A stretch of 64,000 bases of DNA from Abditibacteriaceae bacterium. GTDB lineage: Bacteria > Armatimonadota > Abditibacteriia > Abditibacteriales > Abditibacteriaceae. The position numbers and the translations under genes are program-made. Below the pieces are notes generated by a model that saw nothing but the letters and a program-made list of their open reading frames with translations, was not told the DNA's origin and searched no databases. Below are positions 1 through 64,000 of the stretch, piece by piece. The stretch is taken from NCBI GenBank assembly GCA_019239895.1, contig JAFAZH010000026.1, positions 1 through 64,000 of the forward strand, in the 5' to 3' direction. The stretch's first letter is position 1; the number at the start of each line of letters is the position of its first letter.

Positions 1-94
1 AGAGCTTGAAGTAGATTAGCACACAGACAGTAGATGGTTAATATGGTATCTTGCACAATGTATTCTCCTCGTTGGTGAGGTTGGTCGCCCTCTG

Positions 95-802
95 ATGAGG
101 AGAATGAGGAGAATACAGCTTTCTTTTAGAGGTAGCAAGTTGAATTATTTTAATCATAGCCCACTCCATATAGCTGCCTGGTGGTGTGAAAAGGATGAAG
201 TCAGATTCCTCCTGGCTGTTGGCGAGGATACTGAGCAAAGAGACACTTGGGGACATACACCTCTTCATCGCGTAGCCGAACCTAATCCTCACGCGAAAGT
301 TGACGATGAATTGCAAGTCGAAGTGGGACGCCTCCTGCTAAGGGCGGGCGCTAATGTCAACGCCAGAGATAACAAGGATGGGACACCTTTACATCTGGCT
401 TCTTTGTTCGGCCATAAGAACATGGCAAAGCTGTTAATAGAATTTGATGCCGATATTAATGCTCGAACCAACAATGGGTGGACTCCACTGCATTCCGCAG
501 TGTTTAGTGGCGGTATCAAAGTAGCAGAGCTACTCTTACAGAATGGAGCCGATATTAATGAGGCACAGGCCGAGTTTGGCGGAGAGAAGAGCTTTTCTCC
601 ACAAATCTCCGAATGCAAATGCACCCCCTTGCGGCTGGCATTGCTCCTATTGGAATTAGGGCAACAACCCACTGGTCTTAGTGAAAAGGAGTTACGTGAA
701 TGCCTCCAAGACGGCCTTGATATAGAAGCATGGCAGCAACGTGATACTGAACGCCAGAGAGAAATCGCAACCCTACTTCAGCAATATGGCGGGATGGATT
801 AA
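95..802 (+). CDS. Ankyrin-repeat protein
   Basis: This 235-aa protein is built almost wholly of ankyrin repeats, helix-turn-helix scaffolds that bind other proteins. About four repeats can be read: residues 22-51 (SPLHIAAWW), 52-91 (HTPLHRVAE, then LLLRAGANVNARD), 93-125 (GTPLHLASLFGH) and 126-158 (WTPLHSAVFSGG). A degenerate C-terminal part follows and ends in a charged helix. I see no signal peptide or membrane segment, so it is probably cytoplasmic. The start is uncertain: ATG codons at 95 and 104 are both in frame and neither has a well-spaced ribosome binding site. The next gene follows after 38 nt on the same strand. Its partner and function cannot be deduced. Confidence 0.8.
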   Translation: MRRMRRIQLSFRGSKLNYFNHSPLHIAAWWCEKDEVRFLLAVGEDTEQRDTWGHTPLHRVAEPNPHAKVDDELQVEVGRLLLRAGANVNARDNKDGTPLHLASLFGHKNMAKLLIEFDADINARTNNGWTPLHSAVFSGGIKVAELLLQNGADINEAQAEFGGEKSFSPQISECKCTPLRLALLLLELGQQPTGLSEKELRECLQDGLDIEAWQQRDTERQREIATLLQQYGGMD

Positions 803-840
803 AATTCTCTCCATTAAAATGAGTTTTTTTGAACTTCTGT

Positions 841-1473
841 ATGAGCCATATAATCCTCTTAGGCGATTCAATCTTAGATAATGCCGCGTATGTCTCCAAT
901 GGGCCAGATGTTATTCACCACCTGCGCCAGCGATTACCACAAGGCTGGCGTGCCACACTCTGTGCAGTGGATGGGGATGTCATTCAAGATGTTCACCAAC
1001 AGTTAAAAGATGTGCCAGGTGATGCTACCCATTTAGTTATCAGCGTAGGCGGCAACGATGCTCTCGGACAGGCGGGAGTTCTGGGCGAAAGTGCCAGTTC
1101 TGTCGCAGCCGCATTGACGCGACTGGCCACTATTCGAGATCAATTTGAAAGTGGCTATCAGCAGATGTTAGAAGCTGTCCTCAAACGAGGATTACCCACC
1201 GCCGTTTGCACCATTTACTACCCGCAATTTCCTGATGTGCAACTGCAACGCATTGCCGTAGCCGCTTTGACGCTCTTTAACGATTGCATTCTGCGCCTGG
1301 CTTTTGCACATGGCATTCCTGTGCTGGATTTACGCCTCATCTGCAACGAAGCCGGGGACTATGCTAACCAAATCGAACCCTCGGCGCAGGGTGGCGGCAA
1401 GATAGCCGCCGTTATCGCGCAAGTGGTCACACAGCATGACTTTTCCACGCAGCGCACCATTCTCTTTATTTAG
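841..1473 (+). CDS. SGNH/GDSL-type hydrolase
   Basis: This 210-aa cytoplasmic protein has the block I signature of SGNH hydrolases, ILLGDSILDN near residue 4, where the Ser of GDS is the expected nucleophile. Block III is also present as VISVGGNDALG around residue 65, whose Asn would form the oxyanion hole. The family includes esterases, thioesterases and carbohydrate deacetylases, so the substrate is unknown. The clear C-terminal DxxH block is not obvious to me; LDLRLICNEAGDYANQIEPS occupies its usual place (D..N/E instead of D..H). I chose ATG 841 because the TTG 12 nt upstream adds only four residues before the core strand. It lies 15 nt upstream of a mannosidase gene, so the pair may be co-transcribed. 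Confidence 0.8.
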   Translation: MSHIILLGDSILDNAAYVSNGPDVIHHLRQRLPQGWRATLCAVDGDVIQDVHQQLKDVPGDATHLVISVGGNDALGQAGVLGESASSVAAALTRLATIRDQFESGYQQMLEAVLKRGLPTAVCTIYYPQFPDVQLQRIAVAALTLFNDCILRLAFAHGIPVLDLRLICNEAGDYANQIEPSAQGGGKIAAVIAQVVTQHDFSTQRTILFI

Positions 1474-1488
1474 CTTGAGATATTTTCT

Positions 1489-2883
1489 ATGAGTAGTCAG
1501 AACAAAAGTGATTTTACGAGTTGCCGTCCCCCTGTTAAGAATCGGTGTTTCTCCAGTCCAGTGATTGAGGATGTCATTGAGCGGGTAGCAGGTTCTATCC
1601 ACGATCAAGAATTAGCATGGCTCTTTGCTAACTGCTTTCCCAATACGCTCGATACAACAGTAACGTTGGGCAAAGATGAGCAAGGTCGCCCCGATACCTT
1701 TGTCATTACCGGCGATATTGATGCTATGTGGTTACGCGACTCCACAAATCAGGTCTGGCCTTATCTGCCATTCGTGACTGAGGACCCGGCGCTCAAAACT
1801 TTAATCGAGGGCGTCATCCATCGGCAGGTGCAGTGCGTGCTCTTAGACCCTTATGCGAACGCTTTCTATCGAGAACCCACTTTGGGGCACTGGCAAAGTG
1901 ACATAACCACCATGAAGCCCGGCGTCCATGAGCGCAAATATGAACTGGATAGTCTCTGCGCCGTGCTGCGTCTGTCTTACGGTTACTATGCAGTCGCTCA
2001 AGACATTACCTGCTTCGATGCCGATTGGGTTCGCGCGGTGGAACTGATTTTGGCAACCATCCGTAACGGGCAAGCAGGCACCGGAGAGCAGGTCGAGCCA
2101 CCTTATACCTTCGAGCGCAATTCTAAGCGTCCAACGGAAACTCTGGCTCTCAACGGTCAAGGCCAACCGGCGCGACGGTGCGGACTCAGCAAAAGTCCTT
2201 TCCGCCCTTCCGACGATGCGGCTATGTTACCTTTTCTGGTGCCTGCCAATGCGATGGCTGCCGCCACCTTACGCCAGGTCGCACCGATACTAATCGCTAT
2301 CGCAGGAGATAGTGAAGGTTCGCAATCCCAACGGGCATTAGCCGCGCAAGCCGAGTCCTTAGCGGCAGAGATCACTGCGGCGATTGAACAGCACGCAGTG
2401 ATAGAGCATTGGCAGTACGGCACGATATATGCTTATGAAGTGGATGGTTTTGGGTCGCACTACCTGATGGATGATGCCAATATCCCCAGCCTGTTAAGCC
2501 TACCTTACCTGGGTTTTTGCTCCAGAGAAGATGCCATTTACCGTCACACCCGCGCCTTTGTGTTGAGCGAGGCTAACCCTTATTATGCAGAAGGTGCAGC
2601 CGGAAGCGGAGTGGGTGGGCCACACGTCGGGTTAGGCTGGATTTGGCCGATGTCCCTCATCATGCGCGCTTTAACCACTGATTCCGAAGCGGAGATTAGT
2701 GAATGTCTTAGTACGCTCAAGCGCACTCATGCCGGAACAGGATTCATGCACGAGACCTTCTGGAAAGATGATGCGAGTCAGTTCACACGCTCCTGGTTCG
2801 CCTGGGCCAACACGCTCTTTGGTGAACTGATTTTGACCTTACACCGTGAGCATCCTCAACTACTTCAACAATCCGATTTTTAG
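1489..2883 (+). CDS. GH125 exo-alpha-1,6-mannosidase-like glycosidase
   Basis: This 464-aa protein matches glycoside hydrolase family 125 (formerly DUF1237), metal-independent inverting alpha-mannosidases with an (alpha/alpha)6 barrel. Recognisable family blocks are [19 protein letters not shown] near residue 75, where the Asp pairs line the active site, [18 protein letters not shown] near 150, [16 protein letters not shown] near 207 and [20 protein letters not shown] near 325. The C-terminal block [20 protein letters not shown] carries the conserved acidic residues. The length is normal for the family. There is no signal peptide, so it probably trims imported mannosides or N-glycan-like fragments in the cytoplasm. 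It follows the SGNH hydrolase by 15 nt; a deacylase plus mannosidase pairing would be sensible but is inference. Confidence 0.9.
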
Positions 2884-2905
2884 GTTGCACTAGCCATAGT
2901 CGGTC

Positions 2906-3337
2906 TCAGGGAGCTTCCAATAAATAAGTAAAAGTAAGGTCGGCAAATTGGCCAGAATGCACCACAACCGTAGCACTCTGAGGCTTTATTAAACCCAGAT
3001 TCGGTGTTGTCTGCGTGGGCACCACGAGGTAGTTGCCAGGAGGCAGAGTAATCTGAAATTGCCCTTTGGCATTAGTCTGCTGGCGCGCAATCTCAGGCCC
3101 GCCCCCGGCTGGTTGGACGCTAATAATGACATTAGACAGTGGTTCAATGTTGGGCGGGCGTGGAGTCAGGAAAAAAGCCCCGCCTTCTATCTTCTCCTGT
3201 GCTACCCCATGAATGCCTGACACAGTTGGCACGGGGCCGCTATTATGGCTGCCACCACAACCAGCTATTGTCAAGCTGGAGGCAATGACCAGCGTCCCGC
3301 AGAGTTGCCACGCCGTTCCTAGCTTTGGTCGTGTCAT
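2906..3337 (-). CDS. Small lipoprotein with carboxypeptidase-regulatory-like fold
   Basis: The 143-aa product starts with a lipoprotein signal peptide (lipobox SLTIAGC, lipidated Cys near residue 27). A Gly/Ser linker follows, then one beta-sandwich domain of the carboxypeptidase-regulatory/CnaB-like kind. The hallmarks are GIHGVAQ at its start, NVIISVQPAGGG, then NAKGQFQITLPPGNYLVVP. Such domains act as structural or adhesive modules; a single free-standing copy on a lipid anchor suggests an envelope protein of unknown role. It is convergent with the GH125 gene (22-nt gap) and has no obvious operon partner. Confidence 0.75.
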   Translation of the reverse strand: MTRPKLGTAWQLCGTLVIASSLTIAGCGGSHNSGPVPTVSGIHGVAQEKIEGGAFFLTPRPPNIEPLSNVIISVQPAGGGPEIARQQTNAKGQFQITLPPGNYLVVPTQTTPNLGLIKPQSATVVVHSGQFADLTFTYLLEAP

Positions 3338-3417
3338 AGTCTATCCTCCGCTTGAGCTTGCTTCTACTCAACACAATACCATAGTTAACGCAGGGACTGA
3401 CGAAAGAGCGCACAAAA

Positions 3418-3448
3418 CAAAAGGCGAGAGCATTTGCTCTCGCCTTTC
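3418..3448 (-). terminator. Rho-independent terminator of tRNA-Arg
   Basis: A perfect 13-bp stem (3420-3432 with 3435-3447) with a 2-nt loop is followed on the minus strand by the T-rich run TTGTTTTG. It lies 9 nt downstream of the tRNA-Arg 3' end. Confidence 0.85.
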
Positions 3449-3456
3449 TTTAAGAC

Positions 3457-3530
3457 TGTGCCCGGAGCGATTCGAACGCCCGACCTTCTGATCCGTAGTC
3501 AGATGCTCTATCCAGCTGAGCTACGGGCAC
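3457..3530 (-). tRNA. tRNA-Arg (ACG)
   Basis: A 74-nt cloverleaf is visible. The acceptor stem GTGCCCG (3530-3524) pairs with CGGGCAC (3464-3458), with discriminator A at 3457. The D-arm is GCTCAGCTGGATAGAGC. The anticodon stem TCTGA/TCAGA encloses loop CTACGGA, giving anticodon ACG. The T-arm contains GTTCGAATC. CCA is not encoded. A is expected to be edited to inosine, as in other bacterial tRNA-Arg(ACG). Confidence 0.95.
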
Positions 3531-3534
3531 ATTT

Positions 3535-3645
3535 GATTGCGGATTTCGGATTGGCGATTGCGGATTGAAGCATCCTAATTCAATAACGCCAATAATGTGC
3601 GCTACTTCATTAATCCGCAATCCGAAATCTACAATCCGCAATTGC
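3535..3645. repeat. Palindromic intergenic element, family F, between two tRNA genes
   Basis: The left arm (3535-3570) carries GATTGCGGATTTCGGATTGG and a second GATTGCGGATT. The right arm (3608-3645) reads as its imperfect reverse complement, with TTAATCCGCAATCCGAAATC followed by ACAATCCGCAATTG. The roughly 110-bp unit fills the whole gap between tRNA-Arg and tRNA-Ser. One arm of the same family recurs at 6918-6946. Confidence 0.8.
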
Positions 3646-3646
3646 A

Positions 3647-3736
3647 CGGAGGGAGAGGGATTCGAACCCTCGCGGCAGCGAAAACCACCCTACAGGTTTA
3701 GCAAACCCGCCCCTTCAGCCTCTTGGGTATCCCTCC
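3647..3736 (-). tRNA. tRNA-Ser (GCT)
   Basis: A 90-nt class II tRNA. Acceptor GGAGGGA (3736-3730) pairs with TCCCTCC (3654-3648), discriminator G at 3647. The anticodon loop TTGCTAA gives anticodon GCT. A long variable arm (GGTGGTTTTCGCTGCCGC region) and T-arm GTTCGAATC are present. CCA is not encoded. Confidence 0.95.
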
Positions 3737-3791
3737 AAACCTGAGCCTTAAACATTATACCGAACATTTGCGGCTCTCGCAAGAGAATGCT

Positions 3792-3893
3792 TGAGGATCG
3801 AAGATCGAGGATGGATAATCGAGGATAGCAAGTTCCGGCCTGTAAACGCCATCCTCGATCCTCTATCCTCGATTCTCTATCTTCGATCCTCAG
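3792..3893. repeat. Palindromic element, family G, overlapping the end of the M48 gene
   Basis: The left arm repeats the word GAGGATCGAAGATCGAGGAT (3793 onward) and the right arm (3850-3893) is its approximate reverse complement, made of CCTCGATCCTC/TATCCTCGATTC repeats. The stop codon and last five codons (TEDRR) of the M48 peptidase gene lie inside the right arm. The family word recurs weakly inside the palindrome at 60833-60974. Confidence 0.75.
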
Positions 3894-4740
3894 TTCCAAT
3901 GGTGTCTGTGGCCTGAAACTCCGACTGCCACGGCGCATAAGCAGGCTGCACAGCAGTGTTGTTTTGGGCTTGTAAGCTGCGAATTTCACCAAGTTCCTGC
4001 TGCGCGGCATCCACTCGCTTATAAGAATCTGGGTGGTCGCCGAACCATTTATCCAAGCCCTTGGTCTTGCCCATTTCTTTGGAGAGATTATTGAGCAGAG
4101 TTACCATGCCTTGTGGCTTGAACCCCGCCCGCACCATCCGCATCATACCCAGGTGATCGGCTTCGGATTCCTGGCCGCGCGAGTATTTTTGCTCCACCGC
4201 ATAATTCACAATACCTAACGCCTGGTTCGCCATGTTGGGCAAGCCTAAAACCAGCGAGCCAATATCGAGGATAAAGCCGCGCTTGGAGTTCTTCTTGTAT
4301 TGCTGGGCAAAGTGATGTTGCTCGGCATGAGTGATTTCATGTGCTATGACGGCGGCCAGTTCATCATCGGTATGCACCACGCGGCGCAGGCCCGTAAAAA
4401 CATAGACGTAGCCACCGGGTAAGGCAAAGGCATTGATTTCGGGGCTGTCAATGACCTTGAATGAATACTTAAATTCAGGGTCGGAAACTGAAGCCAGGCG
4501 CTGGCCAACACTCTCCACCCAATCGGCCACCGGGCCAGAGACAATGCGCGACTGGGCTTCAATTTGCTTAGCCGCATCCTGTCCAATTTGCCGCTCTTTA
4601 CTGGGGCTGACGGAAAACAACCCGGCGTGGGCTGATTGAGGCGATTGAAAGCCCAGAGCCAAAGACGTGACGCATAACCAAAGCCAGAGACCCGGCTGAA
4701 AATAGCGGCCCCGACTCTGGCTCTTACAACCGGGCGTCAT
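3877..4740 (-). CDS. Secreted M48-family zinc metallopeptidase
   Basis: This 287-aa protein has an N-terminal signal peptide (hydrophobic 17-30, cleavage near AHA-G at 39/40). It also has the gluzincin motif HEITH at residues 134-138 and the downstream zinc-ligand motif ESEAD at 191-195. The segment NAFALPGGYVYVFTGL before the HExxH is typical of BepA/YfgC and Oma1-like M48 peptidases, which degrade or proofread outer-membrane proteins. It therefore probably acts in the periplasm. Its ATG overlaps the stop codon of the upstream 424-aa gene (shared ATGA), so the two are translationally coupled. The stop codon falls inside a palindromic repeat, which suggests the native C-terminus was replaced or trimmed by the repeat. 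Confidence 0.9.
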   Translation of the reverse strand: MTPGCKSQSRGRYFQPGLWLWLCVTSLALGFQSPQSAHAGLFSVSPSKERQIGQDAAKQIEAQSRIVSGPVADWVESVGQRLASVSDPEFKYSFKVIDSPEINAFALPGGYVYVFTGLRRVVHTDDELAAVIAHEITHAEQHHFAQQYKKNSKRGFILDIGSLVLGLPNMANQALGIVNYAVEQKYSRGQESEADHLGMMRMVRAGFKPQGMVTLLNNLSKEMGKTKGLDKWFGDHPDSYKRVDAAQQELGEIRSLQAQNNTAVQPAYAPWQSEFQATDTIGTEDRR

Positions 4741-6011
4741 TGTTTAACGGCTCCTCCATCGGCACTGGCTACGGTAGTGTTGGGAACACTATTAGTCGCG
4801 TTCGCAGTGGCATAAGAGACCTTACGCAACTGCATTTGCAGCGTGCCATTGAAAGCCATCGCAGAATCCTCATCAGGGTTCGGCTTGGCCTGGGCATTCT
4901 TTTTTTGGCCATTGGCAGTTTGCCCACCGACGTTATGCGCCGTGACCAAAGATTGCACGTCCATCTCCACGCGCACCAGTTGGCCCGCCGACGCATCGAA
5001 CCACAGGTCGCCACTAAACTGCTGTTTCGAGTGTTGCAGTGCAGGCGCATTGGCTTTAGCCGCCCCTGCCTTATGAAGTTGCGGCGGCACGCTCTGCGCA
5101 AGGGCAGCGGCGGTCTTTTCGTCAATATCTACCATGCCCTTAACCGCAATCCGTTGGGTTTTGCGACCCGCTACCTCTTCCTCGCCACGTAAGGTCATAT
5201 CGAACTTGCCCAGGGGCACAAACTGAGGTGCAGCCGCTGCATCCGGTGCCGCGCCATCACCCGTTATCTTAGCCGGGAGAGGCCAGTTGAGGTCAGTTGT
5301 CCACTTATCCCCGGCATTTACTTCGTGGTCGGGCCAAAGGGTGGGTAAGGCGCGCAGCATCATCGCACTCAGAATGCCTTGCAAATCGAGTGGCAGGCCA
5401 GCGCCTTGAGGTTTCTTGCCCGCCGGGGCTTCCAGGCGTCCCGCAGCGCGGGCGGCTCTGGCTTTGGCGTCGTCTGTGGGGGCCGGAGCGGTGGTAGGGG
5501 TGCCTTGAGTTGGTGGCGTAGTTTGCCCCGGATTGGGCACAAAGCCCTCGATCTTGCCGAATTTTGAGATACGCATCGCCAGCGCCGGATTACTCAGAGC
5601 ACCCCAATTGGCCTTATCGCCACCCGCCATCGCTTTGCCATTCATGGTGAAACTGCCCTTGCCGTCCTGGACGTTTAAGATCAGTTTCTGGCCCAGCATG
5701 TCGCCTTTGATTTGCAACTGATTAACGCGGGGCACCACCGTCCCGGTGCCGTTTTCATCTACCGTGAGGGTGTCCAGAGCTGTCTGGCCTTTCACATCCA
5801 GGTCAATATCAAGTGGCAAGCCCGCCAGCAGGTTATCGGCATTGGGCGGCATCTTTACGCTGAAGGTGCCATTGGCCAGCATATCATAGGAGAGTTGCTC
5901 GCCCGCTGTCCACTTCTGCTGCAACACAACGGCCTTGGCGGGCGACGCGGCCACCGCCACGAACACGCCCAGCGATAGCAAAGCGGCCTTTGAGGAATTA
6001 CCTAACTGCAT
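4737..6011 (-). CDS. Exported protein of unknown function, partner of M48 peptidase
   Basis: A 424-aa protein with a cleavable signal peptide (cleavage near AKA-V at residue 27). The mature part starts with a segment reading QQKWTAGEQLSYDMLANG and looks all-beta, with alternating hydrophobic strands, as in periplasmic lipid- or protein-binding scaffolds. A Pro/Thr/Ala-rich low-complexity stretch lies near residues 160-205 (TTPPTQGTPTTAPAPTDDAK). DLWFDASAGQLVRVEMDVQS in the C-terminal half resembles exported proteins of the DUF6263 type, but I do not recognise it firmly. It overlaps the M48 gene by 4 nt, so the two products likely act together, perhaps as substrate/chaperone and protease. No catalytic motif is visible. 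Confidence 0.75.
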   Translation of the reverse strand: MQLGNSSKAALLSLGVFVAVAASPAKAVVLQQKWTAGEQLSYDMLANGTFSVKMPPNADNLLAGLPLDIDLDVKGQTALDTLTVDENGTGTVVPRVNQLQIKGDMLGQKLILNVQDGKGSFTMNGKAMAGGDKANWGALSNPALAMRISKFGKIEGFVPNPGQTTPPTQGTPTTAPAPTDDAKARAARAAGRLEAPAGKKPQGAGLPLDLQGILSAMMLRALPTLWPDHEVNAGDKWTTDLNWPLPAKITGDGAAPDAAAAPQFVPLGKFDMTLRGEEEVAGRKTQRIAVKGMVDIDEKTAAALAQSVPPQLHKAGAAKANAPALQHSKQQFSGDLWFDASAGQLVRVEMDVQSLVTAHNVGGQTANGQKKNAQAKPNPDEDSAMAFNGTLQMQLRKVSYATANATNSVPNTTVASADGGAVKQ

Positions 6012-6081
6012 GGAGATTGCTCCTTGAGACTTGATTGCCGCTTCCTGACGCGCCGGTCAGCACGAGGTTCAGAGGCAATTG

Positions 6082-6741
6082 TCAAGTAATGGGGTCGCCA
6101 TTGGGCACAACAATCGGCTCAAACGGCATCAGATGTTCGTGATGCTCACCATGACCATTGTGTTCGCCGTTATGCTCCCCTTGTGCGTCGGCATCCCCCA
6201 CCGTGCGATAGCCATTGTAGAAGGCAGGCAGACTGCTGACCGGGCGTGGCTGTGGGTTAATCACAATTTCGGTGCCCATCTGGAAATATTCGGTGGCGGC
6301 ATGGCGCAATTCTTCTGCGGTGGAATAGGGGAAGGAATACACCTCAACCCGCACGCCCCGTGCTTTGAGAAAGTTCACCAGGTCTACAAAGTCGCCGTCG
6401 CCGGATACGATAGCCACTACATCCAGGCGGTCACTCATGGCTAAGGCATCCAGGGCGAGGCCCATATCCCAATCGCCTTTGCAGGAACCATCGGGCCGCT
6501 GTTTGAGGTCTTTCGAGCGAATCTCGTAGCCGTTCGAGCGCAGCATGGTGAGGAAGTTGCTTTGGTCAATTTCCGGCGTTTGCACCACATAAGCGATGGA
6601 GCGCACGAGGGGGCGTCCCCGCGAAATATAATCTAAAAGTCGGGCAAAGTTTAATTTGGAATTGTACAGATGCTTGGCCGCATAAAACATATTTTGCACG
6701 TCTACGAAAATACCGACGCGCTGGTCATAAGAAACAGACAT
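6082..6741 (-). CDS. NYN-domain (LabA/DUF88-like) protein
   Basis: The 219-aa product is a NYN domain, a PIN-like RNase fold. VGIFVDVQNMFYAAK (Asp near residue 14) supplies the first acidic site. DMGLALDALAMSD and VVAIVSGDGDFVDLVNFLKARG supply the second and third acidic clusters, in the order seen in LabA/Limkain-type proteins. All metal-binding acidic positions appear present, so nuclease activity on RNA is plausible. The C-terminal ~45 residues are His/Gly/Glu-rich (HNGEHNGHGEHHEH) and may bind metal. It is monocistronic, divergent from the ABC-2 permease gene. Confidence 0.85.
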   Translation of the reverse strand: MSVSYDQRVGIFVDVQNMFYAAKHLYNSKLNFARLLDYISRGRPLVRSIAYVVQTPEIDQSNFLTMLRSNGYEIRSKDLKQRPDGSCKGDWDMGLALDALAMSDRLDVVAIVSGDGDFVDLVNFLKARGVRVEVYSFPYSTAEELRHAATEYFQMGTEIVINPQPRPVSSLPAFYNGYRTVGDADAQGEHNGEHNGHGEHHEHLMPFEPIVVPNGDPIT

Positions 6742-6917
6742 AAAGAGCTTTTTACCTTTCTGTTAAGATGCTACGGCTGTGATGGTTGCGGTGATGCAGT
6801 GGTGCTAATAAAACAAAAAGAAACAACTATTAACAGCTAACAACATAATATTGGACGCCTAATTGAACAGCAAGTTTCTTTTACCCTTTTAGTCTACACT
6901 ATCAAGAACCGATAGAG

Positions 6918-6946
6918 GAATTGCGGATTTCGGATTGCGGATTGAG
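6918..6946. repeat. Single arm of family F repeat
   Basis: GGAATTGCGGATTTCGGATT followed by GCGGATTGAG matches the left arm of the element at 3535-3645, here without a partner arm. The rest of the 270-nt gap (6742-7011) is AT-rich on its left side and pyrimidine-rich just before the permease start; I see no convincing promoter there. Confidence 0.6.
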
Positions 6947-7011
6947 ATCACATCTTTTCATCCTTCCTCCTTCTGCCTTCATCCTTTCCTCTTTCTCCCT
7001 GCTTCCTGATT

Positions 7012-7815
7012 ATGAAGAAATACTGGCGCGTTGCCGTTTTAGGTTGGCAAGATTCTCTGGTTTACCGCTTTAATGCTGTGGTCTGGGTGTGGTATGCAGT
7101 GCTGCCCTCGATAACGCTGATGCTGGTATGGTTGGCGGCGTATCAATCGAAAGGACGCAGCACCATTGGCAACTTCGACCTGCCGGGGATGATGACTTAT
7201 TACCTGTGCGTTACGGTGCTGTCCATCATCATTACACCGCATCCCGAATGGGACATCGCCCAGCAAGTGCGCGACGGCAAGATTACCCAGTTCATCGTGC
7301 GGCCCATCGGTTATTTCGGCTACCGCTTTGCCCAGGAAACTTCCTATCAGATCGTAAAAAGCTTTATGATGCTCCCGGCACTGGGCGTCATGGTCTGGCT
7401 GTTTCATGCGTATTTGCGCTTGCCAGTTCTTGATGGACTGCGCTGGGCGGAGTTTTTTCTGTCAGCATTACTGGCTTACATGCTCCTATCCCAATTCAAG
7501 TTCCTGTTAGGCATCTCCGCCTTCTGGCTGGCCGAACCAGGTGGTTTTCTGGAAATCTGGAATGTTCTTGTGGGCGTTATGGCGGGCCGCTTATTGCCCG
7601 TGTCGCTGTTACCCGGATGGCTGCAAAGAGTGAGCACTGACCTCCCCTTCTCCTCCTTCTACGCCTTTCCCATGCGGATTTTACTCTCTCCCATCACAGC
7701 AGAGGAGATACGGTTGGGATTGACACGCCAATGCCTCTGGCTGCTGGCACTGGCATTTCTAGTGCGGTGGACATGGAACCGTGGCCTGCTGGCTTATGAA
7801 GCTTATGGGGGTTAG
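7012..7815 (+). CDS. ABC-2 type transporter permease (COG4587-like)
   Basis: A 267-aa integral membrane protein with about six hydrophobic helices and no signal peptide. The N-terminus (MKKYWRVAVLGWQDSLVYRF) and the segment GKITQFIVRPIGYFGYRFAQE are characteristic of the ABC-2 permease family PF06182/COG4587, which normally forms a heterodimer with a second permease (COG3694) and an ATPase. Neither partner is adjacent; the next gene is convergent. The complex must be completed by genes elsewhere, or the gene is an orphan. Its stop codon (7813-7815) lies at the terminus of a palindromic repeat. Confidence 0.85.
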   Translation: MKKYWRVAVLGWQDSLVYRFNAVVWVWYAVLPSITLMLVWLAAYQSKGRSTIGNFDLPGMMTYYLCVTVLSIIITPHPEWDIAQQVRDGKITQFIVRPIGYFGYRFAQETSYQIVKSFMMLPALGVMVWLFHAYLRLPVLDGLRWAEFFLSALLAYMLLSQFKFLLGISAFWLAEPGGFLEIWNVLVGVMAGRLLPVSLLPGWLQRVSTDLPFSSFYAFPMRILLSPITAEEIRLGLTRQCLWLLALAFLVRWTWNRGLLAYEAYGG

Positions 7816-8027
7816 CCCTCACCCCCAGCCCCTCTCCCACTGCGTAGGCGAGGGGTGCCCTAAAGGATGAATGGCTCCTAAAACTAAATAACGCAGAGCA
7901 CACAGAGAATAAGCTTTGGATTCTTTTCTGTGCTTTCCGCGCCTCTGCGGTTCGCCTATTTCACGAGTCAGTGCTAGTTTGTGCTCCCCTCGCCTACGCA
8001 GTGGGAGAGGGGCTGGGGGTGAGGGCT
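7814..8027. repeat. Palindromic element, family B, with a nested family A-like palindrome
   Basis: Outer arms run AGCCCTCACCCCCAGCCCCT, then CTCCCACTGCGTAGGCGAGGGG, from 7814 to about 7856, and as reverse complement from about 7983 to 8027. The central region holds a second, degenerate palindrome (about 7890-7955: ACGCAGAGCACACAGAGAA against CTGTGCTTTCCGCGCCTCTG) related to the CACAGAG family A. Both flanking genes end in the arm tips: the permease stop at 7813-7815 and the DUF72 stop at 8026-8028 (both TAG). It may double as a bidirectional terminator. Confidence 0.85.
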
Positions 8028-8829
8028 AAAACAATGTCCCCTGCTCGCTCTTTTCCACCACTTCTTTAATCGGCAATCCCAGTCGTTGCTTAAAAGCATC
8101 CACACTGCCGGGGGAATAGCCTGCCCAGTGATTGTTGAAGTAGCCCCATATTTCTGGAGTGGGCAAAGCTTTGATAATGTCGGCCCAGCGAGTTTCTTCG
8201 TTGGAGCAGTCTTTTTTTAAGCTGTTGAAGGGGGCCATTGGCGCGTCACGGTCGCCCAGCCAGCGGATATAGCTAAAGGATGCCGTGGAGTAAAGCGGCA
8301 AAGGGGAGGCGCTGGTGAGCAGGTTGCCCGTATCAGCCCAGGCCCAGGCAACACCCGCCGTTTCCAGCAAATCGGCATATTCTTGCTGGAACCAGGAGCG
8401 ATGCCGAAACTCCATTGCAAATTTCCAACCGCTGGGCAATAAGAGGAGAAAGTCACGCAATGTGTCTACGGAAGCTGCCGAAAAGTGCGGCGGGAACTGA
8501 AACAGCACTGGCCCTAAACGGTCTTCCAGGTAGCTGATAACATGCAGAAAGGCGTTAAATTCATCGGCGCAATCTATTAAGGATCTATCGTGGGTGATGG
8601 TGCGGGGCACTTTGAGGGCAAAGCGGAAGCCATCGGGGACGCGCTTGCGCCAGGATTCCACTACGCGCCGTGCCGGAATGCTGTACCACGTCGAGTCTAT
8701 CTCCACCGTATCAAAGTGGCGCGCATAGGAGGCCAGTTCATCCGCTGCGCCAGAAGGATAGAAGACACTTTTCCAGTCATCGTATTTCCAACTACTAGTG
8801 CCTAAATAAATGCGTTGCGAAGATGCCAT
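8026..8829 (-). CDS. DUF72 (YecE-like) family protein
   Basis: A 267-aa protein of the DUF72 family, a TIM-barrel fold of unknown enzymatic role. Family blocks are present: YLGTSSWKYDDWKSVFYP at residue 8, YARHFDTVEIDSTWYSIPA at about 35, FRFALKVPRTITHDR near 70, GPVLFQFPPHF near 105 and WGYFNNHWAGYSPGSVDAFK near the C-terminus. No export signal is present. The gene is monocistronic and convergent with the ABC-2 permease, with the palindromic element filling the gap between them. Some members of the family occur near DNA repair or nuclease genes, but nothing here fixes its function. Confidence 0.88.
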   Translation of the reverse strand: MASSQRIYLGTSSWKYDDWKSVFYPSGAADELASYARHFDTVEIDSTWYSIPARRVVESWRKRVPDGFRFALKVPRTITHDRSLIDCADEFNAFLHVISYLEDRLGPVLFQFPPHFSAASVDTLRDFLLLLPSGWKFAMEFRHRSWFQQEYADLLETAGVAWAWADTGNLLTSASPLPLYSTASFSYIRWLGDRDAPMAPFNSLKKDCSNEETRWADIIKALPTPEIWGYFNNHWAGYSPGSVDAFKQRLGLPIKEVVEKSEQGTLF

Positions 8830-8880
8830 ACAATGCCGCTATGAAAACCAGATGCCGAAATGCAATAGACTTGGTTGTGA

Positions 8881-9021
8881 GTGGCCCCGATTAAAATCGA
8901 GGGCTGCAAGACCAAACCCACCTACGTGGGTTTTGACATCTGAAATTAAATCATAAATTATGAACATCTAATCCGCGCAGGCGGATTTAGTTTTGCAGCC
9001 CTCGATTTTAATCGGGGCCAC
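8881..9021. repeat. Palindromic element, family C, copy 1
   Basis: Terminal arms of 28 bp are perfect inverted repeats containing CGATTAAAATCGAGGGCTGC. Inside are two small unlike hairpins: AACCCACCTACGTGGGTTTT and AATCCGCGCAGGCGGATTTA. A second copy in the opposite orientation is at 52628-52772. The remaining sequence between 8830 and 9160 shows no gene or clear promoter. Confidence 0.88.
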
Positions 9022-9160
9022 ATGGCAAGCGTGATGCTGCTGATAGATTGTTAAGTTTCGTTGCCACCTTGCAAAGTTGTTACTAACCCCGAAAGACAAT
9101 AAACTTGCCTACAGTGCTAACCGGATGCCGAATAATGTTTAGAAATTATAGCAGTAGTTC

Positions 9161-11263
9161 ATGATGGTAGTTGCCCAATCCTCTCCGTTACCCAGTCGCA
9201 ATCTTCAGCCCTGGCTGATTGGCGGCACTCTGGGGTTACTTTTCCTTTTCGCACTGCGCGCCCTACTGTTGCCCGACCCCACCTCATCGCTTTTCTTTCG
9301 CGCCCAGCGGTTAGAAACCCAGGGCCGCTTAGAAATGGCCCTGCGCCATTATGCCTTGCTGGTGGAGTTGCACCCGGAGTCTTCTTACGCGCCGACCGCC
9401 CTACAGCACGAGGGAGATATTTTGACTAGCCTGGCGCAACACGCCCGGCGTGGAGAGGATGCTAAGTACTACTCCCAGGCCGTAGCCTCATACATGCGGT
9501 TGGCTGAAACTTATATATCCAGCCCCCTCGCTGGCGACGCGCTACTTTCAGCCGGGGAATTAGCCTCGAATAACCTGCACGATACCAAGACAGCCAAGCA
9601 AGCCTATAATACCCTCCTGGAACGTTTTCCTAATAATATGGATTACGTTTCCGAAGCGACTTTGCGCTTGGGCCGTCTCGCGCTCACTGAAGGCGATGCC
9701 AAGAAAGCCCAGACGCTCTTGCAAAATGTGCTGCAACACTACACTAATTACCCCGACCGTTGCGCCGAGGCACAATATAACCTCGGTGTCACTTACGAAA
9801 CTCTTTTTAAGAACAAGCCGTGGGCCAAGAACGCCTATTTAGCAACCTGCACGCATTACCCTCAAAGTGTATGGGCCAGCACGGCCCGTGAACGACTGGG
9901 AATGCTTTTCTATCATGAGAATGCGCCCATTATGCGCCGGGTGCAGATTGAAGTCACGCCTTTACCCGATGAAGGCATTGCCAACGGCTCCCTCTTTGCG
10001 GCCCTGCGTCCGCTCCTAGCGGCTCGTAAATTGGAGGTCAGTGACATTTCGTTGCGCGGCTGGTCGTTAGAGCCATTCTTTGCTGGCTTTGCCCCGGATG
10101 ATCCGGCGCGTATCGTACAGGCACCCTTTGATGGTTTCGATAACGCGGTGGCCAATGCGGGGCTGCGTTACACGAAGTTCAATGAGAAAGACGATACCGC
10201 AGCCTTGCAAGCTTTGCAGAGTGAACTGGATGCGGCGCGGCCCCCGGTGATCTTTAATGGACGCTGGGCACTGGCGGTTGGCTACGACACCGCGCGCAAC
10301 GAAGTCTTAATTCAAAATCACGGCGCTCAATTCGACACCATGCCGAAAAAGGATTTTGCCCTTTCCTGGAAACAGCCTTCTCCTTTTGGCGGCAGCCATA
10401 CCATGCTGGCTTTTTATATGCCAGGGGAACGCGCCACTTTTGCCAAGCCCCAGCCAGCGGCTATTTCAGCGGAGCGGATTGCACCACAACCGACCCCAGT
10501 TGTGGGCGGCAAGCCGAGTGTGCCAACCGTCAGCGCGACGCCCGAAGTTCCCAATTTAAGCACACCGACCTTCATCTATTCGCTCAAACCTTTAACGGCT
10601 AACGCTGCCCACCGCCGGACTTTGCGCCGTGCGGTGGCCTTAATGCGCCGCCCCCAAGAGGGCGATGCTCTGCTCAATCTCGAAGCGTTAGCCGCCTTGT
10701 CGCAAGAACTGACCAGAGTAGCCATTACACCCCAGTCCAGTTCAGTTGCTGCCAACCTAGCCTCACCGATTCCACAACCGGAGACTGGAACCTCACGTAG
10801 CGAGACGCCAGGCACAGATAATCCCGACCCTAATGCCACGCCATCTACGGCCAGAGCCAGCGCAACTGTAGCTCCAACTCCTACTACCCCCGCAGCCCAG
10901 GCCCCACCAACCCAAGCGCCGCCACTGGACGCTGCCGACCGCACCCGCGCGCTCCTGGTTTGGTTCAAAGCCCCTTTGCAACAGTGGATCAAGACGCGCC
11001 GCGATGCCGCCGCATATCTAGACGCGGCGGCTAATGCGCTACGCGATCCAGTTCTCAAGCTGGCTGCTGATAACTTCCGCAAATCTATTAATGAGTTGCA
11101 AAACGCCGCCGCTGCCCTCCCCGCTGCCAATGACTTGAGCACTGATGGCAAAGTCCTGCACGAAAATGCCCGTCGCCGCTTAGAAGTCGCCAGCCGCCAT
11201 GTAGATGCTGCTCGCACCTACGAAAGCCGTGCCGTGGACGAGATGAGCGAAGTCGCCCGTTAA
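9161..11263 (+). CDS. Membrane-anchored TPR protein with C39-like domain
   Basis: A 700-aa protein. A single membrane segment (residues about 21-37) is followed by tandem TPR/YbgF-like helices (44-250: LETQGRLEMALRHYALLVEL, YNTLLERFPNN, AQYNLGVTYE). A domain at about 265-425 resembles peptidase C39-like folds (VIFNGRWALAVGYDTARNEV). It lacks the catalytic Cys, and the usual His is not in place, so it is probably a non-catalytic relative. A Pro/Thr/Ala-rich linker (430-600) leads to a helical C-terminal segment rich in Ala and Arg. It is probably an envelope scaffold. Two adjacent ATG codons (9161, 9164) are possible starts. Monocistronic. Confidence 0.75.
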   Translation: MMVVAQSSPLPSRNLQPWLIGGTLGLLFLFALRALLLPDPTSSLFFRAQRLETQGRLEMALRHYALLVELHPESSYAPTALQHEGDILTSLAQHARRGEDAKYYSQAVASYMRLAETYISSPLAGDALLSAGELASNNLHDTKTAKQAYNTLLERFPNNMDYVSEATLRLGRLALTEGDAKKAQTLLQNVLQHYTNYPDRCAEAQYNLGVTYETLFKNKPWAKNAYLATCTHYPQSVWASTARERLGMLFYHENAPIMRRVQIEVTPLPDEGIANGSLFAALRPLLAARKLEVSDISLRGWSLEPFFAGFAPDDPARIVQAPFDGFDNAVANAGLRYTKFNEKDDTAALQALQSELDAARPPVIFNGRWALAVGYDTARNEVLIQNHGAQFDTMPKKDFALSWKQPSPFGGSHTMLAFYMPGERATFAKPQPAAISAERIAPQPTPVVGGKPSVPTVSATPEVPNLSTPTFIYSLKPLTANAAHRRTLRRAVALMRRPQEGDALLNLEALAALSQELTRVAITPQSSSVAANLASPIPQPETGTSRSETPGTDNPDPNATPSTARASATVAPTPTTPAAQAPPTQAPPLDAADRTRALLVWFKAPLQQWIKTRRDAAAYLDAAANALRDPVLKLAADNFRKSINELQNAAAALPAANDLSTDGKVLHENARRRLEVASRHVDAARTYESRAVDEMSEVAR

Positions 11264-11443
11264 AGCGAGACCAGCGATTCTCAAAGCTCGATAGTGTCAT
11301 CCCTCATATCAATGCAAAAGGCGATATTGTAGCAGGGTTTAAGAGGAGACCATAGATTCAACCTGCTCGTTTTGGTTGAGCCATCTGTGTGCGTTACAAT
11401 AAGTGCAGACGCTAAAGTGCAGACTTCATCCGAGGATAAGACT

Positions 11444-13231
11444 ATGTCCGCCGACTCAACGGCTTCCAATATAGAGATCATTCAATCCGATAACTCTACC
11501 CATCCCATTGGCTCATTCATGCTCGTCTTGCACGCGCATCTGCCGTGGGTGCTATCGCATGGGCGGTGGCCCAATGGCGTGGACTGGCTTTGTGAAGCCA
11601 CGGCGGAAACCTATATTCCTCTCCTCAATGTCTTTAATCGCCTGCTCAACGACGACATTGCGCCGCGTGTCACATTAGCCATCACGCCAGTGCTGTGCGA
11701 TATGCTTTCCAGCATGTCGTTCATGTACACCTTTCAGGAGTATTTGCAGTTCCGCATTGATGCAGCCAGTCGCAATGCCCGTGAATTCGCCGCACAGGGC
11801 TTAGATGATTACCGCGACATCGCGCTCTTCTGGGAGAACTGGTATACCAACATTGCCCGCGACTTTGAGCAGACTTACGAACGGGATGTGGTAGGCGCAT
11901 TCCGCAAGTTGCAGGATCACGGTGGGCTAGAAATTATTACTTCCACTGCAACCCATGCCTACCTGCCACTCTTAGGCACCGACGAGGCAATCCATGCACA
12001 AATTCGGCTGGGCGTGGATAGTTATAAAAAGCACTTCGGACGCCAGCCACGGGGTATCTGGCTACCAGAGTGCGCCTATCGTCCACGCGGCGAATGGCTA
12101 CCCCCAGAAGCCGTGCGTGCTGAAGGCACCAAGCCTGTTTTGCGTAAGGGTGTAGATGAGTTTCTGGCCGCGAATCAACTGCATTATTTCGTCATAGATA
12201 GCCATCTGTTGCACGGGGGTAAGCCGCCCGGACATTATCTGGAACGCTATGACTCGCTGCGCTGGATGCACGAAACCTTTGCGGACCAGCACGTTGACAC
12301 ACCCGAAGATGGTTCGCGTTCGCCGCACGAGGTTTATTTGGTTTCCTCCGCACCCGGCAGTGCGGCTCCCGTGGCTTGTTTCACGCAGCACGAGCCAACC
12401 TCAACCCAGCTCTGGCAAGCGACTGGAGGTTATGCTTGCGAAGGTGTTTACCTCGACTCCCACAAGAAACATTTTCCCGGTGGCCATCGCCTCTGGCGTG
12501 TGACCTCGCCCTCTGCCAACCTCGCCCAGAAGGAACCTTACGAACCTCTACGGGTAGGCGAGACTTGTGAAGCGCAAGCCAATCACTTCGTTGGCATGGT
12601 CAAAGACGCCCTGCGCAGTTACTCCGAGCAGTCTGGGCAATTGGGTATCGTCTGCTGCACCTGCGATGCGAAGCTATTTGGCCCCATGTGGTTTGAAGGC
12701 ACCAACTGGTTCTACCGCACGCTCAAGAAATTATGGCAGGATGAAGAAATCAACCTTTCCACGGGCAGCCAGTATATAGATATGCTGGATTCTGCCGAGA
12801 CCATTACCCTGCCCGAAGGCAGTTGGGGCGAGGGCGGCTCTGACCTCATCTGGCTCAATGCCGATACAGAATGGATTTGGCGCGAGATCTACGACTGCGA
12901 AGCCATCATGAGCCGCCTGGCCCGTGAATATAAAGATACCCCGAACCCAAAACTGCGCCAGATTTTAGAGCAATGCGCCCGCGAAGTCCTGCTCATGGAA
13001 TCCTCCGACTGGCCCTTCCTCATTTCGACCATGACGGCCCGCGAATATGCCGAACTGCGTTGCGCTGGCCACGTTGATATGTTCCGGCGGCTGGTGGGCA
13101 TTGCCGAAAAAGTCGCCGCCGGAGAATTTATGAGCGAAGGCGAACGCCAGTTCCTCCACGCCACCCAGGAACGCGATAAATGCTTCTCTCCCATCCCGTT
13201 GGAATTATGGGCTAATTCTCTGGGAGATTAA
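11444..13231 (+). CDS. GH57-family glycosidase (1,4-alpha-glucan branching enzyme type)
   Basis: The 595-aa product begins its core with GSFMLVLHAHLPWVLSHGRWP, the N-terminal signature of GH57/DUF1957 branching enzymes. It carries the nucleophile motif GIWLPECAYRP with Glu209, and a C-terminal helical DUF1957-like domain. GH57 branching enzymes introduce alpha-1,6 branches into glycogen. The second catalytic Asp is expected in the segment CTCDAKLFGPMWFEGTNWF. I chose ATG 11444 because GAGGATAAG lies just upstream; an in-frame TTG 72 nt earlier is weaker. The stop codon (13229-13231) overlaps the first bases of the inverted repeat that frames the next gene. No glycogen synthase gene is nearby. 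Confidence 0.88.
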   Translation: MSADSTASNIEIIQSDNSTHPIGSFMLVLHAHLPWVLSHGRWPNGVDWLCEATAETYIPLLNVFNRLLNDDIAPRVTLAITPVLCDMLSSMSFMYTFQEYLQFRIDAASRNAREFAAQGLDDYRDIALFWENWYTNIARDFEQTYERDVVGAFRKLQDHGGLEIITSTATHAYLPLLGTDEAIHAQIRLGVDSYKKHFGRQPRGIWLPECAYRPRGEWLPPEAVRAEGTKPVLRKGVDEFLAANQLHYFVIDSHLLHGGKPPGHYLERYDSLRWMHETFADQHVDTPEDGSRSPHEVYLVSSAPGSAAPVACFTQHEPTSTQLWQATGGYACEGVYLDSHKKHFPGGHRLWRVTSPSANLAQKEPYEPLRVGETCEAQANHFVGMVKDALRSYSEQSGQLGIVCCTCDAKLFGPMWFEGTNWFYRTLKKLWQDEEINLSTGSQYIDMLDSAETITLPEGSWGEGGSDLIWLNADTEWIWREIYDCEAIMSRLAREYKDTPNPKLRQILEQCAREVLLMESSDWPFLISTMTAREYAELRCAGHVDMFRRLVGIAEKVAAGEFMSEGERQFLHATQERDKCFSPIPLELWANSLGD

Positions 13232-13260
13232 CCACAGAGACACCGAGGCACAGAGAAGAT
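13228..13260. repeat. Left terminal inverted repeat, family A (GxxExxY unit)
   Basis: This 33-bp sequence starts TTAACCACAGAGACACCGAG and is the perfect reverse complement of 13746-13778. It contains the GH57 stop codon and begins the 551-bp unit that carries the GxxExxY gene. Confidence 0.92.
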
Positions 13261-13305
13261 TAGGAGAGTTTAGCTTATAGCTTGGTTATGGTAATCTTTA
13301 GCTTT

Positions 13306-13713
13306 ATGAGCTATAACTACCAAGACTGCAATGAAGAGGATACAGGCAAAGACCCACTAACCGCTAAAGTTATTGGTGCGGCTATTGAGGTTCACCGTGC
13401 TCTTGGCCCAGGTTTACTGGAATCAGCTTATGAAGAATGTCTTTTCTACGAATTAACTCAAGCCAGGTTGAGCCTCCAACGGCAAGTACCACTACCCATC
13501 TTGTACAAAGAAGTCAGGCTTGATTGTGGCTACCGTCTGGACATTGTGGTGAATGAATCACTAATTGTAGAACTAAAAGCTGTAGAAAAATTAGTGCCAG
13601 TACATGAAGCCCAACTTCTCACCTACTTAAAACTCACAGGCATGAGAACTGGCCTCCTAATTAACTTCAACACTGCCCTGCTGAAGAACGGCATTAAACG
13701 ACTAGTTCTCTAA
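13306..13713 (+). CDS. GxxExxY family protein (PDDEXK-like)
   Basis: A 135-aa protein with the family signature VIGAAIEVHRALGPGLLESAYEECL, in which G-L-L-E-S-A-Y is the GxxExxY motif. DCGYRLDIVVNESLIVELKAVE follows; its D..(E)xK core resembles a PD-(D/E)XK nuclease active site, and the family is filed as PDDEXK_3. The function is unknown. Possible starts are TTG 13282, ATG 13288 and ATG 13306; the last best matches typical family N-termini, and none has a good ribosome binding site. The gene lies between perfect 33-bp inverted repeats that fill the rest of the gap between the GH57 and alanine dehydrogenase genes. That makes it look like cargo of, or the driver of, a small mobile unit. Codon use seems more AT-rich than its neighbours. 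Confidence 0.88.
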   Translation: MSYNYQDCNEEDTGKDPLTAKVIGAAIEVHRALGPGLLESAYEECLFYELTQARLSLQRQVPLPILYKEVRLDCGYRLDIVVNESLIVELKAVEKLVPVHEAQLLTYLKLTGMRTGLLINFNTALLKNGIKRLVL

Positions 13714-13745
13714 AGCCTCCTGAACAATAAAACTCCCTTTCTCTC

Positions 13746-13778
13746 ATCTTCTCTGTGCCTCGGTGTCTCTGTGGTTAA
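13746..13778. repeat. Right terminal inverted repeat, family A (GxxExxY unit)
   Basis: Perfect 33-bp reverse complement of 13228-13260. It ends 8 nt before the ald start codon, leaving no room for a normal ribosome binding site outside the repeat. A related pair without the gene is at 60833-60974. Confidence 0.92.
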
Positions 13779-13786
13779 CTTAAAAC

Positions 13787-14902
13787 ATGAAAATCGGAAT
13801 TCCTCGTGAAATAAAGGCCAACGAAAACCGCGTGTCGCTGCGGCCCGCCGGTGCCGAAGTGTTGGTGCAGGATGGGCATGAAGTGCTCATTGAAAAAGAC
13901 GCTGGCGTCGGCAGTGGCTTTTCTGATCACCAATACGAGCAAGCCGGAGCACGCATTCTGGACGAAGCGAAGGCAGTGTGGGAAGCCGCTGATTTAATCC
14001 TCAAAGTTAAGGAGCCACTACCCAGTGAGTATCCTTTCTTGCGTCCTGGGCAAACAGTTTTTACCTACTTCCACTTTGCCGCATCCCAAGAGCTAACCCA
14101 GGCCGTCATAGATTCTGGAACGGTGGCCATCGCCTATGAAACGGTGCAGGAACCCGATAGAAGTCTGCCCTTGTTGCTGCCGATGAGCGAAGTGGCTGGG
14201 CGCATGGCAGTGCAAGAAGGCGCTAAATACTTAGAAAAATATTTTGGTGGTCGTGGCCTGCTCCTGAGCGGCGTCCCCGGCACACCACGCGCTGATATTC
14301 TCATTATTGGTGGTGGCATTGTGGGCATCAACGCCGCCAAGATTGCCGCTGGCTTTGGAGCCAATGTCACCATTCTGGATGTGAACCTAGACCGTCTCCG
14401 CTACCTGGATGACGTGATGCCTGCCAATGTTTCGACACTCTACTCTGATCCCCACACCATCCGCGACGGCATCCGCCGTGCCGATGTGGTCATTGGAGCC
14501 GTCTTGCTGCCCGGTAAGAAAGCGCCGCGCCTGATTAAGCGCGATGATCTCAAAACCATGCAGGAAGGGGCTGTGATTGTGGATGTCGCCATAGACCAGG
14601 GCGGTTGTGTGGAAACGTCGCATCCGACAACCCACGAAAACCCCACCTTCGTCGTAGATGGTGTGATTCACTACTGTGTCGCCAATATGCCCGGTGCCGT
14701 GCCGCGCACCAGCACCATCGCTTTGACAAATGCCACATTCCCCTATGTGCGTCGTTTAGCGAATCGGGGTTGGCGCGACGCAGCTAATAAAGACGCGGCA
14801 CTTAAAAGCGGCTTGAACATTGTTGAAGGCAAAGTTACTTATGCGGGAGTGTCTGAAGCATTCGGGTTGGAATACACATCCCCCGAATCTGTGCTTCAAT
14901 AG
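13787..14902 (+). CDS. ald: Alanine dehydrogenase
   Basis: The 371-aa protein is a full-length alanine dehydrogenase, which interconverts L-alanine + NAD+ and pyruvate + ammonia. It begins MKIGIPREIKANENRVSLRP, where the Arg and the later Lys of LKVKEPLP bind pyruvate. It contains FTYFHFAASQELT with the catalytic His, and the Rossmann motif IIGGGIVGINAAKIAAGFGA near residue 170. The family block NMPGAVPRTSTIALTNATFPY closes the substrate site near residue 300. The usual length is about 370 aa. The start lies 8 nt after the right repeat of the GxxExxY unit, so its native promoter and ribosome binding site may have been displaced. Its stop abuts another palindromic element at 14904. Confidence 0.95.
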   Translation: MKIGIPREIKANENRVSLRPAGAEVLVQDGHEVLIEKDAGVGSGFSDHQYEQAGARILDEAKAVWEAADLILKVKEPLPSEYPFLRPGQTVFTYFHFAASQELTQAVIDSGTVAIAYETVQEPDRSLPLLLPMSEVAGRMAVQEGAKYLEKYFGGRGLLLSGVPGTPRADILIIGGGIVGINAAKIAAGFGANVTILDVNLDRLRYLDDVMPANVSTLYSDPHTIRDGIRRADVVIGAVLLPGKKAPRLIKRDDLKTMQEGAVIVDVAIDQGGCVETSHPTTHENPTFVVDGVIHYCVANMPGAVPRTSTIALTNATFPYVRRLANRGWRDAANKDAALKSGLNIVEGKVTYAGVSEAFGLEYTSPESVLQ

Positions 14903-14903
14903 C

Positions 14904-15057
14904 GCCGGGGCTATAAAAGCCCCGGCAGGGAGGCTAAAGCCGACCGTCCTTTGGACGGCATACAGCAAGGGCACGATAAATCATGCCCCTACATGTGGCG
15001 TCCAGCGGACGCTTGGCGGCTTGTCCGCCTTCCTGCCGGGGCTTTTATAGCCCCGGC
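14904..15057. repeat. Palindromic element, family D, intact copy
   Basis: The arms start GCCGGGGCTATAAAAGCCCC, each itself a hairpin. They continue inward with AGGCTAAAGCCGACCGTCCT on the left and GTGGCGTCCAGCGGACGCTT on the right. At the centre sits a separate small palindrome GGGCACGATAAATCATGCCC. The element fills the gap between ald (stop at 14900-14902) and the next gene. The halves of another copy are found apart at 46131-46205 and 48616-48675. Confidence 0.88.
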
Positions 15058-15071
15058 ACACCTACTTTGAT

Positions 15072-17492
15072 ATGACCATTACAAAACATTATTGCAACAC
15101 TATGCTGCCTCTGGCGATTATGATGCTTATAGGACTACTTGCCCCTACTGCGCAAGCAGCAGACAACGCAAGGCGCTTTGATTTTGGCGCAGCACAAACG
15201 GAGAAGGGTTATGTTGCAGTAGGAGCAGCCACGCGCTTTTCCCCAGCGCAGGGCTACGGCTGGCTGAATATCACCGGCTTACTGGATCGAGACCGTAGTG
15301 AACCCGATGCTCTACGGCGCGACTTTGTTTTTGGCAAGGAGGCCCAAACCTTTCGCATCAGTGGCTTACCCCCTGGCCACTATCTGTTGCGCGTCATCTG
15401 TGGGGATATGGCTTTCGGCAATCATGTCACACGGGTTAAAATCGCTAATGCTCCTACAGCCTGGCCTTTGTTACAACCCGGCTTGGCTGAATTCGCTACA
15501 TTAACAGTTGGCATCAATGTTAGCCAGAACACCCTCGACATCACCTTCGATTCGCCGCAACAGAACTGGATTGTCAATGCCTTATCGTTGGAACCCACCA
15601 CGACACTGGCCGCGCCGACTGTTGAGCGACAGCATTTCGCGCCCTCTTCCGCCAAAAGCACCTGGGGGCCGGTTCTCACCTGGCCCGACCCGACCAAAGT
15701 CTTGCTGGATACATTCCGCCAGAATGGAACAACATCCACTGCCCCTAATTTTGCACCGACAGGACTCACTCGCGCTGATTATCTCAAGCTGATGGCGAGC
15801 GAAGTGAACTTCTGGAAAGGCCATCAGGCTGCGACGGGCGCGATCATTGATCCCTATCGCAAGGTGGAGTGGCAGTATAGCACACCCGCTTTCGCCCACG
15901 CTGCCACCGCGCTGGTAGTCTGGGGGCATCGCAAAGATTTGCTTGAACCAGCAGCCAAAGCCACCGACTGGGCCGCACAGACTTTGAGCGAGCGTAAAGC
16001 TGCCAGTGGGCATGAAGATTTTTTTGCCCCGATGCTGGCGCACACCATTCCCCTGCTAAAACCGTTAGTCGCCCCAGAGCGGGCGGCGCGTTGGGCCGCC
16101 CAAATTCGGGGTTTCAATCCTTTTGCAATCTACCGGGCAGCACCCGGCGCTGGTAACTGGAATGTGGTGTCCGCTTCCGGGGAGGCCCGTTTTCAGCAAA
16201 TAGGCTTGCGGGAGGCAGGCAACAAGTTCGTCGAGAACAGCTTCGCGCTTCAGGGCGAGCACTTTGGTTCACCCTATGGATTGTATCTGGAAGGGCCAAT
16301 GGCTTACGACCACTTCCCGCGCCTGTGGGCAGGTGACATGATTGCCAATGGCTACACTGGCCCATACCATGCAGAACTAACGGAAGTATTACGAAGAGCA
16401 TCCATTACCAGCTTATTTATGCAGTCACCGTGGGGCGAACTGCCAGCGGGAGGCCGCTCCGCTCATCATCAGTGGAATGAGGCTGAGCAGTGCGTGACTT
16501 ATGAAATCTACGCAGCACAGGCATTGAAGAATGGGGATATACAACTGGCGGGCATATACAAGCGGGCTGCACATTTATCGCTCTCCTCCATGCGCCGTTG
16601 GGTGCGGCCCAGTGGTGAGATGCAGATCGTCAAAAACTGGGTTGACCCGGCGCAGGGCCATGCCTTTGAAGGCTATTCAGCGCATTCACAATATAATCTG
16701 CTGCCAATGGCGATGCTGGCTATTGCCTACGATCACGCGGCCACCACGGAAGCGGTTGCGGAGCAACCTGCCCCAGCAGATAGAGGAGGTTATGTCCTCG
16801 AAATCGCTCCCTTACATAAAGTCTTTGCCAACGCCGGGGGCACTTACATTGAAATTGATACGAGCGCCGATCATCACTATGATGCTACCGGGCTGATTCG
16901 AGTTCACAGCAAGGGGCTTTCTCCCCAATTGGGGCCGAGTGATAGTATTCTCGCGCACCCGGTTTACAAAGTCCCGGCTAATAGTCCGACCACAACCACT
17001 TCCGGTATTGGGGTTGCCTGGAAAGCTGCTGATGGTACGTGGCATCAGTTAGGCGAACTGAGTGCAGCTCAGATCACTAAAGCGACTGTATCAAACGTGA
17101 ACGCCATACCACAACAGGTTAGCTTCGATTTAGCCTATGCGGGTAATTTACTGGGAGCGACTCGGATTATCGAACACTACACCATCATTCCAGGTCGGGT
17201 GGAATTAACGACACAGATGGAAGGCTATCAGGGCGCGTTGCGTTATACCTGGCCGGTGCTGGCCGATGATGGCAAAACTCCCAGCGTCATTAACGTCACC
17301 AATAACACAGTATCAGTCTCGCAAGATGGCGGCAAAACCGCTCAAACCTTTACGCCGGTGGGTGCTAACAGTGTGCGCGTGGCAGTTGAGCGTTATCCTA
17401 ATCATAATGGCTGGGCCAGGCTGGGCGTCGCCGAATATGCACGCGGCGGTAAAATTACCCTTGTCATCGCGCCCAAAGTTCCGCTGCCGTAA
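15072..17492 (+). CDS. Large secreted protein, probable polysaccharide lyase/glycosidase-like
   Basis: This 806-aa protein has a signal peptide (hydrophobic 12-28, cleavage near AQA-A). A beta-sandwich of the galactose-binding/malectin type follows (about 33-180: RRFDFGAAQTEKGYVAVG, RISGLPPGHYLLRVICGD). A helical domain of about 350 residues comes next, with EGPMAYDHFPRLWAGDMIANG and AGGRSAHHQWNEAEQCVTYE; this looks like an (alpha/alpha)n toroid. The C-terminal third is a beta-rich sandwich, as in heparinase II/III- or chondroitinase-type lyases. The layout suggests a polysaccharide-active enzyme, but I cannot assign a family. It overlaps the next gene by one base (TAATG), so translation is coupled. 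Confidence 0.75.
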   Translation: MTITKHYCNTMLPLAIMMLIGLLAPTAQAADNARRFDFGAAQTEKGYVAVGAATRFSPAQGYGWLNITGLLDRDRSEPDALRRDFVFGKEAQTFRISGLPPGHYLLRVICGDMAFGNHVTRVKIANAPTAWPLLQPGLAEFATLTVGINVSQNTLDITFDSPQQNWIVNALSLEPTTTLAAPTVERQHFAPSSAKSTWGPVLTWPDPTKVLLDTFRQNGTTSTAPNFAPTGLTRADYLKLMASEVNFWKGHQAATGAIIDPYRKVEWQYSTPAFAHAATALVVWGHRKDLLEPAAKATDWAAQTLSERKAASGHEDFFAPMLAHTIPLLKPLVAPERAARWAAQIRGFNPFAIYRAAPGAGNWNVVSASGEARFQQIGLREAGNKFVENSFALQGEHFGSPYGLYLEGPMAYDHFPRLWAGDMIANGYTGPYHAELTEVLRRASITSLFMQSPWGELPAGGRSAHHQWNEAEQCVTYEIYAAQALKNGDIQLAGIYKRAAHLSLSSMRRWVRPSGEMQIVKNWVDPAQGHAFEGYSAHSQYNLLPMAMLAIAYDHAATTEAVAEQPAPADRGGYVLEIAPLHKVFANAGGTYIEIDTSADHHYDATGLIRVHSKGLSPQLGPSDSILAHPVYKVPANSPTTTTSGIGVAWKAADGTWHQLGELSAAQITKATVSNVNAIPQQVSFDLAYAGNLLGATRIIEHYTIIPGRVELTTQMEGYQGALRYTWPVLADDGKTPSVINVTNNTVSVSQDGGKTAQTFTPVGANSVRVAVERYPNHNGWARLGVAEYARGGKITLVIAPKVPLP

Positions 17493-18241
17493 TGAGCAAA
17501 AGAATTATGAGTGAACAACCCTTACACCTGGCGATGTGGTCTGGCCCGCGCAATATCTCGACAGCAATGATGCGGGCGTGGGGCAATCGGCCTGACACCT
17601 TTGTGTGCGACGAACCGTTCTACGCGCATTATCTGGCATCCACTGGCAAAGACCATGCGATGGCCAATGAGATTATTGCGCAGGGTGAAACCGATTGGCA
17701 GCAAGTCGTCGCCTGGTTGACTGGCCCAGTGCCCGAAGGCAAGCGCATTTTCTATCAGAAGCAGATGACCCACCATATGCTGCCGCACATCGAGCGTGAC
17801 TGGTTGAGCCAAGTGACCAACTGCTTTTTAATTCGCCATCCGGCTGAGGTTATTCCTTCGTATATTAAAAAGCAGGGCGACCCGGAAGTGATGGACTTAG
17901 GTTACGTCCAGCAAGCGGAGCTATTCGACTGGGTGCAAGCGCACACTAACACAACGCCACCTGTCATTGATACCAAAGATGTGCTGGATACCCCAGAGCA
18001 TACTTTGCGCCTGCTCTGCACCGCACTTAATATCGAGTTCACCCCGGCGATGCTGTCGTGGCCGCCAGGAATGCGTTCCACCGATGGCATTTGGGCACCA
18101 CATTGGTATCCAGAAGTGGAAACTTCGACTTCATTTCGACCTTATCAGCCTAAAGCGGAACCCATTCCTGAACATTTGCAAGGCGTTTACGAGCAGTGCC
18201 TCGTACCTTACGAGCGACTATACGCCCATCGGCTTCATTAG
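17492..18241 (+). CDS. P-loop sulfotransferase-like protein
   Basis: The 249-aa product has a sulfotransferase-type 5'-phosphosulfate loop, AMWSGPRNISTAMMRAWGNR, near residue 15, and a 3'-phosphate-binding-like segment CFLIRHPAEVIPSYIKK near residue 113. Known sulfotransferases use PAPS, but this subfamily has no proven substrate. It sits just upstream of a class IV aminotransferase gene. In plants the same two domains are fused in the branched-chain-aminotransferase-like proteins, so the two products probably work in one pathway. The ATG at 17492 overlaps the previous stop codon; ATG 17507 is an alternative. The stop lies at the outer tip of an imperfect repeat. Confidence 0.82.
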   Translation: MSKRIMSEQPLHLAMWSGPRNISTAMMRAWGNRPDTFVCDEPFYAHYLASTGKDHAMANEIIAQGETDWQQVVAWLTGPVPEGKRIFYQKQMTHHMLPHIERDWLSQVTNCFLIRHPAEVIPSYIKKQGDPEVMDLGYVQQAELFDWVQAHTNTTPPVIDTKDVLDTPEHTLRLLCTALNIEFTPAMLSWPPGMRSTDGIWAPHWYPEVETSTSFRPYQPKAEPIPEHLQGVYEQCLVPYERLYAHRLH

Positions 18242-18380
18242 ACCTCTTGCATAAGTCAGGTGTGTCATTCCGAGCGCAGTCGAGGAATCTTGAGAGACTC
18301 ATCGAGTGAGATTTCTCCACTGCGCTCATGCTTCGTTCCGGTCGAAATGACACTGGGTAAGATTTACCAAACAGGTCTTT
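18240..18380. repeat. Nested imperfect palindrome, family E variant
   Basis: An inner palindrome (about 18261-18353) pairs GTGTCATTCCGAGCGCAGTC with a right arm ending GGTCGAAATGACAC. A weaker outer pair (GACCTCTTGCATAAG against TTTACCAAACAGGTC) encloses it. It fills the gap between the sulfotransferase-like and aminotransferase genes and would form a hairpin in their joint transcript. Confidence 0.7.
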
Positions 18381-18386
18381 TAAAAT

Positions 18387-19292
18387 ATGCAGCAACAATT
18401 CAACGAAAAGAACCGCGACTTAATTGTCAACATCAACGGCAACTTAGTGCATCGAGATGCGGCTGGCATCAGTCCCTTCGATTCCGTAGTACAAGGCGGC
18501 GATGCGGTGTGGGAAGGTCTGCGTCTGTACAATGGCAAGATTTTCAAGCTGCACGAGCACTTGGAGCGGCTCCGCGATTCGGCCCTGGCATTAGCGTTTG
18601 CCGAGATTCCGTCTTCGGAAGCCATCATTGAGCAAATTCAGCGCACCCTAGCGGCCAACTCCATGACTGACGGCGTCCATATCCGCTTGACCCTAACGCG
18701 GGGCGTGAAAGTCACATCCGGCATGGACCCCCGCCTCAATCAATCGGGGCCGACGCTCATTGTGTTAGCCGAACATAAGCCACCAGTGTACGATAAGGGC
18801 GGCTTAAAGCTTATTACTAGCAGCGTGCGACGGCCTCCGCCCGACTGTCTTGACCCTAAGATTCATCACAACAATTTGCTGCCTTCAATCTTGGCCAAGA
18901 TCGAAGCCAATCATGCCGGGGCCGACGATGCGCTTATGCTTGATATGCGCGGTTTTGTCGCAGAAACGAATGCCACTAATATTTTCCTCGTGCGCCATTC
19001 CCAGGTGCTGACCAGTCGCCCTATTGCGTGTCCTGAAGGCATCACCCGCGCTACAGTTTTGGAAATCTGCTCGGCTCACGGCATTCCCTGCAATGAGATG
19101 GACTTATCACTAACTGATGTTTACCGCGCCGCTGAGCTATTCTGCACCGGCACAATGGGCGAATTAGCGGCGGTCACTCAAGTAGATGGTCGAACCATTG
19201 GCGATGGCAATCCCGGCCCACTGACCAGTCGTCTCAGTGCGCTGTTCGTGCAACGCACGGCAGAGGAAGGGGTAGCAGTCGTCACTCATTAG
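18387..19292 (+). CDS. Class IV aminotransferase (BCAT/D-amino-acid type)
   Basis: A 301-aa PLP enzyme of fold type IV. The catalytic lysine is Lys158 in LDPKIHHNNLLPSILAKIEA. The glutamate motif DMRGFVAETNATNIFLV and the phosphate-binding FCTGTMGELAAVTQVDGR are both in the usual order. Family members are branched-chain aminotransferases, D-amino-acid transaminases or aminodeoxychorismate lyases. The sequence RLYNGKIFKLHEHLERL is BCAT-like, but the neighbouring sulfotransferase-like gene points to the plant BCAT-like fusion type, whose substrate is unknown. I therefore avoid calling it ilvE. The start follows directly after the intergenic repeat. Confidence 0.88.
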   Translation: MQQQFNEKNRDLIVNINGNLVHRDAAGISPFDSVVQGGDAVWEGLRLYNGKIFKLHEHLERLRDSALALAFAEIPSSEAIIEQIQRTLAANSMTDGVHIRLTLTRGVKVTSGMDPRLNQSGPTLIVLAEHKPPVYDKGGLKLITSSVRRPPPDCLDPKIHHNNLLPSILAKIEANHAGADDALMLDMRGFVAETNATNIFLVRHSQVLTSRPIACPEGITRATVLEICSAHGIPCNEMDLSLTDVYRAAELFCTGTMGELAAVTQVDGRTIGDGNPGPLTSRLSALFVQRTAEEGVAVVTH

Positions 19293-19349
19293 CATTGTCT
19301 CTATTTCTTCAAGGCAGTTTCGTTTTAACTTGACTCATTACAAGTTTGG

Positions 19350-19568
19350 TTATTGGTGCTCTGACTCATTAAATTCTTCACTGTAGGGTATGGCAGCGTA
19401 GGCTTCAGCCATTGTCGAAAAAGGCCCATGCCACTCAAATTCATCACCATAAAATTCCACAAATACTTCCGAGAGCAGTTTAAACGGCATCCATCGTCCA
19501 CCCACAGATCGAATTAAATACCAGTGACCGGGGATGCGCTCTTGTGTATGGTGAGTGAGCGAGTTCAT
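19350..19568 (-). CDS. Small hypothetical protein
   Basis: A 72-aa product rich in aromatic and acidic residues (GHWYLIRSVGGRWMPFKLLS, then EFEWHGPFSTMAEAYAAIP). It has no membrane segment. AGGTGAAAGG lies just before the ATG and supports translation. I do not recognise a family. It could be a genuine small cytoplasmic protein, and its composition is not that of a random reading frame, but confidence is limited. Confidence 0.5.
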   Translation of the reverse strand: MNSLTHHTQERIPGHWYLIRSVGGRWMPFKLLSEVFVEFYGDEFEWHGPFSTMAEAYAAIPYSEEFNESEHQ

Positions 19569-19591
19569 CCTTTCACCTACTTAGAGTAAAA

Positions 19592-19835
19592 GCACTTTAA
19601 AATTATGAACCGCCAAGGACGCCAAGAGCGCCAAGAAGAAGAAGAGGGGGAGAAAAGGAGAGAGGGAGAAGGGGGAATGATTTAGGTGTCATGTTGAGCG
19701 CAGCGAAACATCGCGTGCTTAACAGGTAATGGGGACTCTTCGGCACGCGATGTTTCGCTGCGCTCAACATGACACACGCTCCTTTTCTTCTCTTCTTGGC
19801 GCTCTTGGCGTCCTTGGCGGTTCAATTTAAAGTGC
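19592..19835. repeat. Palindromic element, family I, with nested family E palindrome
   Basis: Outer arms begin GCACTTTAAAATTATGAACC and GCACTTTAAATTGAACCGCC (right arm read on the minus strand), then share CCGCCAAGGACGCCAAGAGC. The centre holds a second perfect palindrome at 19686-19775. The stop and last two codons of the downstream minus-strand gene (19827) lie in the right arm. Confidence 0.9.
19686..19775. repeat. Nested perfect palindrome, family E
   Basis: Two perfectly inverted 33-bp arms, beginning GTGTCATGTTGAGCGCAGCG and ending at 19775, surround a 24-nt loop. They lie inside the family I element. Related copies are at 23141-23264 and 18261-18353. Confidence 0.9.
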
Positions 19836-20612
19836 AAGAATGCGCGTCATAGCGTTGCTGGTGTCATGCACCATTTGTTCTGGCTGTTGGGGATAGGGTG
19901 GCAGTTCGGCGGTGATGTAATTGTCGTAGCCAACTTCGCGGAGGGCTTCTATGACTTTCGGCCAGGGCACATCGCCTTGCAAAAGATACACAAACTGACG
20001 GTCGCTGCTGCGGAAGTCTTTGATATGGACGCGGTGCAACCACCGCGAGCCAAGGGTGCGAATCCACTGCTGCGGAAAGCCATACAGCAAAATATTGCCA
20101 GCATCGAAATAAGCCTTCACATGCGATGAACCAATCTCTTCCAGATAGTGTTTAAATTCGATGGGCGATAGGAGGAACTTATTCCACACATTTTCCAGGG
20201 CAATGGTTACATTATGCTTTTCGGCGTGAGGAGCCAGTTTCTTCATTTCGGCCAGAGAGCGGGAATAAGCCTCTTCATAGCTGGTGTCGCTATTGACGAC
20301 CGCAGGCACGAGGAGAAGCGTATCGGCTCCTATAGAGCGCGCATTCTCTAAGGCGAAGATGGAGCTTTCAACCGTTTTCTGGCGCACCGCCTCATCCGCC
20401 GCTGAGAGCGGCGACTCCCAGTGTGTGCTGCCCATAATGCTAGGGATTTGCAGCCCTGCTGCATCAGCGGCGGCTTTCATGCGCTTGAGTTCGTCCAGGG
20501 AATTGGTGCCGTTAATCTCTACGCCTTCAAACCCGGCTTCTGCCGCCAGCTTAAAACGCGCTTCGGCTTCTAAATTGGGAAGTGACCCGTAAACAATACC
20601 CTTCTTAAACAT
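19827..20612 (-). CDS. Sugar phosphate isomerase/epimerase (xylose-isomerase-like TIM barrel)
   Basis: A 261-aa TIM-barrel protein of the AP_endonuc_2/xylose isomerase-like superfamily. Typical elements are LAAEAGFEGVEINGTNS at the second strand and ADTLLLVPAVV. ENVWNKFLLSP carries the first metal-binding Glu, HVKAYFDAGNILLYG carries the Asp, and HRVHIKDFRSSDRQ the His/Asp pair. These suggest divalent metal-dependent isomerisation or epimerisation of a sugar or hydroxypyruvate-like substrate; the exact reaction cannot be set. Cytoplasmic, monocistronic. The C-terminal RILAL and stop codon come from the adjoining repeat arm, so the end of the protein may have been altered. Confidence 0.88.
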   Translation of the reverse strand: MFKKGIVYGSLPNLEAEARFKLAAEAGFEGVEINGTNSLDELKRMKAAADAAGLQIPSIMGSTHWESPLSAADEAVRQKTVESSIFALENARSIGADTLLLVPAVVNSDTSYEEAYSRSLAEMKKLAPHAEKHNVTIALENVWNKFLLSPIEFKHYLEEIGSSHVKAYFDAGNILLYGFPQQWIRTLGSRWLHRVHIKDFRSSDRQFVYLLQGDVPWPKVIEALREVGYDNYITAELPPYPQQPEQMVHDTSNAMTRILAL

Positions 20613-20654
20613 AGTCTCAATCCTCTCTAAACTTAAAATGTCTAGTCCCGATGG

Positions 20655-20714
20655 AAAAGCAAACGAGGCAGTGGCCGCATAGAGGTCTCTCTATTGCATC
20701 GCCACTGCCTCGTT
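20655..20714 (-). terminator. Rho-independent terminator of the beta-helix protein gene
   Basis: A 14-bp perfect stem pairs 20662-20675 with 20701-20714. On the minus strand it is followed by TTTGCTTTTCC. It lies about 55 nt downstream of the stop of the gene at 20770-22617. Confidence 0.75.
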
Positions 20715-20769
20715 ATTATGCCACACTGCAACGTTTATAGTCAGAGTAGCATTAAGCCTTATCCCGAAG

Positions 20770-22617
20770 CTACTTTGCAATGTTAGATTGCTGCCCCGCC
20801 ACGATGTTATTCTGCTCATCGCGCACATCATTCCAGCGGACAACAACCTCATCGCCTGCTTGTAATGCACCAGGATTCAGGCCCAGTGTTACGCTATGGG
20901 TAACAGCGTTATAGCCAGCACTTTGCACAGCTACGCTTCGTCCGTTCACTTCAACGCTGTAATGTGCCGGGTCACTGGCACTAGCCGCATCTAAGACATC
21001 ACTAAAGTCGAGTTGCACGCTATCTGCAACAGCCTGAGCAGTAGTCTTAGAAGCAGTGATCTTATAGGCAGGCCGTAAACCAATCAGGCGCAGGGAAACA
21101 CCGTCATGGGCGGTGTACACGGGGCGCATAGCCCTGCCTCCGATGATATTCACTTTACTGAAAGCGCCACTGTAATTACGGTACCAGACAACCTTAACTG
21201 AATCGGTCGGTTTGGGAGTAAAGCCACCTACGAAAGTAACATTGAGGGTGCCTGCCAACCGTACCACGCTGTTGGGGTACCCAGCCAGGCTAATCGCGCC
21301 AAATCCCACGAAGTCGCCGCCGATGTTAACGTTCAGCACACCAGTCGCACTTTGGGTAAAGAGCGTGCTCAAGCCTAAACGCCCGGCTTTACCAGAGCCT
21401 CCCAGATTAAGCGTGCCCGCGTTGTTAAAGTCCACATCCGCGAGCGTCTCATTAACTGGCTCCGTATTAAAAACACCACCCACCAGATTATTAATCACTG
21501 CCTTACGACCTGTACTGGCGCTAATCTCCTGAAAGTCCTTCCAGTTGAAGATACCACTATTGTTGATGGTAGTATTAAGGGTTTTGCCAAAACTCGTGCT
21601 CATATTGAACTGCGCACCCTTGAGGATATTCAAAGGGCCAGTGCTGTTGATAACGCCGCCCGTCCAGTTAAATTTACCGCCACTGGCGATGTTGAGGGCA
21701 GCCCCACCATCGGTTTCGGCCAGTGGGTCTAATTCAACAATTCCTGGCACCGTAACCGGACTGGCGACAATGAGCTTGCCTCCATTCAGGCGCAGCGTTC
21801 CACCACCTGTAACGTGCGTCCCACCAGACAGCGTGTATGTGCCGCCAGCTTTAGCTAAGATAGCTCCCGTTGCCACATTAATCGTTCCATTATTGATGCC
21901 CTGCGATTTATCGTTATCGCCGTTAATCTGGAGCGTTCCGCTCTGGACGCTAAGCGTGCCTGTGCTGGTATTATTGATCTGGATGTTACTCAGGGTATCG
22001 GTGCCCTTAGCACCAGCAGCAACGGTGAAAATGCCGCGATTGTTGAGGGTAGAAAAAGGGATTTCATCCTTGCCAATGGAACTTGAAGGGCCGGGGCTGA
22101 TCCAGTTGAATTTACCAGAGTTGTTAATCGTGCCCACCAGGGTGCGCTGACTTGCACCGTTGGCATTTAATTGACCAGTTGTGGTGACATTATAGATACC
22201 CTTCAACCGACCCGCCGCCCAGTTGAGAGTGCCTGCGACAGTTGTGGTCTTAGCCGTTAGTGTCCCGGCAAAGGTCAAGGCCACGGTGCCAGTTGGATTG
22301 ATTGTGGCGGCGTTAGAGACGGTCAATGCGCCGTTCAGATTAAGCGTCGGCCTGGCATTCGTCCCGCCCACTACCAAACCCGCCACTGTATGACCAAAAG
22401 TGAGCTTCACGTCGTAAGTTCCAGGCAATGTGATCGCCACCACATCTGCGTTTCCGGGCACCGCGCCAGTGCTCCAGTTCTTAGGCTCATCGAAATCGCC
22501 ACCGGCTGGATTATTCCACGACACAGTGGCCGCCTGTGCCGCGCTTCTGCCCGCCAAAGCGATTCCAACCACTGCTAATGGCAAGCACCATTTCCTAAAC
22601 TTCCAAATTTTGAACAT
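20770..22617 (-). CDS. Secreted autotransporter-like beta-helix surface protein
   Basis: A 615-aa protein with a signal peptide (cleavage near AQA-A, residue 29). It then has tandem Asn/Gly/Thr-rich strands (NNSGKFNW, NNSGIFNWKDF, NNAGTLNLGG) forming the regular repeats of a right-handed beta-helix, like the passenger of autotransporter or G8/PEP-type surface proteins. It opens with WNNPAGGDFDEPKNWSTGAV, common at the start of such proteins. The last ~95 residues are an Ig-like module with DPAHYSVEVNG and VTLGLNPGALQAGDEVVVRW, closely similar to the C-terminus of the subtilase at 30899-35230. No beta-barrel or SLH anchor is seen. Likely exposed or released; role unknown. Confidence 0.8.
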   Translation of the reverse strand: MFKIWKFRKWCLPLAVVGIALAGRSAAQAATVSWNNPAGGDFDEPKNWSTGAVPGNADVVAITLPGTYDVKLTFGHTVAGLVVGGTNARPTLNLNGALTVSNAATINPTGTVALTFAGTLTAKTTTVAGTLNWAAGRLKGIYNVTTTGQLNANGASQRTLVGTINNSGKFNWISPGPSSSIGKDEIPFSTLNNRGIFTVAAGAKGTDTLSNIQINNTSTGTLSVQSGTLQINGDNDKSQGINNGTINVATGAILAKAGGTYTLSGGTHVTGGGTLRLNGGKLIVASPVTVPGIVELDPLAETDGGAALNIASGGKFNWTGGVINSTGPLNILKGAQFNMSTSFGKTLNTTINNSGIFNWKDFQEISASTGRKAVINNLVGGVFNTEPVNETLADVDFNNAGTLNLGGSGKAGRLGLSTLFTQSATGVLNVNIGGDFVGFGAISLAGYPNSVVRLAGTLNVTFVGGFTPKPTDSVKVVWYRNYSGAFSKVNIIGGRAMRPVYTAHDGVSLRLIGLRPAYKITASKTTAQAVADSVQLDFSDVLDAASASDPAHYSVEVNGRSVAVQSAGYNAVTHSVTLGLNPGALQAGDEVVVRWNDVRDEQNNIVAGQQSNIAK

Positions 22618-22811
22618 AAAGACTCTCCTTTCACTGGGGATTTAAGAGATGCACTGCGACTAATTTATAGATTTTAACACTGGTCTTTTAGCTTGAGATT
22701 AAGGTTGCACCGCCTCAGTGAGAACACGGTGCAGCAAATCTGCTACATTAATTTGGCCAGGCCCTAATATCGGAATAAATAGTCTTGCTACATTGAGTAA
22801 GGCGTCTGGGG

Positions 22812-23087
22812 CTAATCGGATTCAGGCTCAGGTAGCGCAGCAGTTGCCAGTGGCCCGTAGACACGTTCCGCGAGTTCCGGCCCCAGATATAGGTCAGCCA
22901 AGCGCCGACGTAACTCAGTCGGACTTGCATTTGGATGACGAGAGCGTAAACCCGCCAAAGCCATCTTCTTGACGCTCTCGTTCAGCTCTGCCACTATCTC
23001 TAGCCGTCGCCATACCGGAGTCTGTCGGATCATTTCAAGCTGCATAGCTTCGACCTCAAATGGTGTGTCATTAGCTAAGAGTTTCAT
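22812..23087 (-). CDS. Small conserved protein, function unknown
   Basis: A 91-aa, helix-rich protein with EMIRQTPVWRRLEIVAELNE and LAGLRSRHPNASPTELRRRL. This arrangement is shared by a family of small proteins in environmental bacteria. They are often next to a small nucleotidyltransferase gene, but no such partner is here. It is soluble and may be one half of a toxin-antitoxin-like pair whose other half is gone, though that is speculation. It reads away from glmS on the minus strand, with a repeat in between. Confidence 0.65.
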   Translation of the reverse strand: MKLLANDTPFEVEAMQLEMIRQTPVWRRLEIVAELNESVKKMALAGLRSRHPNASPTELRRRLADLYLGPELAERVYGPLATAALPEPESD

Positions 23088-23140
23088 GCCTCTACGATTT
23101 CAATACCGAGTTTATGTTGAAGCGAATAAAGAGTTCTTGT

Positions 23141-23264
23141 AATAGTTTGTCAGGCTGAGCGCAGCGAAGCATCTATTTGGCGGAGCTTCACAGATGCGGG
23201 TTTACCCAATACTCTCTGCACCATCTTACCAGATGCTTCGTTACACTCAGCCTGACAAACTATT
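23141..23264. repeat. Palindromic element, family E
   Basis: Arms AATAGTTTGTCAGGCTGAGC (left, continuing GCAGCGAAGCATCT) and its reverse complement at the right (AGATGCTTCG to AACTATT) surround a loop of about 55 nt. It shares the core GAGCGCAGCGAA with 19686-19775. It lies between the small protein gene and the 3' end of glmS. Confidence 0.85.
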
Positions 23265-23295
23265 ACTTTCTCTCAACGGTTCGGAGTCTCTTTTA

Positions 23296-25146
23296 TTATT
23301 CCACCGTGACACTTTTTGCTAGGTTGCGGGGTTGGTCTACGTCACAGCCGCGCAGGTTAGCGATGTGATAAGCCAGAAGTTGCAAAGGCAGCGCGGTTAA
23401 AAGCGGTGCGAAGCTTTCCGTTAGCTCTGGAACGCGAATTATGAAATCCGCGTGAGCATTGATATGAGTGTTACCTTGCCCGGTGATGGCAATAACACGG
23501 CCTTTACGCGCCCGTACTTCTTGAATGTTACTCACCATCTTTTCATAGACCGCGCCACTGGTGGCAATGGCCACGACCGGCATTTTTTCGTCAATGAGGG
23601 CGATGGGGCCATGCTTTAGTTCACCAGCGGGATAGCCCTCGGCATGAATGTAGGAGATCTCTTTTAACTTCAGGGCACCTTCCAGGGCATTGGGATAGCC
23701 AAAGCCACGTCCAATAAACATGGCGTTGTCGGCATGAGCGAACTCTTCGGCGACACGCCGCACCTCGCTATCATCTTCTAAAGTGCGCTGCATTAACCCT
23801 GGTACTTCGCCCAGTTTGGAGAGCCGTCGCTGCAAGCGTTCGGTATCCACCAGGCCATGAATAACGCCCAGATGCAAACTTAAAAGATAGAGGGCCGCAA
23901 TCTGTGCAGTATAGGCTTTAGTTGAGGCCACTCCAACTTCCGGCCCGGCATTGATGTAGATAACGCCTGCACTCTCCCGCGCAATGGTGGAACCGGGTAC
24001 ATTGACGATGGAGATAACTTTCAAGCCGCGCCGGTTCGCTTCACGAATACCCGCCAGGGTGTCGGCAGTTTCGCCGCTTTGCGAGATGGCAATTACAAGC
24101 GTATCGGGCGAGAGAATCGCATTGCGGTAGCGGAATTCGGAGGAAGTATCCACATCCACTGCGATCATCGGCAGGCGTTCCAGTAGATATTTGCCGATCA
24201 GTCCGGCGTGCCAACTGGTGCCGCAAGCTTGGATAAAAATGCGACGGATGCCACGCAACTCATCATCGGTGATACCAATTTGATCCAGGTTGATATGGGT
24301 CCGTTCCGGGTTGGTATAGCGGGATAGCAAACGATTAATAACATCCGGCTGCTCGTGGATTTCCTTGAGCATGTAATGGGTATAGCCACCCTTTTCAGCC
24401 TGTTCAGGCGACCAATCAATGGTCACAGCCGCCTTGTGCCGCGGCTTGCCGGCTTCAATTGGTGTGTCTAAGTCATAGACGACAACCTTCTCTGGCGACA
24501 GCACCGCCATTTCACCATCGTCCAGAAAAATCACGCGACGGGTGGCATTGAGGATAGCGGGCACATCGCTGGCAAAGAAATTCTCGCCATTGCCTAAACC
24601 AAGCACCAAGGGCGACATCTGCCGGGCGGCCACCAAGGTGCCGGGGTAATCCTTGTGCAGCACCGCCACAGCGTAAGAGCCATGCACCTGGGAGAGCGCG
24701 CGACGCACGGCTTCGGGGAAGTCGCCACACTCATCGTAAGCCCGCTTCACGAGGTTTGGCACCACTTCGCTATCGGTCTGGCTGCGAAAAACCACTCCCT
24801 GCGCTTCCAACTCGGCCCGCAGTTCGCCATAGTTTTCGATGATGCCATTATGCGCCACAAAAACGGTTTCGGTCGCGTCCCGGTGCGGGTGGGAATTCGT
24901 TTCGTTCGGTTCGCCATGTGTGGCCCAGCGGGTGTGCGCGATGCCAATGTGCCCATCAATCGGCTCATCATGCAACGATTTACGCAGGACTTCCAGTTTG
25001 CCGACCGTGCGCCGCAACTCCACACCATGTCCATTCAGCACGGCCACACCCGCCGAATCATAACCACGATATTCTAATTTAGTCAGTCCAACCATCAACA
25101 CACTGATAGCCGACTTACTGCCAACATAACCAACAATACCACACAT
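23296..25146 (-). CDS. glmS: Glutamine-fructose-6-phosphate aminotransferase
   Basis: A 616-aa enzyme that makes glucosamine-6-phosphate, the entry to peptidoglycan and lipopolysaccharide amino sugars. The N-terminal MCGIVGYVG has Cys2 as glutaminase nucleophile. HTRWATHGEPNETNSHPH and LEYRGYDSAGVAVL belong to the class II amidotransferase domain. Two SIS domains follow (GTSWHAGLIGKYLLER; VASTKAYTAQIAAL), and the conserved end is LRGCDVDQPRNLAKSVTVE. The length is standard. It lies 46 nt downstream of the importer genes, so it may be read through from them. The upstream gap is far too short for a glmS ribozyme. Confidence 0.97.
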   Translation of the reverse strand: MCGIVGYVGSKSAISVLMVGLTKLEYRGYDSAGVAVLNGHGVELRRTVGKLEVLRKSLHDEPIDGHIGIAHTRWATHGEPNETNSHPHRDATETVFVAHNGIIENYGELRAELEAQGVVFRSQTDSEVVPNLVKRAYDECGDFPEAVRRALSQVHGSYAVAVLHKDYPGTLVAARQMSPLVLGLGNGENFFASDVPAILNATRRVIFLDDGEMAVLSPEKVVVYDLDTPIEAGKPRHKAAVTIDWSPEQAEKGGYTHYMLKEIHEQPDVINRLLSRYTNPERTHINLDQIGITDDELRGIRRIFIQACGTSWHAGLIGKYLLERLPMIAVDVDTSSEFRYRNAILSPDTLVIAISQSGETADTLAGIREANRRGLKVISIVNVPGSTIARESAGVIYINAGPEVGVASTKAYTAQIAALYLLSLHLGVIHGLVDTERLQRRLSKLGEVPGLMQRTLEDDSEVRRVAEEFAHADNAMFIGRGFGYPNALEGALKLKEISYIHAEGYPAGELKHGPIALIDEKMPVVAIATSGAVYEKMVSNIQEVRARKGRVIAITGQGNTHINAHADFIIRVPELTESFAPLLTALPLQLLAYHIANLRGCDVDQPRNLAKSVTVE

Positions 25147-25192
25147 ATTTAAAGCTCCATTTAACTTTCAATCAGAGTCAGGGTACCGAGCC

Positions 25193-26170
25193 TCAGGCAT
25201 GAGTGCCATGTGGCGGCAAGAACGGTTTTGCCTGCCGCACCAATTCATCTATCCCCTGCCCTAAGCGCGGCCCCGGTCGCTCGACCCAATCCGCAGGCAC
25301 ATCAATGACTCGCCCCAGTTTGATACAGGGCAAATCGCGCAACCCCGGTTGTTGCCGCAACTCTCTTAACACACGCGCTTTGTCTGGCTTCTGTTCCGCC
25401 ACAATATAAATATCCGGTGGCTTCGCCGCCAGGTCTTCGAGGCTATATTGCTTGTAACCCTTAACTTTATCTGCCACATTATGCATGGCGGCGGCCTGCA
25501 TCATGTTATTCAGCAGTGTGCCCTGCCCGGCTGTCATTAAGGGCGAGCGTTGCACCTCGAAGAAAGCGGTGTTCCAGATAATATCGGGATAAGGTCTGCG
25601 CAAGGGTGCTGCCACTTGCTGCGCCTTCTCCCCCGCTCCCACCCAGGCCCCAAGTCTTTCAATATCCTGGGCCACCTGTTCCAGCGAGTTAGATTTCAAA
25701 TTGGCTACGGGCACGCCACATTTCTGCTGCCAGGCGTCTAACCGCGCTTTGTCCCACGTCTCCCCTTGCAGAATGACCAAATCGGGCCGTACCGCTACCA
25801 CCTTCTCTGGGAATGGCCCGGTATAATCACCTATCACCGGAGCTTTGAGAGCCGCTGGCGGATAATCCGTATATTGATCGCGCCCCACTAACGCAGCACC
25901 CGCACCCATAACAAATAGGGCTTCCGTCGCACCAGGGCCAATAATTGCCACGCGCCCGGCAACACCATTGAGCTTAATCTCACGCCCCAAGTCGTCCGCT
26001 TGACCCAAAGCCGTCAGGTTTCCCTTTAAGCCTTGATTGGGTTGTGGAACAGCCGTAATTTGTCCACTCTCCGGTGTTGCACGAGAGCAGCCATTAAGGG
26101 CAACAGCAAGCGCCGCGCCAAGCCAAAACCCAGCCACTAACCGATGCAGATAATGCAAGCTCATCGCCAA
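25193..26170 (-). CDS. ABC importer substrate-binding lipoprotein (BtuF/FecB type)
   Basis: A 325-aa lipoprotein with lipobox ALNGC (Cys at about residue 28), and the class III binding-protein architecture of two lobes joined by a long helix. The segments RVAIIGPGATEALFVMGAGA, YPPAALKAPVIGDYTGPFPE and VVAVRPDLVILQGETW are typical of BtuF/FhuD-like proteins that bind cobalamin, heme or Fe-siderophores. The specific ligand cannot be told. It overlaps the transport operon order permease (27031), ATPase (26174), binding protein, and is followed by glmS. I see no cobalamin riboswitch upstream of the operon. Confidence 0.9.
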   Translation of the reverse strand: MAMSLHYLHRLVAGFWLGAALAVALNGCSRATPESGQITAVPQPNQGLKGNLTALGQADDLGREIKLNGVAGRVAIIGPGATEALFVMGAGAALVGRDQYTDYPPAALKAPVIGDYTGPFPEKVVAVRPDLVILQGETWDKARLDAWQQKCGVPVANLKSNSLEQVAQDIERLGAWVGAGEKAQQVAAPLRRPYPDIIWNTAFFEVQRSPLMTAGQGTLLNNMMQAAAMHNVADKVKGYKQYSLEDLAAKPPDIYIVAEQKPDKARVLRELRQQPGLRDLPCIKLGRVIDVPADWVERPGPRLGQGIDELVRQAKPFLPPHGTHA

Positions 26171-26173
26171 GGA

Positions 26174-27004
26174 TTATAGCAAAGGGGGCATGGGGTCACG
26201 CGGCTGCCCCGGCCCCACCTCGGCTTTAAAGTCCCACAAAGACTGAGCTTGGGGGCGTCCCGTGCGAGGATGCGGCACAACCCGCAAAGGGACACCATAG
26301 ACCATCTCCAAGTTCTCCTCAGTTATTACCTGCTCCACGCTTCCCGTTGCGCGGATAAAGCCACCTTCAGCTAATAGCACCAGCTTATCGGCCACCGCCG
26401 CTGCCAGATTAATCTGATGTAGCACTAACACCACCGCTAATTGTTCGGCTTGCGCCAGTTGCCAGGCGAGGCTCAAGATTTCATGCTGGTAGCGAATATC
26501 CAGATGCGAGGTTGGTTCATCTAAGAGCAGCACGCGTGGCTGTTGCGCCAAGGCCCGCGCCAGCATCACGCGCTGCCGCTCGCCACCCGATAATTCTCCC
26601 ACGCGCCGCGTCCGCATCGTTTCCGCATTAACGGCTTTCAGCGCATTATCAACGATGCCTTGATCCTGGCGGGTGGGTGCTCCATAGGGCGGAAGATAAG
26701 GCGTGCGCCCCAGCATGACCATCGTTTCTACGGGTAAATCGTGGCCACCTTCAAAACTTTGCGGTAAGAGCGCCACACATTGCGCCCGTTGGCGTGGCTC
26801 CATCTGCCAAATATTCTGGCCCTCAAGAGTGATGGAACCTGCCTGCGGTTTTAACAAACCCGTGACACAACGCAGCAGAGTAGATTTTCCGCATCCATTG
26901 GGGCCAATAATCGCTGCCACTTCGCCAGGGGCCACTTCTAATGAAAAATCGTGAAGAACGGGGACACTGGAATAGCCAGCGGTTAAAGCTTCAATTTTGA
27001 GCAT
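26174..27004 (-). CDS. ABC importer ATP-binding protein (BtuD/FecE type)
   Basis: A 276-aa ATPase energising the importer. Walker A is GPNGCGKST near residue 36, the Q-loop lies in ALLPQSFEGG, the signature is LSGGERQRVMLARAL near 140, and Walker B is VLLLDEPTSHLD near 160. The switch His is in VLHQINLAAAVAD. It belongs to the iron-siderophore/cobalamin (FecE/HmuV-like) group. It is 3 nt from the binding-protein gene and 26 nt downstream of the permease gene, so it is part of one transcription unit. Confidence 0.94.
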   Translation of the reverse strand: MLKIEALTAGYSSVPVLHDFSLEVAPGEVAAIIGPNGCGKSTLLRCVTGLLKPQAGSITLEGQNIWQMEPRQRAQCVALLPQSFEGGHDLPVETMVMLGRTPYLPPYGAPTRQDQGIVDNALKAVNAETMRTRRVGELSGGERQRVMLARALAQQPRVLLLDEPTSHLDIRYQHEILSLAWQLAQAEQLAVVLVLHQINLAAAVADKLVLLAEGGFIRATGSVEQVITEENLEMVYGVPLRVVPHPRTGRPQAQSLWDFKAEVGPGQPRDPMPPLL

Positions 27005-27030
27005 GAACGATAAGGGTTGAAGGAACTCTA

Positions 27031-28086
27031 TTACGCCCGCTTCGCCAGGAACAGAAAGAGTGGCACGCCTAATAGGGCTGTAATAATGCCAACTGGCAAT
27101 TCAAGGGGTGGAGCAACCGAACGCGCCAGTGCATCACACCCTACTAATAAGGTAGCGCCACCAATGGCCGCGGCTGGTCCAAGAGCACGCGCATCATTGC
27201 CAAACAAGAGTCGCACTAAATGGGGAGCTAACAGCCCCACGAAGCCGATTAATCCTGCCGTAGCCACCGCTGCGGAACTCATCAAGGCCGAGACCAGGAG
27301 CAGACGGCGATGCAGCGTGCCAATAGACACGCCCAGACTGGCTGCTTCTTCATCCCCAACCTGGGTGGCGTTTAAATCTCGCGCACTGGCCAACATAGTG
27401 GCCATGCCCACACCCAACGCAAGCGCCAGAATGCCATTATTCGACATCCTCGCCAGGGTGAGGCCCCCCAGCAGCCAGAACATAATCTTTTGCGCTAACC
27501 CAGCATCGGGGCTTAGCGTCACCAGCAGACTCATTAAAGCCGACAGAAAGGCTGAGAGCGCCACACCAATTAAGAGCAGGGTCGCCCGGTCAAAGCTGCC
27601 AAAGCCATGCAGCACACGCCCCTGTCCTAACCGATAAACCAGAAATGCCGCCGCCAGAGAACCGGCGAAAGCCAAGAGGGAAGACGACTCAAAAACGCCA
27701 AAAGATGGTAAATGCCACGCCAGGGCCGCCGTCGCACCTAAAGCTCCCCCGGCAGAAATACCTAATAAATAAGGTTCAGCCAGAGGATTCCTGAATACCG
27801 CCTGCAAAGCAGCGCCCGAAGTTGCCAGGGATGCCCCGACTAACATTCCCGCCAGCAGTCGAGGTGGCCGAAGTTGCAAGAAGATTTGACGCGCCACCGC
27901 CACCCGGTCTGTATCGGAAGCCCATAAATCGGATAAGGGCACAGGGGCACCCAGCGTCGCCGCCAACAAAACAACCACCACAAATAGCCCCAGCAACAGC
28001 AACCAGCGGAGCGAGACCCCAAACCGCTGCGTTTGCTTATCACTTGTCACGGCCATTGAGTCTTGAGAGTTTGCTGTAAAATCCAC
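27031..28086 (-). CDS. ABC importer permease (FecCD/BtuC type)
   Basis: A 351-aa FecCD-family membrane protein with about ten helices. Family marks include LRPPRLLAGMLVGASLATSGAALQAVFRNPLAEPYLLGISAGGALGA (typical of this family across its whole length) and AGLIGFVGLLAPHLVRLLFG near residue 285, the coupling region. It imports metal-chelate compounds with the two downstream products. It is first in its operon. The upstream gap (28087-28297) holds a divergent promoter for the sortase substrate but no riboswitch that I can recognise. Confidence 0.93.
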   Translation of the reverse strand: MDFTANSQDSMAVTSDKQTQRFGVSLRWLLLLGLFVVVVLLAATLGAPVPLSDLWASDTDRVAVARQIFLQLRPPRLLAGMLVGASLATSGAALQAVFRNPLAEPYLLGISAGGALGATAALAWHLPSFGVFESSSLLAFAGSLAAAFLVYRLGQGRVLHGFGSFDRATLLLIGVALSAFLSALMSLLVTLSPDAGLAQKIMFWLLGGLTLARMSNNGILALALGVGMATMLASARDLNATQVGDEEAASLGVSIGTLHRRLLLVSALMSSAAVATAGLIGFVGLLAPHLVRLLFGNDARALGPAAAIGGATLLVGCDALARSVAPPLELPVGIITALLGVPLFLFLAKRA

Positions 28087-28207
28087 TGGAAATAGAGCTA
28101 CCTAAAAGCAAGGTGAGTGTATCAGATAATAGGCTTATTCCTTATGATTTGGTTAAATATGACTGTGCTATCAACCTGCTTTAAAAGCACTATTTCTGGC
28201 CCGCAGC

Positions 28208-28236
28208 TTGCAATAGGGTTGTGATATATGTTATAT
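28208..28236 (+). promoter_or_regulatory. Probable sigma-70-type promoter of sortase substrate gene
   Basis: TTGCAA (28208-28213), 17-nt spacer, TTATAT (28231-28236), about 60 nt before the start codon at 28298. The match is moderate. Confidence 0.45.
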
Positions 28237-28297
28237 GCAGATGGCGGGAGACATTACTTTTTGTCAAACTAAGCGAGATTTCCAAGGAGGCATAAGC

Positions 28298-28651
28298 ATG
28301 AAACGACGGACACAGTTCGTAACTCTGTTAGGAGTAGGCAGTGCCCTGTTGATGAGCAGCGCCGCCCACGCACAGGGCTATCCTGGTGGCGGTTCCAGCA
28401 GCATTCCCGGTAGTGGCGGCGGCTATCCTGGTGGTAGTGGTGGTAGCTATCCTGGTAGCGGTGGCAGTGGCGGTGGTGGCGCAGCCGATGCTGGTTCAGT
28501 TAGCAGTTCCAGCACGACAACGGACACCACAATGAGCACCACAACGACCCCAACCACCCCGCCCAATACCGGTGGCGAGCCGTTGTTGATGTCCCTGTTC
28601 GGCTCTTTGACGGCGGGCAGCGCGTTATTCTTGCGTCGCAAGCTGCGCTAA
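28298..28651 (+). CDS. Small Gly/Ser-rich exported protein with sortase-type C-terminal signal
   Basis: A 117-aa protein. The start at ATG 28298 is set by AAGGAGG seven nucleotides upstream. A signal peptide (MKRRTQFVTLLGVGSALLMS, cleavage near AHA-Q at 27) is followed by Gly/Ser/Pro-rich repeats (GGSSSIPGSGGGYPGGSGG), then a Thr-rich stretch. The C-terminus is tripartite, like a cell-wall sorting signal: PPNTGG, a hydrophobic run, and RRKLR at the end. PPNTGG would be a variant of LPxTG. The next gene on the same strand encodes a sortase, so I infer it is the dedicated substrate. Its low complexity suggests a flexible surface polymer rather than an enzyme. Confidence 0.8.
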   Translation: MKRRTQFVTLLGVGSALLMSSAAHAQGYPGGGSSSIPGSGGGYPGGSGGSYPGSGGSGGGGAADAGSVSSSSTTTDTTMSTTTTPTTPPNTGGEPLLMSLFGSLTAGSALFLRRKLR

Positions 28652-28660
28652 GCAAAACTT

Positions 28661-28728
28661 AAAAAGCACCGGCACTGTCTGGCTCAACCTTCGGGAGAGC
28701 TTCCCCTGCCGGTGCTTTTTGATTTCTG
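28661..28728 (+). terminator. Terminator between sortase substrate and sortase genes
   Basis: 14-bp arms (28661-28674 with 28707-28720) begin AAAAAGCACCGGCA and end in a T-run. The sortase start is only 22 nt after the hairpin, so read-through or a promoter inside the loop is needed for the sortase. This would give more substrate than enzyme. Confidence 0.8.
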
Positions 28729-28741
28729 CTCCGGTTTTAGT

Positions 28742-29446
28742 ATGAAGATAAAGCGTTTTTTACGTGCCTTGCTTTCGGTTGTGGCCACTGGGGGAATTGT
28801 GCTGGCGCTGTGGCCACTCGGTCAGAATGCCTATGGCATCTGGAGCCAGCACGCTCTAAAAGCCTCCTGGCAGAAGGACGCGACATCATCACCTGACTCG
28901 GCCAAAAAGTCGGACTCCAAACCCAGCAGTAAAAAGCCCCTGGTTTCAACCCATACCGGTTCAGCATCGGCCCAGACAGTCGCCAGTAGTGATGCGCCGA
29001 CTGTCCAGCAACCGACAGGACAAAACGCAAGCGCGGTTGAGGAGTGGCCTGCCACGCGGCTTATTATTCCGACGCTTAATTTAGATGTTGTCGTTGTACA
29101 AGGCTGGGATGATCCCAGTTTGCGTGAAGGCCCCGGCCACTGCCCAGGTTCAGCCCTGCCGGGAGAACCTGGCAATTGTTTAATCGCTGGACATCGTAAT
29201 GTCTATGGTAGTTGGTTTTACCGTCTGGATGAATTGTCGCCTGGCGCAGAGGTTAAATTGCGCACCCATCATCACACCTACACTTACAATACCCTTTATA
29301 CCACCACAGTTTCAGACATGGACACAACGTTGATGCAACCTCTGGCACCCAGCACTCGACCGCGCCTGACCCTCTTAACTTGCACCCTGCCCCACTCATC
29401 CAACCGTATTGCCGTTATAGCAGAATTAGCCTCGGACCAGAGCTAA
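28742..29446 (+). CDS. Sortase (class D/E-like transpeptidase)
   Basis: A 234-aa sortase that would cleave a C-terminal sorting motif and join the protein to a surface amine. It has an N-terminal membrane anchor (about residues 5-28), a Ser/Thr/Lys-rich linker, and the catalytic domain from TRLIIPTLNLDVVVVQGWD. The active-site residues are visible: His151 in LIAGHRNVYGSW, Cys214 in the TLxTC motif TLLTCTLP, and Arg222 in SSNRIAV. The length is short but complete. It sits immediately downstream of the gene for its likely substrate. Sortases are usual in monoderms, so one in a genome with outer-membrane-like proteins is of interest. Confidence 0.9.
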   Translation: MKIKRFLRALLSVVATGGIVLALWPLGQNAYGIWSQHALKASWQKDATSSPDSAKKSDSKPSSKKPLVSTHTGSASAQTVASSDAPTVQQPTGQNASAVEEWPATRLIIPTLNLDVVVVQGWDDPSLREGPGHCPGSALPGEPGNCLIAGHRNVYGSWFYRLDELSPGAEVKLRTHHHTYTYNTLYTTTVSDMDTTLMQPLAPSTRPRLTLLTCTLPHSSNRIAVIAELASDQS

Positions 29447-29453
29447 TCCATAG

Positions 29454-30473
29454 CTAACCTACTCGCGCCGCAGCCTGTAGGCCAGTGGCATAAGCCTCTG
29501 GCACGCGGCCCCGCGCCGTCCCATCGCCACAAATAATAATTCGGCTCTGTAATGGGTTGACGGCCTCGAAGTCCACTGGGTTAAGGGGTTGGGAGTGCAG
29601 CCAACGGTGCAGTTTCGTCCACTGCGGTTGCAGAAATCGGGCCCCTAAAATTTTGGCTGTCCAGCGCAGTGTCTCATTAACTATCTGTGCTTCAGTTGCG
29701 CTCCATAATTCCTGGCTACTGTGTGGCCCCAGTTGTGCCACTAAAGCCGTGCCATCCGACTCATTATCGTGACCCTTGGCATTTTCGCAAGCTAACCAGA
29801 GCAGAGGATGAGAGCGGTCTTGCGCCAGTAAAGCATAAAATGGCAGGTCAGCAGAGAAATTATAGTGGACTAAAATGGTTAAGCAACGCGAATATTGAAC
29901 GCTCTCAATCAAGCTGATGCGCTTACTCTCATCGCTTTGCAAGTGACTGGCCGCTAAAATGGCGGCAGATGCCGGGGCCGGGGCACTGAGGATAACCCAT
30001 TTAGCGGCTCCCACAGCCACGCCATCCTGATCCAGAAGTAAATACTGTGCTTCCTTTTCCTCTAAAGCGCACACAGACACATCGTATTGAATGTCCAAGC
30101 CTGCCGCTAATAAGCGTGGCAAAGTAGCTATCCCCTGTTGGTAAGCGTATTTAGTTGTCTCATTCGCCGCCGTGTCAGGAGGCAAAATCTGACCGTCGCT
30201 ATGCAGGCATACCGGGGCCGGAATAGTGATTAACTCATCATTGTCCAATTCCCGGAGCAGGACTTCTTTTAAGAGGGTGCCGTCTACTTTGATATTTTGG
30301 GCACCGTAGTCAAAGGGATATGAACCACAATAATCAGTTGCCAGGCGACCACCCGGCCCAGTTCCTTTTTCATAGAGGCGCACCCGGCAGCCAGCTTGCT
30401 GGAGGGCGCGACCTGCCGCTAATCCGGCAACTCCGGCTCCGATAATGGCCACATCCAAGGCCGCAATTTTCAT
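29454..30473 (-). CDS. FAD-dependent renalase/amine-oxidase-like oxidoreductase
   Basis: A 339-aa protein with an N-terminal dinucleotide fold (VAIIGAGVAGLAAGRALQQAG at residue 9) and the FAD-binding block YEKGTGPGGRLATDY. It also has the substrate-side marker FDYGAQNIKVDG, as in COG3380 renalase-like enzymes, and a C-terminal FAD motif ICGDGTARGRVPEAYATGLQ. It would oxidise a small amine or reduced nicotinamide isomer; the substrate is unknown. Convergent with the sortase gene and divergent from the subtilase gene. Confidence 0.88.
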   Translation of the reverse strand: MKIAALDVAIIGAGVAGLAAGRALQQAGCRVRLYEKGTGPGGRLATDYCGSYPFDYGAQNIKVDGTLLKEVLLRELDNDELITIPAPVCLHSDGQILPPDTAANETTKYAYQQGIATLPRLLAAGLDIQYDVSVCALEEKEAQYLLLDQDGVAVGAAKWVILSAPAPASAAILAASHLQSDESKRISLIESVQYSRCLTILVHYNFSADLPFYALLAQDRSHPLLWLACENAKGHDNESDGTALVAQLGPHSSQELWSATEAQIVNETLRWTAKILGARFLQPQWTKLHRWLHSQPLNPVDFEAVNPLQSRIIICGDGTARGRVPEAYATGLQAAARVG

Positions 30474-30898
30474 TATTAACCCAGTTCTGCTTAATACAGG
30501 CTCTTATAGTAGAATAGACTATATTGTGAGACTTACAGAGGGAGCCTTCAGCTAAATTTCCAACTATTTCTTGACACAATCACTGTCAGGGAACTTTTTT
30601 TGGCTCTCAAACTTCTAACATTGGGTCACACCCCTGAAGTTGACCAAATACAACGGTTGGAGGTAGCCCATAATCCATGATAACTGACTCTGCTTGTACA
30701 GAGTTCAGGGATGCGCCACGAAAATTGAGCATCCACTACATATTCAAACCGACCAAGTTTTTACCGTTATAAGCATCTTAAATCTGCGAATTCAACCTAA
30801 TCAGCGATCTGCTTGACGCAGAAGTTCTTTAAAGCCAAAATACAATACTACTTATCCCGTGATTTCGGCAGGATTAACCCTGCCAAAAGGAATTATTA
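30474..30898. other. Long divergent intergenic region with no recognised gene
   Basis: This AT-rich 425-nt gap separates the flavoprotein (minus) from the subtilase (plus). A short hairpin GGCAGGATTAACCCTGCC (30868-30885) precedes AAAGG and the subtilase ATG, and could tune translation. A TTGACA at about 30571 lacks a good -10 partner. I see no RNA family. Confidence 0.4.
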
Positions 30899-33800
30899 AT
30901 GAAGCAACCCACATCCGCGATGTCCAAGTCACCTGGCGCTGGGCGCTCATGTCTCTCTTTAAAACCGTTTGTCTTGATGTTGCTGACAGTGCTGGGCGCA
31001 TTGTCGCTGTGGAGTCCGACCGCGATGGCACAGGGCGGCAATGTCCCGGCAGATAACCCCACCTTTTATTATTCAAGTGGCATGACGTATACCTTAAAAC
31101 CCGCTACGCAGTGGGTTGGCGCTGAATTGCAGCCGGGGACCGCACCGGCCCAGGTAACGGCCCAACTCGCTGACCAGCCTGGCCTTGACCCTCAAGGCAC
31201 GGTTTTATCTTATAAGCGACGTAACACCCTTCTTCTGCCGCTTAATGCCCAAGCCGACGGCAATGCGCGACAGAATTTAGCAGATCAGCTTGCCCAGGCG
31301 ACGGGAGTGCTGCGTCCGGTGCGCGTTTTTCAGAATGGCGATAATAAATATCCTATTGTCGAAACGGATGAATTTCTGATTCAGTTTAAGCCGAATGTAG
31401 CCAAATCGCAGGCTACTGCATTGTTGGCCAAATATGGTGCGGTGCTAGATAGCCCGCTGGGGCCTTATGCTCCCAATGGGTATCTCGCTCATGTGATAGA
31501 CCCTGGCCACACTGCAATGGCCGTGGCTAACGCCCTTTATGGCAAGCCACAAGTGCTCTTTTCGCATCCTAACCTGATTTGGCCAATGTCGCCTCGCTTC
31601 GTGCCCAACGATCCACTTTATCCACAACAGTGGCATCTTAATAATACAGGACAGGGCGGCGGCACGCCTGGGGCCGACATTAAAGCCGAGAAAGCCTGGG
31701 ATATTACGCGTGGTGATCCTAACCTTATAATTGCCGATATTGACACTGGTATTGATGTAGACCACGAGGATTTGCAGGCTAATATGCTGCCTGGCTTTGA
31801 CGCTATTGAGCGTGATGGTGATCCTCGCCCAAAAGATGTCTTTGAGACTGAAGATCATGGTACAGTTACGGCTGGTTTACTCGGTGCTGTTGGGAACAAT
31901 GGCATTGGCGTAACGGGTGTGGCTCCCAACTGCAAAATTTTACCCATCCGCCTCATTGTATTTGGGCAGACCGAGCAAGACACGGCTGACGCCTTCCGCT
32001 TTGCCGCGGATAGTGGCGCGGCTGTCATCAACAACAGTTGGGGACCATCTAATCTTCTTAATGGTTTCGTTCCGATACCTGATGCTATCAAAAGGGCTAT
32101 TGATTATGCCGTAACTAAAGGCCGTGGCGGTCTGGGTTGCGTGGTTGTCTTTGCGGCAGCGGAAGACGCGCTTTTTCCCGGCGGCGGCAACGCTGACCTA
32201 GATGGTTATGCTTCTTATGATAAAGTCATTTCCGTCGTGGCTTCCAGCAATCTCGATACCCACGCGGCTTTCTCAGATTCCGGGCAGTCTACAGATATTG
32301 CCGCTCCCGGTGGGGGTGGCACCCTGGGCATTGTCTCCACCGACCGCATGGGTGCTGATGGTTATGATGGCTCGAATTACACGGTTGGCACTGAATTCGA
32401 GGGCACGTCAGCTTCGGCTCCCATTGTGTCAGGGGTAGCTGCCCTTATTCTTTCGGTTAATCCCAACCTTAGCTACACTCAAGTTCGTGACATCTTAGAA
32501 AATACTGCTGATAAAATTGACCCCAGCAATGCCTCTTATGATGCTAATGGCCATAGCGCCAGCCTGGGGTATGGCCGCGTTAATGCTTATAGAGCCGTCA
32601 GTGCGGCTAGCGTAAAATTGCCCGTTTTAACCCTTATTAAGCCGGAGAACAACGATATTGTGGGTGGCAACGTGTTACTGCGCGCCACTACGGATAATGA
32701 TGCCGCCGTACGTCGTGTTGATTTTGCACGCCGTAATGAAGGTGGCGACGCCAGCTTCTCACACACTCCATCAAAGCCTATTCCCGATCGGGGTACCATC
32801 GTTGACTCGCAACCGTTAAGTGCTTCCGGCGTGGTTGAGCAGGCGACAGTGCAAGTTGATATTACCCATACTTTCCCCTTTGATTTAGTTGTCAGTCTGG
32901 TGGCGCCCGATGGCACACAGACGACACTTTTTAACCACAATCCCACTTTCATTGTCATTACCCCAACTGGTATTGGTATCTCAATTAATCAGAGCGTCCC
33001 ATTGCAAGGCAAAACCATCGCTGGCACCTGGAGCTTAGATGTTTCTGATACTGTGTTAGATGGCGAACAGGGCACTTTAGATGACTGGGCCTTAACCTTT
33101 GTGTCGCCGTGGGTAACTATAGGTAGTGCCACCCAGCCCGTCAACGGCGAATGGACCGCCATCTGGAACACTGGCATTAACACCAGCACTCCCCCTGGAG
33201 TCTATGCAGTGCGTGCCACGGCCATTACCTCCACGGCTAATGTTGAAGATATTCATCATAATGTCACCGTGACGCCATTAGGTGTCACCTTGTTTGCCCC
33301 GGCGGATAACGAGACGGTCAGCGGCAAGTATCTCATGCGCGCTCGCACCACCAATGATGCGACTGTCCAGCGCGTAGATTTCTCACGCCGCAAGCCCCCA
33401 TTCTCCTTCTCGCAGCCAGTGAATCAGCAATTGGTTGATGGCACCACGACCTCTTCTTCCTTCGTGGTCACCGGGCATCCGGGTCACGTCGGGGAGGCTT
33501 CGGTCACTGTCAATATCCATCACAGCTATGTTGGTGACTTAAGACTCACTCTGGTAGCCCCAGATGGTTCGCGCTTTGTGCTTCAGGATCAGGTGGGTGG
33601 CAATCAGCAGAACTTGAACACTACCTACTTCAATGTGCCAGTCGTTGGCAAGTCGCTTAATGGCACTTGGTCGCTGGAAGTGACGGACGGCCAGGCCATA
33701 GACTTTGGCACCTTCATTTCATGGGGCATGACCCTCGCGCCAGAGTGGGTCGTTATTGCACGTGACTCCGATGGGGCCAGTAATGGTGAATGGGATGCTC

Positions 33801-35230
33801 TCTGGAACTCCGATAATACGGAGCCTGGCGTCTATGATGTGCGTGCCGTAGCTGTATCCTCTAATGGCAACGCCTTCGATATTAATAACAATGTCACGGT
33901 TGCTTCCCGCATCTATAATATCTCTGGGCAGGTGACCGATGCCTCCGGCGCGGGTCTGGCTAACGTGATCGTAACCTTAGTGGGTAATACGAGTGGCGGC
34001 GCAACTAATCCGGTCTCGGTATTAACTAATACTCAAGGTCAATACACCTTCACGAATGTGACACCAGGTGTCTATACTGTCACTCCATCGGCCAAGGGAC
34101 AGGGCTTCACCCCCAGTAACCGCACGGTTACGGTCGGCAATGCCAGCACCACGGGCGTTAACTTCCAGTTAGGGGTGCCGGATCGCACACCACCTCTACT
34201 GACAATCACCAATCCAGGCCAATCACCCAATAATATCTATGCCGCGTTGAATCAGATTACGGGGACCGTCAGTGATGCGGGTGGCTCTGGCTTAGATAAA
34301 GTAACGGCCCTGGTGTACCGCTATGCCAATGGCACGACGCCCCTAGGTTACATGACGAGTAGCGGTTTCAGCCCGACCTATAATCCCGCTACCAACGAGC
34401 GACCAGTCAGTGTGGATGCTGCTGGCAACTTGGTGCTACCTTTGACCAAATTAGCGGCTGGCAAATATTATGTGCGCGTGACTGCTACAGACCGCGCGGG
34501 GAACGTGACGCGCACCGCCCTGCTGCCCTTCGTGATTGATACCACGGCCCCCACAGTGACTGTCAAAAGTCCGGCCCTGGCTCCCAACAACAAATATGCT
34601 GTTGGCACGCTTGCCCAGGCTAGCGGCACCGCCACTGATGACGCTGGTGGTTCTGGCATTGCCAAGGTCACCGGGTTGCTCTATCGTTATGTATCCGGCA
34701 CAACTCCGGCGGGTTACTGGAATGGCACCGATTGGAGCAGCACATACGATGCAGCCACCAATGAGTTGCCAGTGCAGGGCACGACTAACTGGGCGTTTAC
34801 CTTCCCGACCCTCTCCGTTGGCACCTACTGGTTCCGCGCCACGGCCACGGACAAGGCAGGCAACATGGGCCGCTCCAAGGTGGTAGCGTTCGTTATCAAG
34901 AATGCCGCCAGTGATGTCGCCCCGGTTGTGCCTTCCAAGGTGGCTCTATCCTCAGTTAAGGCAACCGCTAGCACGGCTGCTATTCAGTTGCTCTTCACCG
35001 GGGGCTTAGCTACTACTGCCGCTGCTGATCCGTCTCACTACACAGTTGAGGTGAATGGGGCACGCGTTGTGGTGCAAAGCGTATCCTACGGGAAGAACAG
35101 CTTAGTCACCCTGGCTCTGCCAGCAGGCAGCCTGCCAGCAGGAGCTACGGTAAAGGTCAGTTGGCACGGCCTAACCGATAGCTCTGGTGGGGCCATAACT
35201 GCGGGTTCGGCTAACGCAACAGCCCGTTAG
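30899..35230 (+). CDS. Large secreted multidomain subtilase (S8 protease)
   Basis: A 1443-aa exported protease. Signal peptide: hydrophobic residues ~23-43, cleavage near AMA-Q. A propeptide-like region precedes the S8 domain, whose triad is Asp282 (IADIDTGID), His320 (EDHGTVTAG) and Ser504 (GTSASAPIVSG). Oxyanion Asn is in NNSWG. Two P-domain-like beta-sandwiches follow at about 628-740 and 841-949 (VTVNIHHSYVGDLRLTLVAP). A carboxypeptidase-regulatory domain is at 1003-1095, two tandem Ig-like repeats at 1095-1335 (YRYANGTTP and YRYVSGTTP), and a C-terminal Ig-like module shared with the protein at 20770-22617. All key residues are present, so it is probably an active surface or released peptidase. 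Confidence 0.93.
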   Translation: MKQPTSAMSKSPGAGRSCLSLKPFVLMLLTVLGALSLWSPTAMAQGGNVPADNPTFYYSSGMTYTLKPATQWVGAELQPGTAPAQVTAQLADQPGLDPQGTVLSYKRRNTLLLPLNAQADGNARQNLADQLAQATGVLRPVRVFQNGDNKYPIVETDEFLIQFKPNVAKSQATALLAKYGAVLDSPLGPYAPNGYLAHVIDPGHTAMAVANALYGKPQVLFSHPNLIWPMSPRFVPNDPLYPQQWHLNNTGQGGGTPGADIKAEKAWDITRGDPNLIIADIDTGIDVDHEDLQANMLPGFDAIERDGDPRPKDVFETEDHGTVTAGLLGAVGNNGIGVTGVAPNCKILPIRLIVFGQTEQDTADAFRFAADSGAAVINNSWGPSNLLNGFVPIPDAIKRAIDYAVTKGRGGLGCVVVFAAAEDALFPGGGNADLDGYASYDKVISVVASSNLDTHAAFSDSGQSTDIAAPGGGGTLGIVSTDRMGADGYDGSNYTVGTEFEGTSASAPIVSGVAALILSVNPNLSYTQVRDILENTADKIDPSNASYDANGHSASLGYGRVNAYRAVSAASVKLPVLTLIKPENNDIVGGNVLLRATTDNDAAVRRVDFARRNEGGDASFSHTPSKPIPDRGTIVDSQPLSASGVVEQATVQVDITHTFPFDLVVSLVAPDGTQTTLFNHNPTFIVITPTGIGISINQSVPLQGKTIAGTWSLDVSDTVLDGEQGTLDDWALTFVSPWVTIGSATQPVNGEWTAIWNTGINTSTPPGVYAVRATAITSTANVEDIHHNVTVTPLGVTLFAPADNETVSGKYLMRARTTNDATVQRVDFSRRKPPFSFSQPVNQQLVDGTTTSSSFVVTGHPGHVGEASVTVNIHHSYVGDLRLTLVAPDGSRFVLQDQVGGNQQNLNTTYFNVPVVGKSLNGTWSLEVTDGQAIDFGTFISWGMTLAPEWVVIARDSDGASNGEWDALWNSDNTEPGVYDVRAVAVSSNGNAFDINNNVTVASRIYNISGQVTDASGAGLANVIVTLVGNTSGGATNPVSVLTNTQGQYTFTNVTPGVYTVTPSAKGQGFTPSNRTVTVGNASTTGVNFQLGVPDRTPPLLTITNPGQSPNNIYAALNQITGTVSDAGGSGLDKVTALVYRYANGTTPLGYMTSSGFSPTYNPATNERPVSVDAAGNLVLPLTKLAAGKYYVRVTATDRAGNVTRTALLPFVIDTTAPTVTVKSPALAPNNKYAVGTLAQASGTATDDAGGSGIAKVTGLLYRYVSGTTPAGYWNGTDWSSTYDAATNELPVQGTTNWAFTFPTLSVGTYWFRATATDKAGNMGRSKVVAFVIKNAASDVAPVVPSKVALSSVKATASTAAIQLLFTGGLATTAAADPSHYTVEVNGARVVVQSVSYGKNSLVTLALPAGSLPAGATVKVSWHGLTDSSGGAITAGSANATAR

Positions 35231-35270
35231 AATCTGGCTATTCAAGTCAACTTCAAATTAAGTTAGCTTC

Positions 35271-35318
35271 AAAACCAAGAGCGTCTGCATAAATGTGCAG
35301 ACGCTCTTGGTTTTAATG
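35271..35318 (+). terminator. Terminator of the subtilase gene
   Basis: A near-perfect hairpin (35271-35314), AAAACCAAGAGCGTCTGC mirrored by GCAGACGCTCTTGGTTTT, 41 nt after the stop. It is symmetric in A and T tails, so it can work in both directions. Confidence 0.88.
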
Positions 35319-35414
35319 CCAACAAAGTGCCAGCAAGAAAGCCACTAAGAACCCATTACCCCAATCTTTAAAAGTATGCATTCGTAAGGTTGCAGAATTT
35401 TTAGTTCACCCGGT

Positions 35415-35455
35415 AAAAGTGGCTGTGCGTAGATTCGCACAGCCACTTTTGTCGT
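35415..35455 (+). terminator. Second strong terminator, possible end of a small RNA
   Basis: AAAAGTGGCTGTGCG mirrored by CGCACAGCCACTTTT (35415-35450), about 100 nt after the first terminator, with no gene in between. Confidence 0.75.
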
Positions 35456-35536
35456 AGAACGCTTGCGCTTCTAAGCGTAAGTAATTTGATTTTATCGGGC
35501 CTTACTAAATGTGGGAAATAATTCCGTAGGTCCCCC

Positions 35537-35588
35537 TTGACAGGCAGCAGTGGGATATTCTACAATGTGTAGTAGTAATACTCTACTA
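35537..35588 (+). promoter_or_regulatory. padR promoter with overlapping operator
   Basis: TTGACA (35537-35542), 18-nt spacer, TACAAT (35561-35566). Just downstream, around the expected transcription start, is an inverted repeat TAGTAG (35570-35575)-N7-CTACTA (35583-35588), with a palindromic core AGTAATACT. PadR proteins bind dyads of this kind and usually repress their own genes, so autoregulation is likely. Confidence 0.75.
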
Positions 35589-35630
35589 TGTAAGGTATTG
35601 CTAAGTTTATAAAATCTGAGGTGATAGCGT

Positions 35631-35993
35631 GTGCAGAACACAGTAAAGAAAGACAAACAGATGTACGTGGGCGAGTTTGAAGAGCTTGTCCTATTGGCCA
35701 TTATGCGGTTACGCGAAGAGGCGTATGGCTATCAGATTCTCAAGACGATTGAAGACATTGCAGGTCGTAGCACTTCCATTGGTGCTATTTACACCACATT
35801 GGAGCGTCTGGAGGAAAAGGGCTATATAACCTCCCGGCAGGAACCGGGTACACCAGAGCGTGGAGGACGCCCGAAGCGTTACTTTAAATTGGAAGGACTT
35901 GGTCAGGAAGTTCTGTTGGAAGCAGAGAAAACACGGCGTGCGTTAGTCAAGAGTATTCCCGGTGCGCTTCGACATCAACCCGCTGCCTTGTAG
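35631..35993 (+). CDS. PadR-family transcriptional regulator
   Basis: The 120-aa protein is a PadR winged-helix regulator. It contains LVLLAIMRLREEAYGYQILKTIE, the recognition region STSIGAIYTTLERLEEKGYI, and the wing GTPERGGRPKRYFKLEGLGQ. The GTG start at 35631 is supported by GAGGTGAT seven bases upstream; the internal ATG 35661 lacks one. It overlaps in space with the next unit: the following gene begins 37 nt later and encodes a membrane protein with a PadR-linked domain. The gene has its own promoter and operator at 35537-35588. Confidence 0.93.
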   Translation: MQNTVKKDKQMYVGEFEELVLLAIMRLREEAYGYQILKTIEDIAGRSTSIGAIYTTLERLEEKGYITSRQEPGTPERGGRPKRYFKLEGLGQEVLLEAEKTRRALVKSIPGALRHQPAAL

Positions 35994-36030
35994 TTGTAGG
36001 AATCAAGAACCACATAATAAGGAGATTGAT

Positions 36031-36654
36031 ATGCGTAGGTTATCGAAAGAAAGCCCCTCTGGAAAGCTAAGGGCTGTCAAGAAAGCTCCTGAGGGTATTA
36101 GGTGCCTTGAAGATTCTGTAGATACAGAAAACAGGCCAAGAATTACCAAACAGGATTATCTCAGAAAAGGAATGTTCTTTCTTGCTACGGCTGTCTCAGT
36201 AGGAGTGGGATTAGTGATGTTCCCATTGTTACCAGCAACATCACGATTAATGTTCGTTGCGGCTTTGGATATCTTGGCGATTTGGATTATTTGCAGCCGA
36301 ACTGTTGTGGGAACATATGTGGAAATGTACGAACGCATGAAATCTAAGGTGATGCACGATTCTGCTTCTGGTAAACATTCCTCGCCCCCGCAACCTTCCA
36401 AGAGCTTAGATTTTCTGCTTTACCTCTTCTTGAAGAAAGAAGATAGACTCACCGCTATCGGTGATTTGCATGAGCAGTTCTATGAGGTTCTAGTAACGTT
36501 CGGCCTCTGGCAAGCACGGGTATGTTATGCCAAAAACGTACTATCTTCTCTGTGGCCTCTAATAGCGAGAAAATTACAAAGACCGTTTGCCAAGCTTCTA
36601 CTGCGCCTTGGGTTGGGTGTCTTAGAAGAATGGATACGACGGATGGGGCGATAG
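36031..36654 (+). CDS. Membrane protein with permease-prefix-like domain, PadR partner
   Basis: A 207-aa protein starting at ATG 36031 (AAGGAGATTGAT upstream). After a charged N-terminus come two transmembrane helices (about residues 49-90: MFFLATAVSVGVGLVMFPLL and LMFVAALDILAIWIICSR). The C-terminal part KKEDRLTAIGDLHEQFYEVL followed by FGLWQARVCYAKNVLSSLWP resembles the 'permease prefix domain 2' found at the N-terminus of PadR-linked macrolide-type ABC permeases. Here it ends without a permease body. It may be a free-standing form or a truncated relic. The PadR gene just upstream likely controls it. Confidence 0.75.
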   Translation: MRRLSKESPSGKLRAVKKAPEGIRCLEDSVDTENRPRITKQDYLRKGMFFLATAVSVGVGLVMFPLLPATSRLMFVAALDILAIWIICSRTVVGTYVEMYERMKSKVMHDSASGKHSSPPQPSKSLDFLLYLFLKKEDRLTAIGDLHEQFYEVLVTFGLWQARVCYAKNVLSSLWPLIARKLQRPFAKLLLRLGLGVLEEWIRRMGR

Positions 36655-36740
36655 CGTTTCAAGTAGCGATGGCGCGAGCAAATCAGGATAGTAGTAAGTA
36701 GTCTAAGCGGGCCACTTCTGGTATAATTAGAGTTAATACA

Positions 36741-36770
36741 CGCCTCCATTAATTGGAGGCGTTTTCTATT
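36741..36770 (+). terminator. Rho-independent terminator of the PadR unit
   Basis: CGCCTCC (36741-36747) pairs with GGAGGCG (36755-36761), followed by TTTTCTATTTT. A TATAAT at 36722-36727 lies only 14 nt upstream but has no good -35. The rest of 36655-36974 shows nothing further. Confidence 0.8.
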
Positions 36771-36974
36771 TTACCCTGTAAAAGTGACCCCAGGGTCACA
36801 GATCCCCACCCGGAGTTTCCCGTGTCATTTCAGACTCGTGCCTTCCCTGGCGTGGCCTCCCCAGCGCCAAACAGCCCGCCAAGGCACCTTACTTTTAACC
36901 GTAAAGTAGTCAGCCTGGTGGGATGTGACTTCAGCATTGACAGAATCGGTGAGTCGTTCTAAAATGGCGCTGGT

Positions 36975-37589
36975 ATGAATGAACACGAAGTCGAAAAACT
37001 GTTGGTAGATACGGGTGCTCTTTTAGAAGGGCATTTTTTGCTGACCAGTGGCCGTCATTCGGCACGCTATATTGAAAAGTTTCGTCTCCTGGAGCAGCCG
37101 CGTATTACTTCACAGCTTTGTGCGGAACTGGCGCGGCGTTTTGTAGATCGCAACATCCAGTGCGTAGTTGGCCCTATAACTGGCGGTATCATCCTCGCGT
37201 TTGAGGTGGGTAGGCAGTTAGGTTGTCGCGCTGTCTATGCAGAGCGGGCCGAAGGTGGCCAGGGTTTTAGCTTGCGGCGGGGCTTTCGTCTGGCGCCAGG
37301 GGAACGAGTCTTGGTGGTCGAGGATATTGTGACCACTGGCGGCTCCGTGCGCCAAGTGCTGGATACGGTACGTGCTGCGGGTGGCGAAGTAGTCGGTGTG
37401 GGCTTGCTCGTGGATCGTAGCGGTGGTCAGGCGGACTTTGACGTGCCAGTCGTGGAAGCCCTGCTGAATCTTAATATTGAGAGCTATGCGCCCGATGCCG
37501 TGCCTGCTGAGTTGGAACAAAAATACGGCTCGGCGATCAAGCCTGGCAGTTCTGTTGCGGACAAATTGGCAGGGCCATCTGGAGCCTAA
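36975..37589 (+). CDS. pyrE: Orotate phosphoribosyltransferase
   Basis: A 204-aa enzyme of pyrimidine synthesis, joining orotate and PRPP to give OMP. It has the N-terminal hood FLLTSGRHSARYIEKFRLLE, a conserved GPITGGIILAFEVGRQLGC, and the PRPP-binding loop RVLVVEDIVTTGGSVRQVLD near residue 118. The length is normal. It is alone, away from other pyr genes, with a weak ribosome binding site. Nothing odd is visible. Confidence 0.95.
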   Translation: MNEHEVEKLLVDTGALLEGHFLLTSGRHSARYIEKFRLLEQPRITSQLCAELARRFVDRNIQCVVGPITGGIILAFEVGRQLGCRAVYAERAEGGQGFSLRRGFRLAPGERVLVVEDIVTTGGSVRQVLDTVRAAGGEVVGVGLLVDRSGGQADFDVPVVEALLNLNIESYAPDAVPAELEQKYGSAIKPGSSVADKLAGPSGA

Positions 37590-37656
37590 TATAGAGCCTG
37601 AATAAGGCACGACTTGGCAACCCAACTAGTTTTTGTGGTAAATTATCAGATTTTAG

Positions 37657-37685
37657 TTGTGCAAAATCACCAGCTATGGCATAAT
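37657..37685 (+). promoter_or_regulatory. Possible promoter of SLH protein gene
   Basis: TTGTGC (37657-37662), 17-nt spacer, CATAAT (37680-37685), leaving a leader of about 100 nt. Moderate match. Confidence 0.4.
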
Positions 37686-37791
37686 AGGCTGTGACTTGCC
37701 TCAGCAAACTTGCGGGCGCAGTCAGAGTGTTTAGGCAAAGCAATCTTTAGAGTCAATAGAAGCTGTAAACCATCCAGGACGAGGTTTTATT

Positions 37792-39720
37792 ATGAAAAAG
37801 AAAAGAGGGTTCAATCTACTTAAAGTCTTTTCAACCACTTTATTAATCACTGCGCCTTTGGTGCGGGTAGCTCCTGCCCACGCCGGGGCCAACAATGCTG
37901 GTATACCATCAGTGGTGCGCATTCCTCGCGGCGGGCGCATTACGCTGCCATTGGAGGATGTAACGCGGGTCGTGCCCGATGACGATGACATTGCGCGTGG
38001 CAGCTTCGTGAATGGCAAAGCCGTCCTGGAAGGTGTCACTAATGGCGACACTCAGGTCGAGGTTTATCAAAAGAACAATCAACGTCGTCTATTGACGGTG
38101 CGCGTGCAGGAAGCCAGTGATATTACTGGCGATACAGCGCAAACGCAAGCCGTTGGCACTCAGGAATCCACCACGACTGCCCCCATCCCCAACCTGCCTG
38201 CTGCTCCCGACGCTTCGGGTGGCCCCTCCTTCACGGGAGCCAGTGGGGGCACCTCCGCGACCAACCAAGTCCAGCCAACGAGTGCTTCAATCACTCCAGC
38301 TAACCCGCGCACCTCTTCGCTTTTTGTATCTTTAGGCGTCAATGCCGCCGAAGATAATCCGTCCCAGGCACTTTTCACCGTTACCTTTGGCAACAAGGGC
38401 AATGACTCAACCCAGAACGTTAAAGTGCATTACGCACTTGATGACATGGTGAGCTATGTCCCCAATTCCGCCACAGGGGACGCCCATTACGATGCCGCTG
38501 CCCGCGAGTTAGTGTGGAATGTGGGCGTTTTAGCCCCTAATAGCACCAACCAGAAAGTTTCTTTCCGGGTGCAGCCGATAGACAAGCCTGCCACCTTCTA
38601 TTCAGTCGCCACGATTGAAGATGCCACTGGCGTTTCGGTTTCCAGCAACACGATTAAATACTTCCCCAGCGTCGCTCCATTAATGACCGTGTTCGCGTTG
38701 CCCGACCGCTTCCTGGCCGGGCGCAATGCGCCCGTGTTAGTGGATGTTAAGGGCGTCGAATTCCAGACCGCCATTGATCGCCTGCAAAAGATGGGCGTCA
38801 TTAGCGGTGTGCAGCCTGGCATCTTTCAGCCAGCACGCTCTACCCAACGCGCTGAGTATGCCGTGATGACCTTGAATGGTCTCAATATCCGCGACTTGCG
38901 TGACCTGACAGCCATTAAGTTTGTCCTCGGTCGCCGCTCCACCGTTACCCTGAACATTCTGAACAGCCAGGGTAAGATAGTCGCTCCCTTAGTGAAGAAT
39001 ACTGTTTATGAACCGGGCGAAAGAACTGTGGTATGGGATGGTCGCAGTGGCACTGGCTACGCGCCTCCCGGACGTTACACCTATTCTTGCACGGCTAAAG
39101 ATGCTACGGGCGAGACGATGACGCTCAAGGGCTTTATTACCATTGTGCCGCAAACGCCTCTGGAGCCAGCGGGCAAGCCTTCGTTCGTTGATATTCATCC
39201 CTCTGACTGGTACGCCGGGTATCTGGCCTTAGCCGAGAAGCAGGCTTTGATCCAGGGCTATCCTGACAAAACCTTCCGACCCGAGCGCACTATCAGCCGC
39301 GTTGAGGCCACTGCTATTGTGGTGCGTGCCCTGGGTATGGAAGATGCCGCCCGGCAGTTGAAGAGCCAGGATGCCGGATTCCTGGATTATCACGATATTC
39401 CTGACTGGGCCGTGGGTTATGTCAATGCCGCCGCCACAATGGCTAAGACCGCTAATGGGAAGTTGATTGTAGGCTATCCCTCCAACTTCTTCCTGCCCAT
39501 GCGGGCTTTGCGCCGTGATGAAGCAGCCTTGATTGTACAACGTTTGATTGACAAAGCCACCGACCGCACGATTCGTATTACAGGCCAGTTAGCTCCTGGT
39601 GCCACCGTGAGTATTGATGGCGTGAATGTGCAACCCGCAGATGATGGGCGCTTCGAGATCGAAGTCAAGCAAAATTCCGCCCAACCAACGACCGTAGCCG
39701 TCACCAGCCAGCAACGCTAA
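37792..39720 (+). CDS. SLH-domain envelope protein with secretin/pilus N-domain
   Basis: A 642-aa exported protein (signal peptide to AHA-G at about residue 26). After it comes a domain like the pilus-formation N-terminal region PF13629 (RIPRGGRITLPLEDVTRVVP). A Ser/Pro/Thr linker leads to a DUF11-like module (about 175-270: FTVTFGNKGNDSTQNVKVHY). An FlgD-type Ig fold (RRSTVTLNILNSQGKIVAPL; PPGRYTYSCTAKDATGE) lies between SLH segments: YLALAEKQALIQGYPDKTFRP is a clear SLH with neighbours on each side. SLH domains bind secondary cell-wall or peptidoglycan-linked polymers, so the protein probably ties an outer layer or secretion structure to the wall. It lies between pyrE and the S55 protein gene. 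Confidence 0.85.
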   Translation: MKKKRGFNLLKVFSTTLLITAPLVRVAPAHAGANNAGIPSVVRIPRGGRITLPLEDVTRVVPDDDDIARGSFVNGKAVLEGVTNGDTQVEVYQKNNQRRLLTVRVQEASDITGDTAQTQAVGTQESTTTAPIPNLPAAPDASGGPSFTGASGGTSATNQVQPTSASITPANPRTSSLFVSLGVNAAEDNPSQALFTVTFGNKGNDSTQNVKVHYALDDMVSYVPNSATGDAHYDAAARELVWNVGVLAPNSTNQKVSFRVQPIDKPATFYSVATIEDATGVSVSSNTIKYFPSVAPLMTVFALPDRFLAGRNAPVLVDVKGVEFQTAIDRLQKMGVISGVQPGIFQPARSTQRAEYAVMTLNGLNIRDLRDLTAIKFVLGRRSTVTLNILNSQGKIVAPLVKNTVYEPGERTVVWDGRSGTGYAPPGRYTYSCTAKDATGETMTLKGFITIVPQTPLEPAGKPSFVDIHPSDWYAGYLALAEKQALIQGYPDKTFRPERTISRVEATAIVVRALGMEDAARQLKSQDAGFLDYHDIPDWAVGYVNAAATMAKTANGKLIVGYPSNFFLPMRALRRDEAALIVQRLIDKATDRTIRITGQLAPGATVSIDGVNVQPADDGRFEIEVKQNSAQPTTVAVTSQQR

Positions 39721-39777
39721 TTGGCATCCGGCGCTCCAATGCTGCGCCTGAGTTGCCGCTATCTGGTAAAATTAAAG

Positions 39778-39820
39778 GCAGGATGCTCTTTCTCGAAAGG
39801 GCATTCTGCTTTTTGTTTTA
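39778..39820 (+). terminator. Terminator of the SLH protein gene
   Basis: GCAGGATGCTCTTTC/ TCG /AAAGGGCATTCTGC hairpin followed by TTTTTGTTTTA, about 57 nt after the stop. The remaining 290 nt to the next gene contain no further recognised feature. Confidence 0.8.
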
Positions 39821-40111
39821 GCCTAACTCTAAAGCCTAAAATGGGACGCAAAACTCTGTTACGCTATGCTGCGCAGCGCAAACAGACGCAATTAAAGAGA
39901 ATAGCGGTTAAATAGCGCATGAAGTTAGCGTCGCCTTCGCGTTGCGTTCCATTGAGAATCAAGTTTCTTAGTTCTATCGCAGGTTAGGAACCAGCCTGTG
40001 CCGAATCTGTCATTCCATTAATTGATAGTCTTTCTGCTACCCACAGTCGGGATTACTTCCATTGCAAGATTCATTAGCTCTTAGCTTATATCCACCGGTA
40101 GGAGTCCGTTC

Positions 40112-43100
40112 ATGATGCGCCGTTCTTTTCTGCTCCCAGGAGCGATTTTGTCGCTCATCTCCAGTCTGCCAGCGTTGCCATCACTGGCTCAAACTAAGCC
40201 AAATACTCAAGTTCCCGCTGAAACCCGCTCGCAAGCTCACGCCATCGTGCAGCAGTTGTTGCGCGAAGGGAAAATCATTCGCTCCTCCGATGTCAAACGG
40301 GGAATGCGGGGGGTGGCGCGCAGTGTCTTTCAAGGCACCACCATTGAAGAGTTCCCGGTCGAAGTCTTAGGTGTGCTGTCCCGCGTGCAAGGTGGCGGCG
40401 ATATAGTGCTGATTAAGGTTTTAGGGGGCACAGTCGTTAAGCGCGAGAGCGGCATTATCGCGGGCATGAGTGGTTCACCCGTTTACATCAATGGCAAGAT
40501 GTTGGGCGCGATTGCCCTCGGTTGGGGCTTTCCCAAAGAACCCATTGGCGGCGTGACACCCATCACCGAAATGATTGAGACTTCCCTGCCCGACCCGACG
40601 CGCACCAAAGATGTCTCGCCTTCCGGCAAAACCTCACCCTCACCGGACGCGCCTAAGCAGAACAACACCCAGGCCACAGCTTTAGAATACCGTCCTACGA
40701 CCGCCTTACAGGTCGCTGGACATACTATCAAGCGCATGGTGGTGTCACGCGACCGCAATCGTTATGCGCTCTCTGGCTCGCCCGCAGCGGCCACCATGAC
40801 GATGCGGCCCGCTACCACACTTCTACAAATATCAGGTTTTCAGCAGTCGTCCTTACCGCGTTTGCGTCAAATGTTTGAGCCTTATGGTATCGAGCCAATT
40901 ATTGGGCCATCGTCGAAGAAGACGGGCGTTCACCCCTCATTCAAACCCGGCAGCGCGATTGGCGTGCAGTTGGTGTCGGGCGATATGGACGAAACAGCGG
41001 TAGGCACTATCACTTTTCGCTGGGGCCAGCGTATTCTGGCTTTTGGCCACCCCATGTTCGGCCAGGGTGCCGCTTCATTACCAATGGCCTCGGCTTATGT
41101 GCATGAAATTTTTCCATCCTATCAGCGCAGTTTTAAGCTAGCCTCGCCAGTGGATGTGATGGGTGCATTACAACAAGACACGCAATTCGCTATTGGCGGC
41201 ACGGTGGGCATGAAAGCCGATACCATTCCCATGACCGTAGCCTTGCACGACCCAGAGCGCCAGATCGAGCACACCTATCATGTGCAGGTTATGAAAGACC
41301 CCGTGCTGACCCCTCAACTGATTTCGGTGGTGGCTTCAGAAGCCATTGAAACCACGCTGGGCTTAACCTCCGATAAAATGGTGCGGGTGGGATTGAATAT
41401 AGACATTGATAACGCACCGCCGATTGTGCGCCAGAACTATCTTTATTCCAATAGTGTGGTTACGGGTGCGGCCTTGGCGGATTTAGGCCAAACCCTGGCG
41501 CTAACGCAAATGAATGAGTTCGCACGCGGCAGCATCCGTAAGGTTGATCTCGATGTCGCGGTGGAGCCGGTGCGCAAAACAGCGCGCATCAAGCAGATTT
41601 TCGCTAATCGCAACCGCGTTAAGGCTGGCGAGAGTGTGCAGGTTAATGTGGTGATGGAGCCAACTGATACGCCCGGCAAGACCGTGACCCGCACCTTCCA
41701 GTTTGCGGTGCCTGCCGATGCCGAGACGGGAGTCATGCGGGTGGGAGCCGCCACTGCCGCCGATTATTGGCCGTTAGAAGTTCGCGTTGGCGGCGCACCA
41801 CCACAACCTACCAACTTGCAGGAGCTTATCTCTGCCTGGAGCAAGGTCGGCGCATCCAATGAGTTGTTAGTGCAGGCTTCCACCGAGCGCACCTTTCTAA
41901 AAGTTGATCGGCAGAAAGTCTCTAACCCGGCTCCCTCGTGGCTCAAGTTGCTGCGCACTTCCAGTTCCACCAGCATTGGGGCTTATAACGAAATTGAGAC
42001 GCGCCAGGCAACGACAGATTATTCTCTCTTTGGCGCGCAGTTCCTTTCCATACCCATTGAAGGCATTCGCCATCCTGATAAAGTCACGCCACCAACCCCG
42101 GCTGCGGCGGCTGGCGATACCGCTACCACCCCGGCAACGCCACCTAAGACCGTTGAAATAAGCCCTTCTGATGACGGTGATGGCAACGATGGAGGAACTT
42201 CCACTACATCATTTGGTTCACCGCTCAATGGAGCCTTCTCGCCCGACCGGGATGGCCTCAATTATGAGCGCACTTTCCGCACCTCGCACTTTTTGACCCA
42301 ACTGAAAGAGTGGCAGCGTTTGGCGGCAGAATACGCCAGGACAAACCAGGTGGCAGTCCATCAGGCTGAACCAGAGCAAGTTATTCCGCGCAAAGAGAAG
42401 CCGGATAATCCTATTACGCCCTCTATTACGTCCGCTACCCCGTTGCCTACACCCGGCGCAGGCACCACACCAACGCCCGCGCCGACTCCCACCCCAACGC
42501 CCAATCCTAGCAGCAAGACCCTGGCCCGGCCAGCGCAGTCCTGGGTGCAGACAGGCACGGGCGATTTTCTGAGCGGCGACTTCCAGCAAACGTTCGCCAC
42601 CAACGAGGGTCTAATTCGCCTGGCTCCCACCACCAAACTGCTGGCGACAACCTCCGAACCTTTTGGATGGAGCATTACTTCCGATGGGCATGGCAACACC
42701 TATCTGGGGACGGGCAGCAAGGCCCGCATCATTCGCATCAATGCTAATGGAGAGCAATCCGTCTTCTATGAGGGGCCAGAAGTTGCGGTAACGGCTTTGA
42801 CCACTGATCCTGCTGGTAACGTGTACGCAGGCGTAACCCCGGCGGGACGGGTCTATAAGTTCTCGCCCGACGGCCAGCGTACCACCCTTTTCGATTCCGG
42901 CCAAACGTTTATCTGGGCGCTGGAATGGGACGCCTCCGGGCATCTGCTGATTGGCACGGGCGGCGATACCGGCAAAATCTATCATCAAACTGATGCTGGC
43001 ATTAAAGAATTAGCGCACCTACCGCAAAAGCATGTACGCGCGATTTCCGTGCGTGGCAATGACCTATACGTTGGCGCGGGCGATGAGGGCGTGCTGTATC

Positions 43101-44743
43101 GAGTAGATGCCACCACCGGCAATGCCACAGCACTGTACCAGGCGTCTGAGGGCACTGGCAAAGCCATTGTTGATACAGAGATTTTATCGGTCGCTGCCGC
43201 GCCCGACGGCGTCTATTTCGGCACATCTGGCGTAGGCACCATTTATCGCTGGACAAGTGAAGCGGGAGTTATTCCGCTGTATGCTTCACCCCAGCAATCC
43301 GTCTATGCCCTGCGTTACGTGGGCAAAGATGCCGCGTCCGGGCGCTTATATGCGGCCACTGGCGATCAAGGCATCGTCTATCAGATTCAGCCGGGCCATG
43401 ACGCTAATGATACCCGCGTGGCGCGCATCTTGGAGCCGACGCAATTACAGGCGCTCTCCCTGGCAGTTGAACCCGATTCAGGCCATCTGTTAGTTGGCAC
43501 TGGCAATAATGCCGCCGCTTTCCGCGTGGCCTTACAAGACACGACTACGGGCAGCTTTACGTCTTCGGTCTTCGATGCCAAAAACATCGTGCAATGGGGT
43601 GCATTGCGGATGATTGGCCAGGGGGCCGCAGTCGAAACGCGCACTGGCAACACGGTTGATCCCGATCCTTCCTGGAGCACCTGGAAGCCAGTGTCGGCCA
43701 ATGAAATCGGTGAGCTACAAGTCACCTCGCCCGCGGCCCGTTATCTCCAATATCGCGTGCATCTCAGTGGTTCTAATGTGGGCAGTTCAGCGGCCACTAC
43801 CCCTGATCAGGGGCCGAACGTATCCCGCGTGGAAGTAATCTATCGCACCAAGAACAGTCCGCCTTCGGTTGGTCTTATCTCTCCGCATGGCGGCGAATAC
43901 TGGAGCGGTAAAAAGAAAGTGAACTGGATTGGCAAAGACCCCGATAACGACCCTTTGCGTTATCATCTCTGGATTTCCGGCGATGACGGTAAAACCTGGC
44001 AAGCCGTAGATTTAGATGATGCCACTTCGACTTCAACCGATATTGACACTACCAAATGGCACGATGGAACTTATCGCCTCAAGGTCGACGCCAGTGATGC
44101 AGCCCGCAATCCTGAAGACCCGCAACGTGATGAGTCCATCAGCTTACCCATTATCATTGACAATACAGCGCCCAAAATCGCCTCAGCGAACCTCGTGCGC
44201 TCTCCCAACGCCAATGATGCGGTACGCCTGGAAGCCGTCGCCACCGATGCTCTCTCTCCCATAGCGGGCGCAGAGTGGCGTTTCGTAAGTGATGAGAAGA
44301 CGGATCCAGCCAAAACCACTACCTCCGATACCACTAAACCTACCGCAGCCAGCACTCCGGCCTTAGCGGGCACCTCAGCCTCCAAAAAGACAGATGGCCC
44401 GGACGCTAAGAGCAGCGAAAAGGCTAAACCAACGGCTACGGAGCCAAAAACCACGACTGTTGACAGTACCAAGACCTTGACCGACGCCAGCAGCACTGAC
44501 ACGGCCAAGGACACCAAGAAAGACAAAGATGACGAATGGCAGGCTGTGGCCGCTACGGACGGCATTTTCGACTCGCGGCGGGAATCCATCACGGCACTAT
44601 TGACTTTGCCCGTTGCCGCCACAACCACAGGCGCCACCAGTGACACTAAAGCGGGGGCAGCAACCGCACGTAAAGTCGAGCTGCGCGTGCATGATGCCGC
44701 AGGCAATACGGCGACTATGATTCTGCCCTGGCCTGCGTCTTAA
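40112..44743 (+). CDS. SpoIVB-type S55 peptidase fused to beta-propeller and Ig-like domains
   Basis: A 1543-aa exported protein (signal peptide to about residue 26). The N-terminal part is like the SpoIVB S55 serine peptidase. The nucleophile motif GMSGSPV has Ser120, and AFGHPMFGQG has His313. In Bacillus this peptidase signals across the forespore membranes, but here it is joined to other domains. A Pro/Thr-rich linker (TPTPAPTPTPTPNP) precedes a beta-propeller at about 817-1136, with repeats like GNTYLGTGSKARIIRINANG and DPAGNVYAGVTPAGRVYKF. An Ig-like domain (from about 1249) and a Thr/Lys/Ala-rich tail follow. It is probably a periplasmic or surface protease or sensor. Start ATG 40112 (preceded by CCGGTAGGAG). 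Confidence 0.85.
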   Translation: MMRRSFLLPGAILSLISSLPALPSLAQTKPNTQVPAETRSQAHAIVQQLLREGKIIRSSDVKRGMRGVARSVFQGTTIEEFPVEVLGVLSRVQGGGDIVLIKVLGGTVVKRESGIIAGMSGSPVYINGKMLGAIALGWGFPKEPIGGVTPITEMIETSLPDPTRTKDVSPSGKTSPSPDAPKQNNTQATALEYRPTTALQVAGHTIKRMVVSRDRNRYALSGSPAAATMTMRPATTLLQISGFQQSSLPRLRQMFEPYGIEPIIGPSSKKTGVHPSFKPGSAIGVQLVSGDMDETAVGTITFRWGQRILAFGHPMFGQGAASLPMASAYVHEIFPSYQRSFKLASPVDVMGALQQDTQFAIGGTVGMKADTIPMTVALHDPERQIEHTYHVQVMKDPVLTPQLISVVASEAIETTLGLTSDKMVRVGLNIDIDNAPPIVRQNYLYSNSVVTGAALADLGQTLALTQMNEFARGSIRKVDLDVAVEPVRKTARIKQIFANRNRVKAGESVQVNVVMEPTDTPGKTVTRTFQFAVPADAETGVMRVGAATAADYWPLEVRVGGAPPQPTNLQELISAWSKVGASNELLVQASTERTFLKVDRQKVSNPAPSWLKLLRTSSSTSIGAYNEIETRQATTDYSLFGAQFLSIPIEGIRHPDKVTPPTPAAAAGDTATTPATPPKTVEISPSDDGDGNDGGTSTTSFGSPLNGAFSPDRDGLNYERTFRTSHFLTQLKEWQRLAAEYARTNQVAVHQAEPEQVIPRKEKPDNPITPSITSATPLPTPGAGTTPTPAPTPTPTPNPSSKTLARPAQSWVQTGTGDFLSGDFQQTFATNEGLIRLAPTTKLLATTSEPFGWSITSDGHGNTYLGTGSKARIIRINANGEQSVFYEGPEVAVTALTTDPAGNVYAGVTPAGRVYKFSPDGQRTTLFDSGQTFIWALEWDASGHLLIGTGGDTGKIYHQTDAGIKELAHLPQKHVRAISVRGNDLYVGAGDEGVLYRVDATTGNATALYQASEGTGKAIVDTEILSVAAAPDGVYFGTSGVGTIYRWTSEAGVIPLYASPQQSVYALRYVGKDAASGRLYAATGDQGIVYQIQPGHDANDTRVARILEPTQLQALSLAVEPDSGHLLVGTGNNAAAFRVALQDTTTGSFTSSVFDAKNIVQWGALRMIGQGAAVETRTGNTVDPDPSWSTWKPVSANEIGELQVTSPAARYLQYRVHLSGSNVGSSAATTPDQGPNVSRVEVIYRTKNSPPSVGLISPHGGEYWSGKKKVNWIGKDPDNDPLRYHLWISGDDGKTWQAVDLDDATSTSTDIDTTKWHDGTYRLKVDASDAARNPEDPQRDESISLPIIIDNTAPKIASANLVRSPNANDAVRLEAVATDALSPIAGAEWRFVSDEKTDPAKTTTSDTTKPTAASTPALAGTSASKKTDGPDAKSSEKAKPTATEPKTTTVDSTKTLTDASSTDTAKDTKKDKDDEWQAVAATDGIFDSRRESITALLTLPVAATTTGATSDTKAGAATARKVELRVHDAAGNTATMILPWPAS

Positions 44744-44784
44744 TCTAACCCGTCCTGTTGCGGCTTTGAGTCCCTTTCAACCAG

Positions 44785-44826
44785 AAGTGCAGCAAAGTCA
44801 ATGACTTTGCTGCACTTTTCTTTTGT
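44785..44826 (+). terminator. Terminator of the S55 protein gene
   Basis: A perfect 16-bp stem (44785-44800 with 44802-44817, AAGTGCAGCAAAGTCA) ends in TTCTTTTG. Confidence 0.88.
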
Positions 44827-44861
44827 TCATCCCAAGATAGGCTCTTCACTCACTGCCAAAT

Positions 44862-44890
44862 TTGACAAAAAGGCTTTAAAGACATATAAT
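44862..44890 (+). promoter_or_regulatory. Consensus sigma-70-type promoter
   Basis: TTGACA (44862-44867), 17-nt spacer, TATAAT (44885-44890): a perfect match to the housekeeping consensus. Transcription would begin near 44897, about 380 nt before the GTG at 45278. Confidence 0.9.
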
Positions 44891-44896
44891 GTTTCC

Positions 44897-45277
44897 ACGA
44901 TGTTATGAGGATGTTGCGGTGGGGTAAACGGCAGGTTATGTTGAGCCTCGCGGATGGCCTAAACACGCGGTAGAGATGGTGTTAAGGTGCATTACAACGC
45001 AACACTTGAGAGGAAGTAAAGAAGCTATCTATCCAGGAGGTTAGAGGCGGAACTTCTACTCACGGATAACGCGACAACGTAAAGTAGTTGGCTAGCGCCA
45101 CAACACAGGAAACATGGACACTGGGTTAAACGGCGACAGTAAGATTGCTCAATGTTGCTTCGATGATTATGCGTGTGGCTGAATTCGGCATCAACTACTG
45201 GCTTGGCTTTGCGCAACCTTTTCGTGCAGTCCATCACACTCCTCATTGCACAACATGCTTGAAAAGGAGACGTAAAA
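44897..45277 (+). other. Long 5' leader, possible structured RNA
   Basis: The 380-nt leader contains no convincing reading frame. It shows a repeated word (GGGGTAAACGGC at about 44920 and GGGTTAAACGGC at about 45123) and several G-rich and purine-rich segments such as GCGGTAGAGATGG. It may fold and regulate the barrel gene. No known RNA family is recognised. Confidence 0.45.
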
Positions 45278-46072
45278 GTGAAAAAGTCTATGCAAGCCGC
45301 TTTAGCGGCGACCCTGGTTGTTGGTCTGGCTGGCAGCGCCCATGCCGACCTCAACCTGCAAGGTGAAGTCGGATTGCCGCTCAACCCGACGGCCCAGATT
45401 CCCGACCAAGGTGGCGCTCGTGTCCAGGGCAACTACTACGACATGAAGGCCCCGGGTGCCAGCATCAAGTACTATGGTCTGGATGCTGCCGGAGGCGTTG
45501 GCCAGAACATCGAGATCAGCGGTGGCGTCAACAAGTTAAGCGCCCCCAACGCTCTGGGTATTGACCGGACTGGTATCTCTGTTGGTGCCAAGTACCTCTT
45601 TACCCGCGAGACCGACCCCGCCAACGTCCGTATTGCCGCTGGTATTGGTTATAACCGTGCGTTGCTCAGCAACGTTCACGGCTATATCGTGGCCTCGAAG
45701 TATTTAGGCACCGTTACCACCGGTCGTGCCCCCGTCATCGGGCACCTCGGTGTGCGTTACGACCGTTTCACCGTCCCCGGTGGCGGCCCTCGCTCGAATA
45801 AGGCTTCCGTTTATGCGGGTGCTGAAGTTCCCGTCACCAGAGACGGCGCTTTCCAGCTTGTCGGCGAGATTCAGAGCAAGAATAACAACTTCGGTGGCGG
45901 TAAGACCCCCTACTCGGCAGCCGTGCGCTTCCGTCCGGTAGGCCAGGGCTTCTCGGCCAGCCTGGGTATTCAGCGTCAGGGTCTCATCAACACTGGCGGC
46001 AAGTTCTTCGTGCAGATCGGCTCCACGTTCGGAACACGCGGCGGTGCCACTGCGGGAACAACCACCCAGTAA
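45278..46072 (+). CDS. Outer-membrane beta-barrel-like protein
   Basis: A 264-aa protein with signal peptide (MKKSMQAALAATLVVGLAGS, cleavage near AHA-D at about residue 24). The mature part alternates short amphipathic strands with Gly/Asn turns (GISVGAKYLFTR; ASVYAGAEVPVTRDG; AFQLVGEIQSKNNNFGG). It ends in a strand finishing GKFFVQIGSTFG and a Gly/Thr tail, as in outer-membrane porins. Start is GTG, with AAGGAGA 9 nt upstream. A consensus promoter, long leader and perfect terminator suggest strong, regulated expression. The function (pore or structural) is inferred. Confidence 0.8.
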   Translation: MKKSMQAALAATLVVGLAGSAHADLNLQGEVGLPLNPTAQIPDQGGARVQGNYYDMKAPGASIKYYGLDAAGGVGQNIEISGGVNKLSAPNALGIDRTGISVGAKYLFTRETDPANVRIAAGIGYNRALLSNVHGYIVASKYLGTVTTGRAPVIGHLGVRYDRFTVPGGGPRSNKASVYAGAEVPVTRDGAFQLVGEIQSKNNNFGGGKTPYSAAVRFRPVGQGFSASLGIQRQGLINTGGKFFVQIGSTFGTRGGATAGTTTQ

Positions 46073-46090
46073 ATTCACAGTTCGTTCAAC

Positions 46091-46130
46091 AAAAGCAGCG
46101 CACCGAATTCGGTGCGCTGCTTTTGTTTGT
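46091..46130 (+). terminator. Terminator of the barrel protein gene
   Basis: A 34-nt perfect palindrome (46091-46124), arms AAAAGCAGCGCACCGAA, then TTTTGTTTG. Confidence 0.92.
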
Positions 46131-46205
46131 GCCGGGCCTGTAAAAGACCGGGGCACCCTTTGGGTCGGGAAGGCTAAAGCCGACCGCCCTCCCGGACGGG
46201 CTACT
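46131..46205. repeat. Left half of a split family D element
   Basis: The outer 19 bp GCCGGGCCTGTAAAAGACC (46131-46149) recur inverted at 48657-48675. AGGCTAAAGCCGACCG and the dyad CCCTCCCGGACGGG follow as in the left half of the intact element at 14904. The right half is missing here; the gene region 46206-48615 lies where the centre would be. Confidence 0.82.
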
Positions 46206-46451
46206 GTATAGTGGGTCAGTTTGAATCGAGTAGTCTTCTCATTGAATACACGCCTTGTGAAAAACACCACGCGGCGCAGATTGTTGATGCAACGGCTCTG
46301 GGCGCGGACGTTCATTGGACTCGCCTGCTCAAAATATAATTGGCATATATGGGAATCGAGCTTGTTCACTTTTGGGGAGAACCCATCAAGTAAAACGCGG
46401 ATGTATGCTATACTTGGCACATCTTGATAGTATCAAAGAGGCAGATAGCCC

Positions 46452-48446
46452 GTGCCAAACCGCAGAGAATTCCTAAGGTTGAGTATCGGCGCAGCTTGGA
46501 TGGCGCAGGCTCCCCCTCTCGACTTTGCTGACGCTCCGCAGCACATACATCCAAATCTGAAACGTTGGTGGCCGCGCTTTCCATTGGCACAAGAGATATG
46601 GGTTCTCCCCTTCGCTGCCGATGCAGAAGAAGGGATGATTCTGGAAACAGCGGCAGGTCTGGCAGGACGAGCCGCTCTGCACGGTGACTGGCGCACTCTC
46701 ATTTACGAGCATGTGGACAATGAAGGCTACCAACGCGCTTTCAATGCCTACTGCCAAGCGCACTCGCCGCGCCTGCTATCGCTGACACTCGATGAGATGG
46801 TGGACAGACTGCACCGGGCCAGGATCGTGCGCGGCTATCTGCTCTACCGTTATGAAACGTCCCCACGCGCCCTCAATACTCTCGGCACGCTGGAGCAAAG
46901 CGCCAAGCTGGACGAAAGCGCCAATGTCGCCACTTCGCTGGCCGCTTCACAAAGTGGTCTGGTCGTATCCGAGCGGCTAGCCCAGCGCCTGGAACGGCTT
47001 GGCCTGAAATGCCTGCGTGACGTGCGGGAAGTCACCGAGGCGGCTTGTTGGCAGCAGGAAAGCCGCCATTTTTCACGCCAAGTGCTGGGGACATGCGACC
47101 CAAAAGCGCGTCACGTTCGCTCGTTGATGATCGCGTTGGATGCCTTTGTGTGTAGCGGGCGCGGCGATGTCTATCACCAAGCCCTGGCGCGCTGTCAGCC
47201 CGATGCACCCATTCTAGGGTGGGGCTGCGGAGCCGAAGACGCGCAGACCATCCCCTCGTCGCGTTTCGGGCTGTTCCAGACAGCCACCAACTGGTGCCAC
47301 AATCTACCTGTCTTTGCGGGGGAAAGCGTTAGCACTCCTATTCCTACGTCACAACTGCGTACTCCCACGGCTTGCCGCTGGGCTGATCTGGACTGGGGCG
47401 ATGGCTACCATTATGCGACTTTCGTGATGAGCGACGGCGATAATGTGCAGTGGGTCATGGGCAATTTCTTTAGCGGCAGCGAAGGCCGCTATTACTATGG
47501 TGATCCGCAACGGGGGCACATTCCGCTGGGCTGGGGGATTCCCGGCCCATCACTCTTGCAGCTTGCGCCGCGCACACTGCAAGAGATTTTTACCCGGGCT
47601 ACACCTAACGACGATTTCATCTTCTACAACGGAGGAGGCTACTTCTACCCCGATCTTTATGGCAAAGAGCCGGGCCATACGGAGGCACTGGCTGTTCATG
47701 CGCAGCGGTTGCGCGGCTCTATGGAACAGGCCGGAGTGCGCACTCTGGCATTCAACTTCCAGCAATGGGATTCGCCCGCCGCCTTGGCCGCGTGCGCGAC
47801 AATAGCCACCCACCTGCCGGAATTGGCGGGCATTCTGGCGTTTCAGTATGACTCCTACTCAGCCGGCAACGGTGCCATCCGCTGGGTTCCTGGACACGCT
47901 GGCGAGGAGATTCCGGTCGCCTCCTGCCGCCTTTGCATTTGGGCGCAAACAGGGCGCGAACGCGAGACGACCCCGGCGGGCGTGGCGGCCTGGCTGAACA
48001 CAATGCCCGTGCTGGGCGAAGCCGCCACTTCCGAGAACTTCTCGTGGGTAATCGCACATGCCTGGTCCCGCTTCCGTGAGGCCGAAGTGGGAGCGCCGCT
48101 CCTGGCGGAAGAGAGCGGAGTGCCACAGGATAGGGACACGCCCGGCAGCACGCGCGGTTACACACCGGTTCTGTGGGCCGTGCAGCGACTCGCCCCTCAC
48201 GTCAAGGTGATCACGCCCCAGGAGTGGCTCTTACGGATACGGCTGCGCCTCCGTCCCCAAGCAACTCTAACATCCTGGTCACGCGAGACCGAGATGAGGC
48301 TACACCATTATCCCAACCTGACCAAGTCGCATAGTCTGCTGGCCAAAGCCAAAACGCTACTGCCACAAACAGGCAACAGCGTGATCGCCCGACAGTGTTT
48401 TGAACAGTTAAAGGAAGCTTACCTTCAGCTCCCGCCTCATAGGTAA
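46452..48446 (+). CDS. GxGYxYP family protein (putative glycosidase-like)
   Basis: The 664-aa protein starts at GTG 46452 with MPNRREFLRLSIGAAWMAQA, a Tat-type N-terminus (RR, hydrophobic stretch). The family block TFVMSDGDNVQWVMGNFFSG near residue 325 leads to YNGGGYFYPDLYG, the GxGYxYP signature. The family (PF14323) contains proteins of unproven carbohydrate-related activity; the alpha-beta fold is reminiscent of glycosidase barrels. The gene is enclosed by the two halves of a palindromic element (46131-46205 and 48616-48675), 2.5 kb overall. It may have been carried there as a unit. Confidence 0.85.
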   Translation: MPNRREFLRLSIGAAWMAQAPPLDFADAPQHIHPNLKRWWPRFPLAQEIWVLPFAADAEEGMILETAAGLAGRAALHGDWRTLIYEHVDNEGYQRAFNAYCQAHSPRLLSLTLDEMVDRLHRARIVRGYLLYRYETSPRALNTLGTLEQSAKLDESANVATSLAASQSGLVVSERLAQRLERLGLKCLRDVREVTEAACWQQESRHFSRQVLGTCDPKARHVRSLMIALDAFVCSGRGDVYHQALARCQPDAPILGWGCGAEDAQTIPSSRFGLFQTATNWCHNLPVFAGESVSTPIPTSQLRTPTACRWADLDWGDGYHYATFVMSDGDNVQWVMGNFFSGSEGRYYYGDPQRGHIPLGWGIPGPSLLQLAPRTLQEIFTRATPNDDFIFYNGGGYFYPDLYGKEPGHTEALAVHAQRLRGSMEQAGVRTLAFNFQQWDSPAALAACATIATHLPELAGILAFQYDSYSAGNGAIRWVPGHAGEEIPVASCRLCIWAQTGRERETTPAGVAAWLNTMPVLGEAATSENFSWVIAHAWSRFREAEVGAPLLAEESGVPQDRDTPGSTRGYTPVLWAVQRLAPHVKVITPQEWLLRIRLRLRPQATLTSWSRETEMRLHHYPNLTKSHSLLAKAKTLLPQTGNSVIARQCFEQLKEAYLQLPPHR

Positions 48447-48615
48447 AGTGATCTGTCGGTAGCATTCCAGTCGCCACTTTCATAACACTCTCCCACCATC
48501 AGCAACCTATGCATGGTCTTCTATGCAAGATTGGCTTTTGTCCAGTTTCACCAAACGCATATTAAGCCGAATTCAAATTAATCCACTACCGGATACGGAT
48601 TAAAACGTTATCGTT

Positions 48616-48675
48616 GTGGCGTCCAACGGACGCTTGGCCGAACGGCCTTTCCCCTGGGTCTTTTACAGGCCCGGC
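48616..48675. repeat. Right half of a split family D element
   Basis: GTGGCGTCCAACGGACGCTT matches the right inner part of the intact element at 14904, and the outer 19 bp (48657-48675) are the perfect inverse of 46131-46149. A possible TATAAT lies at 48711-48716, just after the half, but the -35 is weak. Apart from these, the 304-nt gap to the next gene shows nothing. Confidence 0.82.
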
Positions 48676-48750
48676 TCAAGTCTAGGTGGTTCTCACAGCA
48701 AAGGCATTGCTATAATGAGGTTCAATCCAAACAGCGAAGGAAAATGTGCT

Positions 48751-49794
48751 ATGCCGCAGTGGAGCAATAAAGGCGATTTTAAGTTTTCGGCGGGGCCGTG
48801 GAATATGCATCCAGGAGCCGACCCGTTTGGGCCACCCGTGCGACCAGAACGCTCAATGGTTGAGAAGTTCAAAATCCTGAAAGACCTCGGCTTCGACTAC
48901 ATCCAATTTCATGATGATGACGCCGTGCCCGATGAAGCCAGCGTTGGGGAGCGAGAAAGTATCGCGGGAAAAATGAAAACGCTATTGGACGATCACGGTC
49001 TCCAGGCCGAATTTGTTGCGCCGCGTTTGTGGGAAGATGCGCGCGGCATTGATGGGCCAGTGACCAGCAATGATCCGGCGGTGCGGCAGTGGGCTATAGA
49101 ACGGGGCAAACGCGCGGTGGATGTGGCGCATTTATTGGGCACAAATAGAATTGTCTGGTGGCCTGCCCGCGAAGGCACCTATATTCGGGAAAGCAAAGAT
49201 GCCATAGCCTCATTTGAATACATGCTGGACTGGGCCAACGCCCTGCTCGAATATGACCCCAACATTAGAATCCTGGGTGAAATGAAACCCAATGAACCGA
49301 TGGATTTAATGTATTTACCCTCGACTGGACACTGGTTGGCCCTGGCTTATAAGACCAAAGACCCCTCCCGTGTCGGGGCACTCATTGAATCAGCGCACAG
49401 CATTCTCCTCGGGCTTGATCCCTCCGATGAATTCGCTTACGCGGCTTTTCATAACAAGCTGTGGGGTGTCCATCTCAACGACCAAAATGGCTTGAAATAT
49501 GACCAGGATAAAGCCTTTGGCGCCGTTGACCTTCGCCGCGCTTTTAATCAAGTGGATGTCCTGGTGCGCCACGGTTACGGGCAAAATGGAGAAGTGGTTG
49601 GCTTGGATGTCAAAGCGATGCGCACGCAACCCGCGGAGATTTCTTATTTGCACCTGAAACATTCTAAAGAGGTCTTTCTCGACTTGATGGAGCTTTGTCA
49701 CCGCATAGACCGCAACGAGTGGCAGCAATACGTGACCGCCCGCGATTATGAAAGCTTAGAGCGGTTTATCCTGCGCAATCTCATGGGCAAGTAA
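48751..49794 (+). CDS. Xylose isomerase-like TIM-barrel protein
   Basis: A 347-aa xylose-isomerase-type barrel. FDYIQFHDDDAVPDEAS carries the conserved acid-rich loop, VWWPAREGTY the segment before the metal site, and RILGEMKPNEPMDLMYLPSTGH contains the metal-binding Glu and His. WGVHLNDQNGLKYDQDKAFG has the metal-binding Asp/His cluster. The product likely isomerises an aldose (xylose or rhamnose kind) in the cytoplasm. I chose ATG 48751 because GAAGGA precedes it. A longer frame to 48616 is open but its extra codons come from the palindromic half-element. A sugar oxidoreductase gene follows at 50100, separated by another repeat. Confidence 0.85.
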   Translation: MPQWSNKGDFKFSAGPWNMHPGADPFGPPVRPERSMVEKFKILKDLGFDYIQFHDDDAVPDEASVGERESIAGKMKTLLDDHGLQAEFVAPRLWEDARGIDGPVTSNDPAVRQWAIERGKRAVDVAHLLGTNRIVWWPAREGTYIRESKDAIASFEYMLDWANALLEYDPNIRILGEMKPNEPMDLMYLPSTGHWLALAYKTKDPSRVGALIESAHSILLGLDPSDEFAYAAFHNKLWGVHLNDQNGLKYDQDKAFGAVDLRRAFNQVDVLVRHGYGQNGEVVGLDVKAMRTQPAEISYLHLKHSKEVFLDLMELCHRIDRNEWQQYVTARDYESLERFILRNLMGK

Positions 49795-49900
49795 AGTTTT
49801 TATCGCTTTACGGCTGGATTTACCTTGCAGTAGGGAGCAAAGTGAGACAAAATGCAGCCCGTGAGTTACTGAAAACTTCCAGAAGATGAACATTTATCTA

Positions 49901-50041
49901 ACACCCGGCGGTTGAAACCGCGTCTCCTGGCCTGTGGCCGACCGTCCCCCTGCGGGGACGGAGCGCCTACATACTGTGTGCCGTCCCCGCAGGGGGACGG
50001 TCAGCGGCACGCCTTGAGCCGCGACTTTAGTCGCCGGGTGC
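49901..50041. repeat. Palindromic element, family J
   Basis: Arms CACCCGGCGGTTGAAACCGC and GCGACTTTAGTCGCCGGGTG surround a centre with the strong hairpin GACCGTCCCCCTGCGGGGAC and its reverse complement. It fills the gap between the xylose-isomerase-like and oxidoreductase genes. No other copy is in the window. Confidence 0.85.
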
Positions 50042-50099
50042 CTATTCATGCTCTGTAATTTCTAACAACTCACAAAAATCTGGAGATGAGGACATTCTG

Positions 50100-51101
50100 A
50101 TGGCGAAAGTTCGCGTTGCAATTTTAGGATGTGGTGGGATGGCGGGCGCTCATGCCCAACGATACAAGAAGAATCCCGATGTGGAGATCGTTGCTCTGAG
50201 CGATGTGTCGGAAGACGTGGTGAACCGCTTCATCGAGCGGAACCTGAAAGATTATGAGCCAAAACCGGCGATCTTCACCGACCCGGCTCAGATGTATGCC
50301 GAGGCGAAACCCGATGCCGTCAGCATCGTGACGCCCCACACCATGCACTACGAGCATGGGATACAAGCCTTGGAGGCTGGTTGCCATGTCTTGATGGAAA
50401 AGCCAATGGTCACGGCTTCGGATCAGGCGCATAAGTTGGCAGAGAAGGTTAAAGAGACGGGCAAGATTTTCACGATTGGCTACAACACGCCCTGCACCCC
50501 GGAATTCCGTTATTTGCGCAACATTGTGCGCAATAAGGAAATGGGCAAGCTGGAAACCGTGACAGGTTGGTTAGCGCAGAACTGGCGTCAGGGCACCAAG
50601 GGTTCATGGCGTCAAGACCCCTCCCTTTCGGGTGGGGGTCAAATGTACGACAGCGGCGCGCACCTTTTCAACAGCCTGGTGTGGACAGTCGAGCAGCCTA
50701 TCAAAGATGTGCTGGCGTTCGTAGATAACATGGATACCCCCGTGGACATTAACGGCACCGTGAATATCCGCTTCGCCGATGGGACTCTGGCGACTATTAC
50801 CGTTGTCGGTAACTGTCCCAGCGATGGCGCAGGCATGTATCTGACCTTTGAAGAGGGTCGCGTGGAGATTGATGGTTGGGGCGGTAGCTGGATTAAGGTC
50901 TTCCGTCGTGGCGAAGGACAGATTAAATATCCGCCTATCCCCGGCAAGGCCGAGACCCCCAACGACAACTTCATTAACGCCATTTTGGGCCGTGATGAAC
51001 CCATGACCAGCCCCCTCAATGGCATCAACCAGAGCGAACTCATGGACGCTATCTACGAGTCGGCGCAGACTGGTCAGATAGCGCATCCAAAAGCGCGGTA
51101 G
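50100..51101 (+). CDS. Gfo/Idh/MocA-family oxidoreductase
   Basis: A 333-aa NAD(P)-dependent sugar-type oxidoreductase. The N-terminal nucleotide fold reads VAILGCGGMAGAHAQRYKKN; the second block VSIVTPHTMHYEHGIQALEAG and the catalytic EKPMV (Lys conserved) follow near residues 80-100. The C-terminal domain has GGGQMYDSGAHLFNSLVWT with the usual D..H. The family acts on inositols, glucose-fructose or deoxy-sugars; no more can be said. It follows the isomerase-like gene with 305 nt between, so a common sugar pathway is possible. Its stop codon adjoins the next repeat. Confidence 0.92.
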   Translation: MAKVRVAILGCGGMAGAHAQRYKKNPDVEIVALSDVSEDVVNRFIERNLKDYEPKPAIFTDPAQMYAEAKPDAVSIVTPHTMHYEHGIQALEAGCHVLMEKPMVTASDQAHKLAEKVKETGKIFTIGYNTPCTPEFRYLRNIVRNKEMGKLETVTGWLAQNWRQGTKGSWRQDPSLSGGGQMYDSGAHLFNSLVWTVEQPIKDVLAFVDNMDTPVDINGTVNIRFADGTLATITVVGNCPSDGAGMYLTFEEGRVEIDGWGGSWIKVFRRGEGQIKYPPIPGKAETPNDNFINAILGRDEPMTSPLNGINQSELMDAIYESAQTGQIAHPKAR

Positions 51102-51211
51102 TCAGTAGCCGGTGGTCGGTGGTCGGTAGTCAGTGGGAAGACCGGGGTAGAGCGATTTCCTTAACCTCTGGTTTTCCTCACCGACTACCGACTACCGACC
51201 ACCGACCACCA
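51102..51211. repeat. Palindromic element, family H
   Basis: GTAGCCGGTGGTCGGTGGTC and GGTCGGTAGTCAGTGGG on the left pair with CACCGACTACCGACTACCGA and CCACCGACCACC on the right. It occupies the full gap between the oxidoreductase stop (51099-51101) and the hisD start (51214). Confidence 0.82.
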
Positions 51212-51213
51212 TT

Positions 51214-52503
51214 ATGCAACTTATCGAAGGTTATGCCGCAGCACAGGCTGCGGTAAAGCGGGCCAATGCCGTCCGCGCTCTGGGAGCCGATCCCCAAGTC
51301 GAGGCGTCGGTGCGGGAGATTTGTGAGGCGGTGCGCCATGAGGGTGACACGGCCTTGCTGCGCATCGAGCGGCAGTTCGACTGCCCGACTCTGGAACAGT
51401 CGCAACTCCGGGTTACCGAAGCAGAGATTGAAGCTGCCTGGCAAAGCCTGCCCGACCGAGCTAAGCAAGCGTTGCAGCGGGCGGCAGGTAACATTGAGTA
51501 TTTCCACCGCAAACAGCCTGTAGGTGACTGGTTCACCACTTCACCGGATGGCGTGTTTTTAGGACAACGCTACACGGCCATTGAGCGCGTGGGAATGTAT
51601 GCGCCCAACTATCGCGCTGCCTATCCTTCCACAGTTCTCATGCTGGCCGTGCCTGCGCGGGTGGCCGGGGTGCGCGACTTGGTATTAGCTTCGCCACCTT
51701 CCCAAGATGGCACTTCCCACCCTATGATCTTAGCGGCGGCTAAAGTCGCAGGTATCCAGGAAATCTATAAAGTCGGCGGCGCGGCAGCGATGGCTGCTCT
51801 CGCCTATGGCACAGAAACGGTGCGCGCTGTGGATAAGATTGTTGGCCCCGGCAGTATCTATGTCACCCTGGCCAAGAAATACCTTTATGGCATAGTCGGC
51901 ATTGATGGGCTATATGGCCCCAGCGAAGTGGTAGTGCTGGCGGATGACACGCCCGAAACTGCCGCCTTAGCCCCACAGTTAGCCGCAGACCTGATCGCTC
52001 AGGCCGAGCATGGCGCGGATTCCTTTGTCTGCTTCATTGCGCCATCCCTCACGCTGTGCCATGAGGTGATGCGCCATGTGGAAGCCCAGACACGCACCGG
52101 GGCACGCGCTGCCATTTTACGGGAGTCCCTCGAACACTCTCTGGTGTTATCCGTTGAATCAATGGAGCAAGCCCTGCAACTCTGCGACTTAGCCGCCCCG
52201 GAACACGCTGAAATCTGGAGCCATAACGCCCTATCGCTCTTGCCCAGGCTGTCGCACGTCGGTGCTGTATTCTTAAATACACCCGTGCCACTGGGTGATT
52301 ACATCGCTGGGCCATCGCACACTTTGCCCACGGGTTCCACCGCGCGTTTTGCCCAAGGCATTGGGGTGGAAACCTTTCTCAAGCGCACTTCCGTCATTGC
52401 GGCCTCGCGTGATTCTATCGCGGCCCTGGCCGAAGACCTGGCAACCTTAGCGACACTGGAAGACTTACCCGGTCACGCTGCGGCTGGTGGTGCAGCCAAG
52501 TAG
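51214..52503 (+). CDS. hisD: Histidinol dehydrogenase
   Basis: A 429-aa enzyme for the last step of histidine synthesis, oxidising L-histidinol to L-histidine with two NAD+ and a zinc. It contains YAPNYRAAYPSTVLMLAVPA, the signature GGAAAMAALAYGTETVRAVDKIVGPGSIYV in the NAD site, and AEHGADS with the catalytic His/Glu region. VFLNTPVPLGDYIAGPSHTLPTGSTARF lines the substrate site. The length is normal. No other his gene is adjacent. The start lies 2 nt after a palindromic repeat, so its ribosome binding site would be in the repeat (CCGACCACCATT, poor). Expression may depend on upstream translation. Confidence 0.94.
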   Translation: MQLIEGYAAAQAAVKRANAVRALGADPQVEASVREICEAVRHEGDTALLRIERQFDCPTLEQSQLRVTEAEIEAAWQSLPDRAKQALQRAAGNIEYFHRKQPVGDWFTTSPDGVFLGQRYTAIERVGMYAPNYRAAYPSTVLMLAVPARVAGVRDLVLASPPSQDGTSHPMILAAAKVAGIQEIYKVGGAAAMAALAYGTETVRAVDKIVGPGSIYVTLAKKYLYGIVGIDGLYGPSEVVVLADDTPETAALAPQLAADLIAQAEHGADSFVCFIAPSLTLCHEVMRHVEAQTRTGARAAILRESLEHSLVLSVESMEQALQLCDLAAPEHAEIWSHNALSLLPRLSHVGAVFLNTPVPLGDYIAGPSHTLPTGSTARFAQGIGVETFLKRTSVIAASRDSIAALAEDLATLATLEDLPGHAAAGGAAK

Positions 52504-52627
52504 ATTTTAATCGCTACTCCTTGGTTGTCCCTTTATTACATCGTAACAGAGGATGCACTTTGGCTTAACCACCGAGCCAGGCTGACCATAGTAACAACGG
52601 CTTAAAAGAGCCATCCTAGGACAGAAA

Positions 52628-52772
52628 TAAACAAGCCCCCGATTGAAATCGAGGGCTGCAAGACGAAATCCGCCTGCGCGGATTCCCTGTTTAGTGGCGT
52701 CTAAGTGCAGAGTCTAACCCACGAGGGTGGGTTTGGTTTCGCAGCCCTCGATTTCAATCGGGGGCTTGTTTA
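52628..52772. repeat. Palindromic element, family C, copy 2
   Basis: Perfect inverted arms of about 32 bp contain CCCGATTGAAATCGAGGGCT. Inside are the same two internal hairpins as copy 1 (8881-9021), AAATCCGCCTGCGCGGATT and AACCCACGAGGGTGGGTTT, in the opposite orientation. It ends 6 bp before the stop of the rhomboid-like gene. Confidence 0.9.
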
Positions 52773-52777
52773 TGTAT

Positions 52778-53539
52778 TTAATCGTCTTTCATCAGCCGTT
52801 CAAATTGCTTCTTGCGCCGCGCTCGTGCAATGCGCTCGAATGGGTTTAAGTCGCGCATTGAAAACTTGTCGTCACGCGGGCCACGTTGCACTTTCTGTTT
52901 TTTGGGTCGTGGCGCATAGGGCATTGAGGAATAGAGGTGGACATCGCTCCAGGCGCGTGTCCGCACCCACAAATAAGACGCTGCACAACCGGAGAGCGCA
53001 AAGAAGCCAAACAGAGGGTGCATTTTGGCATGGGTAAAGAAGATAATCAGCACTTCGCCAACGGCCAGCCACTTGGCTAAAATTGGGATAATGCCCCAGA
53101 ACCGGATTTCTAAATCAGGGTTCAACATGCACCACGCTACCGTGAGAGCCGCTAAGGGCAACGTTACGTTCACTGGAAATACACCGTGCAGCAACGCTGC
53201 CCCCGCTGACATCCCCAGCGCCGTTATGACCGACATCGCCGCCAGATAACCCGCATAGAAGCGTGTGCCCCAGGAACGCTCTAATGAGCCACCGATCCAA
53301 TACAACCACAAACCATAGAAAATCAGGCTAATCGGGTCAAAAGAGACCAACGGATAAGTGAGCAGCGCCCACGGATGAGCCAGTGAGACAGGCGCATCAA
53401 AAGCAAACCACTGGCCAACGATAGGCGTGCAGGCCGAGGCAATCAGCGTGGCAATGTTAATGACGATAATCCACTTGGTGAGTGGGTAATTGCCTTCTTG
53501 CCACGCATAACGAACGCGATCCCATCTGTCAGCTACCAT
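52778..53539 (-). CDS. Rhomboid-like membrane protein without catalytic motif
   Basis: A 253-aa protein with about six transmembrane helices and a basic C-terminal tail (RARRKKQFERLMKDD). The segment LIFYGLWLYWIGGSLERSWG followed by TRFYAGYLAAMSVI is the loop/helix region typical of rhomboids. Where the catalytic GxSG should stand the sequence reads NVTLPLAALTVAWC, so the Ser is missing. It is likely an inactive rhomboid relative (as derlins and related proteins). Such proteins can bind membrane substrates. Monocistronic, convergent with hisD. Confidence 0.75.
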   Translation of the reverse strand: MVADRWDRVRYAWQEGNYPLTKWIIVINIATLIASACTPIVGQWFAFDAPVSLAHPWALLTYPLVSFDPISLIFYGLWLYWIGGSLERSWGTRFYAGYLAAMSVITALGMSAGAALLHGVFPVNVTLPLAALTVAWCMLNPDLEIRFWGIIPILAKWLAVGEVLIIFFTHAKMHPLFGFFALSGCAASYLWVRTRAWSDVHLYSSMPYAPRPKKQKVQRGPRDDKFSMRDLNPFERIARARRKKQFERLMKDD

Positions 53540-53772
53540 AAGATTCAGTTAATCATAAAGAGCCGTGGCCTGTGCAAATACGATTCACTTAAATTAGCCA
53601 CTCCTCTTAGTGTTCTGGTGCTACCACGAAAAAGGTGACTCCTAAACGCAATTAAAGCGTCTACAAGTTGCTTGCATTTTAATTATAGCCTTGCTTTACT
53701 GCCGTATATTCCGTTCGGGAAAGACTCAGCTTATTAAGTAAAGACTTATTTGTAGGTTCTGGAGGGCATGAC

Positions 53773-54372
53773 ATGAAATATGCGGCAACTTCTGTTTTGG
53801 TCGGTGGCTTATTGGTTCTGAGCGTCGGACGCTGTATCAGCACACCTAACCTGTTGCAATTAGCAAGTAAGTCGGCACATAAGGGTAAGAGTAATGGGAA
53901 AATCTCTGACGCGCCAGCAGCAGGGCCGCAAGAGATTGCAGATTATCGAAAATGGACTCTGGTCAATCCAACACCTTATTATGTGCCAGCACCAAGAGCC
54001 GCCCAGTGCGCTAGGACCATACTGAACCCTCACGATGGCAAGTTCATCAAAGTTTATGTTAATGACATTGGACAACAAGCGATGTTAACCCAAAAAATAC
54101 CACAGTTTGCTGCGGGTTCAGTCATCGTCAAAGAAAAATTATCTCAGCAAGATAGCCCAACCCCAGAATTGCTAACGGTTATGATAAAGCGTGAAGCCGG
54201 GTATGACCCTGCTAAGGGCGATTGGGAATATATGATGGTGGATGGAACAGCCGAAGATGCGGAGAATCGTGGAAAATTAGGCTACTGCCAGGCCTGCCAC
54301 ATACCACAACAAGAGCAGGGTTATATCTTCCGCACGTATTTACCAGATGCGGTGCGCGAAAATCTGCGCTAA
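53773..54372 (+). CDS. Cytochrome P460-family protein
   Basis: A 199-aa exported protein: signal peptide (hydrophobic 7-22), then a beta-rich P460 fold with IADYRKWTLVNPTPYY, GKFIKVYVNDIGQQ and AGSVIVKEKLSQQ. The heme-attachment motif CxxCH is at residues 172-176 (CQACH) in the last quarter. P460 cytochromes bind a cross-linked c-type heme and oxidise hydroxylamine or detoxify NO; this member lacks a neighbour that tells which. The crosslinking Lys of P460 is not evident, so it may be a cytochrome c'-beta-like gas-binding protein. The ribosome binding site CTGGAGGG is 5 nt upstream. Confidence 0.85.
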   Translation: MKYAATSVLVGGLLVLSVGRCISTPNLLQLASKSAHKGKSNGKISDAPAAGPQEIADYRKWTLVNPTPYYVPAPRAAQCARTILNPHDGKFIKVYVNDIGQQAMLTQKIPQFAAGSVIVKEKLSQQDSPTPELLTVMIKREAGYDPAKGDWEYMMVDGTAEDAENRGKLGYCQACHIPQQEQGYIFRTYLPDAVRENLR

Positions 54373-54406
54373 GAAGTCCCCGCCGCAGTCGTGTAGTATT
54401 GAGATC

Positions 54407-55840
54407 ATGAAGAAATATAAGAATCAAGTCGAAGAGAATGAGCAGTTGCGCCTGGAACGCAACGAGGGTCAACGTTTAGCCGGAGTGCGCTCCGCCGAGA
54501 TGCCGCGCAGCGTGGCGATTGCCGAAGTGGAACCCGGCAGCATTGCCGAAGACTTGGGCTTAATGGCTGGCGTGCGTCTGATGCAGATTAACGACCAACC
54601 AGTGCGCGATTCCATTCAACTCAAAACAGCGGATGTCTCAGACCACCTGACCCTCACCGTGCTGCATTCCAACGGGCAACCGGAACGCTTCGATATTGAA
54701 AAAGACGCTTTCGAGCCACTGGGCATTGGCATAGATGCCGAGCTTTTCGATGGCGTCAAACGCTGCACCAATAAGTGCCCGTTCTGCTTTGTGGATCAAC
54801 TGCCGCCCCGCATCAAGAACGACACCGCCAAAAAGAACCTGCGCCGCACGCTTTACGTGCGCGACGACGATTACCGCCTGTCTTTTTTGCACGGCCACTA
54901 TATCACGCTCACTAATCTAAAAGACGCCGACTACGAGCGCATCATTGGGGAAAAGCTCTCGCCGCTGTATGTGTCCGTCCACGCCACCGACCCGGCCACC
55001 CGCATTCGCATGGTGGGCAACAAAAGCGGCGGCGAGATTATGGAGCGGATGCGCTATCTGATTGCTAACGGTATCCAGATCAACGCCCAAATCGTGCTTT
55101 GCCCCGGCTTAAACGACCGGGAGCAACTCGACCGCAGCCTCCACGACCTCATGACGCTCTGGCCGGGTGTGGAATCGGTGGCGGTGGTGCCAGTCGGTCT
55201 CACTAAGTTCATGCCCGCCTCGCGCAACCTGCGCACCGTGCAGCCGGAGGAAGCCCAACAGGTGCTTCAACAGTTGAAGCCTTATCAAAAAGCCGCACTC
55301 AGAGAATTTGGCACGCGCTTCGTTTACGCCTCCGACGAGATGTATCTCTTAGCAGGCGAAGAAATGCCGGGTACCGCGTTCTATGACGGCTTTCCGCAAT
55401 ACGCTAACGGCGTCGGTATGATTCGCTCTTTCCAAGACGAAATTGCCAAACTCCGTCGCCGCTCTACCCCACGCAATTCACACTCCACAATCCCCCGCAT
55501 CACGCTTGTCACCGGAGAACTGGCCGCCCCTGCTTTGCACGAGTTAGCCGAAGCCTTAACCGAAAAGCAAATCGCCCAGGCCGAAGTCGCCACCATCCGC
55601 AACACCTTCTGGGGCGGCAACGTCGCCTGCGCGGGATTATTGATGGGCCAGGAAATCTTGGATAACTTACAGGGCCGCAACTGTGGCGATTACGTCTTTC
55701 TGCCACCCGATGCGGTAGACAACCAAAGCCGCATGTTAGATGACATCACCCTCGCCGAAATGAGCCAGCAGCTTAACACCCAAGTGCGCTGTGACGCCAC
55801 TGGGCCTTTACAAATGGCAAAGCTTTTATCGAAGAACTAA
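54407..55840 (+). CDS. DUF512 PDZ/radical-SAM-like iron-sulfur protein
   Basis: A 477-aa cytoplasmic protein with an N-terminal PDZ-like segment (about 38-95: AEVEPGSIAEDLGLMAGVRL). A cysteine motif CTNKCPFC (Cys120, Cys124, Cys127) is followed by FVDQLPPRIKNDT, a barrel with SLHGHYITLTN-like and HATDPATR segments, and a C-terminal DUF512 domain. It matches the conserved FeS protein group (TIGR03279-like). The cysteine spacing (CxxxCxxC) suits a radical-SAM cluster. The substrate is unknown. I start at ATG 54407; the frame is open further upstream but overlaps the P460 gene. Its start lies 34 nt after the P460 stop. Confidence 0.85.
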   Translation: MKKYKNQVEENEQLRLERNEGQRLAGVRSAEMPRSVAIAEVEPGSIAEDLGLMAGVRLMQINDQPVRDSIQLKTADVSDHLTLTVLHSNGQPERFDIEKDAFEPLGIGIDAELFDGVKRCTNKCPFCFVDQLPPRIKNDTAKKNLRRTLYVRDDDYRLSFLHGHYITLTNLKDADYERIIGEKLSPLYVSVHATDPATRIRMVGNKSGGEIMERMRYLIANGIQINAQIVLCPGLNDREQLDRSLHDLMTLWPGVESVAVVPVGLTKFMPASRNLRTVQPEEAQQVLQQLKPYQKAALREFGTRFVYASDEMYLLAGEEMPGTAFYDGFPQYANGVGMIRSFQDEIAKLRRRSTPRNSHSTIPRITLVTGELAAPALHELAEALTEKQIAQAEVATIRNTFWGGNVACAGLLMGQEILDNLQGRNCGDYVFLPPDAVDNQSRMLDDITLAEMSQQLNTQVRCDATGPLQMAKLLSKN

Positions 55841-55938
55841 GAGTTCCTGAGATTCCCTTTCTTAAGTAAACGGACGCAATGGGAATTTAGCTTTGCCCTG
55901 GCCCTCTAACAATGGCAGGTTGATGGGGCACCGTCAGT

Positions 55939-56102
55939 AGCCCTCACCCCCAGCCCCTCTCCCAATACTGGTAGAGGGGAGTTCACACCCCTACGCTTCT
56001 TCTCAGGCAAAGTTTCTCTTTCAGAAGCATCATACTCTTAGGAGCCAGTCCGCCTTAGTGCTCCCCTCTACCAGTATTGGGAGAGGGGCTGAGGGTGAGG
56101 GC
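55939..56102. repeat. Palindromic element, family B, second copy
   Basis: Arms AGCCCTCACCCCCAGCCCCT, continuing CTCCCAATACTGGTAGAGGGG, from 55939 and their reverse complement to 56102, around a ~75-nt centre. Compared with the copy at 7814, the outer 25 bp are the same while the inner parts of both arms have changed together. The rest of 55841-56182 shows no gene. Confidence 0.88.
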
Positions 56103-56182
56103 CTTATTCCCGGCTCTGCAACTCTCTATCCTCGTCAGAGAACTGGGGATGAGGTCTTTCACTATCGTAAACTAAAGAGTGC

Positions 56183-57523
56183 ATGATTACGGCTATTGTG
56201 ACCAGTGATAATCATTTAGGGGTGTATTATGCCCGCTTGCGGCCTGACCGTTTGGAAGAACGGCGACGGTCGTTGCAGCGGGCCTTTGAGCGCGTGGTGG
56301 ATGCAGCTTTAGAGCGACGGGCGAATTTATTCTTGCACGCCGGAGACCTCTTTGATCGGCCTGACCCGCGCAATGCGGAGCGGCTTTTTGTGGCCCGGCA
56401 GATGCGCCGCCTGGGGGAAGCCAATATTCCTATCTTTGCCATTACGGGCAATCACGATAGCCCACGCAGTTATGGCTATGATGGCGGCATTGCGCCCCAG
56501 GAAGAGTTAGCGGCTTTAGATGCGATTCACCTCTTCCGCAATAGTCATGAGGTGCAGTCAAGAATGGTTGAGATTCAAGGCCAGCGTGTCTGCATCTGGG
56601 GCATGAGCAGTGATTTTAATCGGCCCTTAGATGTATGCCCGCTGGAAGATACTGTTAAAGAGCATCAGCGCGAGGGCGACATCAACATTGGCTTGCTGCA
56701 CTATGGAGTCGAAGGCTGGGCACGCGCTGATGTGCAAGAGCCGACGTTATCCCTGGAGAATCTGGATAAGCTCCAGGCCGATGCGCTTTGTATTGGTCAT
56801 TTACATGAGCGTCAACAAAAGCGCCTTCCCGGTGGTGCCGTGCTATTGAATCCCGGTGGAACCGAGCACATTCATTTCGGCGAAGAAAAGTTAGAGTGCG
56901 GGTTCTGGATTCTCAGCATGGAACCAGGGCACGTTGAAGCCGAGTATGTTCCCCTGCCCACGCAACCGATGCGGACATTGAGGATTGATCTGACAGATTG
57001 GCCCGCACCCCCCGGCCCCCTCTCCCCAGCTTGGGGAGAGGGGGAGAGAAGCGAATCTGAAATGGGTTTAGCAAAAGACACTGAGGAAGATCCTCAACCC
57101 GAATTTAACTCTTCTCCCGTTGCTAATGGTGACTCTCCCCTCTCCCCAAGTTGGGGAGAGGGGCCGGGGGTGAGGGCCGCTATTGAAGAGGTATCCGATC
57201 CGTCGCAGTTGTTGCGCGTGCGCTTAAGCGGGCGGGTGCCGCGTGAGCGATTTCAAGAGATTGACTTAGCAGCCATTCAAGCTGAGGCCAACGAGCGCAA
57301 CTTCTACTGTCAGCTTGAGACGGCAGAGTTGACGGTTTACGACCACGCTGAAGATTTGCTGATTGGCTATGGCGTGAGCTTTGACGCCGGGGCGGAACTG
57401 AAACATCAGATGCAATGTGTGCTAGAGAACTATTCTGATGATGCGGCGGAACAGGAGATTTGTCACTTAGCCGGGCAACACCTGGAAATGACTTATGACC
57501 GCTTGACGAAAGGTGCCCGATGA
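56183..57523 (+). CDS. sbcD: SbcD/Mre11-type exonuclease subunit with in-frame repeat insertion
   Basis: A 446-aa calcineurin-like phosphoesterase, nuclease subunit of the SbcCD complex that opens hairpins and cuts palindromic DNA. Metal sites are intact: Asp9 and His11 (SDNHLG), Asp55 (HAGDLFDRPD), Asn90-His91 (TGNHDSP), His173 (LLHYG), and His206/His208 (GHLHER). Residues about 273-332 are encoded by a family B palindrome (57001-57178), giving the mirror-like peptides PLSPAWGEGE and PLSPSWGEGPGVRA. The frame is preserved. The insert lies between the nuclease and the capping/C-terminal region. The sbcC start overlaps its stop by 4 nt (ATGA), so subunits are made together. Confidence 0.93.
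   Translation: MITAIVTSDNHLGVYYARLRPDRLEERRRSLQRAFERVVDAALERRANLFLHAGDLFDRPDPRNAERLFVARQMRRLGEANIPIFAITGNHDSPRSYGYDGGIAPQEELAALDAIHLFRNSHEVQSRMVEIQGQRVCIWGMSSDFNRPLDVCPLEDTVKEHQREGDINIGLLHYGVEGWARADVQEPTLSLENLDKLQADALCIGHLHERQQKRLPGGAVLLNPGGTEHIHFGEEKLECGFWILSMEPGHVEAEYVPLPTQPMRTLRIDLTDWPAPPGPLSPAWGEGERSESEMGLAKDTEEDPQPEFNSSPVANGDSPLSPSWGEGPGVRAAIEEVSDPSQLLRVRLSGRVPRERFQEIDLAAIQAEANERNFYCQLETAELTVYDHAEDLLIGYGVSFDAGAELKHQMQCVLENYSDDAAEQEICHLAGQHLEMTYDRLTKGAR
57001..57178. repeat. Family B palindrome inside the sbcD coding sequence
   Basis: Left arm about 57001-57048 (CCCCGGCCCCCTCTCCCCAG then CTTGGGGAGAGGGGGAGAG), right arm about 57133-57178, ending GCCGGGGGTGAGGGC. Centre about 85 nt. It keeps the reading frame open and free of stop codons. 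Confidence 0.92.
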
Positions 57524-60500
57524 TCCTGCTGCATCGTCTGGTAGCGCGCAACTTCAAACAACTTTCGGAAGTCGCACTTCAATTTCCGGCCCAGGGCACC
57601 ATCCTTATCGAAGGGCATAATGAAGCGGGCAAGTCATCCCTTTTTGAAGCCGTCTTTTTTGCGCTTTATGGGCAACCACTCACCAGTGACCGTGACTATA
57701 AGATAGAAGACCTGCGCAGCTATAACGAAGATATCTTAGAAGTCGAGTTAGAATTCTCTATTGAGAATAGACGCTTTTCTATCCGCCGCAAAGTTGGCAA
57801 AAGCCACACCGTAAAATTAGTCTGTCCCGCTCTTAACGGTGAGACTGAAACGATTTCTATCCGTTCCGAAGCCAGTCGGCGCATCTTTGAAGAATTACGC
57901 CTGACCTCGGATGCTTTGCTTAATACCTGCTTTGTCGAACAGAAGCGACTGGAACGGTTAGAAGACCTGCACGCCGAAGCTCGCCGTGCCACCATCAACG
58001 AACTGCTGAACCTGCGCGTCCTCACCCAGTTAGAAGCCGAATACAAAGTCACTAAAGAAGACCGTGATACGCTCGACACGCTGCGCAAGAGCGTTCATGT
58101 GGCACGTTTAGATGCAGCCCTGCCCGACTTAGAGAAGGCTGTGCATTCCGCGCAGCAATGTCTACTCTATGCACGCCTCTGCGAAGCCGCAGCCAGACAG
58201 GAGCAATGGCAACAAGACGTAGCAGCAGCGGCCCAACGGCAGCAGGAGATAGCAGGGGAACGGGCCACCATTGCGCAGAGTTTAACGACAGCCACAAAAT
58301 TGCAAGCGCAGTTAGATGCCGTTGATGCGGAGTTAGCCTGGCGTTTAGAAGCCTGGCAAGAGACGCGCACCACCTACGAGCAAGCAACAGCACGCATTGA
58401 AACCTTACAACTACTACAATCAACCCTACCCCAACGCAAGGCAAAACTTTACCAGTGGCGCGAGCTAAAAGAAAAACTTGCTCGTTTGGAAGCTTTAGAA
58501 AAACATGGGCTGGAATTACAGTTAACCCAGCAGCAACAGCAAGCGCGGTTAGAGCATTACGATCAAGTCTGGCAAGACTGGCAAAAGGGTGAAGTTATGC
58601 TTCAAGCTTTGATCTGCCAGCGACAGAATATGCAAACCGCGTTAATTCAGGCCGAAACGCAATGGCAAGAATATCAAGCTGCCGAGCAAAGATTATCCCG
58701 CCTGGCTTTGTTGCAACAACATCTAAAGGTCGCTGAGGCTGCGGGGCGCGAAGTGCAAGGAATAGAAACTCTGCTGGCCCAGGCACAGAATCACGCCGCG
58801 CTACTGCCAGAGTTACAATCACGCCTGGTAAATTTAGAAGCAGCCGAGCGTCGCCTGCGCCTGGCCGAAGAAACTCGCCACGCCGTGCAACAAGTTGAAG
58901 CGTCTCTCACTCACACAGCGCGGCAACAGCTACCAACGCAACTTATTGCTTCTATCCTGGCCGATGTTCAGGCTCAAAGAGAAGCGACTCAGGTACGCAT
59001 TGAATCTTCGCCCATTGAAGATGTCTTTGCCTCACAAGTGCTGGCGACTTTAGACAAAGTCACTCGCCATGCTGAATTACTGCGAGAAACTCTGGTGGAT
59101 GGTGAAGCTATTGAGGCAACTGACCGCTTAGAGCAACTGAGTCAAGAACAACAGCGATTGCAAGCCGAACTGCAAGCCGCCGCTGACTTGCCACAAACCT
59201 TGCAGGAGTTAGGAGTCGCCCCTGACCTCGATAGTGTGCGGGGTGCTTTGCAAGCCTTACGTCATAAGTTAGAGGATTGCACCACTCATGCAGCCATGCT
59301 TGATTCCTTGACTCTTCAGCACAACGAAAAATCTATTCAATGGGAGCAAGAGCAGCAGCATGTCACAGTTTTGCTACAGGAATTAGCCTTATCAGATAAA
59401 GATACTGCTGTTTGGTTAGAGGCGGCCACTCAAGAACATGCCGCTCTCCAGGCAGTCCTTATCGAGCAAGCAAGCGCGAACTTACCAGAACAGGTGCGCC
59501 AGGCCCGTGAGACCTTGGGACAAATCGATAAAGAGCAAGCTCGCTTGGAAGCAGAGCAGCAAAGCCGCAAGGCTGAATTGGAAAAGCAGTCGCGCTCCAC
59601 GTTAGAGGCAGAGCTAAATCAATCAGTGCAGCAGATAAGGGCAAACAGCACAGAGCAGGAATTGCTCAAGGATGTACGTCCGGTTTTACAGCAAAATGAT
59701 TTACCGCTTACTGCATCTGCTTTGCAAACTCATTTAGCTCTTTTAGAACAACAATGGCAGCAAGATCAAGCAGCCGCCCAGGAATTACCCTCAGTTCAGC
59801 AAGTGGGACAACAACTGGCAGAGACGCTATCAAATAAAGCCAGAGAATTTGGCCAAGCCTGGCAAGCAGTCTTGCACAACGAACCACCGGAAGTTCTGAG
59901 CGATGCCGCAGCCCGCTTACAGCAGATCAGACTGATAATTACGAATGATTTAGCTCAACTCCATCCAGCAACTTCTCGCGCCAGGGATAGCGAGTTACAG
60001 CAACAAGCCGAGAGCTTGAACCAAATTATCATTACGCGCCGCCATCAACAAGAAGAAGCACAGAACGAGCAAGTTGTGCTGTGCCAGGAACTGGGCATTG
60101 ACGCTGCTAAGCCGCTGGAATATCTTGCCACTCGTTATCCAGAATTTGGACAAGCGTCGCAACACGACTCGCCAGCCTGGGAGAGAGTATTGCATGAACG
60201 TCAGGAGGCTGTGCGCGATAACCGTAGCCAACGTCGGGCAGAAGCTCAGGCTTTAGGGGTAGGAGAAGAACCACTTGATTTAAGTGAAGCAGAAACCGCA
60301 CGCAATGAAGCAGAAAAGCATATTGCGGTTAAGCGACGGGCCAGCGAGATCGTCAACCGCACCCGCCAATCCATTGTGAGCCGCGTCATGCCGCTGACGA
60401 TGCAGAATATGCGTCAGTTGTTGCCTTTGCTTACAGATGGCCGCTATCAGGATGTGCTGTGGGATGAAGAGAATAATTATCTGGCCGTGTATGACAGCCG

Positions 60501-60831
60501 CGCCCATGCGTTTCAACGCAAGCGAGTTTTTTCCGGCGGCGCACGAGACCAAATCTCCCTGGCTTTACGTCTCGCCTTTGCATTAGCCACTTTACCTGGT
60601 GAGCATAATATCCGTCCCGGCTGGTTATTCTTAGATGAACCGCTCAGCAGTTTCGACCGCAGGCGCACTCAAGCCCTGGTAGATTTACTGACCCAGGGCG
60701 CGATTCGTCGCCACTTCGCCCAGATATTTCTGGTGTCCCATAGCGAGTCTTTCGAGCCTGCACAATTTGATTACCGCTTGCGCTTAGAAGGTGGTCACAT
60801 TGTAGAAAGCACCCTACCGGAGAAAAACTAA
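57520..60831 (+). CDS. sbcC: SbcC/Rad50-type SMC ATPase
   Basis: A 1103-aa ATPase partner of SbcD. Walker A is GHNEAGKSS (residues 32-40). A coiled coil rich in Gln, Leu and Glu runs over about 200-900. The ABC signature FSGGARDQISLALRLA is near residue 1004, Walker B is WLFLDEPLSSFD near 1035, and the last His-loop is FLVSHSESF. The zinc-hook motif CxxC expected at the centre of the coiled coil is not present; the few Cys (e.g. LEDCTTHA near 590) are isolated. Dimer joining at the hook may therefore use another mode. Length is normal. It is the second gene of the sbcDC operon. Confidence 0.93.
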   Translation: MILLHRLVARNFKQLSEVALQFPAQGTILIEGHNEAGKSSLFEAVFFALYGQPLTSDRDYKIEDLRSYNEDILEVELEFSIENRRFSIRRKVGKSHTVKLVCPALNGETETISIRSEASRRIFEELRLTSDALLNTCFVEQKRLERLEDLHAEARRATINELLNLRVLTQLEAEYKVTKEDRDTLDTLRKSVHVARLDAALPDLEKAVHSAQQCLLYARLCEAAARQEQWQQDVAAAAQRQQEIAGERATIAQSLTTATKLQAQLDAVDAELAWRLEAWQETRTTYEQATARIETLQLLQSTLPQRKAKLYQWRELKEKLARLEALEKHGLELQLTQQQQQARLEHYDQVWQDWQKGEVMLQALICQRQNMQTALIQAETQWQEYQAAEQRLSRLALLQQHLKVAEAAGREVQGIETLLAQAQNHAALLPELQSRLVNLEAAERRLRLAEETRHAVQQVEASLTHTARQQLPTQLIASILADVQAQREATQVRIESSPIEDVFASQVLATLDKVTRHAELLRETLVDGEAIEATDRLEQLSQEQQRLQAELQAAADLPQTLQELGVAPDLDSVRGALQALRHKLEDCTTHAAMLDSLTLQHNEKSIQWEQEQQHVTVLLQELALSDKDTAVWLEAATQEHAALQAVLIEQASANLPEQVRQARETLGQIDKEQARLEAEQQSRKAELEKQSRSTLEAELNQSVQQIRANSTEQELLKDVRPVLQQNDLPLTASALQTHLALLEQQWQQDQAAAQELPSVQQVGQQLAETLSNKAREFGQAWQAVLHNEPPEVLSDAAARLQQIRLIITNDLAQLHPATSRARDSELQQQAESLNQIIITRRHQQEEAQNEQVVLCQELGIDAAKPLEYLATRYPEFGQASQHDSPAWERVLHERQEAVRDNRSQRRAEAQALGVGEEPLDLSEAETARNEAEKHIAVKRRASEIVNRTRQSIVSRVMPLTMQNMRQLLPLLTDGRYQDVLWDEENNYLAVYDSRAHAFQRKRVFSGGARDQISLALRLAFALATLPGEHNIRPGWLFLDEPLSSFDRRRTQALVDLLTQGAIRRHFAQIFLVSHSESFEPAQFDYRLRLEGGHIVESTLPEKN

Positions 60832-60832
60832 A

Positions 60833-60974
60833 TTAACCACAGAGACACAGAGGTTTTGAGAGGGGGACGAGGATAGCAGAGCGAAGATGGAGGATAGCAG
60901 ATGCTCTACCAGAGGTCTTTCGATTTTCTAACCTCTATTCTCCATCCTCAAAATCTCTGTGTCTCTGTGGTTAA
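60833..60974. repeat. Family A palindrome without gene (empty version)
   Basis: Ends TTAACCACAGAGACACAGAG (60833) and its reverse complement (to 60974) match in 28 of 29 bp and are related to the 33-bp repeats that enclose the GxxExxY gene (13228-13778). The centre holds GAGGATAGC/TGGAGGATAGC words like family G. It starts 1 nt after the sbcC stop and ends 17 nt before the next start. Confidence 0.9.
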
Positions 60975-60991
60975 AAGCGTTAGGAGAATAT

Positions 60992-61675
60992 ATGCAATTG
61001 ACTTGGTTTGGCCATGCGGCATTTTTGATTGAGACCCAAACACCCGACGGCACCGTGAGGATTATTACCGATCCGTTCTCGTCTCAAACCGGTTATGCGC
61101 CGATTAATGAAAGTGCGGATGTCGTCACGCTCTCGCATGAAAACCCTAAATATCATTCGTGCTTAACAGAGCTTCAAGGGCAACCTGAAATCGTGCAGGG
61201 GTTGGAAATTGTGGGTCAAGTTGTCGAGACACATGGCCTGCGCATTGGGGCGGTGCCTGTCTTTGAAAGCTACGACTTTGAACAGCGTAAAGGCGAAGGG
61301 CCAAATACCATGATCTGGCTTGAAAGCGAAGGGCTGCGTGTGTTGCACATGGGCGATGTGGGTCATCGGCTGGATGACACTTCACTTGCGGCCTGTGGCC
61401 CAGTGGATATTCTGTTGGCACCAACTGGGGGTAAGCCAACTATCGGATTGGCAGACCTGCAAGATTTCATCCATCGCTTACAGCCCCGCCTGGTGCTACC
61501 CATGCATTACGGCACCGCCAAAGTGGATATGAAGATTCTGCCTATCGGGGCTTTCACGGCGTTGTTTTCGGCGGAACAGGTGCAACACGTAGCTGCGCCA
61601 ACTTTGGTGGTCTCGCCAGATGAGTTAGCTGCCTACTCGACACCCCAAATTCGCGTCTTGCAGCACGCTCGATAA
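60992..61675 (+). CDS. MBL-fold metal-dependent hydrolase (UlaG/UPF0173-like)
   Basis: A 227-aa protein of the metallo-beta-lactamase fold. It begins MQLTWFGHAAFLIETQTPDG, followed by RIITDPF. It continues with the modified metal motif TLSHENPKYHS where classical members have HxHxDH, and GLRVLHMGDVGHR and LVLPMHYGTAKVD near the end. The altered motif is common in this subgroup and may change metal use. The substrate is unknown; the related UlaG acts on a lactone. The start at ATG 60992 is set by TTAGGAGAA upstream; the frame is open to 60959 but those codons lie in the family A repeat. It is convergent with the kinase gene. Confidence 0.88.
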   Translation: MQLTWFGHAAFLIETQTPDGTVRIITDPFSSQTGYAPINESADVVTLSHENPKYHSCLTELQGQPEIVQGLEIVGQVVETHGLRIGAVPVFESYDFEQRKGEGPNTMIWLESEGLRVLHMGDVGHRLDDTSLAACGPVDILLAPTGGKPTIGLADLQDFIHRLQPRLVLPMHYGTAKVDMKILPIGAFTALFSAEQVQHVAAPTLVVSPDELAAYSTPQIRVLQHAR

Positions 61676-61701
61676 GACGATGTTACCTCAATCTCTATTA
61701 T

Positions 61702-63993
61702 TTAAGCCGCTTTGCCATCTACCCCACGAACGAGATTAGCGACAGTCGTCACAAGCTGTTCCGGGTCAAGTGGCTTAGCAATGTGTTGTTGATAGCCTGC
61801 GCGTAGCACCTTTGCACGGTCTTCATCTTTGGCATAGGCCGTGACAGCAAGCGCGGGAATTGTGCCGCCGCGTTCTGGCTTTAAAGCGCGCACGCGCCGG
61901 ATAAGAGCATAACCGTCTTCATCTGGCATTCCAATGTCGCTGAGCAGGATGTCTGGCTTTAAGTTATCTATGGCTTCCATTGCCTGCGCCACTGAGGCAA
62001 CAGTTACCACTTCCGCGTCGCAGTTGGTCAGAATTGTGGAAACGAGAAATCGTGCGTCTGGCTCATCATCCACGACCAACACATGCAAGCCCGCTAAGGA
62101 TGGAGGACATGACAAATTATCCAACGTGCCGTCTGTTTGCTGTGTCGGGGGCTTGCCATCCAACATGTTAATAGCATGAGCTGTCCTCTCCTGACCAACT
62201 TCTCCACTAAGCACAGCAGTGGTGGCTTCGTCCTGTACAGCGTCACGGGGCAGTTGGACGACAAAAGTTGCGCCGTGCCCTTCACCTTCACTCTGCACTC
62301 TTACTTTTCCGCCATGCAACTCCACTAGATGATGCACAATGGCTAACCCCAGACCCAAGCCACCGAAGGCTCGTGTCATGGAGGAATCCGCCTGGCGGAA
62401 GCGGTCGAACACATGGGGCAGAAATTCGGGGTTAATACCCTTCCCGTTATCCCTCACGGTAATGTAAGCCCAATCATTGTCCTGGCTTAGTTCTACCACG
62501 GCCCAACCGCCAGTCGGCGTAAATTTAATGGCATTGGAAAGCAGGTTCAAGACGACCTGTTGCAACCGGTGCGGATCACCAGAGATAGCACTCACATCAG
62601 GCTGGAATTCTGTGCGCAGTGTAATTTCCTTAGCTTCGGCAGAGGGGCGCACCGATTCTAAAGCCGCTTCAATAACGCTCTGCAAATCAACCGCGCGCAG
62701 TTCCAAGCGCAGCTTGCCCGTAATGGCACGGGAGACTTCCAGTAAATCTTCGATCAATTGCGTCTGGGCTTTGGTATTACGCTCGATGGCTTCTAAAGCC
62801 TGCGTTGTCATTGTCTCATCAAGTCGCCCGGAGCGGAGCAAGTGAATCCAGCCGACCATAGCCGTCAGCGGTGTGCGTAGCTCATGCGAGAGCGTGGCCA
62901 GAAACACGTCTTTGGCGCGGTTAGCTTCCTGGGCCTCGCCATACAGGCGGGCATTATCTACGGCCAGGGCAGCACGCCGCGCCAGATTCTCCGCAAGGTT
63001 TAAATCAGCTTCAGTATAAAGACGCTCCGATTCCGAAATGCCAAAGGAAATCGCACCCAGGGTGCGGTCGCGCGCCACTAAGGGCACAACCATGCCCGAT
63101 TTGAGATATAGCTCGCGCAAGATGTTCAGGTGTTCTGCATCGCGTGCGACTGCTTGTAAGAGGGCTTCGGGAATCTGGTCGAAGATGGCTGATTTACCAC
63201 TGCGGATCACGCGCGGAATACCTTCGGGATCATCCAGGTGATTGGGATAGCGGTGGCTCACCGCCCAGCCGTAACTCACCTTAGCCGGGTCAACATGTGC
63301 TACCGCCACGCGACGGAGTGATTCATTTTCCTCTATGATGTCAACGACACACCAGTCGGCCAGTTGTGGCACCACCAAACGCGCCACGCTCGCCAGGGTT
63401 TCCTTGTAGTCCAACGAAGAAGCGAGAACCGCACTGGCTTGAGCCAGAAATGCATCCCTTCGCTGCTCCTCTTGGGCTGCGCTATAAAGACGGGCATTAT
63501 CCACAGCCAGCGCGGCACGGCGTGTCAGGTCTTCGGCCCGTGTCAAATCAATGGCGTTGTAGCGGCGGCTCCCTTTGGTAGATATAAAGGAAATCGCGCC
63601 CAAGATATGATCTCGTGCCATCAATGGCACAATCATCGCGGATTGGAATTTCAATTCGTCGCGCAGAATGCGCAGATGGTTTTCGTCCTGCGTAATAGCC
63701 GCTAAAAATTCTTCTGAAAGTTCTGGCAACAACACGGACTGCCCGGTCTCTAACACTTCCAGGGCCGGATGTGGCAGTCCCGGTGCTGGCGGGTAACGGC
63801 GCTGCAATTCGTGCATTAAGTCTTCTTGCACAGGATCAGCATGGGCTACGGCCAGACGGCATACCGCACCATTCTTTTCGACCATATCAACGATACATAA
63901 ATCCGAAAGATGGGCTACCGCCAGACGCGCTACGCTGGCGAGTGTCGTTTCGTAATCCAGCGAGGCAGCTAACAACGCACTGGCTTCAGCCAT
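61702..63993 (-). CDS. Hybrid histidine kinase with GAF domains, partial at window edge
   Basis: At least 763 residues are visible; the frame continues past the window end, so the N-terminus is missing. Two GAF-type sensor domains (each with SLDYETTLASVARLAV or SLDYKETLASVARLVV) precede HisKA FLATLSHELRTPLTAMVGWI and HATPase blocks (LLSNAIKFTPTGG, VRDNGKGINPEFL, FGGLGLGLAIV). A C-terminal receiver domain follows: VLVVDDEPDARFLV, phospho-Asp in LLSDIGMPDEDGYA, and Lys in HIAKPLDP. It is a cytoplasmic or membrane-linked hybrid kinase; the signal is unknown. The near-identical starts of the two GAF units show recent duplication. Confidence 0.93.
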   Translation of the reverse strand: MAEASALLAASLDYETTLASVARLAVAHLSDLCIVDMVEKNGAVCRLAVAHADPVQEDLMHELQRRYPPAPGLPHPALEVLETGQSVLLPELSEEFLAAITQDENHLRILRDELKFQSAMIVPLMARDHILGAISFISTKGSRRYNAIDLTRAEDLTRRAALAVDNARLYSAAQEEQRRDAFLAQASAVLASSLDYKETLASVARLVVPQLADWCVVDIIEENESLRRVAVAHVDPAKVSYGWAVSHRYPNHLDDPEGIPRVIRSGKSAIFDQIPEALLQAVARDAEHLNILRELYLKSGMVVPLVARDRTLGAISFGISESERLYTEADLNLAENLARRAALAVDNARLYGEAQEANRAKDVFLATLSHELRTPLTAMVGWIHLLRSGRLDETMTTQALEAIERNTKAQTQLIEDLLEVSRAITGKLRLELRAVDLQSVIEAALESVRPSAEAKEITLRTEFQPDVSAISGDPHRLQQVVLNLLSNAIKFTPTGGWAVVELSQDNDWAYITVRDNGKGINPEFLPHVFDRFRQADSSMTRAFGGLGLGLAIVHHLVELHGGKVRVQSEGEGHGATFVVQLPRDAVQDEATTAVLSGEVGQERTAHAINMLDGKPPTQQTDGTLDNLSCPPSLAGLHVLVVDDEPDARFLVSTILTNCDAEVVTVASVAQAMEAIDNLKPDILLSDIGMPDEDGYALIRRVRALKPERGGTIPALAVTAYAKDEDRAKVLRAGYQQHIAKPLDPEQLVTTVANLVRGVDGKAA

Positions 63994-64000
63994 AAACTGA

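Follow-up and report, generated by a model that had tools for sequence, protein, structure and literature searches.

GxxExxY genes enclosed by palindromes of tandem heptamers: a candidate one-gene element resembling REPIN/RAYT systems

In the genome of an Abditibacteriaceae bacterium, a small gene encoding a GxxExxY protein is enclosed by inverted repeats, and a gene-free palindrome with similar ends lies elsewhere on the same contig. This locus raises the question of whether gene and palindrome belong together as one element, and whether the protein moves the palindrome or is only carried within it. The window analyzed here comprises 64,000 nucleotides (positions 1 to 64,000, forward strand, of contig JAFAZH010000026.1, assembly GCA_019239895.1). 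The left arm of the unit (13228..13260, + strand) consists of the heptamers CACAGAG, CACCGAG, and CACAGAG in tandem, 9 bp apart, and the right arm (13746..13778, - strand) was confirmed to be its exact reverse complement over 33 bp; when extended, the arms reached 36 nt at 97% complementarity. The unit is intergenic, between protein genes, and its coordinates agreed with the original prediction that it occupies the whole gap: the upstream GH57 / branching-enzyme-like gene ends at 13231, its TAA stop overlapping with the left arm, and 8 bp separate the end of the right arm from the ATG of alanine dehydrogenase (13787). The enclosed gene (13306..13713, + strand) most likely encodes a nuclease of the RecB/Cas4 PD-(D/E)XK type; its likely start is the ATG at 13306, the longest open reading frame beginning at a TTG at 13282. 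Its assignment to the GxxExxY proteins was borne out by the scores for TIGR04256 (158.5 bits, curated cut-off 35) and PF13366 (PDDEXK_3; 150.7 bits, curated cut-off 22). PF13366 was also the sole Pfam match in the unit, which thus contains no transposase, as predicted. The Rfam search of the window returned two tRNAs only, with no family matching the element and no rRNA. In protein and arms alike, the nearest units came from two MAGs, one alphaproteobacterial and one kiritimatiellal.

The GxxExxY protein is a minimal single domain of around 125 aa. In the window protein (142-aa frame from 13285) the residues of catalytic type are E46, D86, E96, K98, Q110, and Y114, and G43, E46, and Y49 of the GxxExxY motif are invariant. 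Among 155 homologues, the glutamate of GxxExxY, the D, E, and K of the PD-(D/E)XK core, and the Q and Y of QxxxY were conserved at 97-99%, so that the ExK and QxxxY active-site residues of RecB/Cas4-type enzymes are kept. Profile matches at relaxed thresholds were mainly to Cas4 models; they were weak and below the family cut-offs, and they aligned exactly on the catalytic residues. The AlphaFold model (pLDDT 87.6) had Cas4 (SSO0001), lambda exonuclease, and RecE as its nearest Foldseek neighbors, all of them weak (E of at least 0.004, TM-scores around 0.35-0.51), and a search of solved structures by sequence gave no relative. Conserved catalytic residues, Cas4 alignments at those residues and the nearest predicted folds taken together make an active RecB/Cas4-type DNA nuclease the most likely identity of GxxExxY. 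It shares the D, ExK, and QxxxY of the RecB/Cas4/lambda-exonuclease (QxxxY) group but differs from Cas4 in lacking the conserved Fe-S cysteine set, only one cysteine (C52) being nearly invariant, and in having no CRISPR or phage context. In the open-access literature we found no publication on the function of GxxExxY, PF13366, or TIGR04256, no paper containing the arm sequence and no earlier account of such elements, although one may exist elsewhere.

Enclosure of GxxExxY genes was assessed by pairwise alignment of the 400-bp flanks lying to the left and right of each gene, shuffled sequences serving as control. All three GxxExxY genes of the host genome were enclosed by inverted arms, of three types mutually unrelated in sequence (CACAGAG-type, CCACGAATGGACACGAAT-type, and GACGCTAATT..GCGCTATTT-type). 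Enclosed genes amounted to 25/26 in the class to which the window belongs, 47/58 in a wider sample of the phylum and 49/74 among the nearest homologues from diverse phyla, one archaeal MAG included; over all usable units the value was 120/157, around three quarters, from many phyla and one archaeon, these counts being not fully independent since 17 of the diverse loci represent a single syntenic site of Flavobacteriaceae type, the hemW-cyclase site. Nine of the remaining 37 genes had motif arms on both sides in the correct orientation, and around one fifth of GxxExxY genes had no detectable arms. Of the control ORFs in the same loci, 13/228 were enclosed, the top-scoring ones including four-helix-bundle genes and a second GxxExxY gene. 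The pattern was also found in closed or near-closed genomes, e.g., CP096136 and G122, the latter a single contig of 5.2 Mb resembling Fimbriimonas. A typical arm carries about three tandem CRCNRAK-like heptamers spaced 8-11 bp apart, approximately one DNA turn, with self-repetition of the arms detected at 8-10 bp, and the idea of one common 33-bp end had to be abandoned, as arm ends vary widely.

Some loci departed from the simple layout. Eight of the 157 (L134, L141, L123, L133, L036, L144, L156, and L205) displayed a composite-like arrangement of palindrome, gene and palindrome, and 18 units positive for the inverted repeat had a complete palindrome on one side. At a second syntenic GxxExxY site of Flavobacterium (L061, L063, L095, and L107) arms are no longer detectable, and this is perhaps a domesticated copy. 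Plasmids and phages were considered as carriers and rejected, GxxExxY being present in 8 of 72,556 plasmid records and 0 of 50,697 phage records.

The arms proved to be specific for the gene that they enclose. Genes of the S23-type four-helix-bundle family (TIGR02436) were enclosed in 30/35 cases by arms with a period of 7, and at least two CRCNRAK heptamers were present in the arms of 103/120 GxxExxY units vs. 0/30 four-helix-bundle units. The pairing of GxxExxY with its arms is thus specific, since the S23-type genes sit in palindromes of another kind, with which they form a parallel one-gene palindrome system. Across phyla, arm similarity followed protein identity (rho 0.286, null maximum 0.175 in 2,000 permutations within groups, p = 0.0005): gene and arms move as a pair, and the type of arm is in line with the phylogeny of the protein. 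Concerted evolution of the arms in the Flavobacterium group was weak (p = 0.04). Examples of S23-type genes were located at L114-L120, L313-L340, and L081:4195-4680, with a clean empty site in L080. The host genome also holds a RAYT (Y1_Tnp) gene within its own GCCGGGGCTATAAAAGCCCCGGC palindrome (G000:C12:201911-202625, L311), and a further GCCGGGGCTATAAAAGCCCCGGC palindrome is found in the window at 14904-15057, just after alanine dehydrogenase. The GxxExxY, S23-type, and RAYT findings together give three unrelated gene families, each in its own palindrome class.

Gene-less palindromes were abundant in the window and in the host genome. The empty palindrome at 60833-60974 noted in the original prediction is present directly after an SbcC/SMC-like gene (end 60831), as had been said. 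It has a left arm (60833..60860, + strand) of the same class as in the window GxxExxY unit, a core (60861..60946) containing a nested inverted repeat of period 7 and four-helix-bundle type (GAGGATAGCAGA..GATGGAGGATAGCAGA), and a right arm (60947..60974, - strand) complementary to the left one at 27/28 positions, and not at 28/29 as first given. Its ends had been called the same as those of the unit; around 20 of the 21 outer bp are indeed common to both but the arms then diverge, and it is therefore related to the unit but no exact deletion derivative of it. The CRCNRAK motif class has a second gene-free palindrome in the window at 19606-19824 (AACCGCCAAGGACGCCAAGAGCGCCAAG), with a left arm (19606..19639, + strand) of CGCCAAG-type heptamers, which fit CRCNRAK, and a right arm (19791..19824, - strand) of 34 nt and 100% complementarity. 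In the host genome, a 6.65-Mb draft in 60 contigs, 240 half-sites of the window arm were counted vs. 2 for the reversed control pattern, which places this repeat far beyond chance, and more than 100 gene-free palindromes of around 125 bp had CRCNRAK-like arms. A census based on 1.2 Mb of this genome and on pattern counts yielded 203 inverted repeats in around 20 families, among them CACAGAG, CACAAAG, and CACGAAT palindromes with a median length of around 125 bp. Gene-less palindromes of the host were intergenic in 48/51 cases, and 28 of 58 adjacent gene 3' ends lay within 15 bp of a palindrome element. Direct flank identity in 61 elements was at chance level, giving no sign of target-site duplications.

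Other palindrome families accompany these in the window. Palindromes with CCCTCACCCCCAGCCCCTCTCCC arms, among the commonest families of the census, occur at 7812-8029, 55938-56102, and 57010-57170; those of another abundant family, TGTCATGCTGAGCGCAGCGAAGCATC, are at 19686-19775, nested within the CGCCAAG-type palindrome 19606-19824, and at 23139-23266. Gene-free palindromes with GCGGATTTCGGATTG and GGTCGGTGGTCGGTAG arms are at 3536-3642 and 51105-51209, and these arm types enclose four-helix-bundle genes elsewhere in the host genome. A nested period-7 palindrome of four-helix-bundle type (GGATAGAAGAT-like) was found in the core of 29/59 empty GxxExxY-type palindromes, as if one element type targeted the center of another.

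The abundance of the palindromes followed the presence of the gene. The triple motif was present in 37/65 genomes with GxxExxY vs. 24/186 genomes without it, the latter 24 holding a few motif copies nonetheless, and at least 10 copies were reached in 23/65 vs. 3/186 genomes, respectively; the association persisted under permutation within families (p = 0.0013). Within genomes positive for the four-helix-bundle family the motif occurred in 32/52 with GxxExxY vs. 6/72 without, and the four-helix-bundle family itself had no effect on the occurrence of the triple motif. Genomes with a CRCRRAK-armed unit contained a median of 16.5 further sites, as compared with a median of 0 for other arm types (p = 1.7e-4). 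Co-occurrence of gene and palindrome across genomes, which the original prediction had proposed to check, was thus far above chance.

The same prediction had asked for relatives with an empty site, and two congeneric pairs (82-88% identity) provided them. In G171 a unit of 558 bp (L346:8663-9220) lies between two genes, and in the same gap its congener G189, 82% identical over approximately 7.8 kb, has a gene-free palindrome of 132 bp; the arms of the latter, read by eye because they are too gapped for the repeat finder, differ in type from those of the G171 unit and resemble those of the neighboring L169/L193 unit. The unit L163 of G068 is absent from the congener G096 at 88% identity, where the site contains a palindrome remnant and another insert; the G068 site itself displays three copies of the palindrome together with around 110 bp of the end of the neighboring gene. 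For the four-helix-bundle family, a unit in Flavobacterium cucumis starts from the upstream stop codon, and F. aquaticum has a short plain spacer there. Searches for empty sites gave no result for the window gene pair, where the nearest relatives lack synteny, for the genus of G122, where the flanking genes are not adjacent in congeners, and for L205 in G068, where no syntenic region was found. Besides the hemW-cyclase site, several further pairs of GxxExxY units were syntenic at 70-86% identity. Many units are old and remain in synteny, so that mobility at present is low in lineages of Flavobacteriaceae type; some lineages now have the unit in a fixed, vertically inherited state.

With a probability of roughly 0.6, we consider these loci to be a one-gene palindromic element, in which a GxxExxY nuclease gene is combined with tandem-heptamer arms and gene-less relatives spread in trans. 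The best reading of the comparative data is a system similar to REPIN/RAYT and probably run by a RecB/Cas4-like nuclease. We infer that this nuclease moves the palindromes. The GxxExxY protein would bind the tandem heptamers and cut the palindrome once it has been extruded into a hairpin or cruciform; repair of the break would then place copies of palindromes, gene-bearing or gene-less, at new intergenic positions. Gene-less palindromes would thereby multiply in trans, in the manner of REPINs with their RAYTs. Such cutting of extruded palindromes would be the most economical mechanism. A nuclease alone cannot join DNA ends, and a host repair route must therefore be assumed. The lack of target-site duplications and the great age of many units weigh most against this reading, along with the motif copies in 24 genomes free of the gene, the genes devoid of arms and the weak Foldseek values. 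Of the original view of an autonomous unit with a MITE-like derivative, the architecture, the co-occurrence and the unit-free sites stood, but neither constant ends nor a target-site duplication were found. GxxExxY units share with MITEs and their parent insertion sequences the terminal inverted repeats and the existence of gene-bearing and gene-less copies; they have no DDE transposase, and the lack of target-site duplication sets them apart from an ordinary transposon/MITE pair.

In REPIN/RAYT systems, short intergenic inverted doublets occur many times per genome, each type tied to one gene that it flanks; the palindromes spread in trans, the gene is often single copy and vertical, and the RAYT protein is already thought to spread its repeats (PMC3116915). 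The GxxExxY system is alike in having intergenic inverted doublets, in the range of around 70-130 bp, in high copy number and cognate to a gene. In contrast, its units contain no HUH/Y1 transposase, the enzyme being a putative PD-(D/E)XK nuclease, and the host genome has a genuine Y1_Tnp, with palindromes of its own, at another place. Its arms are tandem CRCNRAK heptamers and not REPs, the arm ends (ACCACAGAG, AACACAAAG, and ACCACGAAT) have no GTAG or CGTC tag, and gene plus arms appear to be common to several phyla.

Four other explanations were weighed against the one-gene element. The intervening sequences of 23S rRNA, in which a small ORF lies between inverted repeats and past mobility is suspected (PMC4990558), resemble GxxExxY units in that layout, although GxxExxY is of another predicted fold and lies outside rRNA genes, and the S23-type genes of the genomes examined are flanked by period-7 arms of their own. 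On the model of such sequences with an S23 ORF between terminal inverted repeats, the element could act as RNA, being co-transcribed with the upstream gene, its arms pairing into a long RNA stem and the transcript being acted on by RNase III or by the protein itself. The way elements hug stop codons (28/58, as above) fits this explanation, as does the fact that the sister four-helix-bundle family includes the S23 protein of the Coxiella intervening sequence, which has complementary ends (PMC4990558). However, the predicted fold and active site of GxxExxY are of DNA-exonuclease type, a DNA step is required to explain how elements multiply at new DNA sites and are absent from orthologous ones, and no Rfam family matched the element; we regard an RNA-level element as unlikely. 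Homing, which we hold to be just as improbable, would mean that the protein cuts gene-free palindromes, which are repaired from the gene-bearing copy, so that the gene enters existing palindromes and these owe their own spread to a different route. In the two polymorphic cases the gene-free congener has a palindrome or a palindrome remnant, and the complete palindromes on both sides (8/157) or one side (18 units) of some genes, together with the triplicated palindrome and adjacent gene end in G068, are in keeping with it. Yet at the cleanest site the palindrome of the congener has arms of another type, and a gene whose arm type accompanies the protein from phylum to phylum does not pass freely from one palindrome to the next.

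The suggestion of a passenger protected by the palindrome fared worse. According to it, host or RAYT-type activity would spread the palindromes, and GxxExxY would be kept because the arms serve as terminators or insulators; a RAYT with its own palindromes in the same genome and the intergenic location of palindromes next to gene 3' ends are in keeping with this, whereas the copy number of palindromes follows the gene and its arm type. Given that arm type tracks the protein phylogeny across phyla and that arms of another class surround a different gene family (103/120 vs. 0/30), we disfavor this explanation and rate it below the RNA-level and homing ones. Chance or assembly artefact, for which the many contigs of the draft genomes could be cited, has a negligible probability: controls with shuffled sequences, reversed patterns and other genes were negative, and the pattern appeared equally in the closed or near-closed genomes.

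More tentatively, and at slightly less than even odds, GxxExxY elements may represent a previously undescribed class of prokaryotic mobile DNA, in which a RecB/Cas4-like nuclease recognizes tandem-heptamer palindromes and, by cutting them and leaving repair to the host, propagates them in the absence of any transposase or recombinase. They would then be part of a broader group of one-gene palindrome systems, with the S23 four-helix-bundle genes as a parallel second class. Both GxxExxY and S23-type four-helix-bundle proteins are encoded by common "hypothetical" genes for which no role is known, and environmental genomes commonly contain short-period palindromes, e.g., CCACAGAGACACAGAG, as unexplained repeats. 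By pairing each of the two protein families with a palindrome class of its own, the present data provide both with a function that can be tested. A further suggestion is that a RecB/Cas4-like nuclease together with host repair can suffice for elements to multiply in prokaryotes, and such multiplication would bear on the origin of Cas4 and related nucleases.
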